This document shows positions 1 to 64,000 of a DNA stretch of 64,000 bases, in pieces. Below the pieces are notes generated by a model. The model made no database searches, had not been told where the DNA came from, and worked only from the letters and a program-made list of their open reading frames with translations. Source of the stretch: Burkholderia seminalis DSM 23518 (GTDB lineage: Bacteria > Pseudomonadota > Gammaproteobacteria > Burkholderiales > Burkholderiaceae). Where the stretch lies: contig NZ_CADFDK010000005.1 in NCBI RefSeq assembly GCF_902832885.1, positions 1 through 64,000 of the forward strand. The letters run 5' to 3'. The stretch's first letter is position 1. Each line of letters starts with the position of its first letter. The position numbers and the translations under genes are program-made.

Positions 1-68
1 GCGACGTCCTGTTCGCCATGCTGCGCGACGGCACCATTTACCAACCCAAGTCAGCCCCTAACGCTTGA
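1..68 (+). CDS. IS110-family transposase, C-terminal end only (partial)
   Basis: The frame open from base 3 ends at the TGA at 66-68 and gives 21 residues containing DVLFAMLRDGTIYQP. The pattern 'LFAMLRDGT.Y' followed by a short tail is the usual end of IS110/IS116-type (DEDD) transposases. The gene starts outside the window, so intactness and exact family cannot be judged. IS110 elements usually lack clear terminal inverted repeats, and I see no obvious repeat marking the end of the element in the ~70 bases between this stop and the next gene. Confidence 0.65.
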   Translation, partial: DVLFAMLRDGTIYQPKSAPNA

Positions 69-85
69 CGAAACACATAGGGGCA

Positions 86-96
86 CCCCCCCCCCC
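86..96. repeat. 11-base C homopolymer between transposase and TPR gene
   Basis: An uninterrupted run of eleven C residues lies 44 bases upstream of the ATG at 140, between the transposase stop and the next gene. Tracts of this length slip easily in replication and in sequencing. It falls where the promoter or leader of the TPR gene should be. Confidence 0.9.
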
Positions 97-139
97 GCGC
101 GGTGTGGGAAAATACGCGCTTTCCGTCAGTTTTCGCGTC

Positions 140-1981
140 ATGGATTCCGCATTCGACCGGGCGTACGCCGCACACCGCGCAGGCCGCCTCGCCGAGGCCG
201 AGCACGGTTATCGCAACGCGCTCGCCTCCGACCCCGCCAACGCCGACGCGCTGCACCTGTTCGGCGTGCTGCGGCACCAGCAGGGCCAGCATGCCGAAGC
301 GGCCGACCTCGTCGGCCGCGCGGTCGCGCTGCGCCCGGACGATGCCGCGCTGCAGCTCAATCTCGGCAACGCGCTGAAGGCGCTCGGCCGGCTCGACGAA
401 GCGATCGACCGCTTTCGCAACGCGCTGACGCTCGCGCCCGAATTCCCGCTCGCGCACTACAACCTCGGCAATGCGTATGCGGCGCTGCAGCGTCACGACG
501 ACGCGATCGATGCGTTCGGCCGCGCGCTGCGGCTCACGCCCGACGACGCATCGATCCACAACAATCTCGGCAACGCGCTGAACGCGCTCGGCCGCCATGA
601 CGATGCGCTCGCCGCGTTCGGTCGCGCGCTCGAACTGCGGCCCGGGCATGCGGGCGCGCACAACAACCTCGCGATGGCGCTGAACGCGATGGGCCGCGCC
701 GACGACGCGATCACGCACTTCCAGGCCGCGATCGCCGCGCAGCCGCGCTTCGTCGCCGCGCATTTCAATCTCGGCAACACGTTCGACGCGGTCGGCCGGC
801 ATGCGGAGGCGGCCGCCGCGTTCGAAGCGGCGCTCGCGCTGCACCCGCCGTTTCCGCTCGCGCTGTTCGGGCTCGCGAACGCCCTGTGCGCACAGGGGCG
901 CCACCGCGACGCACTGCCCTACTACGAGCGCGCGGTCGGTCTCGATCCGTCGTTCGGCCTCGCGTGGCTGAACCTCGGCAACGCGCATCACGCGCTCCGC
1001 GCATACGAGATGGCACTGCGCGCGTTCGACCAGGCACTGCGCGTCGCGCCCGATCTCACGCTCGCGCGGCTGCACCGCGCGGTCACGCTGCTGACGCTCG
1101 GCGACTTCACGCGCGGGCTGCCGGCCTACGAAGCGCGCCACGAGACGCCCGGCGCGACGTCGCTCGGCACGCTGCCGCGCTGGCAAGGCGAGCCGATTGC
1201 GTCACGCACGCTGCTGATCCGTGCGGAACAGGGGTTCGGCGACACGCTGCAGTTCGTCCGCTTCGTGCCGCTTGCCCGCGCACGCTGCGCGCACCTCGTG
1301 CTCGAAGTCCAGCCGGAACTCGTGCCGCTGCTGGCGCCGGCCGCGTCGCGCTGGCGCGTGACGCTCGTCGCACCGGGTGCCGCCAGGCCGCCCGCGGCGG
1401 ATGTTGCCTGCACGCTGATGAGCCTGCCGTTCCTGCTCGGGCTGCAGCCGGACGACATCGTCGGCGGCTCGCGCTACCTCGATGCGCCCGACAGTGCCCG
1501 TCGGCGCTTTCGCGGCTCGCTCGGCGGGCAGTCGAAGCGCAAGTTCGGGCTTGCCTGGTCGGGGCGCCGGCAGGCGCAGGAAAACCGCTCGATGCCGTTC
1601 GATGCGCTCGCGCCGCTGCTCGCGCTGCCGGACATCGACTGGATCGTGCTGCAACCCGCGCTCGACGACGACGAACGCGCGCGCGTCGACGCGCATCCGC
1701 GCGTGCATCGCTTCGACGGCCGGTTGAACGACTTCGCCGACACGGCTGCGCTGATCGAGCGGCTCGACGGCGTCGTCACGATCGACACGGCCGTCGCGCA
1801 CCTCGCGGGCGCCCTCGGCAAGCCGCTGTGGGTCATGCTGCCGTTCGCGCCCGACTGGCGCTGGTTCACCGGCGACGACTGCCCGTGGTATCCGCAGGCC
1901 CGGATCGCCCGCCAGCCCGCGCCGGGCGAATGGCTCGACGTCGCGGCCACGGTTGCCGGCCAGTTGCGACGCGACGCCTGA
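140..1981 (+). CDS. TPR-repeat protein with C-terminal glycosyltransferase-like domain
   Basis: This 613-aa protein begins MDSAFDRAYAAHRAGRLAEA. The first ~370 residues are about ten tetratricopeptide repeats, with recurring NLGNAL.ALGR..DA...F..AL and G/P spacing. The last ~240 residues carry 'RAEQGFGDTLQFVRFVPLA' and 'TIDTAVAHLAGALGKPLWVM', the pattern of TPR proteins ending in a GT9/GT41-like glycosyltransferase fold, so a role in protein or surface-polymer glycosylation is possible. The substrate is unknown. The frame stays open upstream to 65, but that stretch encodes the C tract (PPPP) and has no ribosome site, so the ATG at 140 is preferred. There is no signal peptide; it is probably cytoplasmic. 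Confidence 0.85.
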   Translation: MDSAFDRAYAAHRAGRLAEAEHGYRNALASDPANADALHLFGVLRHQQGQHAEAADLVGRAVALRPDDAALQLNLGNALKALGRLDEAIDRFRNALTLAPEFPLAHYNLGNAYAALQRHDDAIDAFGRALRLTPDDASIHNNLGNALNALGRHDDALAAFGRALELRPGHAGAHNNLAMALNAMGRADDAITHFQAAIAAQPRFVAAHFNLGNTFDAVGRHAEAAAAFEAALALHPPFPLALFGLANALCAQGRHRDALPYYERAVGLDPSFGLAWLNLGNAHHALRAYEMALRAFDQALRVAPDLTLARLHRAVTLLTLGDFTRGLPAYEARHETPGATSLGTLPRWQGEPIASRTLLIRAEQGFGDTLQFVRFVPLARARCAHLVLEVQPELVPLLAPAASRWRVTLVAPGAARPPAADVACTLMSLPFLLGLQPDDIVGGSRYLDAPDSARRRFRGSLGGQSKRKFGLAWSGRRQAQENRSMPFDALAPLLALPDIDWIVLQPALDDDERARVDAHPRVHRFDGRLNDFADTAALIERLDGVVTIDTAVAHLAGALGKPLWVMLPFAPDWRWFTGDDCPWYPQARIARQPAPGEWLDVAATVAGQLRRDA

Positions 1982-1990
1982 ACGCAGACG

Positions 1991-2020
1991 AAAAAAGGGA
2001 GCGCGGTGCGCTCCCTTTTT
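1991..2020. terminator. Intrinsic terminator, probably bidirectional
   Basis: AAAGGGAGCGC-GGT-GCGCTCCCTTT forms a strong GC stem flanked by A and T runs. It sits 9 bases after the TPR gene stop and downstream of the convergent MHS transporter, so it can serve both. Confidence 0.85.
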
Positions 2021-2065
2021 CAATGCGATCCACGCGGCCCGTGCCGCGCGACGGAATGGTGCCCG

Positions 2066-3361
2066 TCAGGCCGCCTTATACTGGTTGCGCGCTTCGGACG
2101 TGCGATACAGCACGAGCGTCGCGATCAGCCCGCAGATGGCCGCCACGCTCAGCCACAGTCCCGGCGCCGCCTTGTTGCCGGTCTGGTGGATCAGCAGCGT
2201 CGAGATCGCGGGCGTGAAGCCCCCGATCGTCGTCGCCAGGCTGTACGCGAGCGAGAAGCCGGCCGTGCGCACGTCGGCCGGCATCACTTCGGTCAGCGCG
2301 ACGACCATCGCGCCGTTGTACGACCCGTACAGGAACGACAGCCACAGCTCGACCGCGAGCAGCCTCAGGAACGACGGATCGCCGACGAGCCACAGCACGG
2401 CCGGGTAAGCCGTCAGCAGCGTCAGCACGGTGAACGCGATCAGCACGGGGCGGCGGCCGACACGGTCGGACAGCGCGCCGGACAGCGGCAGCCACACGAG
2501 GTTCGAAACACCGACGCAGACGGTCACGACCAGCGCGTCGAGCGACGACAGGTGCAGCACTTCCTTGCCGAAGGTCGGCGTATACGCGGTGATCATGTAG
2601 AACGACACCGTCGTCATGATCACCATCCCCATGCCGGCGACCACGACGCCCCAGTTGTCGAGCATCGAGCGCATGATCTCGCCCATCGTCGGGCGATGAC
2701 GCTTCGCGAGGAATTCGTCGGTCTCCTTCAGCGAACGGCGGATCAGGAACAGGAACGGCACGATCAGGCAGCCGATCAGGAACGGGATGCGCCAGCCCCA
2801 CGCGGTCATCTCCTCGGCAGGCAGTACGCGATTCAGCAGCACGCCGACGAGCGCGGCGAACACCACCGCCACCTGCTGGCTGCCCGACTGCCACGACGTA
2901 TAGAACCCCTTGTGGCCCTTCGTCGCGATCTCCGACAGGTACACCGACACGCCGCCGAGTTCGACGCCGGCCGAGAAACCCTGCAGCAGCCGGCCGAGCA
3001 GCACGAGCACCGGCGCGAGCACGCCGATCGTCGCATAGCCCGGTATCGCGGCCACCGCGAGCGTGCCGATCGCCATCAGCCCGAGCGTCAGGATCAGCCC
3101 CTTGCGGCGGCCGTGATGGTCGATGTATGCGCCGAGCACGATCGCGCCGACCGGCCGCATCAGGAAGCCGGCGCCGAACACCGACAGCGACAGCATCAAC
3201 GACGCGAATGCGTTGCCGCTCGGGAAATAGGTTTTCGCGATGGCCGACGCGTAGTACCCGTAGACCATGAAGTCGTACATTTCCAGGAAGTTGCCGCTGA
3301 CGACCCGGAACACGGTGCGGACTTTCGATTCCTGCGCGATGGCGTGTGACGCTGTGGACAT
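2066..3361 (-). CDS. MFS transporter, MHS family, citrate/tricarballylate:H+ symporter type
   Basis: The 431-aa protein starts [20 protein letters not shown], with about 12 membrane segments. '[21 protein letters not shown]', '[26 protein letters not shown]' (the MFS loop 2-3 motif) and '[20 protein letters not shown]' closely resemble the citrate-proton symporter group (CitA/CitH/TcuC) within the metabolite:H+ symporter family. It is an inner-membrane importer of a tricarboxylate or related acid; the exact substrate is inferred only from resemblance. The frame extends 67 codons further upstream, but a GAGCGAG ribosome site stands before this ATG and the family begins here. No two-component or tcuAB partner genes are adjacent. 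Confidence 0.85.
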
Positions 3362-3598
3362 GTTTTTCTCGCTCAGCTCGGATGGCGCGAATGCGCGCCG
3401 CATGGACCCGGCGATGCGCGCCGCGCCGGGCCGGCGCGCACGGGCATCGCTGCCCGCCGGTGGCGCATCGCACAACGACGCTTGCACCGGCATGGTTCGC
3501 GAATGATGCCACGCGAAGCCGACATTTGCCTTGGAGCGCCGCTGTCGTTGCCTTCGTGGCATTCGCCTCGTACGAGTCGCCCTGAAACGGGCAAAAGA

Positions 3599-3614
3599 AT
3601 CAGATTGATCTGAT
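3599..3614. promoter_or_regulatory. Perfect 7-2-7 inverted repeat, operator-like
   Basis: ATCAGAT-TG-ATCTGAT is a perfect dyad within the 316-base gap separating the divergent transporter (ATG at 3361) and membrane protein gene (ATG at 3678). It is too short to be a terminator and has no T run. Size and symmetry fit a site for a dimeric repressor or activator; the regulator is unknown. The rest of the gap shows nothing I can name. Confidence 0.45.
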
Positions 3615-3677
3615 CGACCGGCCTTCGCCGGCTGACCACAATGTCACGATTTGCGACGACATGTCCGCGCCGCCCTC

Positions 3678-4619
3678 ATGACCCACTCGCCTCTTGTCCC
3701 CGTCGAAGGCGCGCTCGCCCGCCCTCGCGTCGCCCCGCTCGACCACGTGCCGCCGTTCGGCCGCGATTGGAAGTTTCGCGGCGCACCCGGTGCACGGCCC
3801 AGCAAGAACTGCCTCGCGACGCTGACGACGTCCTGCATCGACGTCGACCGGCCGCACCGCGAGTGCCGCTGGCAGCCGACGACGGCGGCCGGATCGCTTG
3901 CCGCGCCCGTCGTCGCCGGCCGGCGCGTCCCGCGTCCTTCAGGCAACCGCCGGGACCGGCGCGCGATATACGCAACCTGCTGGAGCATCGGCGCGTTCGG
4001 CATCATCGGCTGGCTGATCGCCGCGCATGAACCGTTCACGGGTTTCGGGCCTGCATACGCGCTTCAAGCGGCCGACGGTGCGCGCGGCCATGCAACGTTT
4101 TCGACCGGTACCGTACGGGTCGCGCCGGTTCAGCCGGACACGCCGGCGCACACTTCACCGCAGCACACGGCAGCAGCGCCAACGGCGAAAACTGCGGCGC
4201 CGCGATCGGCCGCGCATCGCGATACGCGTCGCCCGGCGCCGCTTCAACCGCAGGCAAGCTCCGGTGTCCAGCGCGCTGCGACGCCACCACCGGCGTCCCC
4301 GCATCGAACCGCCGGCTCGCGCACGGCAGCGGCGCCGGCCCGGACACCAGGCACCGCGCATGTGGCGGCGCGCCGTCCATCCGGCACCGAACCACCGCGC
4401 GCCCAAACACGCGATCGGCTCGCCCCGCCACCACATGCAACGGACACACGCGAAGCCGGCGCCACGCCGGACGATCCGCTCACGCTCATCGCGACGGCAA
4501 ACGCGCTGCGCATCACCCAGCCTGAGCGTGCCATGCACGCCCCCGCCGCCGGGTTCGACTGGACGTCCCGGCTGTCCCACCGCCGACTGACCGATACGCC
4601 CGACGCGTTCGCACACTGA
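3678..4619 (+). CDS. Hypothetical single-pass membrane protein, Pro/Ala/Thr-rich
   Basis: A 313-aa protein from MTHSPLVPVEGALARP; an upstream ATG at 3651 in the same frame is also possible. Residues ~1-95 are basic and Pro-rich. One hydrophobic span, CWSIGAFGIIGWLIAAH, lies near residue 100. The remaining ~190 residues are low-complexity Ala/Pro/Thr/Arg, probably disordered and extracytoplasmic if the span is a type II anchor. Codon third positions are strongly G/C in this frame, which supports it as coding over the overlapping frames. I recognise no family. It is convergent with the DUF2968 gene and shares its terminator. Confidence 0.6.
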   Translation: MTHSPLVPVEGALARPRVAPLDHVPPFGRDWKFRGAPGARPSKNCLATLTTSCIDVDRPHRECRWQPTTAAGSLAAPVVAGRRVPRPSGNRRDRRAIYATCWSIGAFGIIGWLIAAHEPFTGFGPAYALQAADGARGHATFSTGTVRVAPVQPDTPAHTSPQHTAAAPTAKTAAPRSAAHRDTRRPAPLQPQASSGVQRAATPPPASPHRTAGSRTAAAPARTPGTAHVAARRPSGTEPPRAQTRDRLAPPPHATDTREAGATPDDPLTLIATANALRITQPERAMHAPAAGFDWTSRLSHRRLTDTPDAFAH

Positions 4620-4645
4620 CGACGCCCCATCCCGGGCCCGCCCAA

Positions 4646-4680
4646 CAAAAAACCCGGCGAAGATCGCTTCGCCGGGTTTC
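4646..4680. terminator. Bidirectional intrinsic terminator
   Basis: CCCGGCGAAG-ATCG-CTTCGCCGGG is a 10-bp stem with a tetraloop. It has A6 on its left and TTT on its right, and lies between two convergent genes. Confidence 0.85.
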
Positions 4681-4710
4681 GGTCGTTTTCGCCGTGCGTC
4701 CGACGAACCG

Positions 4711-5400
4711 TTACTTGTGCGCGGGCAGCCCCGATTCGGTCTGCTTCTCGAGTTGCCGCACCTGCTCCTGCAGATCGCGCAACTGCATCTGCGCGGCACG
4801 CTTCTCGACCTGCAGCGCCTGCGTCTGTTCCTGCGCCGACTTCTGGCGCTGCGCGACTTCGGCCTGCTGGCTGCGCGCGACGCTCAGGTCCGCCTGCAAC
4901 TGCTGCGCGCGGTTCGCCTGCAGCGCGATCACGCGTTCGAGAAAGGCTTTCTGCGCCTGCAGTTCGGTACGGCGGATCTCGATATCGGCGAGTTGCACGG
5001 TCTGCTGGACGAAGTTTGCGTAGACCATCTCCGCGCGGTTCTTTTCCTGCGACCGGATCACGCGCCACAGATTCTTGTCCTGGAACAGCGCGACGTAGTA
5101 CGTCATCTCGCGCGGATCGAACATCAGGCTCGCGCCGTAGCTGCCGTTGTACGTCGTGCGCATTTCGACGATCCGGCCGTCGTGCAGCATCCGCGTCAGC
5201 TCGGCGACGTTGCCTTGCGCGGTTGCGTCCGTCGCGGCCGGCGCCGGCGCCTCGGCACCGCTCAGGCTCGTGACTGCCGGGCGCGTTCCGGCGACGGGTG
5301 CGGTCGCGTCGGCCGACCAGGCCGCGCCCGCTTGCGCGCAGGCAGCCAGCGCAACGATCCACGCAGCGCATCGTGCAGGGGAAATATTTCGGAAAGCCAA
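4711..5400 (-). CDS. DUF2968 family secreted coiled-coil protein
   Basis: The family is recognised from 'GRIVEMRTTYNGSYGASLMF' and the C-terminal helix. There is no suitable ATG. The best start is the TTG at 5400-5398, giving a 229-aa protein, with GGAG eight bases upstream. From it the product begins MAFRNISPARCAAWIVALAA and continues to AWSADA, a good signal peptide. The middle (residues ~45-110) is the conserved DUF2968 region; residues ~110-225 are a Gln/Arg/Glu-rich coiled coil. It is likely periplasmic and its function is unknown. The same frame continues upstream to 5595, but without ribosome site or signal sequence. Confidence 0.75.
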   Translation of the reverse strand: MAFRNISPARCAAWIVALAACAQAGAAWSADATAPVAGTRPAVTSLSGAEAPAPAATDATAQGNVAELTRMLHDGRIVEMRTTYNGSYGASLMFDPREMTYYVALFQDKNLWRVIRSQEKNRAEMVYANFVQQTVQLADIEIRRTELQAQKAFLERVIALQANRAQQLQADLSVARSQQAEVAQRQKSAQEQTQALQVEKRAAQMQLRDLQEQVRQLEKQTESGLPAHK

Positions 5401-5515
5401 CGTCGGACTCCGGCGAACGAATCGGAACTCGCGATTATCGTTCAAAAAGAAACGGCCGCATCTCGAATTTATCGGGAAGCGGCCGGCCTTCGGACAACGC
5501 AGGAAATACGGCTGG

Positions 5516-6688
5516 CTACAGACGCGTTTCACGCGCCGCGCGCAGGAATGCATCGAGCAGCGGCGTGCAGTCGAGCAACTCCGCGCCGCCCGCACGATGG
5601 AACTCGGGGTGCCATTGCACGCCGACGACGAACGGCGAACGACGATGGCGGATGCCCTCGATGATCCCGTCGCCGGCCGACACGGCCTCGATGTTCAGGT
5701 CGCGGCCAAGATCGCGGATCGCCTGGTGGTGGATCGAGTTGACGATCGCTTCGCTGCGCCCGGGGAACATGCTCGCCAGCGTCGACGTGTCCGGGAAGCG
5801 GATCGCGTGACGATGCTGGTCGTAATGCTCGCTTACGTGCGCATTCGCGGTCGGCACATCGGTGGCGATGTCCTGGTACAGCGAGCCGCCGAACGCGACG
5901 TTGATCAGCTGGCAGCCGCGGCACACGCCGAGGACGGGTTTGCCGGACTCGACGAATTCATGCAGCAGCTCGAGTTCGTACATGTCGCGCACGCGATCGC
6001 CCGGCCATTCGGGGCGCACATCCGAGGCCGCGTAGGTTTGCGGCGACACGTCGGCCCCGCCTTGCAGCAGCAGGCCGTCGAGATGCTTCGCGTAGTCGCG
6101 CAGACGGATGTTGCTCGGGTGGATCATCCCCTGGTGGCCGACGGTCGGAATCATGAACACGAGCACGTCGCGCGACATCACCCAGTGGGCGATCGATTCC
6201 TCGAGATACTGCAGCGTCTTGCCGCGCAGCCCTTTCGCACCCGGTTCCGGATGGAAGATCCGCGCCGACACGCCGATGCGCAGCGTGCGTTGCGTGATGC
6301 GCTGGCCGGCGCGATCGAACAGCCGGCGCGCCCGCGCCGCGACGATCCGGCCGAACACCGACCATGGCGTATCGCTCTGCTTCAGGTAGGCCGGCGGCGC
6401 ATTCTGCGCGCTCGCGGGCGGCGGCCGCGACGTTTCGAAATCCGGCGGCGCACCGAAGCCGGGAGGCGGCGCACCCGGCTTCGGCGGTGCGACCGCGCCA
6501 TCGGGGGCGCCGGGCGCACCGGGCTCGGACGCGGTTGTGACCGGCGACGCGCCGTCCACGGCGACGTTCTGCGCGGCGGCTTGCGCGGCCGGCGCATCGG
6601 GCGTTTTCGCCGGCTCGGGACGGAGGGAATCGGAGGAAGCGGAAGAGGTGCCGGGCAGACCGGCCGGGGAAGGCGTGTGTTCGCTCAT
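5516..6688 (-). CDS. Class I glutamine amidotransferase-like hydrolase (peptidase C26, PuuD-like)
   Basis: 390 aa. The catalytic domain runs from ~residue 136 to the end: 'LLLQGGADVSPQTY', nucleophile elbow GVCRGCQ (Cys256) and the QWHPEF motif with His360 and Glu362, giving the complete Cys-His-Glu triad. This is the gamma-glutamyl-gamma-aminobutyrate hydrolase (PuuD) type, which splits gamma-glutamyl amides; the physiological substrate is not shown. The first ~105 residues are a Pro/Ala-rich, probably disordered extension that PuuD lacks. No polyamine (puu) genes are nearby. Confidence 0.8.
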   Translation of the reverse strand: MSEHTPSPAGLPGTSSASSDSLRPEPAKTPDAPAAQAAAQNVAVDGASPVTTASEPGAPGAPDGAVAPPKPGAPPPGFGAPPDFETSRPPPASAQNAPPAYLKQSDTPWSVFGRIVAARARRLFDRAGQRITQRTLRIGVSARIFHPEPGAKGLRGKTLQYLEESIAHWVMSRDVLVFMIPTVGHQGMIHPSNIRLRDYAKHLDGLLLQGGADVSPQTYAASDVRPEWPGDRVRDMYELELLHEFVESGKPVLGVCRGCQLINVAFGGSLYQDIATDVPTANAHVSEHYDQHRHAIRFPDTSTLASMFPGRSEAIVNSIHHQAIRDLGRDLNIEAVSAGDGIIEGIRHRRSPFVVGVQWHPEFHRAGGAELLDCTPLLDAFLRAARETRL

Positions 6689-6875
6689 GACGATGGTCTG
6701 GTACGTCGCTCACGCGTATGGATAGACGAGGATTCATTATGCTTCAGTGCACGATCGCGCGGCAAACCTGCAACATCCTGTCGCCATTGTTGCAAGTGGT
6801 TGCCGGCGGCGCCGGGGCGTGTCCCCCGGCCGCGCGCCCGCACCGACGGCGTCTCGTCGCCCGCACTGGACATCA

Positions 6876-6887
6876 GTGATATATCAC
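6876..6887. promoter_or_regulatory. Palindromic operator candidate upstream of GntR gene
   Basis: GTGATATATCAC is a perfect 12-bp palindrome in an AT-rich patch 82 bases before the GntR ATG. It sits inside a looser dyad, TGGACAT...ATATCCA, matching at 6 of 7 positions. GntR/FadR-type regulators commonly bind such dyads upstream of their own operon, so autoregulation is a reasonable inference. Confidence 0.5.
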
Positions 6888-6968
6888 AATAATATCCAGA
6901 CATCGTCCACGCCTCCCGATCGCCCGCGCCATGATCGCGCCCCGCCCGGCCGCCGCGCCGCTCCTCGC

Positions 6969-7649
6969 ATGAATACCCTGACCGACGTCACCCGCGACCG
7001 GTTCGCCGCGCCGGCGGCCAGCCTCGCCGACCGTGCGTATGCGCTGATCCAGCGCGACATCATCACGATGCGCCTGAAGCCGGGCGCCGCGCTCAACGAA
7101 GCCGACCTCGTCGCGCGCACGGGGATCGGCCGCACGCCGGTGCACCAGGCCGTGCATCGGCTCGTGCTCGAGGGGCTGCTGTCGGTGATGCCGCGCAAGG
7201 GCTTGATGGTGCAGCCGCTGTCGCTCGACGACATCGTCGCGGTGATCGACGTGCGGCGCATCAATGAAGCGCACTGCGCCGAACTCGCCGCGCGCCACGC
7301 GACGCCGGACGATCTCGCGCGCCTGGCCGCGCTGCTCGACGACGGACAGGCCTGCGTCGACACGCATGACGTGGAGGGGATGATGGAACTCGACCGCGCG
7401 TTTCACCAGGCGATCGCCGCCGCCGCGCGCAACGCGGTCCTCGCCGAGATCCTGCGCGCGCTGCACGAGCGCTCGCTGCGCTTCTGGTTCGTCACGCTGT
7501 CCGAACCGCATCATCTCGCCGACGTCCAGCACGAACACCGCGCGTTGTTCGACCGGCTGTCCGCCCGCGACGCCGCCGGCGCGCGCGACGCCGTCGAGCG
7601 CCATATCGATTCGTTTCGCTCCACCCTTCTTCAACATCTTCGCCCCTGA
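6969..7649 (+). CDS. GntR-family transcriptional regulator, FadR (FCD) subfamily
   Basis: 226 aa. The N-terminal winged helix-turn-helix (residues ~15-80) has 'LIQRDIITMRLKPGAALNEA' and 'TGIGRTPVHQAVHRLVLEGL', the GntR signature. An all-helical FCD effector domain follows (~95-220), with 'EFHQAI'-like DRAFHQAIAAAARN and the His residues expected for metal or carboxylate binding. It lies 7 bases upstream of the amidase gene, so the two are one operon. Its likely role is to control that amidase in response to an amide or its acid product. The ATG at 6969 is chosen because the frame upstream of it is Pro/Arg nonsense. Confidence 0.85.
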   Translation: MNTLTDVTRDRFAAPAASLADRAYALIQRDIITMRLKPGAALNEADLVARTGIGRTPVHQAVHRLVLEGLLSVMPRKGLMVQPLSLDDIVAVIDVRRINEAHCAELAARHATPDDLARLAALLDDGQACVDTHDVEGMMELDRAFHQAIAAAARNAVLAEILRALHERSLRFWFVTLSEPHHLADVQHEHRALFDRLSARDAAGARDAVERHIDSFRSTLLQHLRP

Positions 7650-7656
7650 GCCGCTC

Positions 7657-9033
7657 ATGACCACGTTCACGCCGTTCCCCCCGCTCGCCCAGCTCGCCGC
7701 CGACCTCGCGGCCGGCCGCACCACGAGCCGCGCGCTCGTCGATACCGCGCTCGACCGGATCGCCGATCCGTCGGGCCAGGGCGCCGTCGTCTTCACCGAA
7801 GTCGACGCCGACAACGCGCGCGCGGCCGCCGACGCGCACGACCGGCTGCGCGCCGCGGGCACCGTGCTGTCGCCGCTCGCGGGCATCCCGGTGTCGGTGA
7901 AGGACCTGTTCGACGTCGCGGGCCAGGTGACGCGCGCGGGTTCGCGCGTGCTCGACGGCGCGCCGGCCGCGCGCACCGATGCAGTCGCCGTCGCGCGGCT
8001 CAAGCGTGCGGGCGCGGTGCTGGTCGGCCGCACCAACATGAGCGAATTCGCATTCTCGGGGCTCGGGCTGAATCCGCACTTCGGCAATCCGCGCTCGCCG
8101 TACCATCGCGACGTGCCGGGCGATGCGCGGATTTCCGGCGGTTCGTCGTCGGGCGCGGCCGCGTCCGTCGCCGACGGGATGGCCGCCGTCGCGCTCGGCA
8201 CCGACACGGGCGGCTCGATCCGCATTCCGGCCGCGCTGTGCGGGCTGACGGGCTTCAAGCCGACCGCGAGCCGGATCCCGACGCAAGGCGGCGTGCCGCT
8301 GTCGACGACGCTCGACTCGTTCGGCCCGATCGGCCTGACGGTCGCGTGCTGCGCCCTCGTCGACCGGATGCTCGCGGGCCTCGAGCCGCACGTGCCGGCC
8401 GCCCGGCCGCTCGAAGGCGTGCGGCTCGGCGTGCTGACGAACTACGTGACGGATGGCGTCGACGCCGACGTCGCGGCCGCGCTCGACACCGCGCTCAAGC
8501 ATCTCGAAGCCGCCGGCGCGATCGTCACCGACGTGCGCTTCGCCGCGCTCGACCGGCTGCCGGAGATCAACCGCTTCGGCTTCTCGCCGATCGAGGCGTA
8601 CGCCTGGCATCGGCCGCTGCTCGCCCGACATCGCGACCAGTACGACCCGCGCGTGCTGACGCGGATCCTGAAGGGCGAACCCGCGAGCGCGGCCGACTAT
8701 CTCGACCTGCTCGCCGCGCGCGCCGCGATGCTCGACGAAGCCGCGCACACGGTCTGGGCGCGCTTCGATGCGCTCGTCGCGCCGACGGTGCCGGTCGTGC
8801 CGCCGCGCATCGCCGACCTCGAAACGGACGACGACGCGTTCACGCGCACCAATGCGCTGATCCTGCGCAACCCGAGCGCATTCAACTTCCTCGATGCGTG
8901 CGGACTGTCGCTGCCGTGCCATCCGCGCGACGCGGCGCCGGTCGGCCTGATGCTCGCGGCGGCGCCGCATCGCGACGACGCGCTGCTCGCGATCGGCCAG
9001 GCAGTCGAGGCCGTGCTGAACACGATCCGCTGA
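7657..9033 (+). CDS. Amidase-signature hydrolase
   Basis: 458 aa with the complete amidase signature: catalytic Lys82 in [14 protein letters not shown], the cis-Ser (about Ser164) in [12 protein letters not shown] and the nucleophile Ser187 in [11 protein letters not shown]. It hydrolyses a small amide (C-N bond) to acid and ammonia. It resembles the AtzE/biuret-type and general amidase members, but the substrate cannot be read from sequence. It is cytoplasmic with no signal peptide. It sits 7 bases after the GntR regulator, with which it must be cotranscribed. Confidence 0.88.
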
Positions 9034-9170
9034 CCGCATCGCCGATCGCCGGCGGGCGATGCGCGCGGTGCGGCAGGTTGCCGCACGCGCGCTGTCAGTT
9101 TCGTGCCAGACCGTTCGCGCTAAAATCGCGCGATTGTTTTCCGGACCGACCGACGAGGAACCCCGCCGAC

Positions 9171-9683
9171 ATGAACGACTACACGCTTGCGCTACGCCGT
9201 GAACGCCGCCTGCTGATGCTGCTCGGATGGGCGTGCATCGCCCTGCTGGCCGGCGCGCTGTACCTGCAGTACGTGAAGAACGAAGATCCGTGCCCGCTGT
9301 GCATCATCCAGCGCTACTTCTTCTGCGCGATCGGGATCTTCGCGTTCCTGGCCGCCGGGATCCGCAACTGGCGCGGCATCTGGGTGCTCGAGCTGCTGAT
9401 CGCGATCGCCGCGGCCGGCGGTGTCGGCACGGCCGCGCGGCACCTGTCGATCCAGATGAATCCGGGCTTCAGCTGCGGCTTCGACACGCTGCAGCCGATC
9501 GTCGACAGCCTGCCGCCCGCGCAGTGGTTCCCCGGCATGTTCAAGGTCGCCGGGCTGTGCGAGACCGTCTACCCGCCGATCCTCGGCATCCTGCTGCCCG
9601 GCTGGGCGCTGATCGGCTTCGCCGTGATCCTGGCCGCGGTCGTCGCGAGCCTCTGGCGTCATCGCCGCAAGCTCGCCCGCTGA
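9171..9683 (+). CDS. dsbB: Disulfide bond formation protein DsbB
   Basis: 170 aa, the usual DsbB length, with four membrane helices. Both periplasmic cysteine pairs are present: Cys41/Cys44 (DPCPLC) and Cys102/Cys130 (FSCGF ... GLCETVYP). It reoxidises DsbA in the periplasm and passes the electrons to quinone. The ATG at 9171 follows GAGGAA ten bases upstream. A TAAAAT box at 9121-9126 may be its -10 element. The gene appears monocistronic. Confidence 0.95.
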
Positions 9684-10284
9684 CCGGCCGCTGTTGCGGC
9701 CGCCGGCAAGTGCGGCCCGGCCGATCGGGCCGCACGCCGGCGACGCGAACCGCCGCTTCCGCCCGCCCTGTCCGGCCGGCCGCGCGTAAACCCCTACCCC
9801 GCCGCCGCCCGGATCGCCGGACGAACGCGCGTCGCGCAACCGACGCGCCCCCGCCCCGTCACGCGTGCGTTTCGGCCCGATGCGCACGCATCGGCGCCCC
9901 GATCCCGCGCGGCGGGCCTATGATCGACATGATCGCCTCCTGATAGCCCGGATCACTGCCCGGCCATGTTCGCGCCGCGCGGCGATGCTATCTTCGGGAC
10001 TGGATGGCGATCTACGTGCGCGAGGCCAGGCGGTCTCACCACCCCTGCGTAACGCGCGCCCGATCCGCAATGTCGACTGGATTCCTCATGACAACGCAAA
10101 CCATCCGCATCCGTCACCCTCATGGCGTCCGCGTGTCCGGCGGCGCCGTTCGCGCGCAGCGTCGGCGCGCTGCCGTCGTCCCGCATCAGCCGTGCGGCCG
10201 GCCGGCCCTGCTCCCGTCCGTCATCGCCACGCCCGCCGGCCCGCGCCGCGTGTCGTGCCGCGTCGTTCCGAACGGGGTGTGCTG
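9684..10284. other. Intergenic region dsbB-xdhC without a clear gene
   Basis: About 600 bases, very GC-rich in the first half, with several short dyads (GCGGCCC/GGGCCGC type). It holds no frame with family resemblance. One minus-strand micro-frame, 9930-9859 (23 codons, begins MSIIGPPRG), has a perfect AGGAGG five bases before its ATG; it may be a truncated leftover or a leader. A plus-strand frame from 10088 ends in a TGA that overlaps the xdhC start but looks non-coding. The place where xdhA and xdhB normally stand is empty. Confidence 0.5.
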
Positions 10285-11289
10285 ATGGAAGCCTGGCTCG
10301 GCGATCTGCAGCAACTGCTCGCGCACGGCGAAGCGGCCGTGCTCGTGACGGTCGCGCATACCGACGGCTCCGCGCCGCGCGAGGCCGGCACCAAGATGCT
10401 CGTCACGCGCGACACGGCCCGCCATACGATCGGCGGCGGTCATCTGGAATGGAAGGCGATCGAGATCGCGCGACACCTGCTGAAGGATGGCGTGCACGTG
10501 CCGCACGCGCGCCGGCTCGAACGGCTCGCGCTCGGCCCGAGTCTCGGCCAGTGCTGCGGCGGCGCCGTGGTGCTCGCGTTCGAGCGGCTCGACGTCGGCG
10601 ATCTCGGCTGGATCATGTCGCTCGCGAAGCGCGTCGCGGCCGGCGCCGCGACCGTGCGTAGCGTATCATTCGGCCCCTCGCCGGGCGCGCCGCTGTTGAG
10701 CGAGCCCGAACCGGAAGCCGCGCGGGCCGACTGCCTGCTGTGGGAAACCGGCGGCGTGTCGCTGATGACCGAGACGATCGCGCCGTTTGCGTTCCCCGTC
10801 GTGCTGTTCGGCGCCGGGCACATCGGCACCGCGCTCGTGAAGGTGCTGGCGACGCTGCCGTGCCACGTGCGCTGGATCGACGGGCCCGCTGCGGTGTTCC
10901 CGCCGGCCGACGCGCTCGCCGGCATCGGCAACCTCGCGATCGAAGCGGCCGCTGCCCCGGCCGACGCGGTCGACGCCGCGCCGCCGCAGTCCTACTTCGT
11001 CGTGATGACGCACGATCATGCACTCGATTTCGTGCTGGCCGAACGCATCCTGCGACGCGGCGACTATGCGTACTTCGGGATGACCGGCTCGCAGGCGAAA
11101 CGCGTACAGTTCGATCATCGCCTCGCGGCGATCGGCATCGACCCGGCCCAGGTCGCGCGGATGCGCTGCCCGATCGGCGTCGAAGGCATCATCGACAAGG
11201 CGCCCGAAGTGATCGCGATCTCGGTGGCCGCGCAATTGCTGCAGGCCGTCGAGGCGAATGCGTCCGCGCAGGCTTCCCCTACCTACTGA
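10285..11289 (+). CDS. xdhC: Xanthine dehydrogenase accessory protein XdhC
   Basis: 334 aa. The N-terminal domain has the XdhC/CoxI signature LGPSLGQCCGG (Cys90-Cys91) and 'IGGGHLEWKAIE'; the C-terminal half is a Rossmann domain with VVLFGAGHIG (~172-181). XdhC binds molybdenum cofactor, supports its sulfuration and inserts it into xanthine dehydrogenase. The downstream deaminases make xanthine and hypoxanthine, the substrates of that enzyme, so the context fits purine breakdown. The xdhA and xdhB subunit genes that normally precede xdhC are not in this window. Confidence 0.92.
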   Translation: MEAWLGDLQQLLAHGEAAVLVTVAHTDGSAPREAGTKMLVTRDTARHTIGGGHLEWKAIEIARHLLKDGVHVPHARRLERLALGPSLGQCCGGAVVLAFERLDVGDLGWIMSLAKRVAAGAATVRSVSFGPSPGAPLLSEPEPEAARADCLLWETGGVSLMTETIAPFAFPVVLFGAGHIGTALVKVLATLPCHVRWIDGPAAVFPPADALAGIGNLAIEAAAAPADAVDAAPPQSYFVVMTHDHALDFVLAERILRRGDYAYFGMTGSQAKRVQFDHRLAAIGIDPAQVARMRCPIGVEGIIDKAPEVIAISVAAQLLQAVEANASAQASPTY

Positions 11290-12333
<1,044 letters not shown>

Positions 12334-12704
12334 CGGCCCGCATCGAGGAACGCTAGACAGATGAGACACGGCAACGGCATCCGCTTCGCGCCCGCCGGTT
12401 CGGCCTTGCGCCGGGCCGGGCGCGAGCGTGCGCGCGCGGCGACGGCGCCGTCCGGCGTCGTGCGCCGTTGCCCGCCGTCGCGATGCGCCGTTGCGTTCGC
12501 CGCCGCATCGGTCGCGAGCGCGAGGGCCGCGAGGATCGCCGGCGACCACCGGCTGGCGGCTTCGGCCGCCACGTTCGCCCGCGCAATCGCCTCCGGTCGT
12601 GCCGCACGCAGCGTGCCGCCGCCGCTCGCGAAGCACCCGGCCGCCCCCGTGCGGCGCCGATCGTTTTCTTCTGTTCGCCTTACCTTGATGCAGGACCATT
12701 CGTC
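12334..12704. other. 371-base gap between adenine deaminase and guaD
   Basis: A very GC-rich stretch. A plus-strand frame 12361-12708 (115 codons) runs through it and its TGA overlaps the guaD ATG. Its Arg/Ala/Ser-rich product lacks any recognisable domain and the antisense frames are equally open, so I do not call it a gene. No terminator is visible, so readthrough into guaD is possible. Confidence 0.4.
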
Positions 12705-14024
12705 ATGACGCAAACCGCTTTCCGTTCCCAGCTGCTGACCTTCAACGGCGACCCGGCGCAATCGAGCCAGGCCGCGAACCACGAGACCGACGGCCTCCTG
12801 ATCGTCGCCGACGGCAAGGTCGTCGCGGCCGGCCCGTATGCGCCACTCGCGGCAACGCTCGCGCGCGACGCGGTCGTCCACGACCTGCGCGACAAGCTGA
12901 TCGTGCCCGGCTTCATCGACACGCACATCCACTACCCGCAGACGGACATGATCGCGTCGCCGGCGCCCGGCCTGCTGCCGTGGCTCGACAAGTACACGTT
13001 CCCGACCGAGCGCCAGTTCGGCGATCCCGAGCATGCGCGCGAAGTCGCCGATTTCTTCGTCGACGAGTTGCTCGCGTGCGGCACGACGAGCGCGCTCGTC
13101 TACTGCACGGTGCACAAGCAGTCGGCCGATGCGCTGTTCGCGGCGAGCGACGCGCGCGACCTGCGGATGATCGCGGGCAAGGTGCTGATGGACCGCAACT
13201 GCCCCGAGTTCCTGCGCGACACCGCGCAGTCGGGATACGACGACAGCGCCGAGCTGATCGACCGCTGGCACGGCAAGGGCCGCCAGATGTACGCGCTCAC
13301 GCCGCGCTTCGCGCCGACGTCGACCGAGGCGCAGCTCGAGGCGTGCGGCGAACTCGCGCGCCGCCATCCGGACATCTTCGTGCAGAGCCACGTCGCGGAA
13401 AACGTCGACGAGGTGAAATGGGTGGCCGAGCTGTTCCCCGGCCATCGCAGTTATCTCGACATCTACGACCGCTACGGGCTGCTGCGCCCGCGCGCGGTGT
13501 ACGGCCACTGCATCCACCTCGACGACGAGGACCGCCGCCGGATGGCCGAGACGCGCACGGTCGTCGCGCACTGCCCGACGTCGAACTTCTTCCTCGGCAG
13601 CGGGCTGTTCGACTTCGACAAGGCCGGCGAATACGACGTACCCGTCACGCTCGCGACCGACGTCGGCGGCGGCACGTCGTTCTCGATGCTGCAGACGATG
13701 AACGAGGCCCACAAGGTCGCGCGGCTGTCGGGCCACCACCTGACCGCGACGCGGATGTTCTGGCTCGCGACGGCCGGCGCCGCGCAGGCGCTCGATCTCG
13801 CCGACACGGTCGGCACGCTCAAGCCGCGCACCGAGGCCGACTTCGTCGTGCTCGATCCGCAGGCCACGCCGCTGCTCGCGCGCCGCACCAAACGCGCGGA
13901 TTCGCTCGAGGAACTGCTGTTCGCGTTCGCGCTGCTCGGCGACGACCGCGCGGTGTACCGCACCTACGCGGCCGGCGAACTCGTCCACGAACGCGGCGCC
14001 GCGCGCCGGCCGGCCACCGCGTAA
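12705..14024 (+). CDS. guaD: Guanine deaminase
   Basis: 439 aa, amidohydrolase superfamily. Metal and active-site motifs are visible: PGFIDTHIHYPQTDM, 'VQSHVAEN', 'YGHCIHL', 'HCPTSNFFLGSG' and 'LATDVGGGTSFSM'. This is the guanine deaminase pattern, guanine to xanthine plus ammonia. It is cytoplasmic. The ATG at 12705 has only a weak AGGA-like site. It follows xdhC and the adenine-type deaminase, so together they funnel purine bases toward xanthine dehydrogenase. Confidence 0.92.
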   Translation: MTQTAFRSQLLTFNGDPAQSSQAANHETDGLLIVADGKVVAAGPYAPLAATLARDAVVHDLRDKLIVPGFIDTHIHYPQTDMIASPAPGLLPWLDKYTFPTERQFGDPEHAREVADFFVDELLACGTTSALVYCTVHKQSADALFAASDARDLRMIAGKVLMDRNCPEFLRDTAQSGYDDSAELIDRWHGKGRQMYALTPRFAPTSTEAQLEACGELARRHPDIFVQSHVAENVDEVKWVAELFPGHRSYLDIYDRYGLLRPRAVYGHCIHLDDEDRRRMAETRTVVAHCPTSNFFLGSGLFDFDKAGEYDVPVTLATDVGGGTSFSMLQTMNEAHKVARLSGHHLTATRMFWLATAGAAQALDLADTVGTLKPRTEADFVVLDPQATPLLARRTKRADSLEELLFAFALLGDDRAVYRTYAAGELVHERGAARRPATA

Positions 14025-14137
14025 CGGTAACGCCGCGCCGGTACGCAGCCCCGACCGGCACGGCCCGATCGCGGCCGTACCGGCCGGGCAGCCAGGCGCG
14101 CCCTCGCCGACCGGGCTCCCACGCCCGGCCGGCCGCC

Positions 14138-14166
14138 TTCCCGCACGCAATGCGTCGTGCTAAAAT
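14138..14166 (+). promoter_or_regulatory. Sigma70-like promoter for the Mn riboswitch transcript
   Basis: TTCCCG at 14138-14143, a 17-base spacer, then TAAAAT at 14161-14166. The predicted start (~14172) falls just before the riboswitch, which makes this modest match credible. Confidence 0.5.
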
Positions 14167-14175
14167 TCGCCGCTC

Positions 14176-14315
14176 ATTGGGGAGTAGCCGCTCCGCTCGA
14201 TGTCCCGCGCCCCCGGCGCGCATCGTGACGGAGGCGTCCGTCAACAGACTTGGCCGTTCGGCCATGGCGGACGCAGCCACGCTGGCCTGGCGAGACCGAT
14301 GGTTCACAGTGCGCC
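14176..14315 (+). ncRNA. yybP-ykoY manganese riboswitch
   Basis: The leader holds the conserved pieces of the yybP-ykoY class in order: GGGGAGTAG at 14179-14187, GTCAACA at 14240-14246 and the second internal loop GCGAGACC around 14290-14297. GC-rich arms, which can pair, lie between them. This class binds Mn2+ at the docked loops and turns on Mn export genes. The gene behind it is a UPF0016 exporter, one of its best-known partners. The exact boundaries are estimated. Confidence 0.85.
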
Positions 14316-14382
14316 GCATCAGGGCCCGGCGCGCCGTGGATCGTCGCTCGCACGCACAACATCGGCCCGTGGAACCCCATAC

Positions 14383-14955
14383 GTGTCCCAAGCCTTCCTG
14401 ATCTCCACCGGCGCCGTCGCCCTCGCTGAAATCGGCGACAAGACCCAACTGCTTTCCCTCGTCCTGGCCGCGCGCTATCGCAAGCCGGTGCCGATCATTC
14501 TCGGCGTGCTCGTCGCGACGCTCGTGAACCACGGTTTCGCGGGCGCACTCGGCGAATGGCTCGGCGCGCTCGTCACGCCGTCGATCATGCGCTGGGCGCT
14601 CGCGTTCTCGTTCATCGCGATGGGATTGTGGATTCTCGTGCCCGACAAGCTCGACGCCGACGAAGCCAACGCCACCCGCTCGCGGCTCGGCGTATTCGGC
14701 GCGACGCTCGTCGCATTCTTCCTCGCGGAAATGGGCGACAAGACGCAGATCGCGACCGTCGCGCTGGCGGCGCGCTTCCAGGACTACATCGGCGTCGTGG
14801 CCGGCACGACGTTCGGGATGATGCTCGCGAACGTGCCGGCGATCCTGCTCGGCGACCGCTTCGCGCACCGCCTGCCAACCCGGCTCGTGCACGGGATCGC
14901 GGCCGTGCTGTTCGTCGTGCTCGGCGCGCTCGCGCTGCTGGGTGTCGGCGTCTGA
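14383..14955 (+). CDS. TMEM165/GDT1 (UPF0016) family manganese exporter
   Basis: 190 aa, six membrane helices in two inverted halves, each with the family motif E-x-G-D-K-T: AEIGDKTQLLSL near residue 15 and AEMGDKTQIATV in the second half. Members such as Vibrio MneA export Mn2+ across the inner membrane. The start is the GTG at 14383 (VSQAFLIST, family N-terminus). The same frame is open back to 14200 but that part is riboswitch. Expression should rise with Mn2+ through that riboswitch. Confidence 0.88.
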   Translation: MSQAFLISTGAVALAEIGDKTQLLSLVLAARYRKPVPIILGVLVATLVNHGFAGALGEWLGALVTPSIMRWALAFSFIAMGLWILVPDKLDADEANATRSRLGVFGATLVAFFLAEMGDKTQIATVALAARFQDYIGVVAGTTFGMMLANVPAILLGDRFAHRLPTRLVHGIAAVLFVVLGALALLGVGV

Positions 14956-15007
14956 CGGAACAGGATGACCGGCGCGGCCGGGTAGCCGCGCCGGGATGGG
15001 CACCGCG

Positions 15008-15706
15008 TTACTTCGCGACGGCCGCGCCCGAAGCCGGCGCAGCCGGCACCGCGCGCTCGTTGGCGGCCGGCGTCGCCGGCCCGCCGCGCTTGTCGACCGG
15101 CAACCGGACCGAGCGGACCGCGCCGTTCGACAGCGGGAAATCGGCGAGCGCGCTGCGCGCGAGGAACGGCATCGCATACAGCAGCGTGCCGTTGTCGCCG
15201 GTCGTGCGCGCGGACACGTTGTACACCTCCTTGCCCGTCGCGCGCTCGGTGATGCGGATCCCGAGCGTGTAGTCGAACACCTGGTACGTCTGCGCGACAT
15301 AGCCGGCCGGCATCGGCCCCCAGGGCCCCCACGGGCCCCACGGCCCGCGCCGCCAGTACGGCCCGGGCGCAAACCACGGGTCGTAGTAGACCGGCTGCGG
15401 CACCGTCACGAGATCGCTGCCCACCGCATAGGTCAGCCCGACGAGATAACGCGCCTGCGCCGGCGGCACCTGCCGGAACGCATACGCGGACAGTTCGTTG
15501 GCGACGATCGGCTCGTAGGTCGACTGCTCGATGCTGTTCTTCTGCGCCTCGGTGCGCGTGAACGCATAGGTGCGTGTCGCGTCGCTGCCGCTCCAGTCGG
15601 AGAAGGCCGTGACCTGGGTCGTCACATAGCTGGTGCAGCCCGTCAGCAGCGCCACGCACAGCGCCGCCGCCCAGCCCGCACCGCGAAAAATCCATTCGCG
15701 TTTCAT
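15008..15706 (-). CDS. DUF4136 family lipoprotein
   Basis: 232 aa. The signal peptide ends in the lipobox LLTGC, with Cys24 as the lipidated residue. The body carries the DUF4136 pattern ('FSDWSG', 'RTYAF', 'ANELSAYAFRQV'), with a WGPWGPWGPM tract in the middle and a Pro/Ala-rich tail. It is probably an outer-membrane-anchored periplasmic protein of unknown role. The ATG at 15706 is chosen because the lipoprotein signal starts there. It is divergent from pepN across 187 bases. Confidence 0.85.
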   Translation of the reverse strand: MKREWIFRGAGWAAALCVALLTGCTSYVTTQVTAFSDWSGSDATRTYAFTRTEAQKNSIEQSTYEPIVANELSAYAFRQVPPAQARYLVGLTYAVGSDLVTVPQPVYYDPWFAPGPYWRRGPWGPWGPWGPMPAGYVAQTYQVFDYTLGIRITERATGKEVYNVSARTTGDNGTLLYAMPFLARSALADFPLSNGAVRSVRLPVDKRGGPATPAANERAVPAAPASGAAVAK

Positions 15707-15893
15707 GTTGATCCTCGTCGATCCGTCACCCGTTCGTCGCACCGCGCGAACCGCAACGGGATGCCGATAATACGCGGACTGTCGAAAGCGGTAAAAAGTT
15801 CGCCCGGCACGCAGCCGCAAGCCTTTGTACAATGGCCCGGTTCGCCCGGCCCGCGTAACGGGCCCGTTCCCCACCCCACCGATCTCGACGACC

Positions 15894-18587
15894 ATGTCCG
15901 ACAACGCCTCCTCCACCGTGATCCGCCGCGCCGACTACACGCCGCCGGCATTCCTCATCGATTCCGTCGCGCTCGAATTCGATCTCGCGCCGGCCCGCAC
16001 GATCGTCAGGAACACGATGCGCGTGCGCCGCAATCCGGACGCCGCGCCCGCGCCGCACCTGGAGTTGATGGGCGAAGCGCTCGAATTCGTCGGCGCGTCG
16101 CTGGACGGCGCGCCGCATGGCGCCGTGCGCGCGCACGAGCACGGGCTGACGGTCGAGAACGTGCCCGACGCGTTCGAGCTGACGCTCGAAAGCGCGTGCG
16201 CCCCCGACCAGAATACGACGCTGTCGGGCCTCTACGTGTCGAGCGGCAATTTCTTCACGCAGTGCGAGGCGGAAGGCTTTCGCCGCATCACCTACTTCCT
16301 CGACCGCCCCGACGTGATGGCGTCGTACATCGTCACGCTGCGCGCCGACAAGACCGCGTACCCGGTGCTGCTGTCGAACGGCAACCTCGTCGATTCGGGC
16401 GACCTGCCCGACGGCCGCCACTTCGCGAAATGGGAAGACCCGTTCCGCAAGCCGAGCTACCTGTTCGCGCTGGTCGCCGGCAAGCTCGTCGCGATCGAGG
16501 AAAAGATCACGACCGGCTCCGGCAAGGAAAAGCTGCTGCAGGTGTGGGTCGAGCCGGCCGATCTCGACAAGACGCGTCACGCGATGGATTCGCTGATCCA
16601 CTCGATCCGCTGGGACGAAAGACGCTTCGGCCTCGAGCTCGATCTCGACCGCTTCATGATCGTCGCGGTCGGCGACTTCAACATGGGGGCGATGGAAAAC
16701 AAGGGGCTCAACATCTTCAACACGAAGTACGTGCTGGCGAACCCCGAGACCGCGACCGACACCGATTTCGCGAACATCGAATCGGTGGTCGGCCACGAGT
16801 ACTTCCACAACTGGACCGGCAATCGCGTGACCTGCCGCGACTGGTTCCAGTTGAGCCTGAAGGAAGGCCTGACGGTGTTCCGCGACCAGGAATTCTCGGC
16901 CGACATGGCCGCGGGCGACGACGTCGAATCGGCGGCCCGCGCGGTCAAGCGCATCGAGGACGTGCGCGTGCTGCGCCAGCTGCAGTTCGCCGAGGATGCC
17001 GGCCCGATGGCACACCCGGTGCGCCCGGAAAGCTACGTCGAGATCAACAACTTCTACACGATGACGGTCTACGAGAAAGGCTCGGAAGTCGTGCGGATGT
17101 ACCAGACGCTGTTCGGCCGCGACGGCTTCCGCAAGGGGATGGACCTGTACTTCAAGCGCCACGACGGCCACGCGGTGACCTGCGACGACTTCCGTCACGC
17201 GATGGCCGACGCGAACGGGCGCGACCTCGCGCAGTTCGAGCGCTGGTACAGCCAGGCCGGCACGCCGCGCGTGTCGGTGCGCACCGCGTACGACGCGGCC
17301 GCGCGCCGTTACACGGTCACGCTCGCGCAGGGCTACGGCGACGCGTCGCCGGCCGCGCGCGAAACGCAGCAGGGGCCGCTCCTGATTCCGTTCGCGATCG
17401 GCCTGATCGGCCGCGACGGCAGCGACCTGCCGCTGCGCCTGGACGGTGAAACGGCCGCTTCGGGCACGACGCGCGTGCTCGACTTCACCGACACCGAGCA
17501 GACCTTCACGTTCGTCGACGTGCCGGAAGCGCCGCTGCCGTCGCTGCTGCGCAACTTCTCGTCGCCGGTGATCGTCGAGTACGACTACAGCGACGACGAT
17601 CTCGCATTCCTGCTCGCGCACGACAGCGATCCGTTCAACCGCTGGGAGGCCGGCCAGCGCCTCGCGACGCGCGCGCTGCTGACGCTCGCCGCGCGGGCGG
17701 CCGCGAACGAACCGCTCACGCTCGGCGAGAACTTCATTGCCGCGTTCCGGCGCGTGCTGACCGACGCGACGCTGTCGCCGGCGTTCCGCGAACTCGCGCT
17801 GACGCTGCCGTCGGAAACCTACCTCGCCGACCAGATGGCCGAGGCCGATCCGGCCGCCGTGCATCGCGCACGCCTGTTCGTGCGCCGCCAGCTCGCGACC
17901 GCGCTGCGCGCCGAATGGCTCGCCGCGTACGAGCAGCACCAGACGCCGGGCGCCTACGAGCCGACGCCGGAGGCCTCCGGCCGCCGCGCGCTGAAGAACC
18001 TCGCGCTCGCGTATCTCGCCGAACTCGAGGATCCGGCCGATGCGGTGCGCCTCGCGACCGCGCAGTACGACGCGGCGAACAACATGACCGATCGCGCGGC
18101 CGCCCTCGGCGCGCTGCTGTCCGCCGCCGCCGCGGGCGCGAACGAGCCGGCCGATCGCGCGCTCGACGACTTCTACCGCCGTTTCGAGAAGGAAGCACTC
18201 GTGATCGACAAGTGGTTCGCGATGCAGGCGGCGCAACGCGGCACGGCCGCGCAGCCGACGCTCGCGAAAGTGCGCAAGCTGCTCGCGCATCCGGCGTTCA
18301 ACCTGAAGAATCCGAACCGCGCACGCTCGCTGATCTTCAGCTTCTGTGCAGCCAACCCCGCGCAATTCCACGCGGCGGACGGTTCGGGCTACGCGTTCTG
18401 GGCCGAACAGGTGCTCGCGCTCGACGCGATCAATCCGCAGGTCGCCGCACGCCTCGCGCGTTCGCTCGAACTGTGGCGCCGCTTCACGCCGGCGCTGCGC
18501 GACCGCATGCGCGGCGCGCTCGAGCAGGTCGCGGCCGGCGCGAAGTCGCGCGACGTGCGCGAGATCGTCGAGAAGGCGCTCGCCTGA
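15894..18587 (+). CDS. pepN: Aminopeptidase N (M1 family)
   Basis: 897 aa. The M1 metallopeptidase motifs are complete: GAMEN exopeptidase motif around residues 265-269 and the zinc site HEYFHNW with His301, Glu302 and His305, followed by the third ligand Glu about 19 residues later. It removes N-terminal residues from peptides in the cytoplasm. The ATG at 15894 (MSDNASSTVIRRADY) fits the family start; a short in-frame upstream extension to 15825 is not needed. A TACAAT box at 15828-15833 is a plausible -10 element. The gene ends in a strong terminator. Confidence 0.96.
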   Translation: MSDNASSTVIRRADYTPPAFLIDSVALEFDLAPARTIVRNTMRVRRNPDAAPAPHLELMGEALEFVGASLDGAPHGAVRAHEHGLTVENVPDAFELTLESACAPDQNTTLSGLYVSSGNFFTQCEAEGFRRITYFLDRPDVMASYIVTLRADKTAYPVLLSNGNLVDSGDLPDGRHFAKWEDPFRKPSYLFALVAGKLVAIEEKITTGSGKEKLLQVWVEPADLDKTRHAMDSLIHSIRWDERRFGLELDLDRFMIVAVGDFNMGAMENKGLNIFNTKYVLANPETATDTDFANIESVVGHEYFHNWTGNRVTCRDWFQLSLKEGLTVFRDQEFSADMAAGDDVESAARAVKRIEDVRVLRQLQFAEDAGPMAHPVRPESYVEINNFYTMTVYEKGSEVVRMYQTLFGRDGFRKGMDLYFKRHDGHAVTCDDFRHAMADANGRDLAQFERWYSQAGTPRVSVRTAYDAAARRYTVTLAQGYGDASPAARETQQGPLLIPFAIGLIGRDGSDLPLRLDGETAASGTTRVLDFTDTEQTFTFVDVPEAPLPSLLRNFSSPVIVEYDYSDDDLAFLLAHDSDPFNRWEAGQRLATRALLTLAARAAANEPLTLGENFIAAFRRVLTDATLSPAFRELALTLPSETYLADQMAEADPAAVHRARLFVRRQLATALRAEWLAAYEQHQTPGAYEPTPEASGRRALKNLALAYLAELEDPADAVRLATAQYDAANNMTDRAAALGALLSAAAAGANEPADRALDDFYRRFEKEALVIDKWFAMQAAQRGTAAQPTLAKVRKLLAHPAFNLKNPNRARSLIFSFCAANPAQFHAADGSGYAFWAEQVLALDAINPQVAARLARSLELWRRFTPALRDRMRGALEQVAAGAKSRDVREIVEKALA

Positions 18588-18618
18588 CGCCGTCGCCCGC
18601 GCCGCATTCGCGCGATGA

Positions 18619-18652
18619 AGCCGGCGCCGCCCGATGCGGCGCCGGCTTTTTT
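18619..18652 (+). terminator. Intrinsic terminator of pepN
   Basis: GCCGGCGCCGC-CCGAT-GCGGCGCCGGC is an 11-bp perfect stem followed by a run of T, 32 bases after the pepN stop. Confidence 0.92.
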
Positions 18653-18866
18653 ATTGCACGGGCGCGGCCGGCACCGAGCCGAATGACGGGGTCTGACCGC
18701 TCGGCCTGCCGCCGCGCCGGTACGCACCGCGCCCCCCTCTGCCGCCGAAAACCGGGCCGGCTCGGCCGCCCGGCGATGTAACCGGACGAAAAAAGCCGGC
18801 GGCGCGGGAAGCGCGACAGGTAAAATTGCGGCCATTCAAGGATTCTTTGGCCTTTCGGAGTCTGTC

Positions 18867-19880
<1,014 letters not shown>

Positions 19881-20042
19881 TTGCACTGCAGCACTGGACG
19901 GAGGCGTGATGCGCAAGTACAATCTCGCCTCTTGATGTGGCCCTGACCGGTCGCATCACAGTGAAGTGAAAGCGGGCAGTCCGCCGGATCGAGGGTTTCG
20001 CGAAACAGCAGCAGCAAGCTGAAAAAAAGTTCGCAAAACCTA

Positions 20043-20072
20043 TTGCCAAGATCTCGGATTTGACCATATAAT
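20043..20072 (+). promoter_or_regulatory. Promoter of tRNA-Thr
   Basis: TTGCCA at 20043-20048 and TATAAT at 20067-20072, separated by 18 bases, 15 bases upstream of the tRNA. Confidence 0.75.
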
Positions 20073-20086
20073 TTCATTTCTCTGCT

Positions 20087-20162
20087 GCCGGTGTAGCTCA
20101 GTTGGTAGAGCAGCGCATTCGTAATGCGAAGGTCGTAGGTTCGACTCCTATCTCCGGCACCA
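20087..20162 (+). tRNA. tRNA-Thr (CGT anticodon)
   Basis: 76 bases. The acceptor stem GCCGGTG pairs (one mismatch or wobble allowed) with the 3' strand before ACCA. The anticodon loop TTCGTAA gives anticodon CGT. The GGTTCGACTCC T-arm is present and the CCA end is encoded. It is nearly the same as E. coli thrW, a tRNA often used as an integration site; no integrase or att duplication is seen here. Confidence 0.97.
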
Positions 20163-20169
20163 AGACATA

Positions 20170-20207
20170 AAGGCCTGACAAGTATCGCTTGTCAGGCCTT
20201 TTCTCTT
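20170..20207 (+). terminator. Terminator after tRNA-Thr
   Basis: AGGCCTGACAAG-TATCG-CTTGTCAGGCCT gives a 12-bp perfect stem followed by TTTTCTCTTTT. Confidence 0.9.
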
Positions 20208-20332
20208 TTCCGGCGCCGAAATCGTGCGCCCATCCGGTATCCGTATCCGCCCCGCTTGCGGGCATCCCCCGACTCACGCACCGCGTGCCGCCGATTACAA
20301 TCGCCGGACCACTCCGCCCTCTTCCCCGCCTC

Positions 20333-21142
20333 ATGCGCACCTGGCGTCTCGAGCGACCGACTCTCAACGCGCAGCTGGATATCTCCCGCGCGACGCGTCT
20401 CGTCGCCGCGATCGGCGGCCACGAGGCGAACGCGTTCGCAGCCGAAGTCCTGAAGCTGTTCGACGCTGCGCTGTCGATCACGCAGTGCACGATCTTCGCG
20501 TACGAATTCGGCAATCGCCCGCGCACGATGTCGGTTGCCGATCATCGCGGCGGCCGCTACCTGCGCGACGTCGCCGACACCTACGCACGGCACTTCTACG
20601 CACTCGACGGCAACCAGCCGATCGTATCGGCCGCCCATCGCGGCACGCACCGCCACGACCTGCTGCTGCATCAGCAAGCGGGCGACGAGATCGCTCACGA
20701 AGCGTATCGCGCGGCATGCTATCGCGGCCCCGACGTATCCGACCGGCTGGCGCTGCTGGTGCAGCCCGACGATGCGACGTGGCTGTCGATCAACCTGTAC
20801 CGCGCCCATCGCAGCGGCGCGTTCCAGCCGCGCGAGATCGCGGCGATCGAAACGCTCGCGCCGCTGATCGCGCAGGCGGCGAAGCATCACTACGCACTCG
20901 CCGGCGCGACGCAGGTCGGCATCCCGCAACGGATGCTCGCGCGATTGCGCCATGCGTGCCCCGACCTGTCCAAGCGCGAACTCGACGTGCTGCGCGGCAT
21001 GCTCGAAGGCCAGACCGCGCGCGAGATCGGCGAGACGATCGGCGTGAAGGCATCGAGCGTCGTCACCTATCAGAAGCGCGCGTATCGGCGCCTCGGCATT
21101 TCGAGCCAGCGCGAACTGTTTGCGCTGTGCATGCAGCCCTGA
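20333..21142 (+). CDS. LuxR-family regulator (solo)
   Basis: 269 aa starting MRTWRLERPTLNAQLDISRA. The C-terminal LuxR helix-turn-helix spans ~205-266: LSKRELDVLRGMLEGQTARE, 'IGVKASSVVTYQKRAYRRLG'. The first ~190 residues lack the invariant aromatic/Asp pattern of acyl-homoserine-lactone binding domains and match no sensor domain I know. No luxI gene is nearby. It lies 155 bases upstream of an FAD monooxygenase transcribed the same way, which it might control. The frame is open further upstream into the tRNA terminator, which is not coding. Confidence 0.82.
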   Translation: MRTWRLERPTLNAQLDISRATRLVAAIGGHEANAFAAEVLKLFDAALSITQCTIFAYEFGNRPRTMSVADHRGGRYLRDVADTYARHFYALDGNQPIVSAAHRGTHRHDLLLHQQAGDEIAHEAYRAACYRGPDVSDRLALLVQPDDATWLSINLYRAHRSGAFQPREIAAIETLAPLIAQAAKHHYALAGATQVGIPQRMLARLRHACPDLSKRELDVLRGMLEGQTAREIGETIGVKASSVVTYQKRAYRRLGISSQRELFALCMQP

Positions 21143-21297
21143 CCCGTTTCGGTTCGCGACGAACGTAGCGCCGCCACGCCCGCCGTACCCGAAATGGGGA
21201 CAACGGCGACACGCCCGGCTTCCATACTGCATCGACCCGTTGCCCCATCGCATCGCCGATGCGCGCACGTCGAGTCAGACCACCGTGGAAGCCAACG

Positions 21298-23037
21298 ATG
21301 ATCATCGCGTTCAAACCCTATCCGTTCGTCGCCGCGCGCCATTCCACGCATCTGCCGGACTGCGTCGACGGCATCGATACGCACCGGCATCGCGTCGCGA
21401 TCGTCGGCGGCGGCCCCGTGGGCCTCGCCGTCGCGCTCGGCCTCGCGAATCACGGCATTCGCAGCGTGTTGATCGAAGCCGACGATTCGGTCTGTCACGG
21501 CAGCCGCGCGATCTGCATTTCGCGCCGCAGCCTCGAGATCATCGAACGGCTCGGCGCGCTCGACGATTTCCTGCGCACCGGGCTGCCATGGACCGGCGGA
21601 CGCAGTTTCCATCGCGACGACGAAGTGCTGCACTTCACGATGCCGCAAGACGAGAACCAGAAGCTGCCGCCGATGGTGAACCTCGCGCAGTATCACATCG
21701 AGCAGTTCCTGCTGGACGCCGCGCGACGCCGCGCCGATTTCATCGAGATCCGCTGGCAGACGAAGGTCACCGGCGTCACGCGACAACCGGACGGCGTACG
21801 CCTGGACGTCGACACGCCGCTCGGCGGCTACGCGCTCGACGCCGACTGGGTCGTCGCATGCGACGGCGGACGCAGCACGATGCGCGACGCGCTCGGTCTG
21901 TCGCTCCGCGGCACGCGCTACGAGGGCCGCTATGTGATCGTCGACATCGCGCTCGACAGCAACCGGCCGACCGAGCGCCTCGCGTACTTCGATCCGTCGT
22001 CGAACCCGGGCTCGACGGTGCTCGTCCACAAGCAGCCCGACAACGTGTGGCGGATCGACTACCAGTTGCGCGACGACGAGGATGCCGACGCGGCCGTGAA
22101 GCCCGAGCACGTGATCCCCCGCGTGCAGAACCTGCTCGACATGATGGGCGAGCGCGGCCCATGGTCGCCGATCTGGATCACGATCTACAAGGCGAACGCA
22201 CTGACGCTCGAACGCTACCGGCACGACCGCGTGCTGTTCTGCGGCGACGCCGCGCACCTCGTGCCGATCTTCGGCGTGCGCGGCGCGAATTCGGGCATCG
22301 ACGATGCCGACAACCTCGCGTGGAAACTCGCGTACGTGCTGCGCGGCATCGCGTCGGACGCACTGCTCGACAGTTACTCGGACGAACGCGTGTTCGCGAC
22401 GCACGAGAATCTGCGTTACGGCACGAAGAGCACCGAGTTCATGGCGCCGCCGTCGTTTGCCTTCGAACTGATGCGAAAGGCCGTGCTGACGCTCGCGCGC
22501 CGGCATCCGGCACTGCGTTCGCTGATCAACCCGCGCCAGACATCGGCTATCGCGTATGCGAAGTCGCCGCTGAATGCCGCCGAGCGCGACACGTTCGCGG
22601 CCGGCCCGGCGCCCGGCACGGTACTCGTCGAATGTCCGCTGACGCTGTACGCGCCACTCGGCGGCGGCACGCGCAGCGGCCACCTGACCGATCTCGTCGC
22701 GCCGCGCTTCACCGCGTTCTGCTTCACGCGCGATGGCGTGCCCGATCCGTCGCTCGCCGAACTCGAGCGGCGCGTGCAGGACGCGCACGTGCCGTTCACG
22801 CTCGTCACGCTCGCACGCCAGGCGGGGCCGCGACACCCGGCCTGCGCCGGCCATGACGACGACGGCCGGCTGTTCGACCTGTACTGCGCACGCGACGGCA
22901 CCGTCTATCTCGTGCGACCGGACGGGCACGTACTCGGCCGCTGGCACGACGCGCGCGCCGACGATCTCGCCGCCGCGCTCGAACGCGCGCTCCACCCGCC
23001 CACGTCAACCGAGACCGACCTTCAGGAGACCGCATGA
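21298..23037 (+). CDS. FAD-dependent aromatic-ring monooxygenase-like oxidoreductase
   Basis: 579 aa, class A flavoprotein monooxygenase type (PheA/MhpA/TfdB). The FAD Rossmann motif VAIVGGGPVGLAVALGLA spans residues ~34-51; the DG motif is VVACDGGRSTMRDALG; the GD motif is LFCGDAAHLVPIFGVRGANS. A thioredoxin-like C-terminal domain follows. It probably hydroxylates a phenolic or other aromatic substrate using NAD(P)H and O2; the substrate is unknown. The ATG at 21298 is preferred because MIIAFKPYPF leads directly into the FAD domain. It overlaps the DUF2783 gene by four bases. Confidence 0.85.
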   Translation: MIIAFKPYPFVAARHSTHLPDCVDGIDTHRHRVAIVGGGPVGLAVALGLANHGIRSVLIEADDSVCHGSRAICISRRSLEIIERLGALDDFLRTGLPWTGGRSFHRDDEVLHFTMPQDENQKLPPMVNLAQYHIEQFLLDAARRRADFIEIRWQTKVTGVTRQPDGVRLDVDTPLGGYALDADWVVACDGGRSTMRDALGLSLRGTRYEGRYVIVDIALDSNRPTERLAYFDPSSNPGSTVLVHKQPDNVWRIDYQLRDDEDADAAVKPEHVIPRVQNLLDMMGERGPWSPIWITIYKANALTLERYRHDRVLFCGDAAHLVPIFGVRGANSGIDDADNLAWKLAYVLRGIASDALLDSYSDERVFATHENLRYGTKSTEFMAPPSFAFELMRKAVLTLARRHPALRSLINPRQTSAIAYAKSPLNAAERDTFAAGPAPGTVLVECPLTLYAPLGGGTRSGHLTDLVAPRFTAFCFTRDGVPDPSLAELERRVQDAHVPFTLVTLARQAGPRHPACAGHDDDGRLFDLYCARDGTVYLVRPDGHVLGRWHDARADDLAAALERALHPPTSTETDLQETA

Positions 23038-23255
23038 TCACGGATATCGAACGCGACACGCTCTACACCGACCTGTGCCGCACGATGACGCGGATCGGTG
23101 AAACCGACGCACCGCTTTTTCTCGCCCGCTTCGCACTCCTGTCGATTGAGACGATAGCCGATCCCGCGATCGTCGCACGACTGATCGCCGATGCTGGCGA
23201 AGGGCTGCCCGATGCAAACGTTCCGGTGGCGGCACGCGGACAGCGGGACGTCTGA
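23034..23255 (+). CDS. DUF2783 small protein
   Basis: 73 aa. Its ATG overlaps the stop of the monooxygenase (ATGA), so translation is coupled. DUF2783 proteins typically accompany this kind of FAD oxygenase, which suggests an accessory role. Motifs visible are 'LYTDLCRTMTRIGE', 'LFLARFALLSIE' and 'IADAGEGL'. There is no signal or membrane segment. The precise function is unknown. Confidence 0.82.
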   Translation: MITDIERDTLYTDLCRTMTRIGETDAPLFLARFALLSIETIADPAIVARLIADAGEGLPDANVPVAARGQRDV

Positions 23256-23491
23256 CCGGCCAGGTCCGTCCCCACCCATTTCTTACATATTCATTTCATG
23301 ACGCGTCGCAGCCAGACGAATTCCCCTGGAAAATCCGCTTAAGGGTGCATAACATTACTTAACGATCCTGACCCGTCTATCGCGTTACATTGCGTGGGCG
23401 GCGCGGCGGGTCGCATGCCGCTTTCATCCAGCTTGCGGCACACGACAGCCGTTGCCCGGTCATTTCGACTCAACCCAAGGAGAGGACCACC

Positions 23492-23746
23492 ATGACTCAT
23501 GGCTTGATTATGTGGCTCATCATCGGCGCGATCGCCGGCTGGCTTGCCGGGCTGCTCGTGAAAGGCGGCGGCTTCGGACTGATCGTCGACATCATCGTCG
23601 GGATCGTCGGCGCGGTGATCGGCGGCTGGCTCGCCGGAGTACTCGGCATCAGCGTCGGCAGCGGCTTCATCGGCTCGGTGATCGTCGCGGTCGTCGGTGC
23701 GGTGATCCTGCTGTTCGTGATCCGGCTATTCAAACGAGCGGCCTGA
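23492..23746 (+). CDS. GlsB/YeaQ/YmgE family small membrane protein
   Basis: 84 aa, three hydrophobic helices with Gly-rich turns ('IIGAIAGWLAGLLVKGGGFG', 'GVVGAVIGGWLAG' type). This is the transglycosylase-associated (YeaQ/YmgE) family, small inner-membrane proteins often induced by stress. A strong AAGGAGAGG site precedes the ATG. The 235 bases upstream are AT-richer and may carry a stress promoter; I cannot define its boxes. Confidence 0.88.
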   Translation: MTHGLIMWLIIGAIAGWLAGLLVKGGGFGLIVDIIVGIVGAVIGGWLAGVLGISVGSGFIGSVIVAVVGAVILLFVIRLFKRAA

Positions 23747-23757
23747 CGCTTCTCTCC

Positions 23758-23779
23758 ACGCGCCTTCGGGCGCGTTTTC
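23758..23779 (+). terminator. Terminator after GlsB-like gene
   Basis: ACGCGCC-TTCG-GGCGCGT followed by TTTTC; a 7-bp stem with a stable TTCG loop. Confidence 0.8.
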
Positions 23780-23825
23780 GCATCAGGCCGGCGCGCGGCC
23801 CGTTTGCCGCGCGCCGCCCGTTCGA

Positions 23826-24148
23826 TCACCGCTTCGCGTGCTGCAACTCGCCGTCGAGCACGTCGGTCGTCAACACCCCGCTGCGCGCTTCGCGTGCACG
23901 ATCGCGCCCGATCCACACGGTGCGCGGCATGTCCCCCGCCATCCCGCATCCAGTGCCGCGCGCAAACGCTCGGGCACCGGTTCCGCGTGTGCATGCCGCG
24001 CGAGCGCTTACGCGAGCGCCGCACCGTTGTCGTCGTACGCATCCATCACGACCATCGCGAGCTACCCGTCCGGATGAAGGCGCTGTCATGCGACCCGATG
24101 CGCGAATGGAACACGTCGCACCCGCCGGAGACAACGCCGCGAACGACT
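23826..24148 (-). pseudogene. Frameshifted, truncated remnant, possibly TlpA/redoxin-like
   Basis: Directly after the TonB receptor stop, on the same strand, three different frames in turn read like protein with G/C-rich third positions. They are CDVFHSRIGSHDSAFIRTG, then LAMVVMDAYDDNGAALA, then GDMPRTVWIGRDRAREARSG down to the stop at 23826. Read together they look like the C-terminal part of one gene broken by at least two frameshifts, with its beginning missing. The order W-x-G-[DE]-x-P-R-T ... S-G-x-L-T resembles the end of TlpA-like thioredoxin-fold proteins, but that naming is weak. Confidence 0.5.
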
Positions 24149-26488
24149 TCACAGCGACCATTTCAGTTCTCCGTAGAAGGTACGGCCCGGATACGGATGG
24201 AACACGTAGTAGCGGCGATCCGTCAGGTTGTCGATGCCGAGCGATGCGGTCCAGTGACGATCGAGGCGATAGCGCGCCTTCAGGTCGACGACCGTAAACG
24301 AGCTCGTGCCGCCGTACACGTCCGGATTCACATCGCTGTTGTCGAGCGTGTTGAACTGGCGGCCCGAGTAGCGCACGCCGACGCTCGCGAGCCAGTGCTC
24401 GTCGAAGCGATAGGACGCCAGCAGGTTCGCGCGCATGCGCGGAATGCGCGGGAAGCGCGAGCCGACGTAGGCAGGATTCGCGGCATCGGCGAGGATCTGC
24501 GCATTGCTGGCCGATACGTTCGCGTCGATCGCGAGCCCCCTCAGCCCGACGTTCTCGCCGCTGAACGCGAGCTCGACACCGCGTACGCGCACGCGGTCGA
24601 CGTTCGAGACGTTGGTGACGGTCGTCGCGCCCGACACGGTCGTCTGGCTGTAGATCGAATCGCGCAGGTCGCTCTGGAACACGCTCGCACGCACGACGCC
24701 GACACCGACGTCGCGCTCGGCCGTGAAGTCCCAGTCGATCGCCTTTTCCGGCCGCAGGTTCGGGTTGTTGTTGACGATCGCATTGTTCGAGATCGTGCCC
24801 TGGAACAGCTCGCCGACGGTCGGGAACCGCGTGCCGGTCGCGAACGACAGCCGGAAGCGCCACACGTCCGTCGCGTCCCATTGCAGCGCAACCTTCGGCG
24901 ACAGCGCGTTCGCGCTGCGATCCGCATAACCGAGCGTGCCGCCCGCGTTGCCGAGCGCGCCGCCGTAAGCATCCCAGCGCTCGTAGCGCAACCCGAGCGT
25001 CGCGAGCCAGCCCGGCGCGAAGCGCCACGCATCCTGCCCGAACAGCGCCTGCGTGCGCGTGTCGCCGCGATAGACGCTCGCGAGCGACGTGGTCGGCCCG
25101 GCGAGCCAGTCGGCCGTGTTGTACGTGACGTTGCGCAGGAAGTAGTTGTCGTAGTGGTAACCGAACGTGAACGTGTGGCCCTTCACTGCCGGCGCCTCGG
25201 CCTTCAGGTCGAGCGTGCGCCAGCCGGTGCCGTCGCCCTGGAACAGCGTGCCCGCCCCGCCCTGCACGGTCGAGGCCGCGCGCAGCACGTCGCGCGACAC
25301 GTCGTACGCGGACACGACGCCCGACAGCCGCCAACCCGAATCGAGCCGGCCGTTCAGGCCCAGCGCGTACAGCCAGTTCTCCTGGTCGCCGCGTTGCGGC
25401 GCGAACGCGTTCGGCGCGACGGTCATGTTCCGCCCGCCGATCGACACGTTGCCGCCGTAGACCGGGTTGCCGGCCGCGTCGCGCAGGAAGGTTTCGCCGT
25501 GCTGCCGGTAATGGTTCTCCCAATGCCCGAGCGTGAGCGTCGCATCGACGCGGTCGGTGAACGCGTAGCCCATCCGGACCGTCTCGTTGAGCTGCTCGGT
25601 CCGCTCGATCGTCTGCGCGCCGACGATCGTCCGCGGCTTGCCGTTCGGCCCGATGTCGGTCGCGGCACCCGTGACGGGTACGGCGGTGCCCAGCTTCGGG
25701 GTGTAGGCCGAATTGGGACTCGCATACTGCATCGGCTGACCGTTGTTCTCGAGCCGGTCGAGCGACAGCGCGAACCAGAACCGGCCGACGCGGTCGGCGA
25801 TCCGCGCGGTCTGATGATTGCCGCCGAAGCTGTTCGCGAATCCGTAGCCGTCGTGATAGCGCTGCGTGAAGAATTGCGTCGACAGCGACGCCTCGAGCTC
25901 GTCCGGCCGTCGCGTCGTGAGCAGCACCGTCGAGCCGATCGCGTTGCCGGGATACAGCGCGGAAAAGGGGCCGTAGAGCACGTCGACGCGCGCGATGTCG
26001 TCAGGCGGAATCAGCGACCAGCGCGGCGGGTACGCATAACTCGACCCGAGCAGGTTCGACAGCAGCACACCGTCCGCGTACACGAGCCCGCGCGCGCTCT
26101 GCAGCTCGTTGAAGTCGCGGCCCGCGAACACGCTGTTGCGGTCGCCGATATAGCGCTTGCGGACCATCAGGTTCGGCGCGTACTTCAGCGCGTCCTCGGT
26201 GGTGACGTTGGTATGCGACTCGATCTGCTCGCGCGTGATCGACGTGACGACGGCCGGCGTATCCGGATCGACCGGCTGCCGCTGGGCGGTCACGCTGACG
26301 GCGGTCAGCGTGCCGCCGGACGGTGCCGGCGGCACGGCGGCGCTGGCCGGGCGCTCGACACCGCCGGGGACCGCATCGGCGGGCGCATCGACCGCCGATG
26401 CGGCGTGCGCGGCGGGCCACGCAAAAGCGGCCGCGCATGCGAGCGCGAGCCGGCCGCGCGGCAACCGCGCGACGTGGGTAAACGACAT
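24149..26488 (-). CDS. TonB-dependent outer-membrane receptor
   Basis: 779 aa. A signal peptide ends about residue 30 (AHAA). The plug domain is at ~65-200 ('SITREQIESHTNVTTEDALK', 'GRDFNELQSARGLVYADGVL', 'DIARVDVLYGPFSALYPGNA') and a 22-strand barrel follows, ending NLTDRRYYVFHPYPGRTFY...W-x-L. It imports a metal complex or other large ligand with energy from TonB. The ligand is not evident. A DUF2946 gene lies immediately upstream on the same strand, which in related bacteria is often linked to copper handling, so a metal ligand is possible. I see no clear Fur box. Confidence 0.9.
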   Translation of the reverse strand: MSFTHVARLPRGRLALACAAAFAWPAAHAASAVDAPADAVPGGVERPASAAVPPAPSGGTLTAVSVTAQRQPVDPDTPAVVTSITREQIESHTNVTTEDALKYAPNLMVRKRYIGDRNSVFAGRDFNELQSARGLVYADGVLLSNLLGSSYAYPPRWSLIPPDDIARVDVLYGPFSALYPGNAIGSTVLLTTRRPDELEASLSTQFFTQRYHDGYGFANSFGGNHQTARIADRVGRFWFALSLDRLENNGQPMQYASPNSAYTPKLGTAVPVTGAATDIGPNGKPRTIVGAQTIERTEQLNETVRMGYAFTDRVDATLTLGHWENHYRQHGETFLRDAAGNPVYGGNVSIGGRNMTVAPNAFAPQRGDQENWLYALGLNGRLDSGWRLSGVVSAYDVSRDVLRAASTVQGGAGTLFQGDGTGWRTLDLKAEAPAVKGHTFTFGYHYDNYFLRNVTYNTADWLAGPTTSLASVYRGDTRTQALFGQDAWRFAPGWLATLGLRYERWDAYGGALGNAGGTLGYADRSANALSPKVALQWDATDVWRFRLSFATGTRFPTVGELFQGTISNNAIVNNNPNLRPEKAIDWDFTAERDVGVGVVRASVFQSDLRDSIYSQTTVSGATTVTNVSNVDRVRVRGVELAFSGENVGLRGLAIDANVSASNAQILADAANPAYVGSRFPRIPRMRANLLASYRFDEHWLASVGVRYSGRQFNTLDNSDVNPDVYGGTSSFTVVDLKARYRLDRHWTASLGIDNLTDRRYYVFHPYPGRTFYGELKWSL

Positions 26489-26612
26489 GAAGTGAATTCC
26501 TGAAAACGTGATCGGACACCGCCGGGCACGCGCGCGCGCCGCGCACGCACGACGCGGCGCGCGGACCGGGCCGCGGACGGCACGCGCGCCGCCGGGGCGC
26601 GCACGACATCAA

Positions 26613-27002
26613 TCAGATCGGGACGTTTTCAGGCGGGGCCCGCGGCTGCGCGAGACGAATGCGCTTGCGGGGAAAATCGGGAACGGCCGGCGCGGCCACG
26701 CGATACGCGAACGTCCGCACGAAGCCCGGCATGTCGGGCAGGCGCGTGCCGAGCGCGAGGTTCGCCGCGAAGCCCGGGCAGTACACGCAGTGCGGCACGC
26801 CGGCATGGTCGAACGACGACGTGTCGCGGTCGTCGCCCGCTTGGGCGAGCACGACCTGGCGCGCGCCCGCTGCACTGCACAACTCGAGCGTGAGCGCGCC
26901 CGACCCGCTCGACGCAAGACGCGCGTAGCCGACGACGGGCGACAGTACGTTCAGTACCAGCGCCAGCCATACGAGGCCGATCCATCGCGTCGTTCGTCTC
27001 AT
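26613..27002 (-). CDS. DUF2946 family protein
   Basis: 129 aa from MRRTTRWIGLVWLALVLNVL, an N-terminal hydrophobic segment acting as signal or anchor. The middle has the DUF2946 pattern, Ser/Gly-rich 'LELCSAAGARQVVLA', then DHAGVPHCVYCPGF with a Cys-x-x-Cys that could bind metal or haem. The tail is Pro-rich. It is transcribed toward the TonB receptor 124 bases away and probably shares its operon. An upstream in-frame extension to 27071 lacks a ribosome site. Confidence 0.75.
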   Translation of the reverse strand: MRRTTRWIGLVWLALVLNVLSPVVGYARLASSGSGALTLELCSAAGARQVVLAQAGDDRDTSSFDHAGVPHCVYCPGFAANLALGTRLPDMPGFVRTFAYRVAAPAVPDFPRKRIRLAQPRAPPENVPI

Positions 27003-27200
27003 CGCGGTCCAGGAAAAAGTGCGCGCAAGTATAACAAGCGACCCGATTGTTGCTGAATGCGCAGGAGGCAATAGCGGCCATCACACCTCGCGCCGCAGCG
27101 CATGTGCCGTTAATACAACAGAGACAAAATCTAACGATTCGCCACTGGCATAAATCCAAGCACGAGGTTGATAATCATCGAACCTGCTGGAGAAATGACC

Positions 27201-27347
27201 ATGGACGAAAGACCCACTCGCATGCCACCGCCCGAGCAAGTGATGAGCCCGGATCCGGAACCCGTCGGCGTGGAATTCCTCGCCGAATTGCCCGAGCACG
27301 TGCGGGCATTCTTCGACGAGCAGCACAAGCTGTACTCGCCGAAGTGA
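27201..27347 (+). CDS. Small hypothetical protein (48 aa)
   Basis: It begins MDERPTRMPPPEQVMSP and ends in FFDEQHKLYSPK. CTGGAGA stands seven bases before the ATG at 27201; an in-frame ATG at 27195 is too close to that site. It is acidic with a helical, Glu-rich C-terminal half and no membrane segment or signal. Third positions are G/C-rich. I recognise no family. It is divergent from the DUF2946 gene. The 223 bases after it hold nothing recognisable. Confidence 0.55.
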   Translation: MDERPTRMPPPEQVMSPDPEPVGVEFLAELPEHVRAFFDEQHKLYSPK

Positions 27348-27570
27348 ACGCCTGTCCGGTTCTGTAACCGCCACGTGTCGATCATCGCTATCGTGCGGTT
27401 CATCACTGCGCATCGCGCGCCATTCGCCTCGCACCCGGGCCGCAACAGCCTGACGGTGCCGGATCAGCTCGCCTGCTGATTCTTCTGTCGCGTCGCTACG
27501 CCGCGCGACTGTCTTCGTCTATCCTTCTGGTTTTCCACCTCCGGTCCGCCCGGCTCCTCCGATCATTCCG

Positions 27571-28164
27571 ATGAAGCAAGCCATTCGTGCCAGCGTCGCT
27601 GTCGCCGCGCTCGGTGTCGCCCTCTTTTCGTCGCCTCACATTGCCCGCGCCGACGGCGACGACACCGCGCTCACCAACCTCGTCGCACTCGCGTCGCAAC
27701 GCCTCGCGCTCGCCGAACCGGTCGCGCGGTGGAAGTGGGCGAATCAGAAGGCGATCGAGGACCCGCCGCGCGAAGCAGCCCTGCTTGCGTCGGTCGAAAA
27801 GCGCGCGACGCAAGCCGGCGTCGATCCGGCATTCGCACGGACGTTCTTCGAGGACCAGATCACCGCGAGCAAGGACGTGCAGAACGCACTGTTCGCGACC
27901 TGGCGCACGACGCGGCCGCCCGAGGGCACACCGCCCGACCTCGCGACCAGCACGCGCCCGGCGCTCGACCAGCTGACGCAGAAAATGCTCGCGGGCCTCG
28001 CGCAGGTCGCGCCGCTGCGCAATGCGCCCGATTGCCAGGCACGCCTCGCGCGCAGCATCACGAACTGGAAAACGCTGACGCGCTACGATTCGAAGCAGAC
28101 ACAGGCACTCGACACCGCGCTGTCGCACGTCTGCTCGGCCGGCGGCGCCAGCGCGATCGGCTGA
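27571..28164 (+). CDS. Periplasmic chorismate mutase (AroQ-gamma type)
   Basis: 197 aa. The signal peptide ends near residue 27 (HIARA-DG). The mature part is all-helical with 'LVALASQRLALAEPVARWKW', 'KAIEDPPREAALLASV' and 'FFEDQITASKDVQ', the secreted chorismate mutase pattern with its Arg, Lys and Gln/Glu active-site residues. It converts chorismate to prephenate in the periplasm. Cys residues in the C-terminal half may form a disulfide. No periplasmic dehydratase gene is adjacent. Confidence 0.85.
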   Translation: MKQAIRASVAVAALGVALFSSPHIARADGDDTALTNLVALASQRLALAEPVARWKWANQKAIEDPPREAALLASVEKRATQAGVDPAFARTFFEDQITASKDVQNALFATWRTTRPPEGTPPDLATSTRPALDQLTQKMLAGLAQVAPLRNAPDCQARLARSITNWKTLTRYDSKQTQALDTALSHVCSAGGASAIG

Positions 28165-28189
28165 CGCGGCCGGCGCCGCGCGCCCCCCC

Positions 28190-29317
28190 TCAACCTGCCG
28201 GCGTGAGCGCGGCGAGCGGAATCAGTTGCAGCCCGCGCGCGAGATGCGTCTGCAGCAGGCGATGGGTAAAGGGTTCGAACGTGCCGTCCGCCGCCTCGGC
28301 GGCGAGCCGCGCGGCCGCATCGAGCGATTCGGCCGTGCCGAGGTAGCGCCAGCCGTCGATCACATGCAACAGGCGGCGCTCGCCGTTCGCCTCGAACGCA
28401 ACGGCGCCGTCGAACGGCCAGTGCGCATTGCCGCCACGCACGCCATCGGCCGCGGGGCGCCGGTTGTACGACGGCCGCAGTTGGGCGATCCATTGCGCTT
28501 CCGCCAGCATCGCGCCCAGTTCGTTGCCGGTCTCGCGCCATTCGACGCGCCGCACCTGCTGGGCCAGCCGCATCTCCTTCGACGAACGGCGCTCGCCGGT
28601 CAGCAGCGCGCGCAGCCGCTGCCGCACCCTCACGCTTCGGCCCACATACAGCGGCGCGTCGCCCTCCCCGAACAACGCATAGGCGCCGCAGCCGGCAGGC
28701 GCGGTGTCGAGCCACGCCTCGGTCAGATCGCCGCCCAGGCGGAAGTGGCGCGTCGTGCGCGCGATCTGGTCGCGCAACCGCTCGAGCGGCACGATGTCGT
28801 GCAACTGGCGCCAGAACTGCCACAGCAGATCGGCATCCGCCAGCGCGCGGTGGCGCGCAGCCGGAACGAGACCGTGCCGCTCGATCAACGCGTCGAGCCC
28901 GTGCCGCGATTCGCGCGGGAACAGCGCGCGCGACAGCCGGACCGTACACAGCACATCGGGATTGAACGCCAAGCCGGCGCGCTCGAATTCGGCGCGCAGG
29001 AAACCGCGATCGAAACTCGCGTTGTGCGCGACGAACAGCTTGCCGTCGAGCCGCTCGAACAGCGCCGGCGCGAGCGACGCGAACGACGGCGCGTCGCGCA
29101 CCATCGCATCCGAAATGCCCGTCAGTTGCTGGATGAACGGCGGAATCGCCTGCTCGGGATTGACGAGGCTCGTCCACGTCGACACGCCAAGCGGACCGAT
29201 TTCGACCACGCCGATTTCGGTGATGCGGTGCTCGGCGGGCGAGCCGCCGGTGGTTTCGAGGTCGACGAAGACGAGCGGTTGTTCGCTGGCGGGATCGGAC
29301 GGACGAGAATCAGACAT
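28190..29317 (-). CDS. DEDDh exonuclease fused to GIY-YIG endonuclease domain
   Basis: 375 aa. Residues ~14-175 are a DnaQ-like 3'-5' exonuclease: Exo I VFVDLETTGG (Asp19, Glu21), Exo II 'VAHNASFDRGFL', Exo III 'RHRALADADLLWQFW' with the DEDDh His-x-x-x-x-Asp. From ~205 there is a GIY-YIG (UvrC/Cho-like) domain, 'CGAYALFGEGDAPLYVGRSV'; here the usual GIY Tyr is 'GAY'. A tail of ~100 residues follows. Such fusions are annotated as DNA polymerase III epsilon-like or Cho-like nucleases and are likely DNA-repair enzymes. It is convergent with the chorismate mutase gene, 25 bases apart. Confidence 0.85.
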   Translation of the reverse strand: MSDSRPSDPASEQPLVFVDLETTGGSPAEHRITEIGVVEIGPLGVSTWTSLVNPEQAIPPFIQQLTGISDAMVRDAPSFASLAPALFERLDGKLFVAHNASFDRGFLRAEFERAGLAFNPDVLCTVRLSRALFPRESRHGLDALIERHGLVPAARHRALADADLLWQFWRQLHDIVPLERLRDQIARTTRHFRLGGDLTEAWLDTAPAGCGAYALFGEGDAPLYVGRSVRVRQRLRALLTGERRSSKEMRLAQQVRRVEWRETGNELGAMLAEAQWIAQLRPSYNRRPAADGVRGGNAHWPFDGAVAFEANGERRLLHVIDGWRYLGTAESLDAAARLAAEAADGTFEPFTHRLLQTHLARGLQLIPLAALTPAG

Positions 29318-29408
29318 GAAAAGACAGGAAAACGATGCTTCCGTGAGTATGCACCGGCAAGCATGGCCACGGCCAGCGCGGACCGAAGCGATTCGTCCCC
29401 GGAAAACA

Positions 29409-29432
29409 AAAAGCCCCCGCGATGCGGGGGCC
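29409..29432 (-). terminator. Terminator of cold-shock gene
   Basis: On the minus strand GCCCCCGCATCGCGGGGGC is followed by TTTTTG; the stem is GC-only, 27 bases after the csp stop. Confidence 0.88.
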
Positions 29433-29458
29433 GGACGTGATCGGCAATGCGTGGCGCG

Positions 29459-29662
29459 TCAGACCGCCTGGATATTCGCTGCCTGCTTGCCTTTCGGCCC
29501 GACTTTGACGTCGAACGAAACACGCTGGTTTTCCTTCAGCGTCTTGAAGCCGTCCATCCGGATTTCGGAAAAGTGCGCAAACAAATCTTCACCACCATTG
29601 TCCGACGTAATAAAACCAAAACCTTTAGCATCGTTAAACCATTTCACGATACCGGTATCCAT
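29459..29662 (-). CDS. Cold-shock domain protein (CspA family)
   Basis: 67 aa: [20 protein letters not shown] with both RNA-binding motifs, KGFGFI (RNP1) and DLFAHFSEI (RNP2). It is an RNA chaperone binding single-stranded nucleic acid. The start at 29662 fits the family; five upstream codons are non-conserved. The promoter predicted at 29779-29808 gives a leader of about 110 bases, as in cold-inducible csp genes whose leaders refold with temperature. Confidence 0.94.
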
Positions 29663-29778
29663 GTCTTCGTTCCCCACTCGATTAGATCAAAAAAGCTATT
29701 TTTATAGCCGTTTCCCGAAATCCCGAAACATTGCGCCAGCACCCGCACCAGCACGCCGCCCGAGGACGGAGTGCTGAC

Positions 29779-29808
29779 TTTATAAATTGGACAATCCGGG
29801 TGCGTCAA
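29779..29808 (-). promoter_or_regulatory. Sigma70 promoter of the csp gene
   Basis: On the minus strand TTGACG (29808-29803), an 18-base spacer, then TATAAA (29784-29779). The surrounding region is clearly AT-rich. The rest of the 29809-30055 gap is AT-rich with a few short dyads (TACCGGG-type) and no gene. Confidence 0.75.
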
Positions 29809-30055
29809 GAAGATTTTTGACGTTAGTTTTATCGAAAAAGCGCTAATACCACTGGAATCGGTACACCACCGCCTTTGATTAATTGATTCGCATCAAAAAC
29901 CTGTCAATATTACCGGGAACGGATCGGCGGTAATCCCGACGATGAAATTCCTACCGGGGACAAATCAGCTCGGTAAATCCCTCGGGTTTTTTCCGGGTTG
30001 CGAAAATCCGGGGACGTTGAGATGCTGACACCACGCCGACAGGAAGGAGAGGGTC

Positions 30056-30322
30056 ATGTGGCTGGACGGAATCAAGCGCTTCGCGAGCCGGCTCGGACGC
30101 GTACGCCGCAAGTCCCGCGCCCTGGCCGAGTCCGCGCGCGAAGCGCCGTGCGACACCGAATTCGATACGACCTGGCACGGCGACCACTGGCAGAACCTGC
30201 TCGCCTCGCCACTGGATGCCCGTCACTACGTGATGGAAGACTGGACCTATACACCGCCGCCGACCGATGCCGAGGAAGCCGCGCCTGCGCCCAAGCGCAA
30301 GCGGCGCTCGTACGCGCAGTAG
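30056..30322 (+). CDS. Small hypothetical protein, 88 aa
   Basis: It begins MWLDGIKRFASRLGRVRRKS. There is a strong ribosome site (GGAAGGAGAGG) just before the ATG. The sequence is an Arg-rich amphipathic N-terminus, a central region 'TWHGDHWQNLLASPLDARHY' with several Trp/His residues, and a Pro then Lys/Arg-rich tail (KRKRRSYAQ). There is no signal or membrane span. No family is recognised. Its stop lies 19 bases from the terminator of a convergent candidate small RNA. Confidence 0.65.
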   Translation: MWLDGIKRFASRLGRVRRKSRALAESAREAPCDTEFDTTWHGDHWQNLLASPLDARHYVMEDWTYTPPPTDAEEAAPAPKRKRRSYAQ

Positions 30323-30340
30323 CGCACGGACCGGCGGGGC

Positions 30341-30425
30341 AAAAAAAAAGCGCGACTGGGAAGTCGCGCCGACAAAGGTTTGGAGATCTTTTCCGTCAAC
30401 GAAAAAGTCTGCTTCGGAAAGCAGA
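30341..30425 (-). ncRNA. Candidate ~85-nt small RNA with porin-targeting seed
   Basis: Read on the minus strand from ~30425: hairpin 1 TCTGCTT-TCCG-AAGCAGA (30425-30408); hairpin 2 CTTTTTCG-TTGA-CGGAAAAG (30407-30388); an 18-base unpaired stretch (30387-30370); terminator hairpin GCGCGACT-TCCC-AGTCGCGC (30369-30350) followed by nine T. No protein frame fits. The unpaired stretch holds TCTCCAAAC (30386-30378), perfectly complementary to the Shine-Dalgarno region GTTTGGAGA (30804-30812) of the porin gene on the opposite strand. Promoter, structure and target match agree with a trans-acting regulatory RNA. Expression is not shown. Confidence 0.65.
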
Positions 30426-30431
30426 GATCGC

Positions 30432-30440
30432 AGTATAGCA
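30432..30440 (-). promoter_or_regulatory. Extended -10 promoter for the small RNA
   Basis: Minus strand TGCTATACT is an extended -10 element, placed so that transcription starts at the first base of hairpin 1. A -35 element is not evident, as is usual for extended -10 promoters. The remaining gap to the porin gene holds nothing else I can name. Confidence 0.6.
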
Positions 30441-30819
30441 AGAGAACAACCTTTCATTAGCCATGCTCCACACAAACCTCTATTGCCGATGTGTCAATAA
30501 TCGCGCTACGGCCTCCCTCGCCGGCCGCTGACCAGGTGTCGCGATCGCGCAACGCCCGTTACGGAGTCCTGAACGCCATTTTTCTTCGCTGCACCGCCGC
30601 AAACCCTTGATGTGCAACCGTTTACGCGCATCCCACGATCTTTGCGGATTCCAAAATACATTATTGCTTAAAGCGTCACCCTCCTCCGCTTCACGCACTC
30701 CGCACACTGCAGATGGCTTTCTGACAAGCGCACCGCCGCTCTGCCGGTCACAGCGTCACGCACATCAGCCCGGTCCGGCAGCAGGTTCGATCGACATCAT
30801 CCTGTTTGGAGACAGATCC

Positions 30820-31965
30820 ATGAAAAAAACCCTGATCGTCACCGCGTTGTCGGGTGTATTCGTTACCGCCGCACACGCACAAAGCAGCGTGACGCTATAC
30901 GGCCTGATCGACGCCGGCATCACCTACACGAACAATCAGGGCGGTCACAGCGCCTGGCAGGAAACGAGCGGCTCGGTCAACGGCAGCCGGTGGGGCTTGC
31001 GCGGCACCGAGGATCTCGGCGGCGGCCTGAAAGCGATCTTCACACTGGAAAACGGTTTCGGCATCAACAACGGCGCGCTGAAGCAGAACGGCCGCGAGTT
31101 CGGTCGGCAAGCGTTCGTCGGCCTCGCGCACGACAGCTACGGTTCGCTGACACTGGGCCGGCAATACGACAGCGTCGTCGACTACCTCGGGCCGCTGTCG
31201 CTGACCGGCACGCAATATGGCGGCACGCAGTTCGCGCACCCGTTCGACAACGACAACCTGAACAATTCGTTCCGGATCAACAATTCGGTCAAGTACCAGA
31301 GCGCGAACTACGGCGGCCTCAAGTTCGGCGCGTTGTACGGGTTCTCGAACTCGACGGCGTTCGCGAACAACCGCGCCTATAGCGGCGGCGTGTCGTACAG
31401 CTACCTGGGGTTCAACTTCGCCGCGGCCTACTTGCAGCTGAACAGCGACGTGAACGCGCTCGCGCAGGCCGCATCCGATCCGGGCGCGGTGACCGGCGAC
31501 TGGACCTTCGCGTCGCGCGTGCAGCGCACCTGGGGGGCCGGCCTGAATTACGGCTTCGGCCCCGCCACGGTCGGCTTCGTGTTCACGCAGACGCGTCTGA
31601 CCGGCATTCGCGCGATCAGCGCGGGGCAATCCGGCGTGTCCGGCGGCATCACGGGCCTCGGCGGCACCGCGCGCTTCAGCAACTATGAAGTCAACGGCCG
31701 TTACGCGTTGACGCCGGCCCTGTCGCTCGCCGGCTCGTACACGTACACGCAGGGGCGCCTGGCCGGCGACAAGCCGACCTGGCACCAGTTCAACCTGCAG
31801 GCCGACTATGCGCTGTCGAAGCGCACCGACGTCTATCTGCAGGGTGAGTTCCAGAAGGTCAACAACGACGGCCTCGACCTCGGTGCCAACATCAACGGGC
31901 TCGGCGCCGCCTCCTCGACCAACAAGCAGATCGCGGTCACGGCCGGCATGCGCCACCGCTTCTGA
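30820..31965 (+). CDS. Gram-negative porin (OmpC-like, Burkholderia type)
   Basis: 381 aa. The signal peptide is cleaved after AHA (MKKTLIVTALSGVFVTAAHA-QSS). The mature protein starts with SSVTLYGLIDAGITY and has alternating barrel strands, 'GSRWGLRGTEDLGGGLKAIF', the constriction loop 'PLSLTGTQYGG' and a C-terminal Phe (MRHRF), as in trimeric 16-strand porins. It is a general diffusion channel of the outer membrane. The ribosome site TTGGAGA (30806-30812) lies within the predicted target of the divergent small RNA at 30341-30425. Confidence 0.93.
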   Translation: MKKTLIVTALSGVFVTAAHAQSSVTLYGLIDAGITYTNNQGGHSAWQETSGSVNGSRWGLRGTEDLGGGLKAIFTLENGFGINNGALKQNGREFGRQAFVGLAHDSYGSLTLGRQYDSVVDYLGPLSLTGTQYGGTQFAHPFDNDNLNNSFRINNSVKYQSANYGGLKFGALYGFSNSTAFANNRAYSGGVSYSYLGFNFAAAYLQLNSDVNALAQAASDPGAVTGDWTFASRVQRTWGAGLNYGFGPATVGFVFTQTRLTGIRAISAGQSGVSGGITGLGGTARFSNYEVNGRYALTPALSLAGSYTYTQGRLAGDKPTWHQFNLQADYALSKRTDVYLQGEFQKVNNDGLDLGANINGLGAASSTNKQIAVTAGMRHRF

Positions 31966-31994
31966 GCGAAACCCGCCCGCAAGCCGGATGACGA

Positions 31995-32017
31995 AGCGCC
32001 CCGCCGGGGCGCTTTTT
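31995..32017 (+). terminator. Terminator of the porin gene
   Basis: AGCGCCCC-GCC-GGGGCGCT followed by TTTT, 30 bases after the porin stop. Confidence 0.88.
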
Positions 32018-32047
32018 CGTTGCCGCGCCGTGCGCGCGGGCCGTGGC

Positions 32048-32611
32048 TCAGGCGGTGCCCTGCGCCGGATAGCGGACGTCGAGTATGTCGATCGGCTGCG
32101 GGCCGGCCGGCGTCATCAGCGTGACGGTATCGCCGATCTTCGCCTTGATCAGCGCACGTGCGACCGGCGAGATCCAGCTGACGCAGCCATGGTCGAGATC
32201 GACCTCGTCGATCCCGACGATCGTGATCGTGTGATCCACGCCATCCGGCGTCTCGTAATCGACCGTTGCGCCGAAGAACACCTGGTCGACATTCTCCTGC
32301 CGGCTCGCGTCGACGACTTCGGCGAGGTCGAGCCGCTTCGTCAGGAAGCGAATGCGGCGATCGATCTCGCGCAGCCGCCGCTTGCCGTAGATGTAGTCGC
32401 CGTTCTCCGACCGGTCGCCGTTCGACGCGGCCCACGACACGAGCCGCACGACCTCGGGGCGCTCGACGTCGATCAGGTTCAGCAGCTCGTCCCTCAGCCG
32501 CTTGTGGCCGGCCGGCGTGATGTAGTTCTTCGCCCCCGCCGGAATCGCGGGTTGAGCCTGGTCGAGATCGTCGTCGTCACCGTCCGACTCTTTGACAAAC
32601 GCCTTGTTCAT
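32048..32611 (-). CDS. greB: Transcription elongation factor GreB
   Basis: 187 aa. The N-terminal coiled coil carries 'GDRSENGDYIYGKRRLREID' with the acidic tip typical of Gre factors, and the C-terminal FKBP-like domain has 'DLDHGCVSWISPVARALIKA'. GreB stimulates transcript cleavage by stalled RNA polymerase. An acidic N-terminal extension (ESDGDDDDLDQ) precedes the usual start of the domain. It lies downstream of the spoT-rpoZ block on the same strand, separated by tRNA genes read the other way. Confidence 0.94.
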   Translation of the reverse strand: MNKAFVKESDGDDDDLDQAQPAIPAGAKNYITPAGHKRLRDELLNLIDVERPEVVRLVSWAASNGDRSENGDYIYGKRRLREIDRRIRFLTKRLDLAEVVDASRQENVDQVFFGATVDYETPDGVDHTITIVGIDEVDLDHGCVSWISPVARALIKAKIGDTVTLMTPAGPQPIDILDVRYPAQGTA

Positions 32612-32720
32612 GATGCGGGTTCAACGTGGATGACTGATGCTCCAAGGGTACACGAAGGGCCGCCGCGAAGGCCATGCCGCCTAATTCGCGAATAAGGCTT
32701 CCCTTTTTATACAACCCTGC

Positions 32721-32726
32721 TATAAT
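32721..32726 (+). promoter_or_regulatory. -10 element of the tRNA-Arg cluster
   Basis: A perfect TATAAT 14 bases upstream of the first tRNA; the -35 region (around CTTCCC) is weak. Confidence 0.6.
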
Positions 32727-32739
32727 TTCGCTTCTGCGT

Positions 32740-32816
32740 GCGGCTGTAGCTCAGTTGGATAGAGTACTTGGCTACGAACCAAGGGGTCGTGGGTTCGAAT
32801 CCTGCCAGCCGCGCCA
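32740..32816 (+). tRNA. tRNA-Arg (ACG anticodon), copy 1
   Basis: 77 bases. Acceptor GCGGCTG pairs with CAGCCGC. The anticodon loop CTACGAA gives ACG, read as ICG after A34 deamination. The T-arm is GGGTTCGAATCC and CCA is encoded. It is identical to the two copies downstream. Confidence 0.97.
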
Positions 32817-32882
32817 CTTTTTCGAGGGCCTTCCCAACCGAAGGCCCTTTCAGTTCGAAGCAGTAGAAGTTTTGTTTTGCGT

Positions 32883-32959
32883 GCGGCTGTAGCTCAGTTG
32901 GATAGAGTACTTGGCTACGAACCAAGGGGTCGTGGGTTCGAATCCTGCCAGCCGCGCCA
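32883..32959 (+). tRNA. tRNA-Arg (ACG anticodon), copy 2
   Basis: Same 77-base sequence as copy 1. The 66-base spacer contains GGCCTTCCC...GAAGGCCC, a weak hairpin after a T run, followed by TTTTGCGT directly before the tRNA. Confidence 0.97.
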
Positions 32960-33020
32960 CTTTTTTGGGGGCCTTCCCATCGCAGAAGGTTCCGACAGTT
33001 GAAGCAGTACCGTTTTGCGT

Positions 33021-33097
33021 GCGGCTGTAGCTCAGTTGGATAGAGTACTTGGCTACGAACCAAGGGGTCGTGGGTTCGAATCCTGCCAGCCGCGCCA
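33021..33097 (+). tRNA. tRNA-Arg (ACG anticodon), copy 3
   Basis: Same 77-base sequence as copies 1 and 2. The spacer to copy 2 is 61 bases and shares GGCCTTCCCA, GAAGCAGTA and TTTTGCGT with the first spacer, which shows the unit arose by tandem duplication. Confidence 0.97.
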
Positions 33098-33102
33098 CCT
33101 TA

Positions 33103-33136
33103 AAAGGGCTTTCCTTCGGGAAAGCCCTTTTTTCTT
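33103..33136 (+). terminator. Terminator of the tRNA-Arg cluster
   Basis: AAAGGGCTTTCC-TTC-GGGAAAGCCCTTT with a T-rich tail, six bases after the last tRNA. Confidence 0.88.
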
Positions 33137-33249
33137 TTCCGCCGCCCCTCTTCCCTCGCGCGCGTTGCCGCAGGTTCATACCGCTGCCGGCATGAAAACG
33201 GCGGCCATTGGCCGCCGTCCGTCGATCGATCGCCCGCACACCGAGCGCG

Positions 33250-35616
33250 TCAGTAATCCTGCCGCTCGCGCTCGATGCGCATGCCGCCGTCGTGGCGCGC
33301 ATGCGCTCCGTCGTCGGTCGAACGCTCGCGCATGATCCGCATCACGTCCGGATTGGTGCGCACGCGCCGCATCACGTTCGCGAGGTGCACACGGTCGCTG
33401 ACCTGGATCACGAAGCGCAGCACCGTCGATTCGTGCGTCAGATCCTCGTCCATCGCGATATGCACGATGTTCGCGTCGGCCGACGTGATGTCCGCCGCAA
33501 CACGCGCGAAGATGCCCTTCGTGTTCTTCACGAGCGCCTTCACCGCGACATCGAACAGGCGGCCCGGCTGCGGCGCCCATTCGACATCGATCCAGCGGCC
33601 CGGATCGCGGCGATGGATACGCTGCGCGACACGGCAATCGGTCGTATGAATCGCCATCCCCAGGCCGATGCCGATGTAACCCATGATCGCGTCGCCCGGA
33701 ATCGGCCGGCAGCAGGCCGACAACTGCACGGACATCCCCTCGGTGCCGGTGATCACGACCGGCGGCGCATGGTGCGCGGCATGCCGCTCGGACTTCGGCA
33801 GATCGTCGTCCGCGTCGCGGCCGCTCATCAGCACCTCGATGCGCTTGGCCATCACCGCGGCGACGCGGCGGCCCAGGCCGATGTCCGCGAAAATTTCCTG
33901 ACGGCTCTTGTTGCCCGTCCACTGCACGAGCTTCTCCCACACTTCCGGCGCGACGTCGGCCAGTGCAAGACCATAACCCTTCAGGCTCTGGTCGACGAGC
34001 CGCTCGCCCAGCTGGACGGACTCGTTCAGGCGCATCGTCTTCAGGTAGTGGCGGATCGCCGAACGCGCCTTGCCGGTACGCACGAAACCGAGCCACGCGG
34101 GATTCGGCTTCGAATACGGCGCGGTGATCACCTCGACGATGTCGCCGCTCTTCAGCTCGGTGCGCAGCGGCAGCAGCTCGTTGTTGATCTTCACGGCCAC
34201 GCACTGGTTGCCGAGATCGCTGTGGATCGAATACGCGAAATCGAGTGCCGTCGCGCCGCGCGGCAGCGCCATGATCTTCGACTTCGGGGTGAACACGTAG
34301 ACCGCGTCGGGGAACAGGTCGATCTTCACGTGCTCGAGGAATTCGCTCGAATCGCCGGCTTCGCTCTGGATGTCGAGCAGCGACTTCAGCCACTGGTGCG
34401 CGCGCTTCTGCACGTCGCTGAGATCGGCGCTGCCGTTCTTGTACAGCCAGTGCGCGGCGACCCCGGCCTCGGCGATCTCGTGCATCTTGCGCGTGCGCAC
34501 CTGGAACTCGATCGGCGCGCCGAACGGGCCGACGAGCGTCGTGTGCAGCGACTGATAGCCGTTGATCTTCGGGATCGCGATGTAGTCCTTGAACTTGCCG
34601 GGCACGGGCTTGTACAGCGCATGCAATGCGCCGATGCACGTGTAGCAGTCGAGCGGACTGTCGACGACCACGCGGAAACCGTACACGTCGAGCACCTGCG
34701 AGAACGACAGCTGCTTGTCGCGCATCTTGCGGTAGACGCTGTAGATGGTTTTCTCGCGGCCGGTGATCTCGGCGTCGATCTTCGCGTCGGCCATCGCGCG
34801 CTGCGCGGCCTCGAGGATCTTGCTGATCACTTCGCGGCGGTTGCCGCGCGCGGCCTTCACGGCTTTCTCGAGCGTCGCGTAGCGATGCGGGTTGAAGTTC
34901 GCGAAGCTCATGTCCTGCAGCTCGCGATACGTGTTGTTCAACCCGAGCCGATGGGCAATCGGCGCGTAGATGTCGAGCGTTTCGCGCGCGACGCGGCGGC
35001 GCTTTTCCATCGGCACCGCGCCGAGCGTGCGCATGTTGTGCAGGCGATCGGCGAGCTTGACGAGAATGACGCGCACGTCGCGCGCCATCGCGAGCAGCAT
35101 CTTGCGGAAGTTTTCCGCCTGCGCTTCCTCGCGGCTGCGGAATTCCATCTTGTCGAGCTTCGACAGGCCGTCGACCAGCTCGGCGACCTTCGGACCGAAC
35201 CGCTCGGCCAGCTCGTTCTTGGTCACGCCCTGGTCTTCCATCACGTCGTGCAGCAGCGCGGCCATCACGGCCTGCGCGTCGAGCTTCCAGCCGGCGCAGA
35301 TTTCCGCGACGGCGACGGGATGGGTGATGTAGGGCTCGCCGCTCTGGCGATATTGACCGAGGTGGGCTTCGTCGCTGAAGTGGAACGCCGCCTTGACCTC
35401 TTTGATTTCGTCCGGGGCGAGATACTCGGCCAGCACGGTGGTCAGTTTCGCGATCGAAACGACACCGTGCTTGCGCGGCTGCTCCGGAGTGGCGGTCGGC
35501 CCGAACAGATGCCGGAAGGACTGTTCGAGGACCGCGTCGATGTACTGGCGCGCAGGCGACTGGGCCGTGGCTTCGGTGGTCGAATCCGCGGAGGCGGACG
35601 ATGGGGTGGTGCTCAT
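33250..35616 (-). CDS. spoT: Bifunctional (p)ppGpp synthetase/hydrolase SpoT
   Basis: 788 aa with the full RelA/SpoT layout. The HD hydrolase domain is at ~75-200 and its HD motif is intact (AALLHDVMEDQG). The synthetase domain is at ~250-370 ('GREKTIYSVYRKMR', 'DYIAIPKINGYQSLHTT'). The TGS domain is at ~430-495 ('FTPKSKIMALPRGATALDFA') and a C-terminal ACT domain ends about residue 770. It makes and destroys (p)ppGpp in starvation. The intact HD site and the place next to rpoZ mark it as SpoT rather than the synthesis-only RelA. GGAGG precedes the ATG. Confidence 0.95.
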   Translation of the reverse strand: MSTTPSSASADSTTEATAQSPARQYIDAVLEQSFRHLFGPTATPEQPRKHGVVSIAKLTTVLAEYLAPDEIKEVKAAFHFSDEAHLGQYRQSGEPYITHPVAVAEICAGWKLDAQAVMAALLHDVMEDQGVTKNELAERFGPKVAELVDGLSKLDKMEFRSREEAQAENFRKMLLAMARDVRVILVKLADRLHNMRTLGAVPMEKRRRVARETLDIYAPIAHRLGLNNTYRELQDMSFANFNPHRYATLEKAVKAARGNRREVISKILEAAQRAMADAKIDAEITGREKTIYSVYRKMRDKQLSFSQVLDVYGFRVVVDSPLDCYTCIGALHALYKPVPGKFKDYIAIPKINGYQSLHTTLVGPFGAPIEFQVRTRKMHEIAEAGVAAHWLYKNGSADLSDVQKRAHQWLKSLLDIQSEAGDSSEFLEHVKIDLFPDAVYVFTPKSKIMALPRGATALDFAYSIHSDLGNQCVAVKINNELLPLRTELKSGDIVEVITAPYSKPNPAWLGFVRTGKARSAIRHYLKTMRLNESVQLGERLVDQSLKGYGLALADVAPEVWEKLVQWTGNKSRQEIFADIGLGRRVAAVMAKRIEVLMSGRDADDDLPKSERHAAHHAPPVVITGTEGMSVQLSACCRPIPGDAIMGYIGIGLGMAIHTTDCRVAQRIHRRDPGRWIDVEWAPQPGRLFDVAVKALVKNTKGIFARVAADITSADANIVHIAMDEDLTHESTVLRFVIQVSDRVHLANVMRRVRTNPDVMRIMRERSTDDGAHARHDGGMRIERERQDY

Positions 35617-35679
35617 ATTCGCCTCCAGGTCGAGTCGTTGCGCGCGTGGATTACATGGCTGGAACGGGCCGGATGCGCG

Positions 35680-35883
35680 TTACACCGGCACCTTCTTCAG
35701 CATCTCGACGCCGACCTGGCCGGCAGCGATTTCGCGCAGCGCGACGACGGTCGGCTTGTCGCGGCTTTCGATCTTCGGCGTATGGCCTTGCGCGAGCTGC
35801 CGCGCGCGGTAGGTGGCGGCGAGCGCCAGTTCGAAGCGGTTCGGGATTTGCTTCAGGCAGTCTTCGACGGTAATGCGAGCCAT
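35680..35883 (-). CDS. rpoZ: RNA polymerase omega subunit
   Basis: 67 aa: [20 protein letters not shown], '[12 protein letters not shown]', the conserved omega fold; length as in other betaproteobacteria. Omega stabilises beta-prime and forms part of a ppGpp site on polymerase. It is cotranscribed with spoT (63-base gap) and gmk (58-base gap). AAGGAA precedes the start. Confidence 0.96.
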
Positions 35884-35941
35884 GTTGGTAATTCCTTCTG
35901 AATATAGTCCTTATTCTACCTTATGTCCCTCGTCCCCCGCG

Positions 35942-36622
<681 letters not shown>

Positions 36623-37546
36623 TTACTCCAGGTTTTGCACTTGCTCGCGCATCTGCTCGATCAACAGCTTGAGCGCCATCGACGCGTCGGCCAGTTCCTT
36701 CGCCGCCGCCTTCGAGCCGAGCGTGTTCGCTTCGCGATTCAGTTCCTGCATCATGAAGTCGAGGCGCTTGCCGACACGGCCGCCCTTCTCGATCACATGA
36801 CGCGTTTCGTTCAGGTGCGCGGTAAGCCGCGACAGCTCTTCCGCGATGTCGATCCGGATCCCGTACATCGTCACTTCCTGACGGATGCGTTCCGCGGCTT
36901 CCTCGCGCGTGACGATCGTCGCGCCGCCTTCGGGCGCCGCGAGGCCGAGCGCTTCCTGCAGGCGCTCGACGATCTTCTGCTGATGCTTGGCGATCAGCTC
37001 CGGCACGAGCGGCGTGATGCGCGCGACGATCGCTTCCATCTCGGTGACGTTCGACAGCAGCATCGTCGCCAGTTGCGCGCCTTCGCGCGAACGCACGACG
37101 ACGAGCTCGCCGATCGCTTCCTTGCCGCACGCGAGCACCGCGTCGCGAATCGCTTCCGCCGACACGCCGCTTTCGGCGAGCACGCCCGGCCAGCGCAGGA
37201 TCTCGCCCGCGCGCAGGCGGCCGACGCCCGGGAACGAATCGAGCACCGCACGCTCGAGATCGGCAAGCTGGCCGAGCGCCGACTGGTTCAGCGCGCCCGC
37301 GCCGATGCTCTGTTCGCCGCGCTGCAGGTTGATGCGCACGTCGACCTTGCCGCGCGACAGCTTGTTCATCAGCATTTCGCGCAGCGCGGGCTCGCACGCG
37401 CGCACGTCGTCCGGCATCCGGAAATTGAGGTCGAGGAAGCGCGAGTTCACGGTGCGCAGTTCGACCGACACGCTGGTGCCGCCGTTGCCGGTGGCCGTCG
37501 CGAGTTCGCGCGTCGCGCTCGCGTAGCCCGTCATGCTGTAGATCAT
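36623..37546 (-). CDS. YicC family endoribonuclease-like protein
   Basis: 307 aa starting MIYSMTGYASATRELATATG. The YicC N-terminal ('VSVELRTVNSRFLDLNFRMP') and C-terminal DUF1732 ('KRLDFMMQELNREANTLGSK') domains are both present. Family members have been linked to RNA cleavage and stationary-phase survival. It is the first gene of the minus-strand operon yicC-gmk-rpoZ-spoT, divergent from rph across 173 bases. The upstream in-frame extension to 37606 is not conserved in type. Confidence 0.92.
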   Translation of the reverse strand: MIYSMTGYASATRELATATGNGGTSVSVELRTVNSRFLDLNFRMPDDVRACEPALREMLMNKLSRGKVDVRINLQRGEQSIGAGALNQSALGQLADLERAVLDSFPGVGRLRAGEILRWPGVLAESGVSAEAIRDAVLACGKEAIGELVVVRSREGAQLATMLLSNVTEMEAIVARITPLVPELIAKHQQKIVERLQEALGLAAPEGGATIVTREEAAERIRQEVTMYGIRIDIAEELSRLTAHLNETRHVIEKGGRVGKRLDFMMQELNREANTLGSKAAAKELADASMALKLLIEQMREQVQNLE

Positions 37547-37719
37547 GGTTCGTCTCGCCGTCTGGGTGCCCTCGCGGGCGGGGATGTGTCGAAGCGCCCG
37601 GCGCATCGGAAAACGCGGGGCGGGAAGCGCGCATTATCCCATTTTTGCGGACCACCCCGCCGGGCAAGCCCGCCGTTCGGCGCTAAAATCGGGGTTTCCT
37701 CTCCTTCCGCGATTTCCCC

Positions 37720-38460
37720 ATGACGTCTTCCGTTTCCCGCCCGAGCGGCCGCCGCGCCGACGCACTGCGCAAGGTCGCCCTCACGCGCCACTACACGAAA
37801 CACGCCGAAGGCTCGGTGCTGGTCGAATTCGGCGACACCAAGGTGCTCTGCACCGCGAGCGTCTCCGAACGCGTGCCCGAGTTCCTGCGCGAGCGCGGGC
37901 AAGGCTGGCTGACCGCCGAATACGGGATGCTGCCGCGCGCGACGCACACGCGCAGCGACCGTGAAGCCGCGCGCGGCAAGCAGACCGGCCGCACGCAGGA
38001 AATTCAGCGCCTGATCGGCCGCGCGCTGCGCGCGGTGTTCGATCTCGAGGCGCTCGGCCCGCGCACGATCCACATCGACTGCGACGTGATCCAGGCCGAC
38101 GGCGGCACGCGCACCGCGAGCATCACCGGCGCCTTCGTCGCCGCGCACGATGCCGTGTCGACGCTGATCGCGGCCGGCAAGCTCGCGCGCTCGCCGATCA
38201 CCGACCACGTCGCCGCGATCTCGGTCGGCGTATACGAAGGCGCGCCGGTGCTCGACCTGGACTACGCGGAAGATTCGCAGTGCGACACCGACATGAACGT
38301 CGTGATGACGGGCGCCGGCGGCTTCGTCGAAGTCCAGGGCACGGCCGAGGGCATGCCGTTCTCGCGCGCCGAGATGAATGCGCTGCTCGACCTCGCGCAG
38401 GGCGGCATCGCCGAGCTCGTGCAGCTGCAGAAGGATGTCCTGGGCGCCGGCCATGCCTGA
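37720..38460 (+). CDS. rph: Ribonuclease PH
   Basis: 246 aa: [20 protein letters not shown], '[17 protein letters not shown]', '[17 protein letters not shown]' and '[18 protein letters not shown]', the phosphorolytic RNase PH pattern. It trims tRNA 3' ends using phosphate. It is the first gene of rph-rdgB-hemW. A TAAAAT box at ~37683-37688 may be its -10 element. Confidence 0.96.
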
Positions 38461-39079
38461 CGATCGCACCCTCGCGCCGCTGTCGCGCATCGTCCTCGCG
38501 TCGAACAACCCGGGCAAGCTGCGCGAATTCACCGCGCTGTTCGCGACGGTCGGCATCGAGATCGTCCCGCAGGGCGATCTCGCCGTGCCCGAAGCGGAAG
38601 AGCCGTTCGGCACGTTCATCGAGAATGCGCTGACGAAGGCGCGTCACGCGTCGCGGCTCACCGGGCTGCCGGCGATCGCCGACGATTCGGGCCTGTGCGT
38701 GCGCGTGCTGCGCGGTGCGCCGGGCGTCTATTCGGCACGTTACGCGCAGCGTGCGGGCCGCGACAAGGGCGACGCGGCGAACAACGCGTATCTCGTCGAG
38801 CAGCTGCGCGGGGTCGACGACCGGCGCGCATACTATTGCTGCGTGCTCGCGCTCGTGCGCCACGCGGACGATCCCGAGCCGCTGTTCGCCGAAGGGCGCT
38901 GGGCCGGCGAGATCGTCGATACGCCGCGCGGCGAGCACGGATTCGGCTACGACCCGTATTTCTACCTGCCGGCGCTCGGCGCGACGGCCGCGGAACTCGA
39001 TCCGGCCGTGAAGAACACGCACAGCCATCGCGCGCTGGCGCTGAAGGCGCTGCTGGCGCGGCTCGCGGAGGAAGCATGA
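38453..39079 (+). CDS. rdgB: XTP/dITP diphosphatase (RdgB/HAM1)
   Basis: 208 aa. [14 protein letters not shown] is the HAM1 N-terminal signature, with '[13 protein letters not shown]', 'PGVYSARYA' and '[12 protein letters not shown]'. It removes non-canonical purine nucleotides (XTP, dITP) from the pool. Its ATG lies eight bases inside the rph end, so the two are translationally coupled. Confidence 0.96.
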
Positions 39080-39113
39080 GCATGCCCGTTACCCGTTCGC
39101 CGCAGGGGGTTGC

Positions 39114-40328
39114 ATGAGCCAGGCCGCGCAAACCGGCGCGCGCGTCGTCGCGACCTTCACGTCGCCCGGCCAGGTGCGGCTCACGTCGCTGCCGCCGCTC
39201 GCGCTGTACGTGCATTTCCCGTGGTGCGTGCGCAAGTGCCCGTATTGCGATTTCAACTCGCACGAATGGAAAGGCGAACGATTCCCGGAAACCGAGTACC
39301 TCGATGCGCTGCGTGCCGATCTCGAGCAGGCGCTGCCGCTCGTGTGGGGGCGGCAGGTGCATACCGTGTTCATCGGCGGCGGCACGCCGAGCCTGCTGTC
39401 GGCGGCCGGCCTCGACCGGATGCTGTCCGACGTGCGCGCGCTGCTGCCGCTCGACGCCGATGCCGAGATCACGCTCGAGGCGAATCCGGGCACGTTCGAG
39501 GCCGCGAAGTTCGCGCAGTTCCGCGCGAGCGGCGTGAACCGCCTGTCGGTCGGCATCCAGAGCTTCAACGAAACGCACCTGAAGGCGCTCGGCCGGATTC
39601 ACGATACCGCGCAGGCGCGCGCGGCCGTCGAGATCGCCGCGAAGAACTTCGACAACTTCAACCTCGACCTGATGTTCGCGCTGCCGAACCAGACGCTCGA
39701 CGAATGCCGCACCGACATCGAGACCGCGCTGTCGTTCGCGCCGCCGCATCTGTCGCTGTATCACCTGACGCTCGAGCCGAACACGCTGTTCGCGAAGTTC
39801 CCGCCCGTCGTCCCCGACGACGACGCGTCGGCCGACATGCAGGAGTGGATCCACGCACGCACGGCCGAGGCCGGCTACGGACGCTATGAGGTGTCCGCGT
39901 ATGCGAAGCCGAATCATCAGTGCAAGCACAACCTGAACTACTGGCGCTTCGGCGACTACCTCGGGATCGGCGCGGGCGCGCACACGAAGCTGTCGTTCCC
40001 GAACCGGATCCTGCGGCAGGCGCGCTACAAGCATCCGGCGACCTTCATCGAGCAGGCGAAGGCCGGCACGGCCGTGCAGGAAGAGCGCGAAGTCGGCGCC
40101 CGCGACCTGCCGTTCGAGTTCATGCTGAACACGCTGCGGCTCGTCGAGGGCTTCCCCGTGCACAGTTTCGCGGAGCGCACGGGCCTGCCGATGAGCACGA
40201 TCGAGCCGGCGCTGCAGGAAGCGGAGCGACGCGGGCTGATCGCGCGCGATTTCGCGCAGATCGCGCCGACACCGCTCGGCCAGCGTTTTCTCAACGACCT
40301 GCAGGAATTGTTCCTGCGTGACGATTGA
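39114..40328 (+). CDS. hemW: Radical SAM haem chaperone HemW
   Basis: 404 aa. The FeS cluster motif is CVRKCPYCDF, with Cys38, Cys42 and Cys45, then 'TVFIGGGTPSLL', 'GVNRLSVGIQSFNETHLKALG' and 'NFDNFNLDLMFALPNQT'. The CxxxCxxC spacing, and the lack of the extra Cys after it that HemN has, mark it as HemW (haem insertion) rather than coproporphyrinogen dehydrogenase. GGGGG precedes the ATG. A 13-codon frame (39076-39117) ends by overlapping this ATG and could couple it to rdgB. Confidence 0.92.
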   Translation: MSQAAQTGARVVATFTSPGQVRLTSLPPLALYVHFPWCVRKCPYCDFNSHEWKGERFPETEYLDALRADLEQALPLVWGRQVHTVFIGGGTPSLLSAAGLDRMLSDVRALLPLDADAEITLEANPGTFEAAKFAQFRASGVNRLSVGIQSFNETHLKALGRIHDTAQARAAVEIAAKNFDNFNLDLMFALPNQTLDECRTDIETALSFAPPHLSLYHLTLEPNTLFAKFPPVVPDDDASADMQEWIHARTAEAGYGRYEVSAYAKPNHQCKHNLNYWRFGDYLGIGAGAHTKLSFPNRILRQARYKHPATFIEQAKAGTAVQEEREVGARDLPFEFMLNTLRLVEGFPVHSFAERTGLPMSTIEPALQEAERRGLIARDFAQIAPTPLGQRFLNDLQELFLRDD

Positions 40329-40372
40329 CGGGATGAACGCGGCGGCATTTCGGTTACAATGCCGCCTCGTGT

Positions 40373-40460
40373 GGAAGCGTGGCCGAGCGGTTTAAGGCAC
40401 CGGTCTTGAAAACCGGCGACGGGAAACTGTCCGTGAGTTCGAATCTCACCGCTTCCGCCA
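40373..40460 (+). tRNA. tRNA-Ser (TGA anticodon)
   Basis: 88 bases with the long variable arm of class II tRNAs. Acceptor GGAAGCG pairs with CGCTTCC, the anticodon loop is CTTGAAA (TGA), the T-arm is AGTTCGAATCT and CCA is encoded. A TACAAT box stands about 15 bases upstream. Confidence 0.97.
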
Positions 40461-40473
40461 GGAAGTTCGCCCA

Positions 40474-40506
40474 ACCCCGTCCATTCATCGAATGACGGGG
40501 TTTTTG
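40474..40506 (+). terminator. Terminator after tRNA-Ser
   Basis: CCCCGTC-CATTC-ATC-GAATG-ACGGGG stem with one bulge, followed by TTTTTG. Confidence 0.85.
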
Positions 40507-40609
40507 TTTGGCGGTTTGCCCGTGCGTGCGTGCTCCTCACGTTCCGACGCGTCGCGCCGGATGCCGTTACAATCCCGCGCTCCGATTCGCGAAACGGGAA
40601 ACCCACTTC

Positions 40610-41005
40610 ATGAAGCCCCTCATCGTCTCGTCGCTCGTCGCCATGCTGGCCGCCGTCAGCACGCATGCGGCCGCCGACACCGCGTCCGGCAGCGGCGCGC
40701 AGGCATCGTGCGCGATCGCAACCGTCAGCGGCGTCGGCGGTTCGCCGCGCGGCCTGAGCGAATACCTCGCGAGCCCGGCACCGTACAACTACCTGAAGGA
40801 CAACGATCTTCAGTGCAAGGTGTCGGACGACGGACGCACGTCCAATTGCACCGGCGTCACCTACCTGCGCAACGAACAGGTCAGCGTGTACGACGATTCC
40901 GATCCGACGACGCTCACCGTCGTCGCGCGCGTGGAACTCGACCACGGCCAGAAATACCCGGTGATCATCGTCGTGCAGCGCAAGGATGCGCGCTGCAAGC
41001 CATGA
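40610..41005 (+). CDS. Small secreted hypothetical protein
   Basis: 131 aa. The signal peptide ends near residue 22 (HAAA-DTASG). The mature protein has four Cys (ASCAI, LQCKV, SNCTG, ARCKP) that could form two disulfides, and a beta-rich pattern ending 'GQKYPVIIVVQRKDARC'. No family is recognised. It is probably periplasmic. It stands alone between tRNA-Ser and another small gene. Confidence 0.7.
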   Translation: MKPLIVSSLVAMLAAVSTHAAADTASGSGAQASCAIATVSGVGGSPRGLSEYLASPAPYNYLKDNDLQCKVSDDGRTSNCTGVTYLRNEQVSVYDDSDPTTLTVVARVELDHGQKYPVIIVVQRKDARCKP

Positions 41006-41178
41006 CGCCGCCTCGCACGCGCCGCTTCCAATCGGGACGGAACGTGCCCGAATGCCGCGCCGGAAGCCTCCCGGCCCGCCCCGCGATCACCTAGAATTCG
41101 TTCAACACGGCGACACGACCGCCGCCGCGTACTCGATGCCGCACGCGCCACCCCTGCGCGCGGCACACGGAGATCGCC

Positions 41179-41472
41179 ATGACCGAACTGTCGAGCGCGA
41201 CGCAACCCGTCGATTACGAAGGCTTCGAGATCCATGTCGTGCCGGCCGCCGCGCCCGGCAGCGACACGCGCCATACCTACACCGGCTACGTGTGCCATCC
41301 GGGCGCGAACCCCGCGCTGCCCGGCCATGCCGTGGCGTTTCACGCGGATGGCGAGGAAAGCTTCGCGACCGTCGACGAGGCCGTCCATGAAGCCGTGCAC
41401 ATCGGCAAGAGCATCATCGACGGCACGCACCCCGACCTGTCGGTACTGTCGCTCGTCACGCACGGCTTCTGA
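41179..41472 (+). CDS. Conserved-looking small hypothetical protein
   Basis: 97 aa: MTELSSATQPVDYEGFEIHV ... 'HPGANPALPGHAVAFHADGE', 'TVDEAVHEAVHIGKSIIDGT'. The single compact alpha/beta pattern (a strand pair, then a helix with Asp/Glu/His) resembles small DUF folds seen in Burkholderia, but I cannot name one. There is no signal or membrane span. A GGAGAT-like site precedes the ATG. Confidence 0.65.
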   Translation: MTELSSATQPVDYEGFEIHVVPAAAPGSDTRHTYTGYVCHPGANPALPGHAVAFHADGEESFATVDEAVHEAVHIGKSIIDGTHPDLSVLSLVTHGF

Positions 41473-41755
41473 ACCCGGTGAAAGGCCTCGCGGGCGATCG
41501 CGCGGCCGGCTGGCCGCGGTGCGCACCGCCGGGCCGTCATGCCCGGCCGGACGATCGCGGCGTGCCGTGCCTTTCAACCTTGCGCCACGCACGCAGCCGC
41601 CACGCGTCGCGTTACATCGCGATGCGCGATGCGGCCGCCCGGCCGTCATCATCGGCGATCACAGTGTCCGGCCTCGCGCGCTATGCGTTTCTCCCCATAT
41701 CGTCTCGCGCCGGGACGCCTATCATTTTTTTATAGTCCCTTCCGGCCGTCACCTC

Positions 41756-42248
41756 ATGCGCCCCCCCTCTCCGTCCGCGCGTCGCCCGGCTGCGTGTTGC
41801 CGCGCTGACCGTCGCCGCCCTGCTTGCCGCGTGCACGATCACGCCCCCTTCGTCGCTACACTCGGTGCTGACGATTCCGTCGATCGTCCGCAGCGGCAAC
41901 CTCGACCAGTATCGCGTCGAAGTCGCGCACCGCGTCGCCGAGCGCAATCCGTCCGGCATGCTGCGCGGCACGCCGCAGGCGATGCTCCGATCGCTCGTCG
42001 TCGTGTCCTTCACCGTCGACGGCAGTGGCCGTCTCGTCAACGCGTCCGTCTATCGCAGCAACGGCGACAGCGAGGCCGAAGCGCTCGCCCTCGCATCGCT
42101 GCGCCGCTCGACGCCGCTGCCGGCGCCGCCGTCGCGGCTGCTCGACGGCAACGGCCGGCTCGAACTGATGGAAGGCTGGCTCTTCAACGACGACGGCCAC
42201 TTCCAGCTGCAAAGCACGGCGTCCGCGCAGGCGCAATCGATCGACTGA
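41756..42248 (+). pseudogene. TonB-C-like lipoprotein gene frameshifted at a C tract
   Basis: The frame 41769-42248 encodes a lipoprotein signal ('RLRVAALTVAALLAAC') and a TonB C-terminal-like domain ('VVVSFTVDGSGRLVNASVYR', 'ALASLRRSTPLPAPP'), but has no start codon and an in-frame stop (TAG) at 41733. The ATG at 41756 is followed by seven C (41761-41767); with six C it would run straight into this frame as MRPPLRPRVARLRVAAL, placing the lipobox LLAAC at residue 25. It is therefore either a slipped (off) phase-variable gene, a recent pseudogene or a sequencing error. The likely product is an envelope lipoprotein of ~160 residues. Confidence 0.7.
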
Positions 42249-42266
42249 CGCGCCGCCGCCGCGCGA

Positions 42267-42296
42267 TTGCCGGCCTGCGGCGGCGCTGGCTATAAT
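42267..42296 (+). promoter_or_regulatory. Sigma70 promoter upstream of the MHS transporter
   Basis: TTGCCG at 42267-42272, an 18-base spacer, then TATAAT at 42291-42296. It lies ~260 bases upstream of the ATG, so the leader would be long; the leader is GC-rich and I see no known riboswitch in it. Confidence 0.6.
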
Positions 42297-42559
42297 TTTC
42301 CGCACCCGCGCGGCCATCACGCCGCGCGCGCGTTCGCGCGCTCCACCCGGCACGCGAGCCGACCACGCCGGCACCGGGCGGCGGCGACCTACCCGTCTCC
42401 ATCGTCGACCGGCGGGTGACGTCCGCGTCACGGCGCGCGTCCACGCCGCCCTCGCGTCATCCGCAGCACCCGCATCATCCGCTCGGCCGCACCCGGCAGG
42501 CGCCCGCCTGTCCGGCCGCACCCCCGGCCGACCGCCCCAACGACAAAACGGAGACATCC

Positions 42560-43870
42560 ATGTCCGCATCCCCCCCGACCGTTGCTCACGCAACCGGTTC
42601 GGCCGGCGCCGTCAGCCACCGGCGCATCGTGTTCGCGAGCTTCATCGGCACCGCGATCGAGTTCTACGATTTCTATGTGTACGCAACGGCCGCCGCGCTC
42701 GTCATCGGCCCCGTATTCTTCCCGCATGGTTCCGCGACCGCACAGGCGCTGTCCGCGTTCGTCACGTTCGGCATCGCGTTCATTGCCCGCCCGATCGGCT
42801 CGTTCCTGTTCGGGCACTTCGGCGACCGCATCGGCCGCAAGTCGACGCTCGTCGCGTCGCTGCTCGTGATGGGCGTGTCGACCACCGCGATCGGCTTCGT
42901 GCCCGGCTACGACGCGATCGGCACGCTCGCGCCGGTGCTGCTGTGCGTGCTGCGCTTCGGCCAGGGCATCGGCCTCGGCGGCGAATGGGGCGGCGCGGCG
43001 CTGCTCGCGACCGAGCACGCGCCGCGGGGCAAGCGCGGCTGGTTCGGGATGTTCCCGCAACTCGGGCCGTCGGTCGGCTTCCTGATGTCGAACGGTCTGT
43101 TCTTCGCGCTCGCGCTGTCGCTGTCCGACGAGCAGTTCCGCAGCTGGGGCTGGCGCATTCCGTTCCTCGTCAGCGCGGTGCTCGTCGCGCTCGGCCTGTA
43201 CGTGCGGCTGAAGATCACCGAGACGCCCGCGTTCCAGGCCGCGCTCGAGCGCAACGAACGCGTGCGCGTGCCGGTCGCGACGCTCGTCACGCAACACTGG
43301 CAGCCGACGCTGCTCGGCGCGCTCGCGATGGTCGTCTGCTATACGCTGTTCTATATCTCGACGGTGTTCTCGCTGTCGTACGGCGTGACGGCGTTGCATA
43401 TTCCGCGTCAGAGCTTCCTCGGGCTGCTGTGCCTTGCCGTCGTGTTCATGGGGCTCGCGACGCCGCTGTCCGCCTGGGCGTCGGACCGCTTTGGCCGCAA
43501 GCCGGTGCTGATCGCCGGTGCGATCGCCGCGCTGCTGTCGGGTTTCGCGATGGAGCCGCTGCTCGGCAGCGGCTCGATGCCGCTCGTCGCGCTGTTCCTG
43601 ACGATCGAACTGTTCCTGATGGGCGTGACGTTCGCACCGATGGGCGCGCTGCTGCCGGAGTTGTTCCCGACCAACGTCCGCTATACGGGCGCGGGCGTGG
43701 CATACAACCTCGGCGGGATCCTCGGTGCGTCGATCGCGCCATATATCGCGCAGCTGCTGGCGGCGCGCGGCGGGCTGTCGTGGGTTGGCGGCTACGTGTC
43801 GATCGCGGCGGCGATCAGCCTGATCGGCGTGCTGCTGATGCGCGAAACGCGCGACGCATCGCTCGTCTGA
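42560..43870 (+). CDS. MFS transporter, MHS family
   Basis: 436 aa, twelve membrane helices. 'FASFIGTAIEFYDFYVYATA' and 'FIARPIGSFLFGHFGDRIGRK' are the metabolite:H+ symporter signature (ShiA/ProP/KgtP relatives), with 'GEWGGAALLATEHAPRGKRG' and a second 'DRFGRKPVL' motif. It is an inner-membrane proton symporter for a small organic acid, betaine or similar solute; the substrate is unknown. ACGGAGAC precedes the ATG at 42560. Confidence 0.88.
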   Translation: MSASPPTVAHATGSAGAVSHRRIVFASFIGTAIEFYDFYVYATAAALVIGPVFFPHGSATAQALSAFVTFGIAFIARPIGSFLFGHFGDRIGRKSTLVASLLVMGVSTTAIGFVPGYDAIGTLAPVLLCVLRFGQGIGLGGEWGGAALLATEHAPRGKRGWFGMFPQLGPSVGFLMSNGLFFALALSLSDEQFRSWGWRIPFLVSAVLVALGLYVRLKITETPAFQAALERNERVRVPVATLVTQHWQPTLLGALAMVVCYTLFYISTVFSLSYGVTALHIPRQSFLGLLCLAVVFMGLATPLSAWASDRFGRKPVLIAGAIAALLSGFAMEPLLGSGSMPLVALFLTIELFLMGVTFAPMGALLPELFPTNVRYTGAGVAYNLGGILGASIAPYIAQLLAARGGLSWVGGYVSIAAAISLIGVLLMRETRDASLV

Positions 43871-43974
43871 GCCTCCGGGGCGACCCGGGTTGCGCGGCGG
43901 CAGGCGCTGCCTATACTCGATCCTGGGCGCGCCGTTGCGCGCCCGGGGATCCCGCCCCGAAAGGAGCCGCCGCC

Positions 43975-44154
43975 ATGACCATCCGCCTCGGCAATGCCGA
44001 TCTCGTCCTGATCCTCGCACTCGCGCTGGGTGGCGCGCTGCTGCTGGCGCTGCGGTTCCGGCCGAAGACGTGGCGCGGCCTCGTGTTCGAGGCGCTGCTG
44101 GCGAATCTGGCGGCTGTCGCCGCCGTCATCACGGTCGAGGCGCTGCTGGCCTGA
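43975..44154 (+). CDS. Small two-helix membrane protein (59 aa)
   Basis: MTIRLGNADLVLILALALGG ... with helices at ~8-27 and ~40-58, joined by a basic loop (RFRPKTWRG). A canonical AAGGAG site is 8 bases before the ATG. Third positions are almost all G/C. It has no known family. It is convergent with waaC 20 bases away. Confidence 0.7.
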   Translation: MTIRLGNADLVLILALALGGALLLALRFRPKTWRGLVFEALLANLAAVAAVITVEALLA

Positions 44155-44174
44155 ACCGGCCGGCGGCCCGGCTT

Positions 44175-45173
44175 TCAGGCGGTCAGTCGCGCGCGCTGCG
44201 CTCCATAGGCAGGGGCGACCGCATCGATCGCATCCAGCGCCTCGTCGACGGACGGCATCGCGCCGGGCTCGCCGATCGACAGCGCGTTCGGCGCACCGCC
44301 GATCCCGCAATGGTGGCGCGACGTCGCGACGAAAATCATCACGGTCGGCCGCCGCAGCGCGTGCGCCATATGGACGAACCCCGTATCGACCCCCACCACC
44401 AGCGCGGCCCGGCCGAGCGCCGCACCAAGTTCGCGCACCGTCATCGCCGGTAACACGATCGCGCCCGGCGCGCGCGCGGCGATGTCCTGCGCATCGTCAC
44501 GCTCGGCGCTCGATCCCCACGGCAACAGCACCCGCACACCGCTCGCCATCATCTGCGTGGCCAGCGCGGCCCAATGGTCGGCCGGCCATTTCTTGTCGGG
44601 ATTCGACGTCGCATGGAACAGCAGCATGAACGGTCCGCCGTCGGTCACGGCCGGCGGCAGGTTCGCGTCCTGCGGCGGAACGATGCCGTATGACGCGATG
44701 CCTTCGGGCCGGTAGCCGAGCGCCTCGCCGGCGCTCACGCGCATCCCGTGCCACGCGTCGCAATCCGGCCGCGGGCCGAAACGATGCGAATACGCGAAGC
44801 GCGCGCCCGCTTCGCCGAGATCCTGCGTCTGGTAGCCGACACGGCGCGCGGCGCGTGCCAGCGCCGAGATGATCGCGCTCTTGTAGACCCCGTGCAGATC
44901 GATGACCGCATCGTAGCGATGCGCGCGCAACGCGCCGATCGACGCCGAGATCGCCTTCAGGTCGCCGACGTTCCGCAGCTTCTTGAAGCGACGCAGCGGC
45001 GCGCACAGCACGGCGCTCACGCCCGGATGCCAGCGCACGACCTCGGCACACGATTCGTCCACGGCCCAGTCGACCGCCACACCGGGAAAGGCACGATGCA
45101 GGTCCGCGACGACAGGGAGCGTCTGGACGACGTCGCCGAGCGACGTCACTTTCACGATGAGGATGCGTTTCAC
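44175..45173 (-). CDS. waaC: Lipopolysaccharide heptosyltransferase I
   Basis: 332 aa, GT9 family: MKRILIVKVTSLGDVVQTLP at the N-terminus, 'WAVDESCAEVVRWHPGV', 'VIDLHGVYKSA' and the C-terminal nucleotide-binding stretch 'LVVGVDTGFVHMAHALRRPT'. It adds the first heptose to Kdo of the LPS inner core at the inner membrane. The N-terminal Lys and the 'DTGFVHMAHAL' motif fit WaaC better than WaaF. No other LPS core gene is adjacent in this window. Confidence 0.92.
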   Translation of the reverse strand: MKRILIVKVTSLGDVVQTLPVVADLHRAFPGVAVDWAVDESCAEVVRWHPGVSAVLCAPLRRFKKLRNVGDLKAISASIGALRAHRYDAVIDLHGVYKSAIISALARAARRVGYQTQDLGEAGARFAYSHRFGPRPDCDAWHGMRVSAGEALGYRPEGIASYGIVPPQDANLPPAVTDGGPFMLLFHATSNPDKKWPADHWAALATQMMASGVRVLLPWGSSAERDDAQDIAARAPGAIVLPAMTVRELGAALGRAALVVGVDTGFVHMAHALRRPTVMIFVATSRHHCGIGGAPNALSIGEPGAMPSVDEALDAIDAVAPAYGAQRARLTA

Positions 45174-45331
45174 GTTTGCGGGAAAGAGCCAGCCATTTGG
45201 GGATGCTAACGACGGATGCCCGTCGCGGACATTACTTCCTGATTACATTTGCAACGAAATGCTACAACCTTGCAAAACATTGTCACCCGACTGCGCGGCC
45301 CCGGTTCTTTCTATAATCGATCCTTTGCCTG

Positions 45332-46894
45332 ATGGCCCCGCCGATGCCACGCCCCGCGCTTCCCGCCCTGTTTCCCGCCCTCACCCGCCGCTCGCTGCGA
45401 ATCTGGCGCCAGTACGGCGTCTTCTGGCTCGGCGCGATCGTCGTCGGGCTGGCAGCCGTACTTTACGCGCGGCTGATCGACTGGGGCTACGAGTCCTTCC
45501 GCGCGATGCGCGAGCACGCCGCATGGTTGCCGCTGCTGTTGACGCCCGCGATCGCCGCCGCGTCGGTATGGCTCACGCGCCGGTTCTTCCGTGGCGCCGA
45601 AGGCAGCGGCATCCCGCAGGTGATCGCGACGCTGCATGCGCGCCCGAGCGCGTTCGGCGCCCGGCTGCTGACGCTGCGCATCCTGTTCGGCAAGGTGCTG
45701 ATTTCGTTCCTGGGCATCCTGGGCGGCTTCACGATCGGCCGCGAGGGGCCGACCGTGCAGGTCGGCGCGGCGCTGATGTTCAACCTGCGGCGCTTCTACC
45801 CGCGCTCGAACGCGCAGATCGAACGTCAGCTCGTGCTGGCCGGCGCGGCAGCCGGGCTGTCGGCCGCGTTCAATACGCCGCTCGCCGGGATCGTGTTCGC
45901 GATCGAGGAGCTGACGCGCAGCTTCTCCGCGCGCGCCAGCGGCGTGCTGATCACCGCGATCATCCTCGCCGGCGTCGTCGCGCTCGGCCTGAACGGCAAC
46001 TACACGTACTTCGGCACGATCGACACGGGCCTCCACTTTCCGAAGCTGCTGGCGGTCGCGGTGCTGGTCACCGCGATCGTCACGGGCATCGCCGGCGGCT
46101 TGTTCTGCTGGCTGCTGCTGAACACGGGGCGCTGGCTGCCCGCGCGGCTGCTGGGCCTGTATCGCGAGCGGCCGATCACGTTCGCCGCGCTGTGCGGCTT
46201 CGCGATCGCCGTCGTCGGCCTGGTGTCGGGCGGCACGACCTTCGGCAGCGGCTACGCCGAGGCGCGCGGCCTGCTCGACGGCAGCCAGCACCTGTCGGTG
46301 TTCTATCCGTTCCTGAAGATGATCTCGATGGTCGCGTCGTACCTGCCGGGCATCCCGGGCGGGATCTTCGCGCCGTCGCTGTCGATCGGCGCCGGGTTCG
46401 GCAACCTGCTGCACGTCGTGTTCAACAACATGAGCCTGCCGATGCTGATCGCGCTCGCGATGGTCGGCTATCTGGCGGCCGTCACGCAGTCGCCGATCAC
46501 GTCGTTCGTGATCGTGATGGAAATGATCAACGGCCATGCGCTCGTGATTTCGCTGATGGCGACCGCGCTGGTGTCGAGCCGGGTCTCGCGCTTTTTCGCG
46601 CCGCCGCTCTACGAAACGCTCGCGCAGCGTTATCTCGCGCCGCCCGCGGCGGCCGCCGCACCCGCCGCGGCATCGGCGGCGAGCACGGCGGCTGCGACCG
46701 GCGTGACCGAGCCGCAGGACGCCGCTGCCGCGCCCGCCGATCCGCTCGACACGTTGCGCGACGAAGACGGCGACGAGGCTGTCGCTGCGACGCCGGGCGC
46801 CCCCACGGCGCACGCGCCGGCTCCGGATGGCACCGAACCGGCCGCGCCCGGCGCGAGTGGCCCCGCGCAGCCGGGCCCGCGCGACGCTCAGTAG
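45332..46894 (+). CDS. ClC-family chloride channel/antiporter
   Basis: 520 aa (an ATG at 45344 is also possible). The selectivity motifs are GSGIPQ (~91-96), GREGPTVQ with the gating Glu138, and 'GIPGGIFAPSLSIGAGFGN'. The internal-proton Glu pair is present in FAIEELTRSF (192-193), which suggests a Cl-/H+ antiporter rather than a pure channel. About 12-14 membrane helices end near residue 445. The last ~70 residues are an Ala/Pro/Asp-rich, probably disordered tail, and there is no CBS pair. Its 3' end overlaps a small lipoprotein gene on the other strand by seven bases. Confidence 0.9.
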   Translation: MAPPMPRPALPALFPALTRRSLRIWRQYGVFWLGAIVVGLAAVLYARLIDWGYESFRAMREHAAWLPLLLTPAIAAASVWLTRRFFRGAEGSGIPQVIATLHARPSAFGARLLTLRILFGKVLISFLGILGGFTIGREGPTVQVGAALMFNLRRFYPRSNAQIERQLVLAGAAAGLSAAFNTPLAGIVFAIEELTRSFSARASGVLITAIILAGVVALGLNGNYTYFGTIDTGLHFPKLLAVAVLVTAIVTGIAGGLFCWLLLNTGRWLPARLLGLYRERPITFAALCGFAIAVVGLVSGGTTFGSGYAEARGLLDGSQHLSVFYPFLKMISMVASYLPGIPGGIFAPSLSIGAGFGNLLHVVFNNMSLPMLIALAMVGYLAAVTQSPITSFVIVMEMINGHALVISLMATALVSSRVSRFFAPPLYETLAQRYLAPPAAAAAPAAASAASTAAATGVTEPQDAAAAPADPLDTLRDEDGDEAVAATPGAPTAHAPAPDGTEPAAPGASGPAQPGPRDAQ

Positions 46895-46998
46895 ATCACG
46901 ACCGGTGCGGGCCGGTAGTAGACGGGCCGCGCCGGCACGACGACGCACCCGGCCAGCGTGATCGCGACGAGCGCGACGGCGATGACGGTTCTTCTCAT
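46888..46998 (-). CDS. Very small lipoprotein (36 aa)
   Basis: MRRTVIAVALVAITLAGCVV with lipobox LAGC (Cys18), then 'VPARPVYYRPAPVVIY'. GGAGGC precedes the ATG. The 18-residue mature peptide is Pro/Tyr/Val-rich, like the tails of small 'PVYYRPAP' envelope lipoproteins of Burkholderia. It sits just downstream of, and on the same strand as, the YXWGXW protein gene. The tail of the convergent ClC gene covers its last seven bases. Confidence 0.75.
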   Translation of the reverse strand: MRRTVIAVALVAITLAGCVVVPARPVYYRPAPVVIY

Positions 46999-47010
46999 CG
47001 CGCGCCTCCG

Positions 47011-47412
47011 TCACGCCCAGTGGCCACGGGTCCAGAACCAGTTCGGACCGCGCTGGTCCCAGTGGCCCGGCACCCATTGCATGCCGACGCGCTCGGCTTC
47101 CCAGTGGCCGCCGATCCACACGTAGCGGCCATGGTCCCAGTGCCAGTGCCCGCGCTCCCACACGTAGCCCACGCGCGCGGTCGGCACGACCTCGTAGCGC
47201 ACGGGCGGCGGCGCATTCGGCGCAACGACGACGATCTCCTCGGTGCGCACGGCAACCGGCTCGGCGACGACCACACGGCCCTGCGGCGCGATCACGGGTG
47301 TGCCGACGAGAATCTCGTCCGCCTGCGCGGCAAACGGCGCGACGACGGCTGACAGGCCCGCGGCAAACAGCGCGAGCGAAACGATACGACGTTGAACAGA
47401 TGAGACAGCCAT
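47011..47412 (-). CDS. YXWGXW-repeat secreted protein
   Basis: 133 aa. The signal peptide is cleaved near residue 31 (FAAQA-DEI). The C-terminal half carries tandem W-x-x-G-H/Y-W units: WERGHWHWDHGRYVWIGGHW, then 'WVPGHWDQRGPNWFWTRGHW'. These define the YXWGXW repeat family, secreted or envelope proteins of unknown role in beta- and deltaproteobacteria. CAGGAGGTTG precedes the ATG. It is 12 bases upstream of the 36-aa lipoprotein gene and likely in the same operon. Confidence 0.85.
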   Translation of the reverse strand: MAVSSVQRRIVSLALFAAGLSAVVAPFAAQADEILVGTPVIAPQGRVVVAEPVAVRTEEIVVVAPNAPPPVRYEVVPTARVGYVWERGHWHWDHGRYVWIGGHWEAERVGMQWVPGHWDQRGPNWFWTRGHWA

Positions 47413-47572
47413 CACAACCTCCTGGTTGAACAAATAACGCGAGCGTATTCGTTCAATGCGGCAGGGGCGATTACGGCCGACAGGCGCCGTGTTACGGCGT
47501 GCCCGAAAGTGCAACAGGGCGTAAGACGCGCACGACGGCGGGCGCCGCCGTGCGGAGGGACACCGGCAAGCG

Positions 47573-47827
47573 TCAGGCTTGCGGGATCTCGATCTTCACT
47601 TCGAGGACTTCGAGGTCGTCCTGGCGCTCGAGGCTCACGCGGATGTCATCGTTCGAAATATGGACGTACTTCGAGATGACGGCGACGAGTTCCTTCTGCA
47701 GCGCCGGCAGGTAATCGGCCGGCGGCCGGCCGCCGACCCGCTCGTGCGCGATGATGAGCTGCAAGCGCTCCTTCGCGACCGATGCGGACTTCTTCTTCTC
47801 GCCGAGGAGAAACGAAAGGATGGACAT
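47573..47827 (-). CDS. minE: Cell division topological specificity factor MinE
   Basis: 84 aa: [20 protein letters not shown], '[10 protein letters not shown]' (the MinD-contact helix) and '[15 protein letters not shown]'. It stimulates MinD ATPase and drives pole-to-pole oscillation. It is the last gene of minC-minD-minE, 12 bases after minD. Confidence 0.97.
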
Positions 47828-47839
47828 GGGCGGCCTCCG

Positions 47840-48655
47840 TTACTTGCTGCCGAAGAGGCGCTGCAGCAGGCCCGGCTTCTGGTAGTCGGTGAAGCGCAGC
47901 GGCTTGTCCTCGCCAAGGAAGCGAGAGACGACGTCCTTGTACGCTTCGGCGACGTCGGTGCCGTCGATATGCACCGCCGGCAGACCCTGGTTCGACGCGT
48001 GCAGCACGGCTTCCGACTCGGGCACCACGCCGATCAGCTTGATGCGCAGGATCTCGCTGATGTCCTCGAGCGACAGCATCTCGCCTTCGCTCACGCGCTT
48101 CGGGCTGTAGCGCGTGATCAGCAGGTGTTCCTTGATCGGCTCCTTGCCTTCGGTCGCGCGCTTCGTCTTCGACGACAGGATGCCCAGAATGCGGTCGGAG
48201 TCGCGCACCGACGACACTTCCGGGTTCGTGACGATCAGCGCCTCGTCCGCGAAGTACATCGCGTGCAGCGCGCCGGCCTCGATACCGGCCGGCGAATCGC
48301 AGACGATGTATTCGAAATCCATCGCGACGAGGTCGTTCAGCACCTTCTCGACGCCGTCGCGCGTCAGCGCATCCTTGTCGCGCGTCTGCGACGCCGGCAG
48401 GATGAACAGGTTCTCGCACTTCTTGTCCTTGATCAGCGCCTGGTTCAGGTTCGCTTCGCCCTGGATCACGTTCACGAGGTCATACACGACGCGACGCTCG
48501 CAGCCCATGATGAGATCGAGGTTGCGCAGGCCGACGTCGAAGTCGATCACGGCCGTCTTGTGGCCGCGCAGCGCGAGACCGGACGCAAAGCTCGCGCTCG
48601 TCGTCGTCTTGCCCACGCCGCCCTTGCCCGAGGTCACCACGATGATTTTTGCCAT
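47840..48655 (-). CDS. minD: Septum site-determining ATPase MinD
   Basis: 271 aa. The deviant Walker A SGKGGVGKTTTSA spans ~8-20, followed by 'VIDFDVGLRNLDLIMGCERR' and 'CDSPAGIEAGALHAM' (the ParA/MinD switch). The C-terminal amphipathic membrane helix is GLLQRLFGSK. It recruits MinC to the membrane and positions the division site. Confidence 0.97.
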   Translation of the reverse strand: MAKIIVVTSGKGGVGKTTTSASFASGLALRGHKTAVIDFDVGLRNLDLIMGCERRVVYDLVNVIQGEANLNQALIKDKKCENLFILPASQTRDKDALTRDGVEKVLNDLVAMDFEYIVCDSPAGIEAGALHAMYFADEALIVTNPEVSSVRDSDRILGILSSKTKRATEGKEPIKEHLLITRYSPKRVSEGEMLSLEDISEILRIKLIGVVPESEAVLHASNQGLPAVHIDGTDVAEAYKDVVSRFLGEDKPLRFTDYQKPGLLQRLFGSK

Positions 48656-48715
48656 TTACCCAATACCCTGTGTTCGTCAATGAGAGCCGATCGATCCGGA
48701 GCGTGCCGCGTGAAT

Positions 48716-49501
48716 TTACGTCAGGCGCAGCGGTTCGATCATCAGTTTTTCCTCTTCGAGCCGGATCTGCACCGATTTGCCCAGTACGTCGGCGGGCAGC
48801 GGGTTCTCGGTTGTTCGATAGATACCCGCGATCGAAATCAGTTCCGGTTCGAGACACGTGCAGAAAATGCGCGCGTCGTGATTGCCGTGCACGCCCGCGA
48901 GTGCGCGGCCGCGCAACGGCGCGTAGATGTGGATATTGCCTTCCGCGATGATCTCCGCGCCGTGACTGACCGGCGCGAGCACCACGAGGTCTCCTTTCGC
49001 GTAAATCTGCTGCCCCGAACGCAACGGCCGGTCGATCACGAGCGTCTGGCCGCCCGGCTGATTCGATGCCGGCGCCTGCTCCGACGCCGGTTCGGGCGTC
49101 GCCGCGGCGGCCGCGGCGACGACGGCCTCGGCGATCGGCGACGGTTCCGCGCCCTCGGCCGGCTTGGCGGCCGGCACGCGGCGATCGCGCGCCTCGAGCA
49201 GCGGCAGGCCGGCTTTCCCCGCCCAAGCCTGCGTGGCCAGTGCGACCACGCCCACCGGGCGCATCCGCACGTCGTTCAGCATCTGCCGGATGTCCGCGAG
49301 CGCGACGCGTTCGCCGTCAGCCAGGCGGCGGACGTCGATCGCGACGACATCGTCGGCGAAAAACTCGGGAGTCGCTTCGAAGCGCTTGACCAGTTCGGCA
49401 CGCAACGCATCGAGATCGGTCGTCTTCACGGTGAACAGCAACGTATCGACCGATCCGCTGCGCAGCTCGAAGAATGGCGATTTTTTAAGCGACATGGACA
49501 C
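48716..49501 (-). CDS. minC: Septum formation inhibitor MinC
   Basis: 261 aa (the ATG at 49495 is an alternative). The N-terminal FtsZ-inhibiting domain ('[18 protein letters not shown]') is followed by an Ala/Pro-rich linker (~105-150). The C-terminal beta-helix ('[20 protein letters not shown]', '[17 protein letters not shown]') binds MinD. It blocks FtsZ rings away from mid-cell. It is the first gene of the min operon. Confidence 0.96.
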
Positions 49502-49664
49502 TCTGCAAAAATTTTTTGCGTATTTTACAGGCGTCCACGCGTGCGGCCATTATTTTTGGGACTCGGGGTGGCGGCGGCCCGGGCGGGCAAGCGACCGGCA
49601 GGGTGACAGGCAAGCGGACGGCGGAGCCCTCATCGCGCCGCGCGGCCCGCGTTTCGACGGGGCG

Positions 49665-50177
49665 TCAGTGCTTCACCTGCGACACGAACAGCGATTTCAT
49701 CGCGCCCGGCATCCGCGCGACCGGCGCATGTTCACCGGTGTTGCCGAAACCCGCGCGCTCGTAAAAACGAATCGCGTTGCGGTTCGCATCGGCGATCCAT
49801 GCATAGACTTCGCTCGCGCCGCGCTCGGCGAGCCAGGCGGTAGCCGTCTCCAGCAGCAGCACGCCGCCGCGCAGGTGGCGCACCGCATGCGCGACCCACA
49901 GTTCGCTGACGAACGCGCGCCGATCGGGCGTGTTGTCGAAATACGCGCCGATCATGCCGGCCGGATGGCCTTCGGTGTACAGCAGGAAAGTCGTCGACTC
50001 GTCGGACACGGCGCGCAGCGCGGCAATCGCCGACGCCGCGTCCGTTTCGACAGTCAGCAATTCGGCCTCCGGCGCTTCGCCCGGCGCATAGGGCTCACGC
50101 AGCGATGCGGCGCGGAGTTCGCGATACACGCCGCCCTGGTCGGCAACGATACGACGAACGGTCAAGGTCGAACTCAT
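49665..50177 (-). CDS. GNAT-family N-acetyltransferase
   Basis: 170 aa, starting MSSTLTVRRIVADQGGVYRE. The GNAT core is visible: 'GMIGAYFDNTPDRRAFVSEL', 'WVAHAVRHLRGGVLLLETA' (a loosened acetyl-CoA pyrophosphate loop, R-x-x-G-G type), 'ANRNAIRFYERAGF'. The acceptor substrate is unknown. AGGGGG precedes the ATG. The gene is monocistronic, between minC and the alkB region. Confidence 0.85.
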   Translation of the reverse strand: MSSTLTVRRIVADQGGVYRELRAASLREPYAPGEAPEAELLTVETDAASAIAALRAVSDESTTFLLYTEGHPAGMIGAYFDNTPDRRAFVSELWVAHAVRHLRGGVLLLETATAWLAERGASEVYAWIADANRNAIRFYERAGFGNTGEHAPVARMPGAMKSLFVSQVKH

Positions 50178-50845
50178 GCAGGCACAGCCCCCTTCGGACA
50201 GCAAGCTATTAGCTTCAACCGAAAGCGGGGCATGAGTCAAATCGTTATTTTCAAATGACGGCGCGGATCGAAAGGCAACAGGTGTCACCCGCGGCGACAT
50301 GAGCCGACCGGTGTGCAGGTGCAGCATCGGCATGCCGATGCGCATCGACGGACAACCGTCGACGCTTCGCCGCTCGACGTCTCGCCCGGTTCGCCTTGCA
50401 ATGCGCGGCAGTCGCGTTTCGAAGTGCACCGCCCGTCATGTTCGCCACCGTAATGTTGCGTAATACGAGCAACCCAAAACGTGTTCCGACCTTGCCCGCG
50501 TCGCTTCGTTTATTGCGACGCAACATTTGTTGCAGGCGAGCAGGATCGATGTGCGCGCACGCCACACCTCCCGATTCGTCTGACCAGCGCGCGGGATGCG
50601 TCGGCCGATCCGGTCTCCACCGGATGTTTCAATCAGCGCGTGCCGGCCCTTTCGGGCGCGACTCGCGCGCGGCCCTCCGTTTGGAGTCGCACGCCTAGCG
50701 CCGGTGTTTGGCAAGCGCGCGCACGGGTCGTATAACAGGCAGAACCGGGCAACGATCCGGTGGCGCCGCGCGTGTCGCGGGCCGACGAGGATTCGAACAA
50801 CCGTGCATGCGGCCGCCCATCGGGCCCGCTGACTGGAGGGAGACA
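50178..50845. other. 668-base intergenic region upstream of alkB with dyads
   Basis: No convincing gene is present; all open frames are Arg/Ala/Ser-rich on both strands. Two dyads share a GCAAC/GTTGC core: GTTGC-9-GCAAC at 50455-50473 and GCAACA-TT-TGTTGC at 50520-50533. A further GCGTCGC...GCGACGC inverted repeat sits at 50499-50522. These could be regulator-binding sites for alkB. Confidence 0.45.
50520..50533. promoter_or_regulatory. Perfect 14-bp palindrome upstream of alkB
   Basis: GCAACA-TT-TGTTGC is a perfect dyad about 310 bases upstream of alkB. A similar half-site pair lies at 50455-50473. It has the form of a repressor operator; no regulator gene is adjacent. Confidence 0.4.
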
Positions 50846-52006
50846 ATGGCAATGACCGACGGATCGGCCGCGAGCTGGTCGGATGGCAAGCGTTACCTGT
50901 GGCTGCTGGGCGCACTGACGATCACGCTGCCGATCCTCGCCGCGCAGCTCGCGCTGTCGACGGGCCTTCACGTGTTCTGGTGGTTCGGCCCGCTGTTCGC
51001 GTTCGGCGTGATTCCGGTCCTCGACACGCTGATCGGCGACGATCGCGACAACCCGCCCGAGGCCGTCGTGCCGCACCTCGAACGCGAGCGCTATTACCGG
51101 TTCATCGTCTATCTGGCGACTTGCGTCGAATACGTCGCGTTCTTCATGTGCGTATGGATCGTCGGCACGCACGCGCTCGCGTGGTACGACTACGTCGGCT
51201 TCGCGCTGTCGCTCGGCGCCGCGACGGGCATCTCGATCAATACCGCGCACGAGCTCGGGCACAAGACCGACCGCTTCGAGCGCTGGCTCGCGAAGATCAC
51301 GCTCGCGCCGGTCGCGTACGGCCACTTCTATGTCGAGCACAACCGCGGCCACCACGTGCGCGTCGCGACGGCCGAGGATCCGGCAAGCGCGCGCTACGGA
51401 GAGTCGTTCTGGGCATTCCTGCCGCGCACCGTGACCGGCAGCATCCGCTCCGCATGGCGGCTCGAGAAGGCGCGCCTCGAACGGCTCGGGCGGTCGCCGT
51501 GGACCTGGCGCAACGAGGTGCTGCACGCGTGGGCGATGACGGTCGTCGTGTGGGGCATCGCGATCGCGATGGCCGGCAAGGTCGTGATCCCGTTCCTCGT
51601 GATCCAGGCCGTCTACGGCGCCTCGCTGCTCGAAGTCGTGAACTACGTCGAGCACTACGGGCTCGGCCGCCGCAAGCTGCCGAGCGGCCGCTACGAACGC
51701 TGCACGCCGCAGCATTCGTGGAACAGCAATCACGTCGTGACCAACCTGTTCCTGTACCAGTTGCAGCGGCACGCCGACCATCACGCGAACCCGACGCGCT
51801 CGTACCAGGCGCTGCGCCACTTCGACGATTCGCCGCAACTGCCGGCCGGCTACGCGACGATGATCCTGTTCGCGTACGTGCCGCCGCTCTGGTATCGCGT
51901 GATGAATCCGCGCGTCGTCGCGCACTACGGCGGCGACATGGCGCGATCGAACATCAAGCCGTCGATCCGCGACCGGGTGCTGGCGCAGTATCCGGCCGCG
52001 GCGTGA
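50846..52006 (+). CDS. alkB: Alkane 1-monooxygenase (AlkB-type)
   Basis: 386 aa, six membrane helices. All histidine boxes of the diiron site are present: HELGHK (135-140), EHNRGHH (164-170), LQRHADHH (306-313), plus the AlkB-specific NYVEHYG (266-272). It hydroxylates the terminal carbon of n-alkanes at the inner membrane with electrons from rubredoxin. No rubredoxin or alkS gene lies beside it, so partners must be encoded elsewhere. GGAGGG precedes the ATG at 50846. Confidence 0.94.
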   Translation: MAMTDGSAASWSDGKRYLWLLGALTITLPILAAQLALSTGLHVFWWFGPLFAFGVIPVLDTLIGDDRDNPPEAVVPHLERERYYRFIVYLATCVEYVAFFMCVWIVGTHALAWYDYVGFALSLGAATGISINTAHELGHKTDRFERWLAKITLAPVAYGHFYVEHNRGHHVRVATAEDPASARYGESFWAFLPRTVTGSIRSAWRLEKARLERLGRSPWTWRNEVLHAWAMTVVVWGIAIAMAGKVVIPFLVIQAVYGASLLEVVNYVEHYGLGRRKLPSGRYERCTPQHSWNSNHVVTNLFLYQLQRHADHHANPTRSYQALRHFDDSPQLPAGYATMILFAYVPPLWYRVMNPRVVAHYGGDMARSNIKPSIRDRVLAQYPAAA

Positions 52007-52060
52007 TATCGGCCAGGGACGGTGCCGCGGCCGTCATTGCATGGCCGCGGACCCAAAACG

Positions 52061-52092
52061 AAAAACCCCTTGATCCTTCCGGATCAAGGGGC
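52061..52092. terminator. Bidirectional terminator between alkB and tRNA-Ser
   Basis: CCCCTTGATCC-TTCC-GGATCAAGGGG is an 11-bp perfect stem with A5 on the left (T5 for the minus strand). It ends minus-strand transcription from tRNA-Ser and probably alkB. Confidence 0.88.
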
Positions 52093-52101
52093 TTCGTATT
52101 T

Positions 52102-52192
<91 letters not shown>

Positions 52193-52309
52193 TTCCTTAC
52201 TGCATTTCGCGTTTGGTCATTTCCGCGAAAGAAAAGATTATAAAACGATCTCTTCTTGGCTGACAAGCCCTTTGTGCAAAATTTTTTGCGAGGGCTTCGC
52301 AGGCCTGCG

Positions 52310-53839
<1,530 letters not shown>

Positions 53840-53861
53840 TCACCGCACCCCAGGGGACCCG

Positions 53862-54131
53862 ATGACCATCGAACTCGACAAGGATGTCCGCGACCGCGCA
53901 ATCGCGTCGCTGCAACGCTATTTCACGGAAAACATGGACGAGCCGATCGGCAACATCCAGGCCGGCGCGCTGCTGCACTTCTTCGTCGAGGAAATCGCAC
54001 CGGCGATCTACAACCTCGCGATCGCCGATGCGCAGGAACGCCTGCACGCGCGCGTCGCCGAGCTCGACATCGAATGCCACGAGGAGCCGTTCGAATACTG
54101 GAAGAAACAGCAGCCGGGCCGCAAGCGCTGA
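53862..54131 (+). CDS. DUF2164 family protein
   Basis: 89 aa: MTIELDKDVRDRAIASLQRY, 'MDEPIGNIQAGALLHFFVEE', the DUF2164 pattern. All-helical, soluble and acidic with a basic tail (KKQQPGRKR). Its function is unknown. It is read against its neighbours serS and rarA. Confidence 0.88.
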   Translation: MTIELDKDVRDRAIASLQRYFTENMDEPIGNIQAGALLHFFVEEIAPAIYNLAIADAQERLHARVAELDIECHEEPFEYWKKQQPGRKR

Positions 54132-54173
54132 CGCAACGGCGGCGACGACCGAACCGGCCCGCGCAACGCGCGG

Positions 54174-55484
54174 TCAGTCCTTCTTGCCGGCCTCGCGGTC
54201 GAGTTCGCGCAGCCACGCGAGCTTGTCGGCGATCTTCGATTCGAGCCCGCGCGGCACCGGCTGGTACCAGCGCGGCTCGCGCATCCCGTCCGGCAGGTAG
54301 GTCTCGCCGGCCGCATACGCATTCGGCTCGTCGTGCGCGTAACGGTACGCGTGGCCGTAGCCGAGTTCCTTCATCAGCTTGGTCGGCGCGTTGCGCAGAT
54401 GCACGGGCACCTCGCGCGACTTGTCCTGCTTCACGAACGCCATCGCCTGGTTGAACGCGTTGTAGCCGGCGTTGCTCTTCGCCGCGCACGCGAGATAGAT
54501 CACCGCCTGCCCGAGCGCGAGTTCGCCTTCCGGCGAGCCGAGCCGCTCGTAGGTTTCGGCCGCGTCGTTCGCTACCTGCAGCGCGCGCGGATCGGCGAGC
54601 CCGATGTCTTCCCATGCCATCCGCACGATGCGCCGCGCGAGATACTTCGGGTCGGCGCCGCCGTCGATCATCCGGCAGAACCAGTACAACGCGCCGTCCG
54701 GGCTCGACCCGCGCACCGACTTGTGCAGCGCCGAGATCTGGTCGTAGAAGTTGTCGCCGCCCTTGTCGAAGCGCCGTGCGTTCAGCGTCATCGCGCTGCT
54801 GACGAAATCGGCGTCGATCGTCGCGACACCGGCCGACGTCGCCGCCGTCTGCGCCTGTTCGAGCAGGTTCAGGAAGCGGCGCGCATCGCCGTCCGCATAA
54901 CCGACCAGCGTATCGATCGCCTTGTCGTCGAACGCGAGGCCGTCGAGCGCGATTTCCTGCGCGCGCTTCAGCAACTGCCGCATCTCGTCGTCGTTCAGCG
55001 ACTTCAGCACGTACACCTGCGCACGCGACAGCAATGCCGAGTTGACCTCGAAGCTCGGGTTCTCGGTGGTCGCGCCGATGAAGGTCACGAGACCCGACTC
55101 GACGAACGGCAGCAGCGCATCCTGCTGCCCCTTGTTGAAGCGGTGGATCTCGTCGACGAACAGGATCGTATGGCGGCCGGTGCGGTTCAGCGTGTCCTTC
55201 GCCTGCTCCATCGACTCGCGGATGTCCTTCACGCCGCCGAGCACGGCCGACAGCGCGATGAACTCGCAGTCGAACGCGAGCGCGGTGAGGCGCGCGAGCG
55301 TCGTCTTGCCGACGCCGGGCGGCCCCCACAGGATCATCGAATGCGGCTTGCCCGATTCGAACGCGAGCCGCAGCGGCTTGCCTTCGCCCAGCAAATGCGT
55401 CTGGCCGATCACCTCGGCGAGCGTCTTCGGCCGCAGCGCCTCGGCGAGCGGGCGGCGCGGCTCGACTTGAAACAGGTCGGACAT
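54174..55484 (-). CDS. rarA: Replication-associated recombination protein RarA (MgsA)
   Basis: 436 aa from MSDLFQVEPRRPLAEALRPK (an ATG five codons earlier is possible). AAA+ ATPase: Walker A LWGPPGVGKTTLARL, Walker B ILFVDEIHRFNK, sensor 1 'FIGATTENPSFEV', then the MgsA C-terminal tetramerisation region 'PDGALYWFCRMIDGGADPKY'. It acts at stalled replication forks. It is the third gene of ftsK-lolA-rarA. Confidence 0.95.
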   Translation of the reverse strand: MSDLFQVEPRRPLAEALRPKTLAEVIGQTHLLGEGKPLRLAFESGKPHSMILWGPPGVGKTTLARLTALAFDCEFIALSAVLGGVKDIRESMEQAKDTLNRTGRHTILFVDEIHRFNKGQQDALLPFVESGLVTFIGATTENPSFEVNSALLSRAQVYVLKSLNDDEMRQLLKRAQEIALDGLAFDDKAIDTLVGYADGDARRFLNLLEQAQTAATSAGVATIDADFVSSAMTLNARRFDKGGDNFYDQISALHKSVRGSSPDGALYWFCRMIDGGADPKYLARRIVRMAWEDIGLADPRALQVANDAAETYERLGSPEGELALGQAVIYLACAAKSNAGYNAFNQAMAFVKQDKSREVPVHLRNAPTKLMKELGYGHAYRYAHDEPNAYAAGETYLPDGMREPRWYQPVPRGLESKIADKLAWLRELDREAGKKD

Positions 55485-55660
55485 GAACCCTCGCTCCACA
55501 TCAAACGATGGCGGCCGAACCGGCCGCCGGACCCGACATTATGACAGCCGCGCGACGGCGCCGCCGCGCCCGGTGCCCACGCCCGATGCCCGCAGGCGGA
55601 AACGACACGGGCCCGCCGTCGCCGGCGGGCCCGTTGCGAAAACGCGGCGCGCGGCGCCGG

Positions 55661-56350
55661 TCAGCCGGTGATCACGTCGGCGCCCTTCGGCACCACGAAC
55701 TTGAACGTATCGCCCTTCAGCGGCGGGTTCGTCTGGATGTTCGTAAACGTCAGCAGCGTGACGTTGCCGAACACGTCGTGCAGTTCCATCGCGGCGAGCG
55801 TGCCATTCCGGAAACCGATGCCGATCCGCTGGAACTGCGTGTCCTGCGCCTTCGGCAGCATCTCGAGCCACTCGATGCCGCCCTTCTCGCCGGCATCGCG
55901 CAGCGTGTAGTTCTTGTCGAGATCGTTGCTGCCGAACAGGATCGCGGCAGGGCTCGCGCCCAGCGCGCCGTTCAGCTTGCGCTCGGTGACCTGGTTCAGG
56001 TCGCGGTCGAACACGTACAGCTTGTCGCCGTCGGCCTGCAGCACCTGCTGGTACGGCTTCTGGTACGTCCAGATGAACTTGCCCGGCCGCGCGAACACGA
56101 ACGTGCCGCTCGAATTGTCGGTGGGCTTCGGCGCGGCCTGCGCGGCGCTCGCGCCCTTGGCCGGCGCCTTGACGATCTGCTGCGTGAAATCGCCTTTCGC
56201 CGAACGCACCTGCGACACGAAGGCCTTCAGCTGCTCGGTGCCGCCCGCGAACGCGTGCGTCGCCGCGAGCATCAGCGATGCGCCGGCAAGCGCCGCGCCG
56301 AGCCAGCGCCGCGTCGAACGAAGGGACATTGCGAACGAAAGTTGCTGCAT
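55661..56350 (-). CDS. lolA: Outer-membrane lipoprotein carrier LolA
   Basis: 229 aa. The signal peptide is cleaved near residue 35 (THAFA-GGT). The LolA body follows: '[20 protein letters not shown]', '[20 protein letters not shown]', '[10 protein letters not shown]'. It carries lipoproteins through the periplasm to LolB. GGAGAAAAC precedes the ATG at 56350. It lies 46 bases after ftsK. Confidence 0.94.
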
Positions 56351-56396
56351 ATTGCGGTTTTCTCCGTGGGTGGCCGGCGCGGCGGGCGCCGCGGAC

Positions 56397-58706
56397 TCAT
56401 TCCGCGTCGCGCGCCGGCACAAGAATTTCGCGGTTGCCGCTCGACGACATCGCCGACACGAGCCCCGATTGTTCCATCTGCTCGAGCAGGCGAGCCGCGC
56501 GGTTGTAGCCGATCCGCAGATGACGCTGCACGAGCGAGATCGACGCGCGGCGGTTCTTGATGACGATCTCGACCGCCTGGTCGTACAGCGGATCAGACTC
56601 GCCGCCGCCTTCGCCGGTTCCCGCGCCGGCCGAACCCTCGTCGCCGTCGGCGGTGCCGCCTTCGAGCAGGCCCTCGACGTAGTTCGGCTCGCCCTGCTCC
56701 TTGAGCTTCTCGACGACGCGATGCACTTCGTCGTCGGCGACGAACGCGCCGTGCACGCGCACCGGCAGCCCGCTGCCGGGCGGCAGGTACAGCATGTCGC
56801 CCATCCCGAGCAGCGATTCGGCGCCCATCTGGTCGAGAATCGTGCGCGAGTCGATCTTCGACGACACCTGGAACGCGATCCGCGTCGGCACGTTCGCCTT
56901 GATCAGGCCCGTGATCACGTCGACGGACGGACGCTGCGTCGCGAGGATCAGGTGGATGCCGGCCGCGCGCGCCTTCTGCGCGATCCGCGCGATCAGTTCC
57001 TCGACCTTCTTGCCGACCACCATCATCAGGTCGGCCAGCTCGTCGATCACGACGACGATGTTCGGCAGGCGGCCGAGCGGTTCGGGATCCTCGGGCGTCA
57101 GGCTGAACGGATTCGGGAGCTTCTCCTCGCGCTTCGCCGCCTCGTCGATCTTGTTGTTGTAGCCGGCGAGGTTGCGCACGCCGAGCTTGCTCATCAGCTT
57201 GTAGCGGCGCTCCATCTCCGCGACCGTCCAGTTCAGCGCGTGGCCGGCCTGGCGCATGTCGGTGACGACCGGACACAGCAGGTGCGGAATGCCTTCGTAG
57301 ACGCTCATTTCGAGCATCTTCGGATCGATCAGGATCAGGCGCACCTGCTCGGCGGTGGCCTTGTACAGCAGCGACAGGATCATCGCGTTGATCCCGACCG
57401 ACTTGCCCGAACCGGTCGTGCCGGCCACCAGCAGGTGCGGCATCTTCGCGAGATCCGCGCACACCGGCTTGCCGCCGATGTCCTTGCCGAGGCTCAGCGT
57501 CAGCGCCGACGGGGCGGCCGCATACACCTCGGAACCGATGATCTCGGACAGGTGCACGGTCTGGCGGCGCTGGTTCGGCAGCTCGAGCGCCATGTAGTTC
57601 TTGCCGGGAATCGTCTCGACGACGCGGATCGACACGAGCGACAGCGAGCGCGCGAGATCCTTCGCGAGATTGACGATCTGGCTGCCCTTTACGCCGGTGG
57701 CCGGCTCGATCTCGTAGCGCGTGACGACCGGGCCCGGATACGCGGCGACGACGCTCGCCTCGACGCCGAAATCCTTCAGCTTCTTCTCGATCAGGCGCGA
57801 CGTGAATTCGAGCGTATCGGCGGAAATCGCTTCCTGCGTCTTCGGCGCGGGATCGAGCAGCGACACCGGCGGCAGCGTCGAGTCGCCCGGCAGGTCGGTG
57901 AACAGCGGCACCTGGCGCTCGCGCTCGACGCGCTCGGACTTCGCCGGCGTGACGACCGGCGGCACGATCGTCACCGGCTCGTGATCCTCGATGCGCACGC
58001 GCTCCTCTTCGACCTTGCCCTCGCGGCGCACGGCCGCGGCCTCGCCGAGCTTGCGGTCGCGTTCGGCCTCGCGGCGCAGCTTCGCGACGTTGACGGCGGA
58101 CAGGATCGCGCCGCCGACGCGCTCGGCGACCGACAGCCACGAGAAGCGGAAATACAGCGACAGGCCGATCGCCAGCGCGATCAGCAGCAGCAGCGTGCCG
58201 CCGGTGAAGCCGAACGCGTGCGACATCGCACCCGCGACGGCTTCGCCGACGACACCGCCCGGCGCGCGCGGCAACTGCACCTTCAGCGACCACATGCGCA
58301 GCGCCTCGATGCCGTCGCACGCGAGCACGACCAGCACGAACGCAAAGATTTCGGTGAGCCAGCCGATCGGCCGCTCGGGTTCGTCGGGAATCGCCTCGTG
58401 GCGCGTGATGCGGCGGTAGTTGACGGCGATGCGCCGCCCGAGCGGCACGATCAGCCAGTAGGCGGACAGGCCGAACAGCAGCAGGATGATGTCGGCCGTC
58501 CACGCGCCGACGCGGCCGGCCCAGTTCGAGATGTGATCGACCTGGGCGGCGTGCGTCCAGCTCGGATCGCGCCGGCTGTAGCTCAGCAGGGCCATCACCA
58601 GAAAGGCGCAGAGCGCGACCTGGAGAATCCAGCGGATCTCCGTGAGGAGCTTCGACATCCGGTGCGGCAACGCCTGTGCCTGGGCGGAATAAGGAGCTTT
58701 TGCCAT
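56397..58706 (-). CDS. ftsK: DNA translocase FtsK
   Basis: 769 aa. Four N-terminal membrane helices (~20-180) are followed by a short charged linker. The RecA-like motor domain has Walker A '[20 protein letters not shown]' and Walker B '[15 protein letters not shown]'. The C-terminal gamma winged helix ('[20 protein letters not shown]') reads KOPS sequences. It pumps chromosome termini at the septum and activates XerCD. The linker is much shorter than in E. coli, as usual in betaproteobacteria. Confidence 0.96.
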
Positions 58707-60007
<1,301 letters not shown>

Positions 60008-60071
60008 GCCGCGAGCCTTGCCGCGCCGGGCGCTACAATGGCGTCCGCTGCCGCGAAGCGGGCCCGACCGG

Positions 60072-60104
60072 AAAGCCGCTGCCGCCGTGCAGCGGCTTTT
60101 TTTT
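60072..60104 (+). terminator. Terminator of trxB
   Basis: AAAGCCGCTGC-CGCCGT-GCAGCGGCTTT followed by five more T. Confidence 0.92.
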
Positions 60105-60142
60105 GCCCGCGCGCCCGAACGCGCCTGCCCTGTTACCGAATC

Positions 60143-60922
60143 ATGGCGAAGAACCAGCCCCATCCGAGCGATCCCGCGAAGCGGAAGATCGCTGCCCGTC
60201 CCGCGAACCCCGCGCCGGCCGCCCCGCCGCCCGCGCCCGATCCGGCCGCGCTGCGCGGCCAGGGCCTCGCGGGCCTCGGCGCATTGCGCCAGTCGCTGCA
60301 AGGCGAAGCCGATCGCCGCGAACGCGCGCGCGTCGAAACCGCGAAGGCCGAGCGCAAGGCGGAAGCCGACGCGAACCTGTTCCGCAACGAAATCGGCGCG
60401 ATCCGGCCGCTGAACGCGCCGCCGCGCGCGTCGTCGGGCCGCACGCCGCCCGACCCGGTGCCGAAGCAGACGCAGCGCGACGAGGAAGCCGTGCTGAACG
60501 CGACACTGTCCGACGAATTCGATCCCGAGACGCTGCTCGACAGCGACGACTCGCTGTATTACCACCGCCCCGGCATCAGCCGCGACGTCGTGCGCAAGCT
60601 GAGAAGCGGCGCGTGGATCGTGCAGGCGCAGATCGACCTGCACGGGATGCGGCGCGACGAGGCGCGCGACGCGCTCGCCGAATTCATCCGCGAAGCCGGC
60701 AAGAAGGGGCTGCGCTGCCTGCGCGTGATCCACGGCAAGGGGCTCGGCTCGATCGGCAAGGAACCCGTGCTGAAGGGCAAGGTGCGTGCGTGGCTCGTGC
60801 AGAAGGAAGAAGTGATCGCGTTCTGCGAGGCACGCGGCAACGACGGCGGCGCAGGCGCGGTGCTCGTGCTGCTGCAGCCGCATGCGGCGCCGGCCGAGCG
60901 GGGGCCGCGTGCCGCATCCTAG
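60143..60922 (+). CDS. Smr-domain endonuclease-like protein
   Basis: 259 aa. The first ~115 residues are Ala/Pro/Arg-rich. The Smr (MutS2 C-terminal) domain runs from ~160 to ~245: IDLHGMRRDEARDALAEFI with the conserved D-L-H-G, then 'RVIHGKGLGSIGKEPVLKGK' with the H-G-x-G loop. Stand-alone Smr proteins (SmrA/SmrB type) nick DNA or cleave mRNA on stalled ribosomes; which applies here is not clear. Its end overlaps the next gene by 14 bases. Confidence 0.88.
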   Translation: MAKNQPHPSDPAKRKIAARPANPAPAAPPPAPDPAALRGQGLAGLGALRQSLQGEADRRERARVETAKAERKAEADANLFRNEIGAIRPLNAPPRASSGRTPPDPVPKQTQRDEEAVLNATLSDEFDPETLLDSDDSLYYHRPGISRDVVRKLRSGAWIVQAQIDLHGMRRDEARDALAEFIREAGKKGLRCLRVIHGKGLGSIGKEPVLKGKVRAWLVQKEEVIAFCEARGNDGGAGAVLVLLQPHAAPAERGPRAAS

Positions 60923-61532
60923 GCTGACGCTCGCGATCGCGGTACTGGAGGCGATCGCCACGCTGGCCTTCGCGATTTCGGGCTTCATCGAGGCGCGCAA
61001 GAACCGCCTCGACTCGGTCGGCACGTTCGTCGTCGCGCTCGCGACCGCGTTCGGCGGCGGCACGCTGCGCGACATCCTGCTCGAGCGCCGGCCGTTCTAC
61101 TGGGTCGTGCACGACGACTACGTGATCGCGATCTTCGTGCTCGCGCTGTTCGCGCCGTTCGTGCTGCGGATGCTGTCGCGACTGTCGGCCGAACGGCTGC
61201 TGCTGATCGCCGACGCGATCGGGCTCGGCATCTTCAGCATCTCGGGCACGGCGATCGCGCTCGACGCCGAGATGCCGCGCTTCATCGCGGTGATGATGGG
61301 CGTGATCACCGGTGTGGTCGGCGGGATCGTGCGCGACGTGCTGTGCAACGACATCCCGCTGATCCTGCGCGATTCGCGGCCGTACGCGACCTGCGCGTTC
61401 GTCGGCTGCTGGTTCTACCTGCTGCTCGTGTGGCTGCAGTTCGACTCGGTGTACAGCGTGCTGCTCGCGACCGGCTTCATCCTCGTCGCGCGGCTCGCGA
61501 CGTTCAAGTTCGACGTGCGGCTGCCGCACTGA
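60909..61532 (+). CDS. UPF0126/TRIC-type membrane protein
   Basis: 207 aa from the GTG at 60909, inside the end of the Smr gene. About seven membrane helices form two homologous halves: 'ISGFIEARKNRLDSVGTFVV', 'GGGTLRDILLERRPFYWV' and 'GVVGGIVRDVLCNDIPLIL'. The G-G-x-x-R-D repeats define UPF0126, related to TRIC cation channels, and some members are glycine transporters (YicG). Substrate unknown. Confidence 0.88.
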   Translation: MPHPRLTLAIAVLEAIATLAFAISGFIEARKNRLDSVGTFVVALATAFGGGTLRDILLERRPFYWVVHDDYVIAIFVLALFAPFVLRMLSRLSAERLLLIADAIGLGIFSISGTAIALDAEMPRFIAVMMGVITGVVGGIVRDVLCNDIPLILRDSRPYATCAFVGCWFYLLLVWLQFDSVYSVLLATGFILVARLATFKFDVRLPH

Positions 61533-61571
61533 TCGCGCCGCCCGCGGCCGCGTCGGCCGCATCGTCCAGAC

Positions 61572-61602
61572 AAAAGGGGCCGTTCGACACGGCCCCTTTC
61601 CC
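61572..61602. terminator. Bidirectional terminator
   Basis: AAAGGGGCCGT-TCGAC-ACGGCCCCTTT between the convergent UPF0126 and ABC ATPase genes. Confidence 0.88.
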
Positions 61603-61625
61603 TTTCGCGCGGCACTGCCGCCGCG

Positions 61626-62744
61626 TCACGCGATCCGCTCTTCCGACGCCGGATCGAACAGCACGGCCTTCGACACGTCGAACAGCAGCGACTGCGTCTG
61701 CCCCGGCTGCGGGTTCGCGGCCGGATGCACGCGGCTCACGATCCGCTTGCCGTTCACCTGCGCGAACACGTGCGTGTCCGGCCCGGTCGGCTCGGTCACG
61801 TCGACGCGCACGTCGATCGGCTGCAGCGTCGACGCCTCGCCGTGGTGCGCGTTGCGCGCGTCGGTGATGCGCTCCGGACGCAGGCCGAGGATCACCTCGC
61901 GGCCGACGTGGCCGTTCATCCGCTTCGCATCGAACGGCAGGTTCAGCGCGCTGCGCGCGAGGCCCGTGTCGATCTCGAGCGCGATCCCGCTGCCCTGCTC
62001 GACCAGCTTGCCGTTGATGAAGTTCATCGGCGGCGCGCCGATGAAGCCGGCGACGAACAGGTTCGACGGCGAATCGTAGATCTCCTGCGGCGCGCCGAAC
62101 TGCTGGACCACGCCGTCCTTCATCACCGCGATCCGGTCGCCGAGCGTCATCGCCTCGATCTGGTCGTGCGTCACGTAGACGATCGTCGTGCCGAGGCGCT
62201 GGTGCAGCAGCTTGATTTCCGCGCGCATCTCGATGCGCAGCTTCGCGTCGAGGTTCGACAGCGGCTCGTCGAACAGGAACAGCGACGGATCGCGCGCGAG
62301 CGCGCGGCCCATCGCGACGCGCTGGCGCTGGCCGCCCGACAGCTGGCCCGGCTTGCGGTCGAGCAGGTGCTGGATCTGCAGCATCTGCGACACGCGGTCG
62401 ACGATCTGCTGCTGCTCGCTCTTCGGCACCTTGCGGATGTTCAGGCCGAACGAGATGTTCTCGCGCACCGTCATCGACGGATACAGCGCGTACGACTGGA
62501 ACACCATCGCGATGTCGCGATCCTTCGGCGACAGGTCGTTGACGACCTTGCCGTCGATGCAGATCTCGCCGCTCGTGACGGTCTCGAGCCCGGCGATCAT
62601 GTTGAGCAGCGTCGACTTCCCGCAGCCCGACCCGCCGACCAGGATCAGGAACTGACCGTCCTCGATCTCGATGTCGACACCCTTCAGGACCGGCACCCCG
62701 TTCGGGTAGGTCTTGTACACGTCACGGATGGAAAGGCTTGCCAT
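61626..62744 (-). CDS. Sugar ABC transporter ATP-binding protein (MalK/UgpC type)
   Basis: 372 aa. Walker A GGSGCGKST (~37-45), signature LSGGQRQRVAMGRALARDPS, Walker B LFLFDEPLSNLDAKLR and switch 'VTHDQIEAMTLGDRIAV', plus the C-terminal OB/TOBE domain (~240-365) typical of CUT1 sugar importers. It powers the permeases encoded just upstream. Because those permeases match the glucose type, it is probably the GtsD/MalK of that system. Confidence 0.92.
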   Translation of the reverse strand: MASLSIRDVYKTYPNGVPVLKGVDIEIEDGQFLILVGGSGCGKSTLLNMIAGLETVTSGEICIDGKVVNDLSPKDRDIAMVFQSYALYPSMTVRENISFGLNIRKVPKSEQQQIVDRVSQMLQIQHLLDRKPGQLSGGQRQRVAMGRALARDPSLFLFDEPLSNLDAKLRIEMRAEIKLLHQRLGTTIVYVTHDQIEAMTLGDRIAVMKDGVVQQFGAPQEIYDSPSNLFVAGFIGAPPMNFINGKLVEQGSGIALEIDTGLARSALNLPFDAKRMNGHVGREVILGLRPERITDARNAHHGEASTLQPIDVRVDVTEPTGPDTHVFAQVNGKRIVSRVHPAANPQPGQTQSLLFDVSKAVLFDPASEERIA

Positions 62745-62856
62745 GCTGTGAATCCTCTGTCTCGTCTCGCGCGGCGCCCTCGGGCGCCGCGTCGGGTTCG
62801 TTTCGATGCGCCGCGCGTCGTGCGCGGCCGGTTCGTCGTATCGGAAAAAGCCGCGC

Positions 62857-63714
62857 TTACCCCTTCACCGCGCCTGCCGTCAGCCCGCGCACGAAATAGC
62901 GGCCGGCGACGATGTAGACGAGCAGCGTCGGCAGCGCGGCGATGATCGCGCCGGCCATGTCGACGTTGTATTCCTTCACGCCCGTCGACGTGTTGACGAG
63001 GTTGTTCAGCGCCACCGTGATCGGCATCGAATCGACGCCGGAGAACACGATCCCGAACAGGAAGTCGTTCCAGATCTGCGTGAACTGCCAGATCAGGCAC
63101 ACCATGAAGATCGGCAGCGACACCGGCAGGAGGATCTTCGTGAAGATCGTGAAGAAGCCCGCGCCGTCGATGCGCGCGGCCTTCACGAGCTCGGCCGGCA
63201 CGCTCACGTAGAAGTTGCGGAAGAACATCGTCGTGAACGCGATCCCGTACACGACGTGCACGAACACCAGGCCCGGAATCGTGTTGGCAAGACCGAGCAT
63301 CCCCTGCAGGCGCGCCATCGGCAGCAGGATCACCTGGAACGGGATGAAGCAGCCGACCAGCATCATCGTGAACAGCGCGTCCGCGCCGCGAAAGCGCCAG
63401 TGCGTGAGCACGTAGCCGTTGAACGCGCCGATCAGCGACGAGATCAGCACGGCCGGAATCACCATCTGCAGCGAGTTCAGGAAGAACGGCTTCATGCCGT
63501 CGCAGCGCACGCCGGTGCACGCGCCGCTCCACGCCTTCACCCACGGGTCGACCGTCCACGTGGTGGGCGGCGTCAGCAGGTTGCCGGTGCGCAGCTGGTC
63601 GAGATCCTTGAACGACGTCGACAGCATCACGTAGATCGGGAACAGGAAATACAGCGCGAACAGGATCAGTGCCGCATAGATCACTGCCCGGCTGATCGTC
63701 ATCTTAGGCTGCAT
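62857..63714 (-). CDS. gtsC: Sugar ABC permease, GtsC-like (glucose/mannose)
   Basis: 285 aa, six membrane helices. The EAA loop 'AARIDGAGFFTIFTKILLPV' contacts the ATPase. 'DQLRTGNLL', 'WSGACTGVRCDGMKPFFLNS' and 'NNLVNTSTGVKEYNVDMAGA' are close to the Pseudomonas glucose permease GtsC. It imports glucose, and perhaps mannose, with a binding protein encoded outside the window. Its first 11 bases overlap the end of gtsB. Confidence 0.88.
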   Translation of the reverse strand: MQPKMTISRAVIYAALILFALYFLFPIYVMLSTSFKDLDQLRTGNLLTPPTTWTVDPWVKAWSGACTGVRCDGMKPFFLNSLQMVIPAVLISSLIGAFNGYVLTHWRFRGADALFTMMLVGCFIPFQVILLPMARLQGMLGLANTIPGLVFVHVVYGIAFTTMFFRNFYVSVPAELVKAARIDGAGFFTIFTKILLPVSLPIFMVCLIWQFTQIWNDFLFGIVFSGVDSMPITVALNNLVNTSTGVKEYNVDMAGAIIAALPTLLVYIVAGRYFVRGLTAGAVKG

Positions 63715-64000
63715 TGCGGGTGCTCCTCGATTCCATATACATCAGCGGCACCAGCACCGCGACCACGGTCGCGAGCATCATCACCGAGGACGCCGCGCCG
63801 AGCCCGAGCTGGCCGCGGTTGAACGAAAACGTGTACATGAACATGGCCGGCAGCGACGACGACGTGCCCGGCCCGCCCGCCGTCAGCGCGACGACGAGGT
63901 CGAAGGTCTTGATCGTGATGTGGCAGAGGATCAGCAGCACCGAGAAGAATACCGGGCGCATGCTCGGGATCACGATCTTGCGGTAGATGGTCGGCAGCGT
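63704..64000 (-). CDS. gtsB: Sugar ABC permease, GtsB-like (C-terminal part, cut by window end)
   Basis: The last 98 codons are visible, beginning TLPTIYRKIVIPSMRPVFFS and ending MYMESRSTRNAA. It shows the last membrane helices, 'VVALTAGGPGTSSSLPAMFM', and the conserved 'KTFDLV' stretch of MalF/GtsB permeases. The frame is open to the right edge, so the 5' part lies beyond 64000. It overlaps gtsC by 11 bases. Confidence 0.88.
   Translation of the reverse strand, partial: TLPTIYRKIVIPSMRPVFFSVLLILCHITIKTFDLVVALTAGGPGTSSSLPAMFMYTFSFNRGQLGLGAASSVMMLATVVAVLVPLMYMESRSTRNAA

Follow-up and report, generated by a model that had tools for sequence, protein, structure and literature searches.

Genes and features at the locus

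The window (the whole stretch of 64,000 nucleotides analysed, from Burkholderia seminalis DSM 23518) carries on its minus strand an 85-nucleotide sRNA, NcS25 (30341..30425; Rfam family RF02869, ncS025), which is supported by a full-length Rfam match, by its fold and by covariation. A small hypothetical protein gene converges on it from the plus strand (30056..30322) and gave no Pfam match at an E-value of 0.001, and beyond that gene lies a minus-strand frame (29459..29677) whose sequence we read as cold-shock-like (CspA-type). On the other side of the sRNA, a plus-strand porin gene (30820..31965; Porin_4 according to Pfam) occupies by synteny the position of BCAL3008 (PMC10117139, Table 1) and is not a shown target of the sRNA. 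The order cold-shock-like gene, hypothetical gene, ncS25, porin is that of the published neighbourhood, in which ncS25 is located between BCAL3007 (hypothetical) and BCAL3008 (porin) and a cold-shock gene is the next neighbour past the hypothetical gene (PMC10117139).

Two other features were found elsewhere in the window by Rfam, a yybP-ykoY manganese riboswitch (14167-14288, plus strand, 65.7 bits) and three successive tRNA-Arg (acg) genes (32740-33097, plus strand), whose identical scores were noted and which are perhaps recent copies.

The -10 hexamer of the sRNA promoter, TATACT (30432..30437, minus strand), is present in 61/61 same-genus genomes. The sequence-only reading of this locus had described an extended -10; the hexamer stands, but the TG preceding it (TGCTATACT) occurs in 1/61 of these genomes and is thus private to the B. 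seminalis genome studied here. A promoter scan returned no sigma-70 site at the scan threshold.

The predicted fold of the sRNA (minimum free energy -29.2 kcal/mol, z -3.44, equalled by 1 of 200 shuffled sequences) consists of hairpin 1 with 7 bp (30408..30425), hairpin 2 with 8 bp (30388..30407), an open stretch of 17 nucleotides (30371..30387) and a terminator hairpin of 9 bp with its T run (30341..30370), all on the minus strand; both 5' hairpins appear in the fold and in the structure projected on the alignment described below, and the terminator in a sequence scan and the fold. The open stretch, as seen in sequence and fold, contains the anti-Shine-Dalgarno (SD) seed TCTCCAAAC (30386-30378). 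Sequence and fold agree with the 5' end at 30425, located at a hairpin, and with the 8-bp second hairpin, as had been proposed; the open stretch does precede the terminator but measures 17 and not 18 nucleotides, and the nine T claimed for the terminator are there (30349-30341), the first of them being base-paired in the fold. Two minus-strand frames with TTG starts, of 174 and 64 amino acids, run across the sRNA. Both are probably fortuitous, as such frames arise readily where G+C is high, and their presence qualifies the earlier statement that no protein frame explains the element. On the plus strand (30338-30385), the terminator hairpin is followed by CGACAAAGG and no T run, so that termination of the converging gene at this site looks weak.

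Identification as NcS25

A scan of the whole 64 kb with Rfam matched RF02869 (ncS025, 'Burkholderia sRNA 25') at exactly 30341-30425 on the minus strand, with 114.2 bits (the gathering cut-off of the family being 46), an E-value of 5.6e-20 and coverage of model positions 1-85 of 85. The whole-model score thus lies well above the cut-off of the family, the gene is flanked by a hypothetical gene and a porin gene, a cold-shock-like gene following past the hypothetical one, and the seed is complementary to the SD of a BCAL3473-type porin, the orthology of which is proposed below. The sRNA is therefore the already described Burkholderia NcS25, an ordinary known sRNA. The expectation of a real sRNA with its own terminator was borne out by the three-hairpin fold and the end-to-end Rfam match, whereas an equivalent, of which the sequence-only reading knew none, has already been described (PMC5688073, PMC10117139).

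According to the published accounts, ncS25 was mapped in 2017 by dRNA-seq and Northern blot (PMC5688073), its start in J2315 being seen by dRNA-seq. Table 1 of that paper lists it with 85 nucleotides, a minimum free energy of -29.6 and a 3' end obtained via dRNA-seq, and its Northern probe gave two bands, the shorter of which was missing in the deletion mutant. NcS25 was characterised in 2023 in B. cenocepacia J2315, with a length of 84 nucleotides (PMC10117139), and a review, PMC10987360, belongs to the same NcS25 and Burkholderia literature.

Distribution and structural conservation

RF02869 was found in 61/101 genomes of a first set, all 61 from the same genus and none among the 40 genomes from outside the family, and in 163 of 299 family genomes (153 over the cut-off), representing 8 of 25 genera; both searches used stricter filters, with which weak matches are lost. 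The 14 control genomes gave no RF02869 match in either search. The seed region of the sRNA, TCTCCAAACCTTTG, is invariant in the 61 same-genus copies.

Covariation was assessed on an alignment of 35 sequences (34 distinct) made up of copies from 20 genomes of other genera in the family and 15 of the 61 same-genus copies. The fold of the sRNA projected on this alignment was kept in 95.8% of the cells, each stem in at least 95% and hairpin 2 in 95.0%. Both sides had changed in 9 of the 24 base pairs, compared to a mean of 2.8 in shuffled alignments, none of 500 of which had as many, and to 1-5 for slid structures; these figures lean to the fold, as the shuffles ignore relatedness and a single row of the alignment supplied the structure. 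Covariation in the three stems, which had been suggested as a check on the element, was thus found. RNAalifold returned stems 1 and 3, with hairpin 2 absent.

The match to the adjacent porin

The 9-base antisense match reported from the sequence is real: TCTCCAAAC (30386-30378, minus strand) lies opposite GTTTGGAGA (30804-30812, plus strand), a short way ahead of the ATG at 30820 with which the porin begins. When the open stretch was shuffled, a match of at least 9 nucleotides at the adjacent-porin start was reached in 20 of 20000 cases, and in 162 of 20000 when the anti-SD core TCTCC was kept, so for the adjacent porin taken alone the match is unlikely to be due to chance. With regard to the caution that anti-SD seeds are more easily matched by chance, a 9-nucleotide match to the open stretch is nevertheless present at 3 of the 44 porin starts of the genome, two further porins having the same 9-nucleotide word ahead of their start. 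The pattern GTTTGGAGA-N3-12-ATG has 8 occurrences in the genome and its reversed control has none.

Among 60 same-genus genomes, the perfect match to the adjacent porin is at least 9 nucleotides long (9-10) in 44, 8 in one and 5 or 6 in 15, the porin starts having been set by inspection in five cases (L002, L007, L019, L030 and L049). The number is 60 and not 61 because a tblastn search with the adjacent porin, covering 3085 bases around the locus, found no porin beside the sRNA in one genome (G056, locus L001). Loss of the seed match with the flanking gene conserved had been named as evidence against a role of the sRNA at this porin; such loss is seen in 16/60 genomes and the match is kept in 44/60, with which a lineage-limited effect on the adjacent porin would still be compatible. 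In two genomes the porin beside ncS25 itself appears altered: it looks disrupted near its start in G018 (L019), and only its first 90 residues match in G001 (L002). The sRNA of both differs by at most one base despite this.

An unlinked porin as predicted target

The profile PF13609 detected 44 porins in the genome, and their pairing with NcS25 was ranked by energy with limited windows, opening costs for both RNAs and a corrected start for one porin (L110), the porin starts being called by script and a few of them doubtful (e.g. L116 and L081). The best predicted partner was L071 (G000:C5:517460-518608), a porin of 383 amino acids located 487 kb from the sRNA on the same contig, with -19.8 kcal/mol, 7.5 kcal/mol ahead of the second porin (-12.3 kcal/mol). 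The adjacent porin ranked 20th of 44 with -6.6 kcal/mol, opening costs included, and was paired over the 9-nucleotide seed only. A cruder ranking, based on long optimal duplexes and with the wrong L110 start, also placed L071 at the head, by 0.2 kcal/mol only, and the adjacent porin 38th of 44. Within the 17-nucleotide open stretch, the perfect match of L071 is 8 nucleotides long, versus 9 for the adjacent porin and two others. The lead of L071 arises because its pairing extends into hairpin 2, opening it; according to the prediction, the 5' arm of this hairpin pairs with the beginning of the target coding sequence. The pairing predicted for L071 spans -14 to +16 on the target, the interval printed by the program (-15 to 17) including unpaired ends. 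This is the span published as predicted for NcS25 and BCAL3473 in B. cenocepacia (PMC10117139), and the reported length of BCAL3473 is likewise 383 amino acids. On the basis of length, pairing span and rank, L071 is likely the BCAL3473 orthologue.

Ahead of the L071 orthologues, TGGAGATC is present in 60/60 genomes and TTGGAGA in 57/60, and the perfect matches to the sRNA are 8 to 13 nucleotides long. One genome (G058) keeps NcS25 without a clear BCAL3473-type orthologue; it was left out of these counts because its best match has 65% identity, although its neighbouring porin was counted above. TTGGAGA is still found ahead of the start of this 65% relative (L194, G058:C3:151214-152413). Where the neighbouring porin has drifted and an orthologue was counted, the unlinked porin keeps the seed match, as one would predict were the seed maintained through this porin; additional targets may also be compatible with such a pattern. 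A 7-nucleotide perfect seed at the SD of BCAL3473 has been reported for all genera harbouring ncS25 (PMC10117139).

Interpretation

We consider it very probable (about 0.95) that the element is NcS25 acting as a known trans-acting Burkholderia sRNA which represses an unlinked porin, BCAL3473 in J2315 and here likely L071. The published evidence from J2315 is that deletion of ncS25 significantly increased a single one, BCAL3473, of six predicted targets assayed by qPCR (83-fold in planktonic and 27-fold in biofilm culture), and that native NcS25 complemented the mutant whereas a version altered in the pairing region did not (PMC10117139). A translational reporter in J2315 showed a small effect of NcS25 according to the same paper. 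In the proposed mechanism, NcS25 is transcribed from its own promoter and stops at its own terminator, its single-stranded seed TCTCCAAAC would pair with the SD of the unlinked porin mRNA, the pairing would then spread into the coding start and open hairpin 2, and translation would thereby be blocked and the porin mRNA lowered. The identity, structure and conservation of NcS25 were established here computationally, as was the predicted pairing span in this genome; from these we infer that it acts in B. seminalis as in J2315, with seed pairing coming first and extension second, and any use of Hfq would likewise be presumptive.

Repression of the adjacent divergent porin through the 9-nucleotide SD match, alone or as a second target, had been the central proposal for this locus. 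In its favour, the match is rarely reached by shuffled sequences, is perfect over 9-10 nucleotides in 44 of the 60 related genomes, lies entirely within the open stretch and is one nucleotide longer than that of L071; moreover, the 100 best NcS25 targets predicted by CopraRNA include 14 porins, and BCAL3008 is termed a putative target by the authors of the 2023 study themselves (PMC10117139). However, BCAL3008 mRNA is reported there as not significantly altered in the ncS25 deletion mutant, in planktonic or biofilm culture, while the unlinked BCAL3473 rose 83-fold, so that the description of the sRNA as divergent from its target is not supported. The energy rank of the adjacent porin (20/44, or 38/44 in the cruder ranking), the shorter match in 16/60 genomes and the genome devoid of a porin at this place, all with an invariant sRNA seed, and the same 9-nucleotide word before two other porins argue in the same direction, so we regard this explanation as improbable. 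A narrower form of it, by which NcS25 would also tune translation of the adjacent porin in the strains that keep the match, with the mRNA level unchanged, seems equally improbable; if true, such translation-only tuning would have been missed by the published qPCR (PMC10117139).

That the hairpin is the mere terminator of a neighbouring gene, with no RNA made, is extremely unlikely. The terminator is indeed described as bidirectional and common to the converging hypothetical gene (PMC10117139), but for J2315 the record includes a start mapped with dRNA-seq and a band on the Northern blot that disappeared on deletion (PMC5688073), and this published Northern blot refutes a terminator without an RNA for that strain. 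Here, the -10 hexamer found in 61/61 genomes and the paired changes in the three stems speak against it as well. Trans-acting NcS25 is thus retained, and the locus illustrates that a real sRNA can be recovered from raw sequence alone, whereas choosing its target by proximity and a 9-nucleotide anti-SD match is unreliable. The addition made by the 61 genomes is small: complementarity to the invariant seed persists more steadily at the unlinked porin than at the neighbour.

Comparison with known systems

MicF and MicC of enteric bacteria are trans-acting sRNAs that pair at the ribosome-binding site of porin mRNAs. NcS25 works alike without being a member, the scan of the whole 64 kb having given no match to the MicF and MicC families of Rfam at the gathering threshold. 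The suggestion of a MicF/MicC-type logic is therefore sound as regards a porin-repressor family with pairing predicted at the SD, and is not supported as regards the adjacent porin, which is not a shown target. With respect to NcS25 of B. cenocepacia J2315, nothing notable differs apart from the TG before the -10, which none of the other genomes among the 61 carries, and the two are alike in the full-length match, the three hairpins, the gene neighbourhood, the seed and the predicted pairing span.
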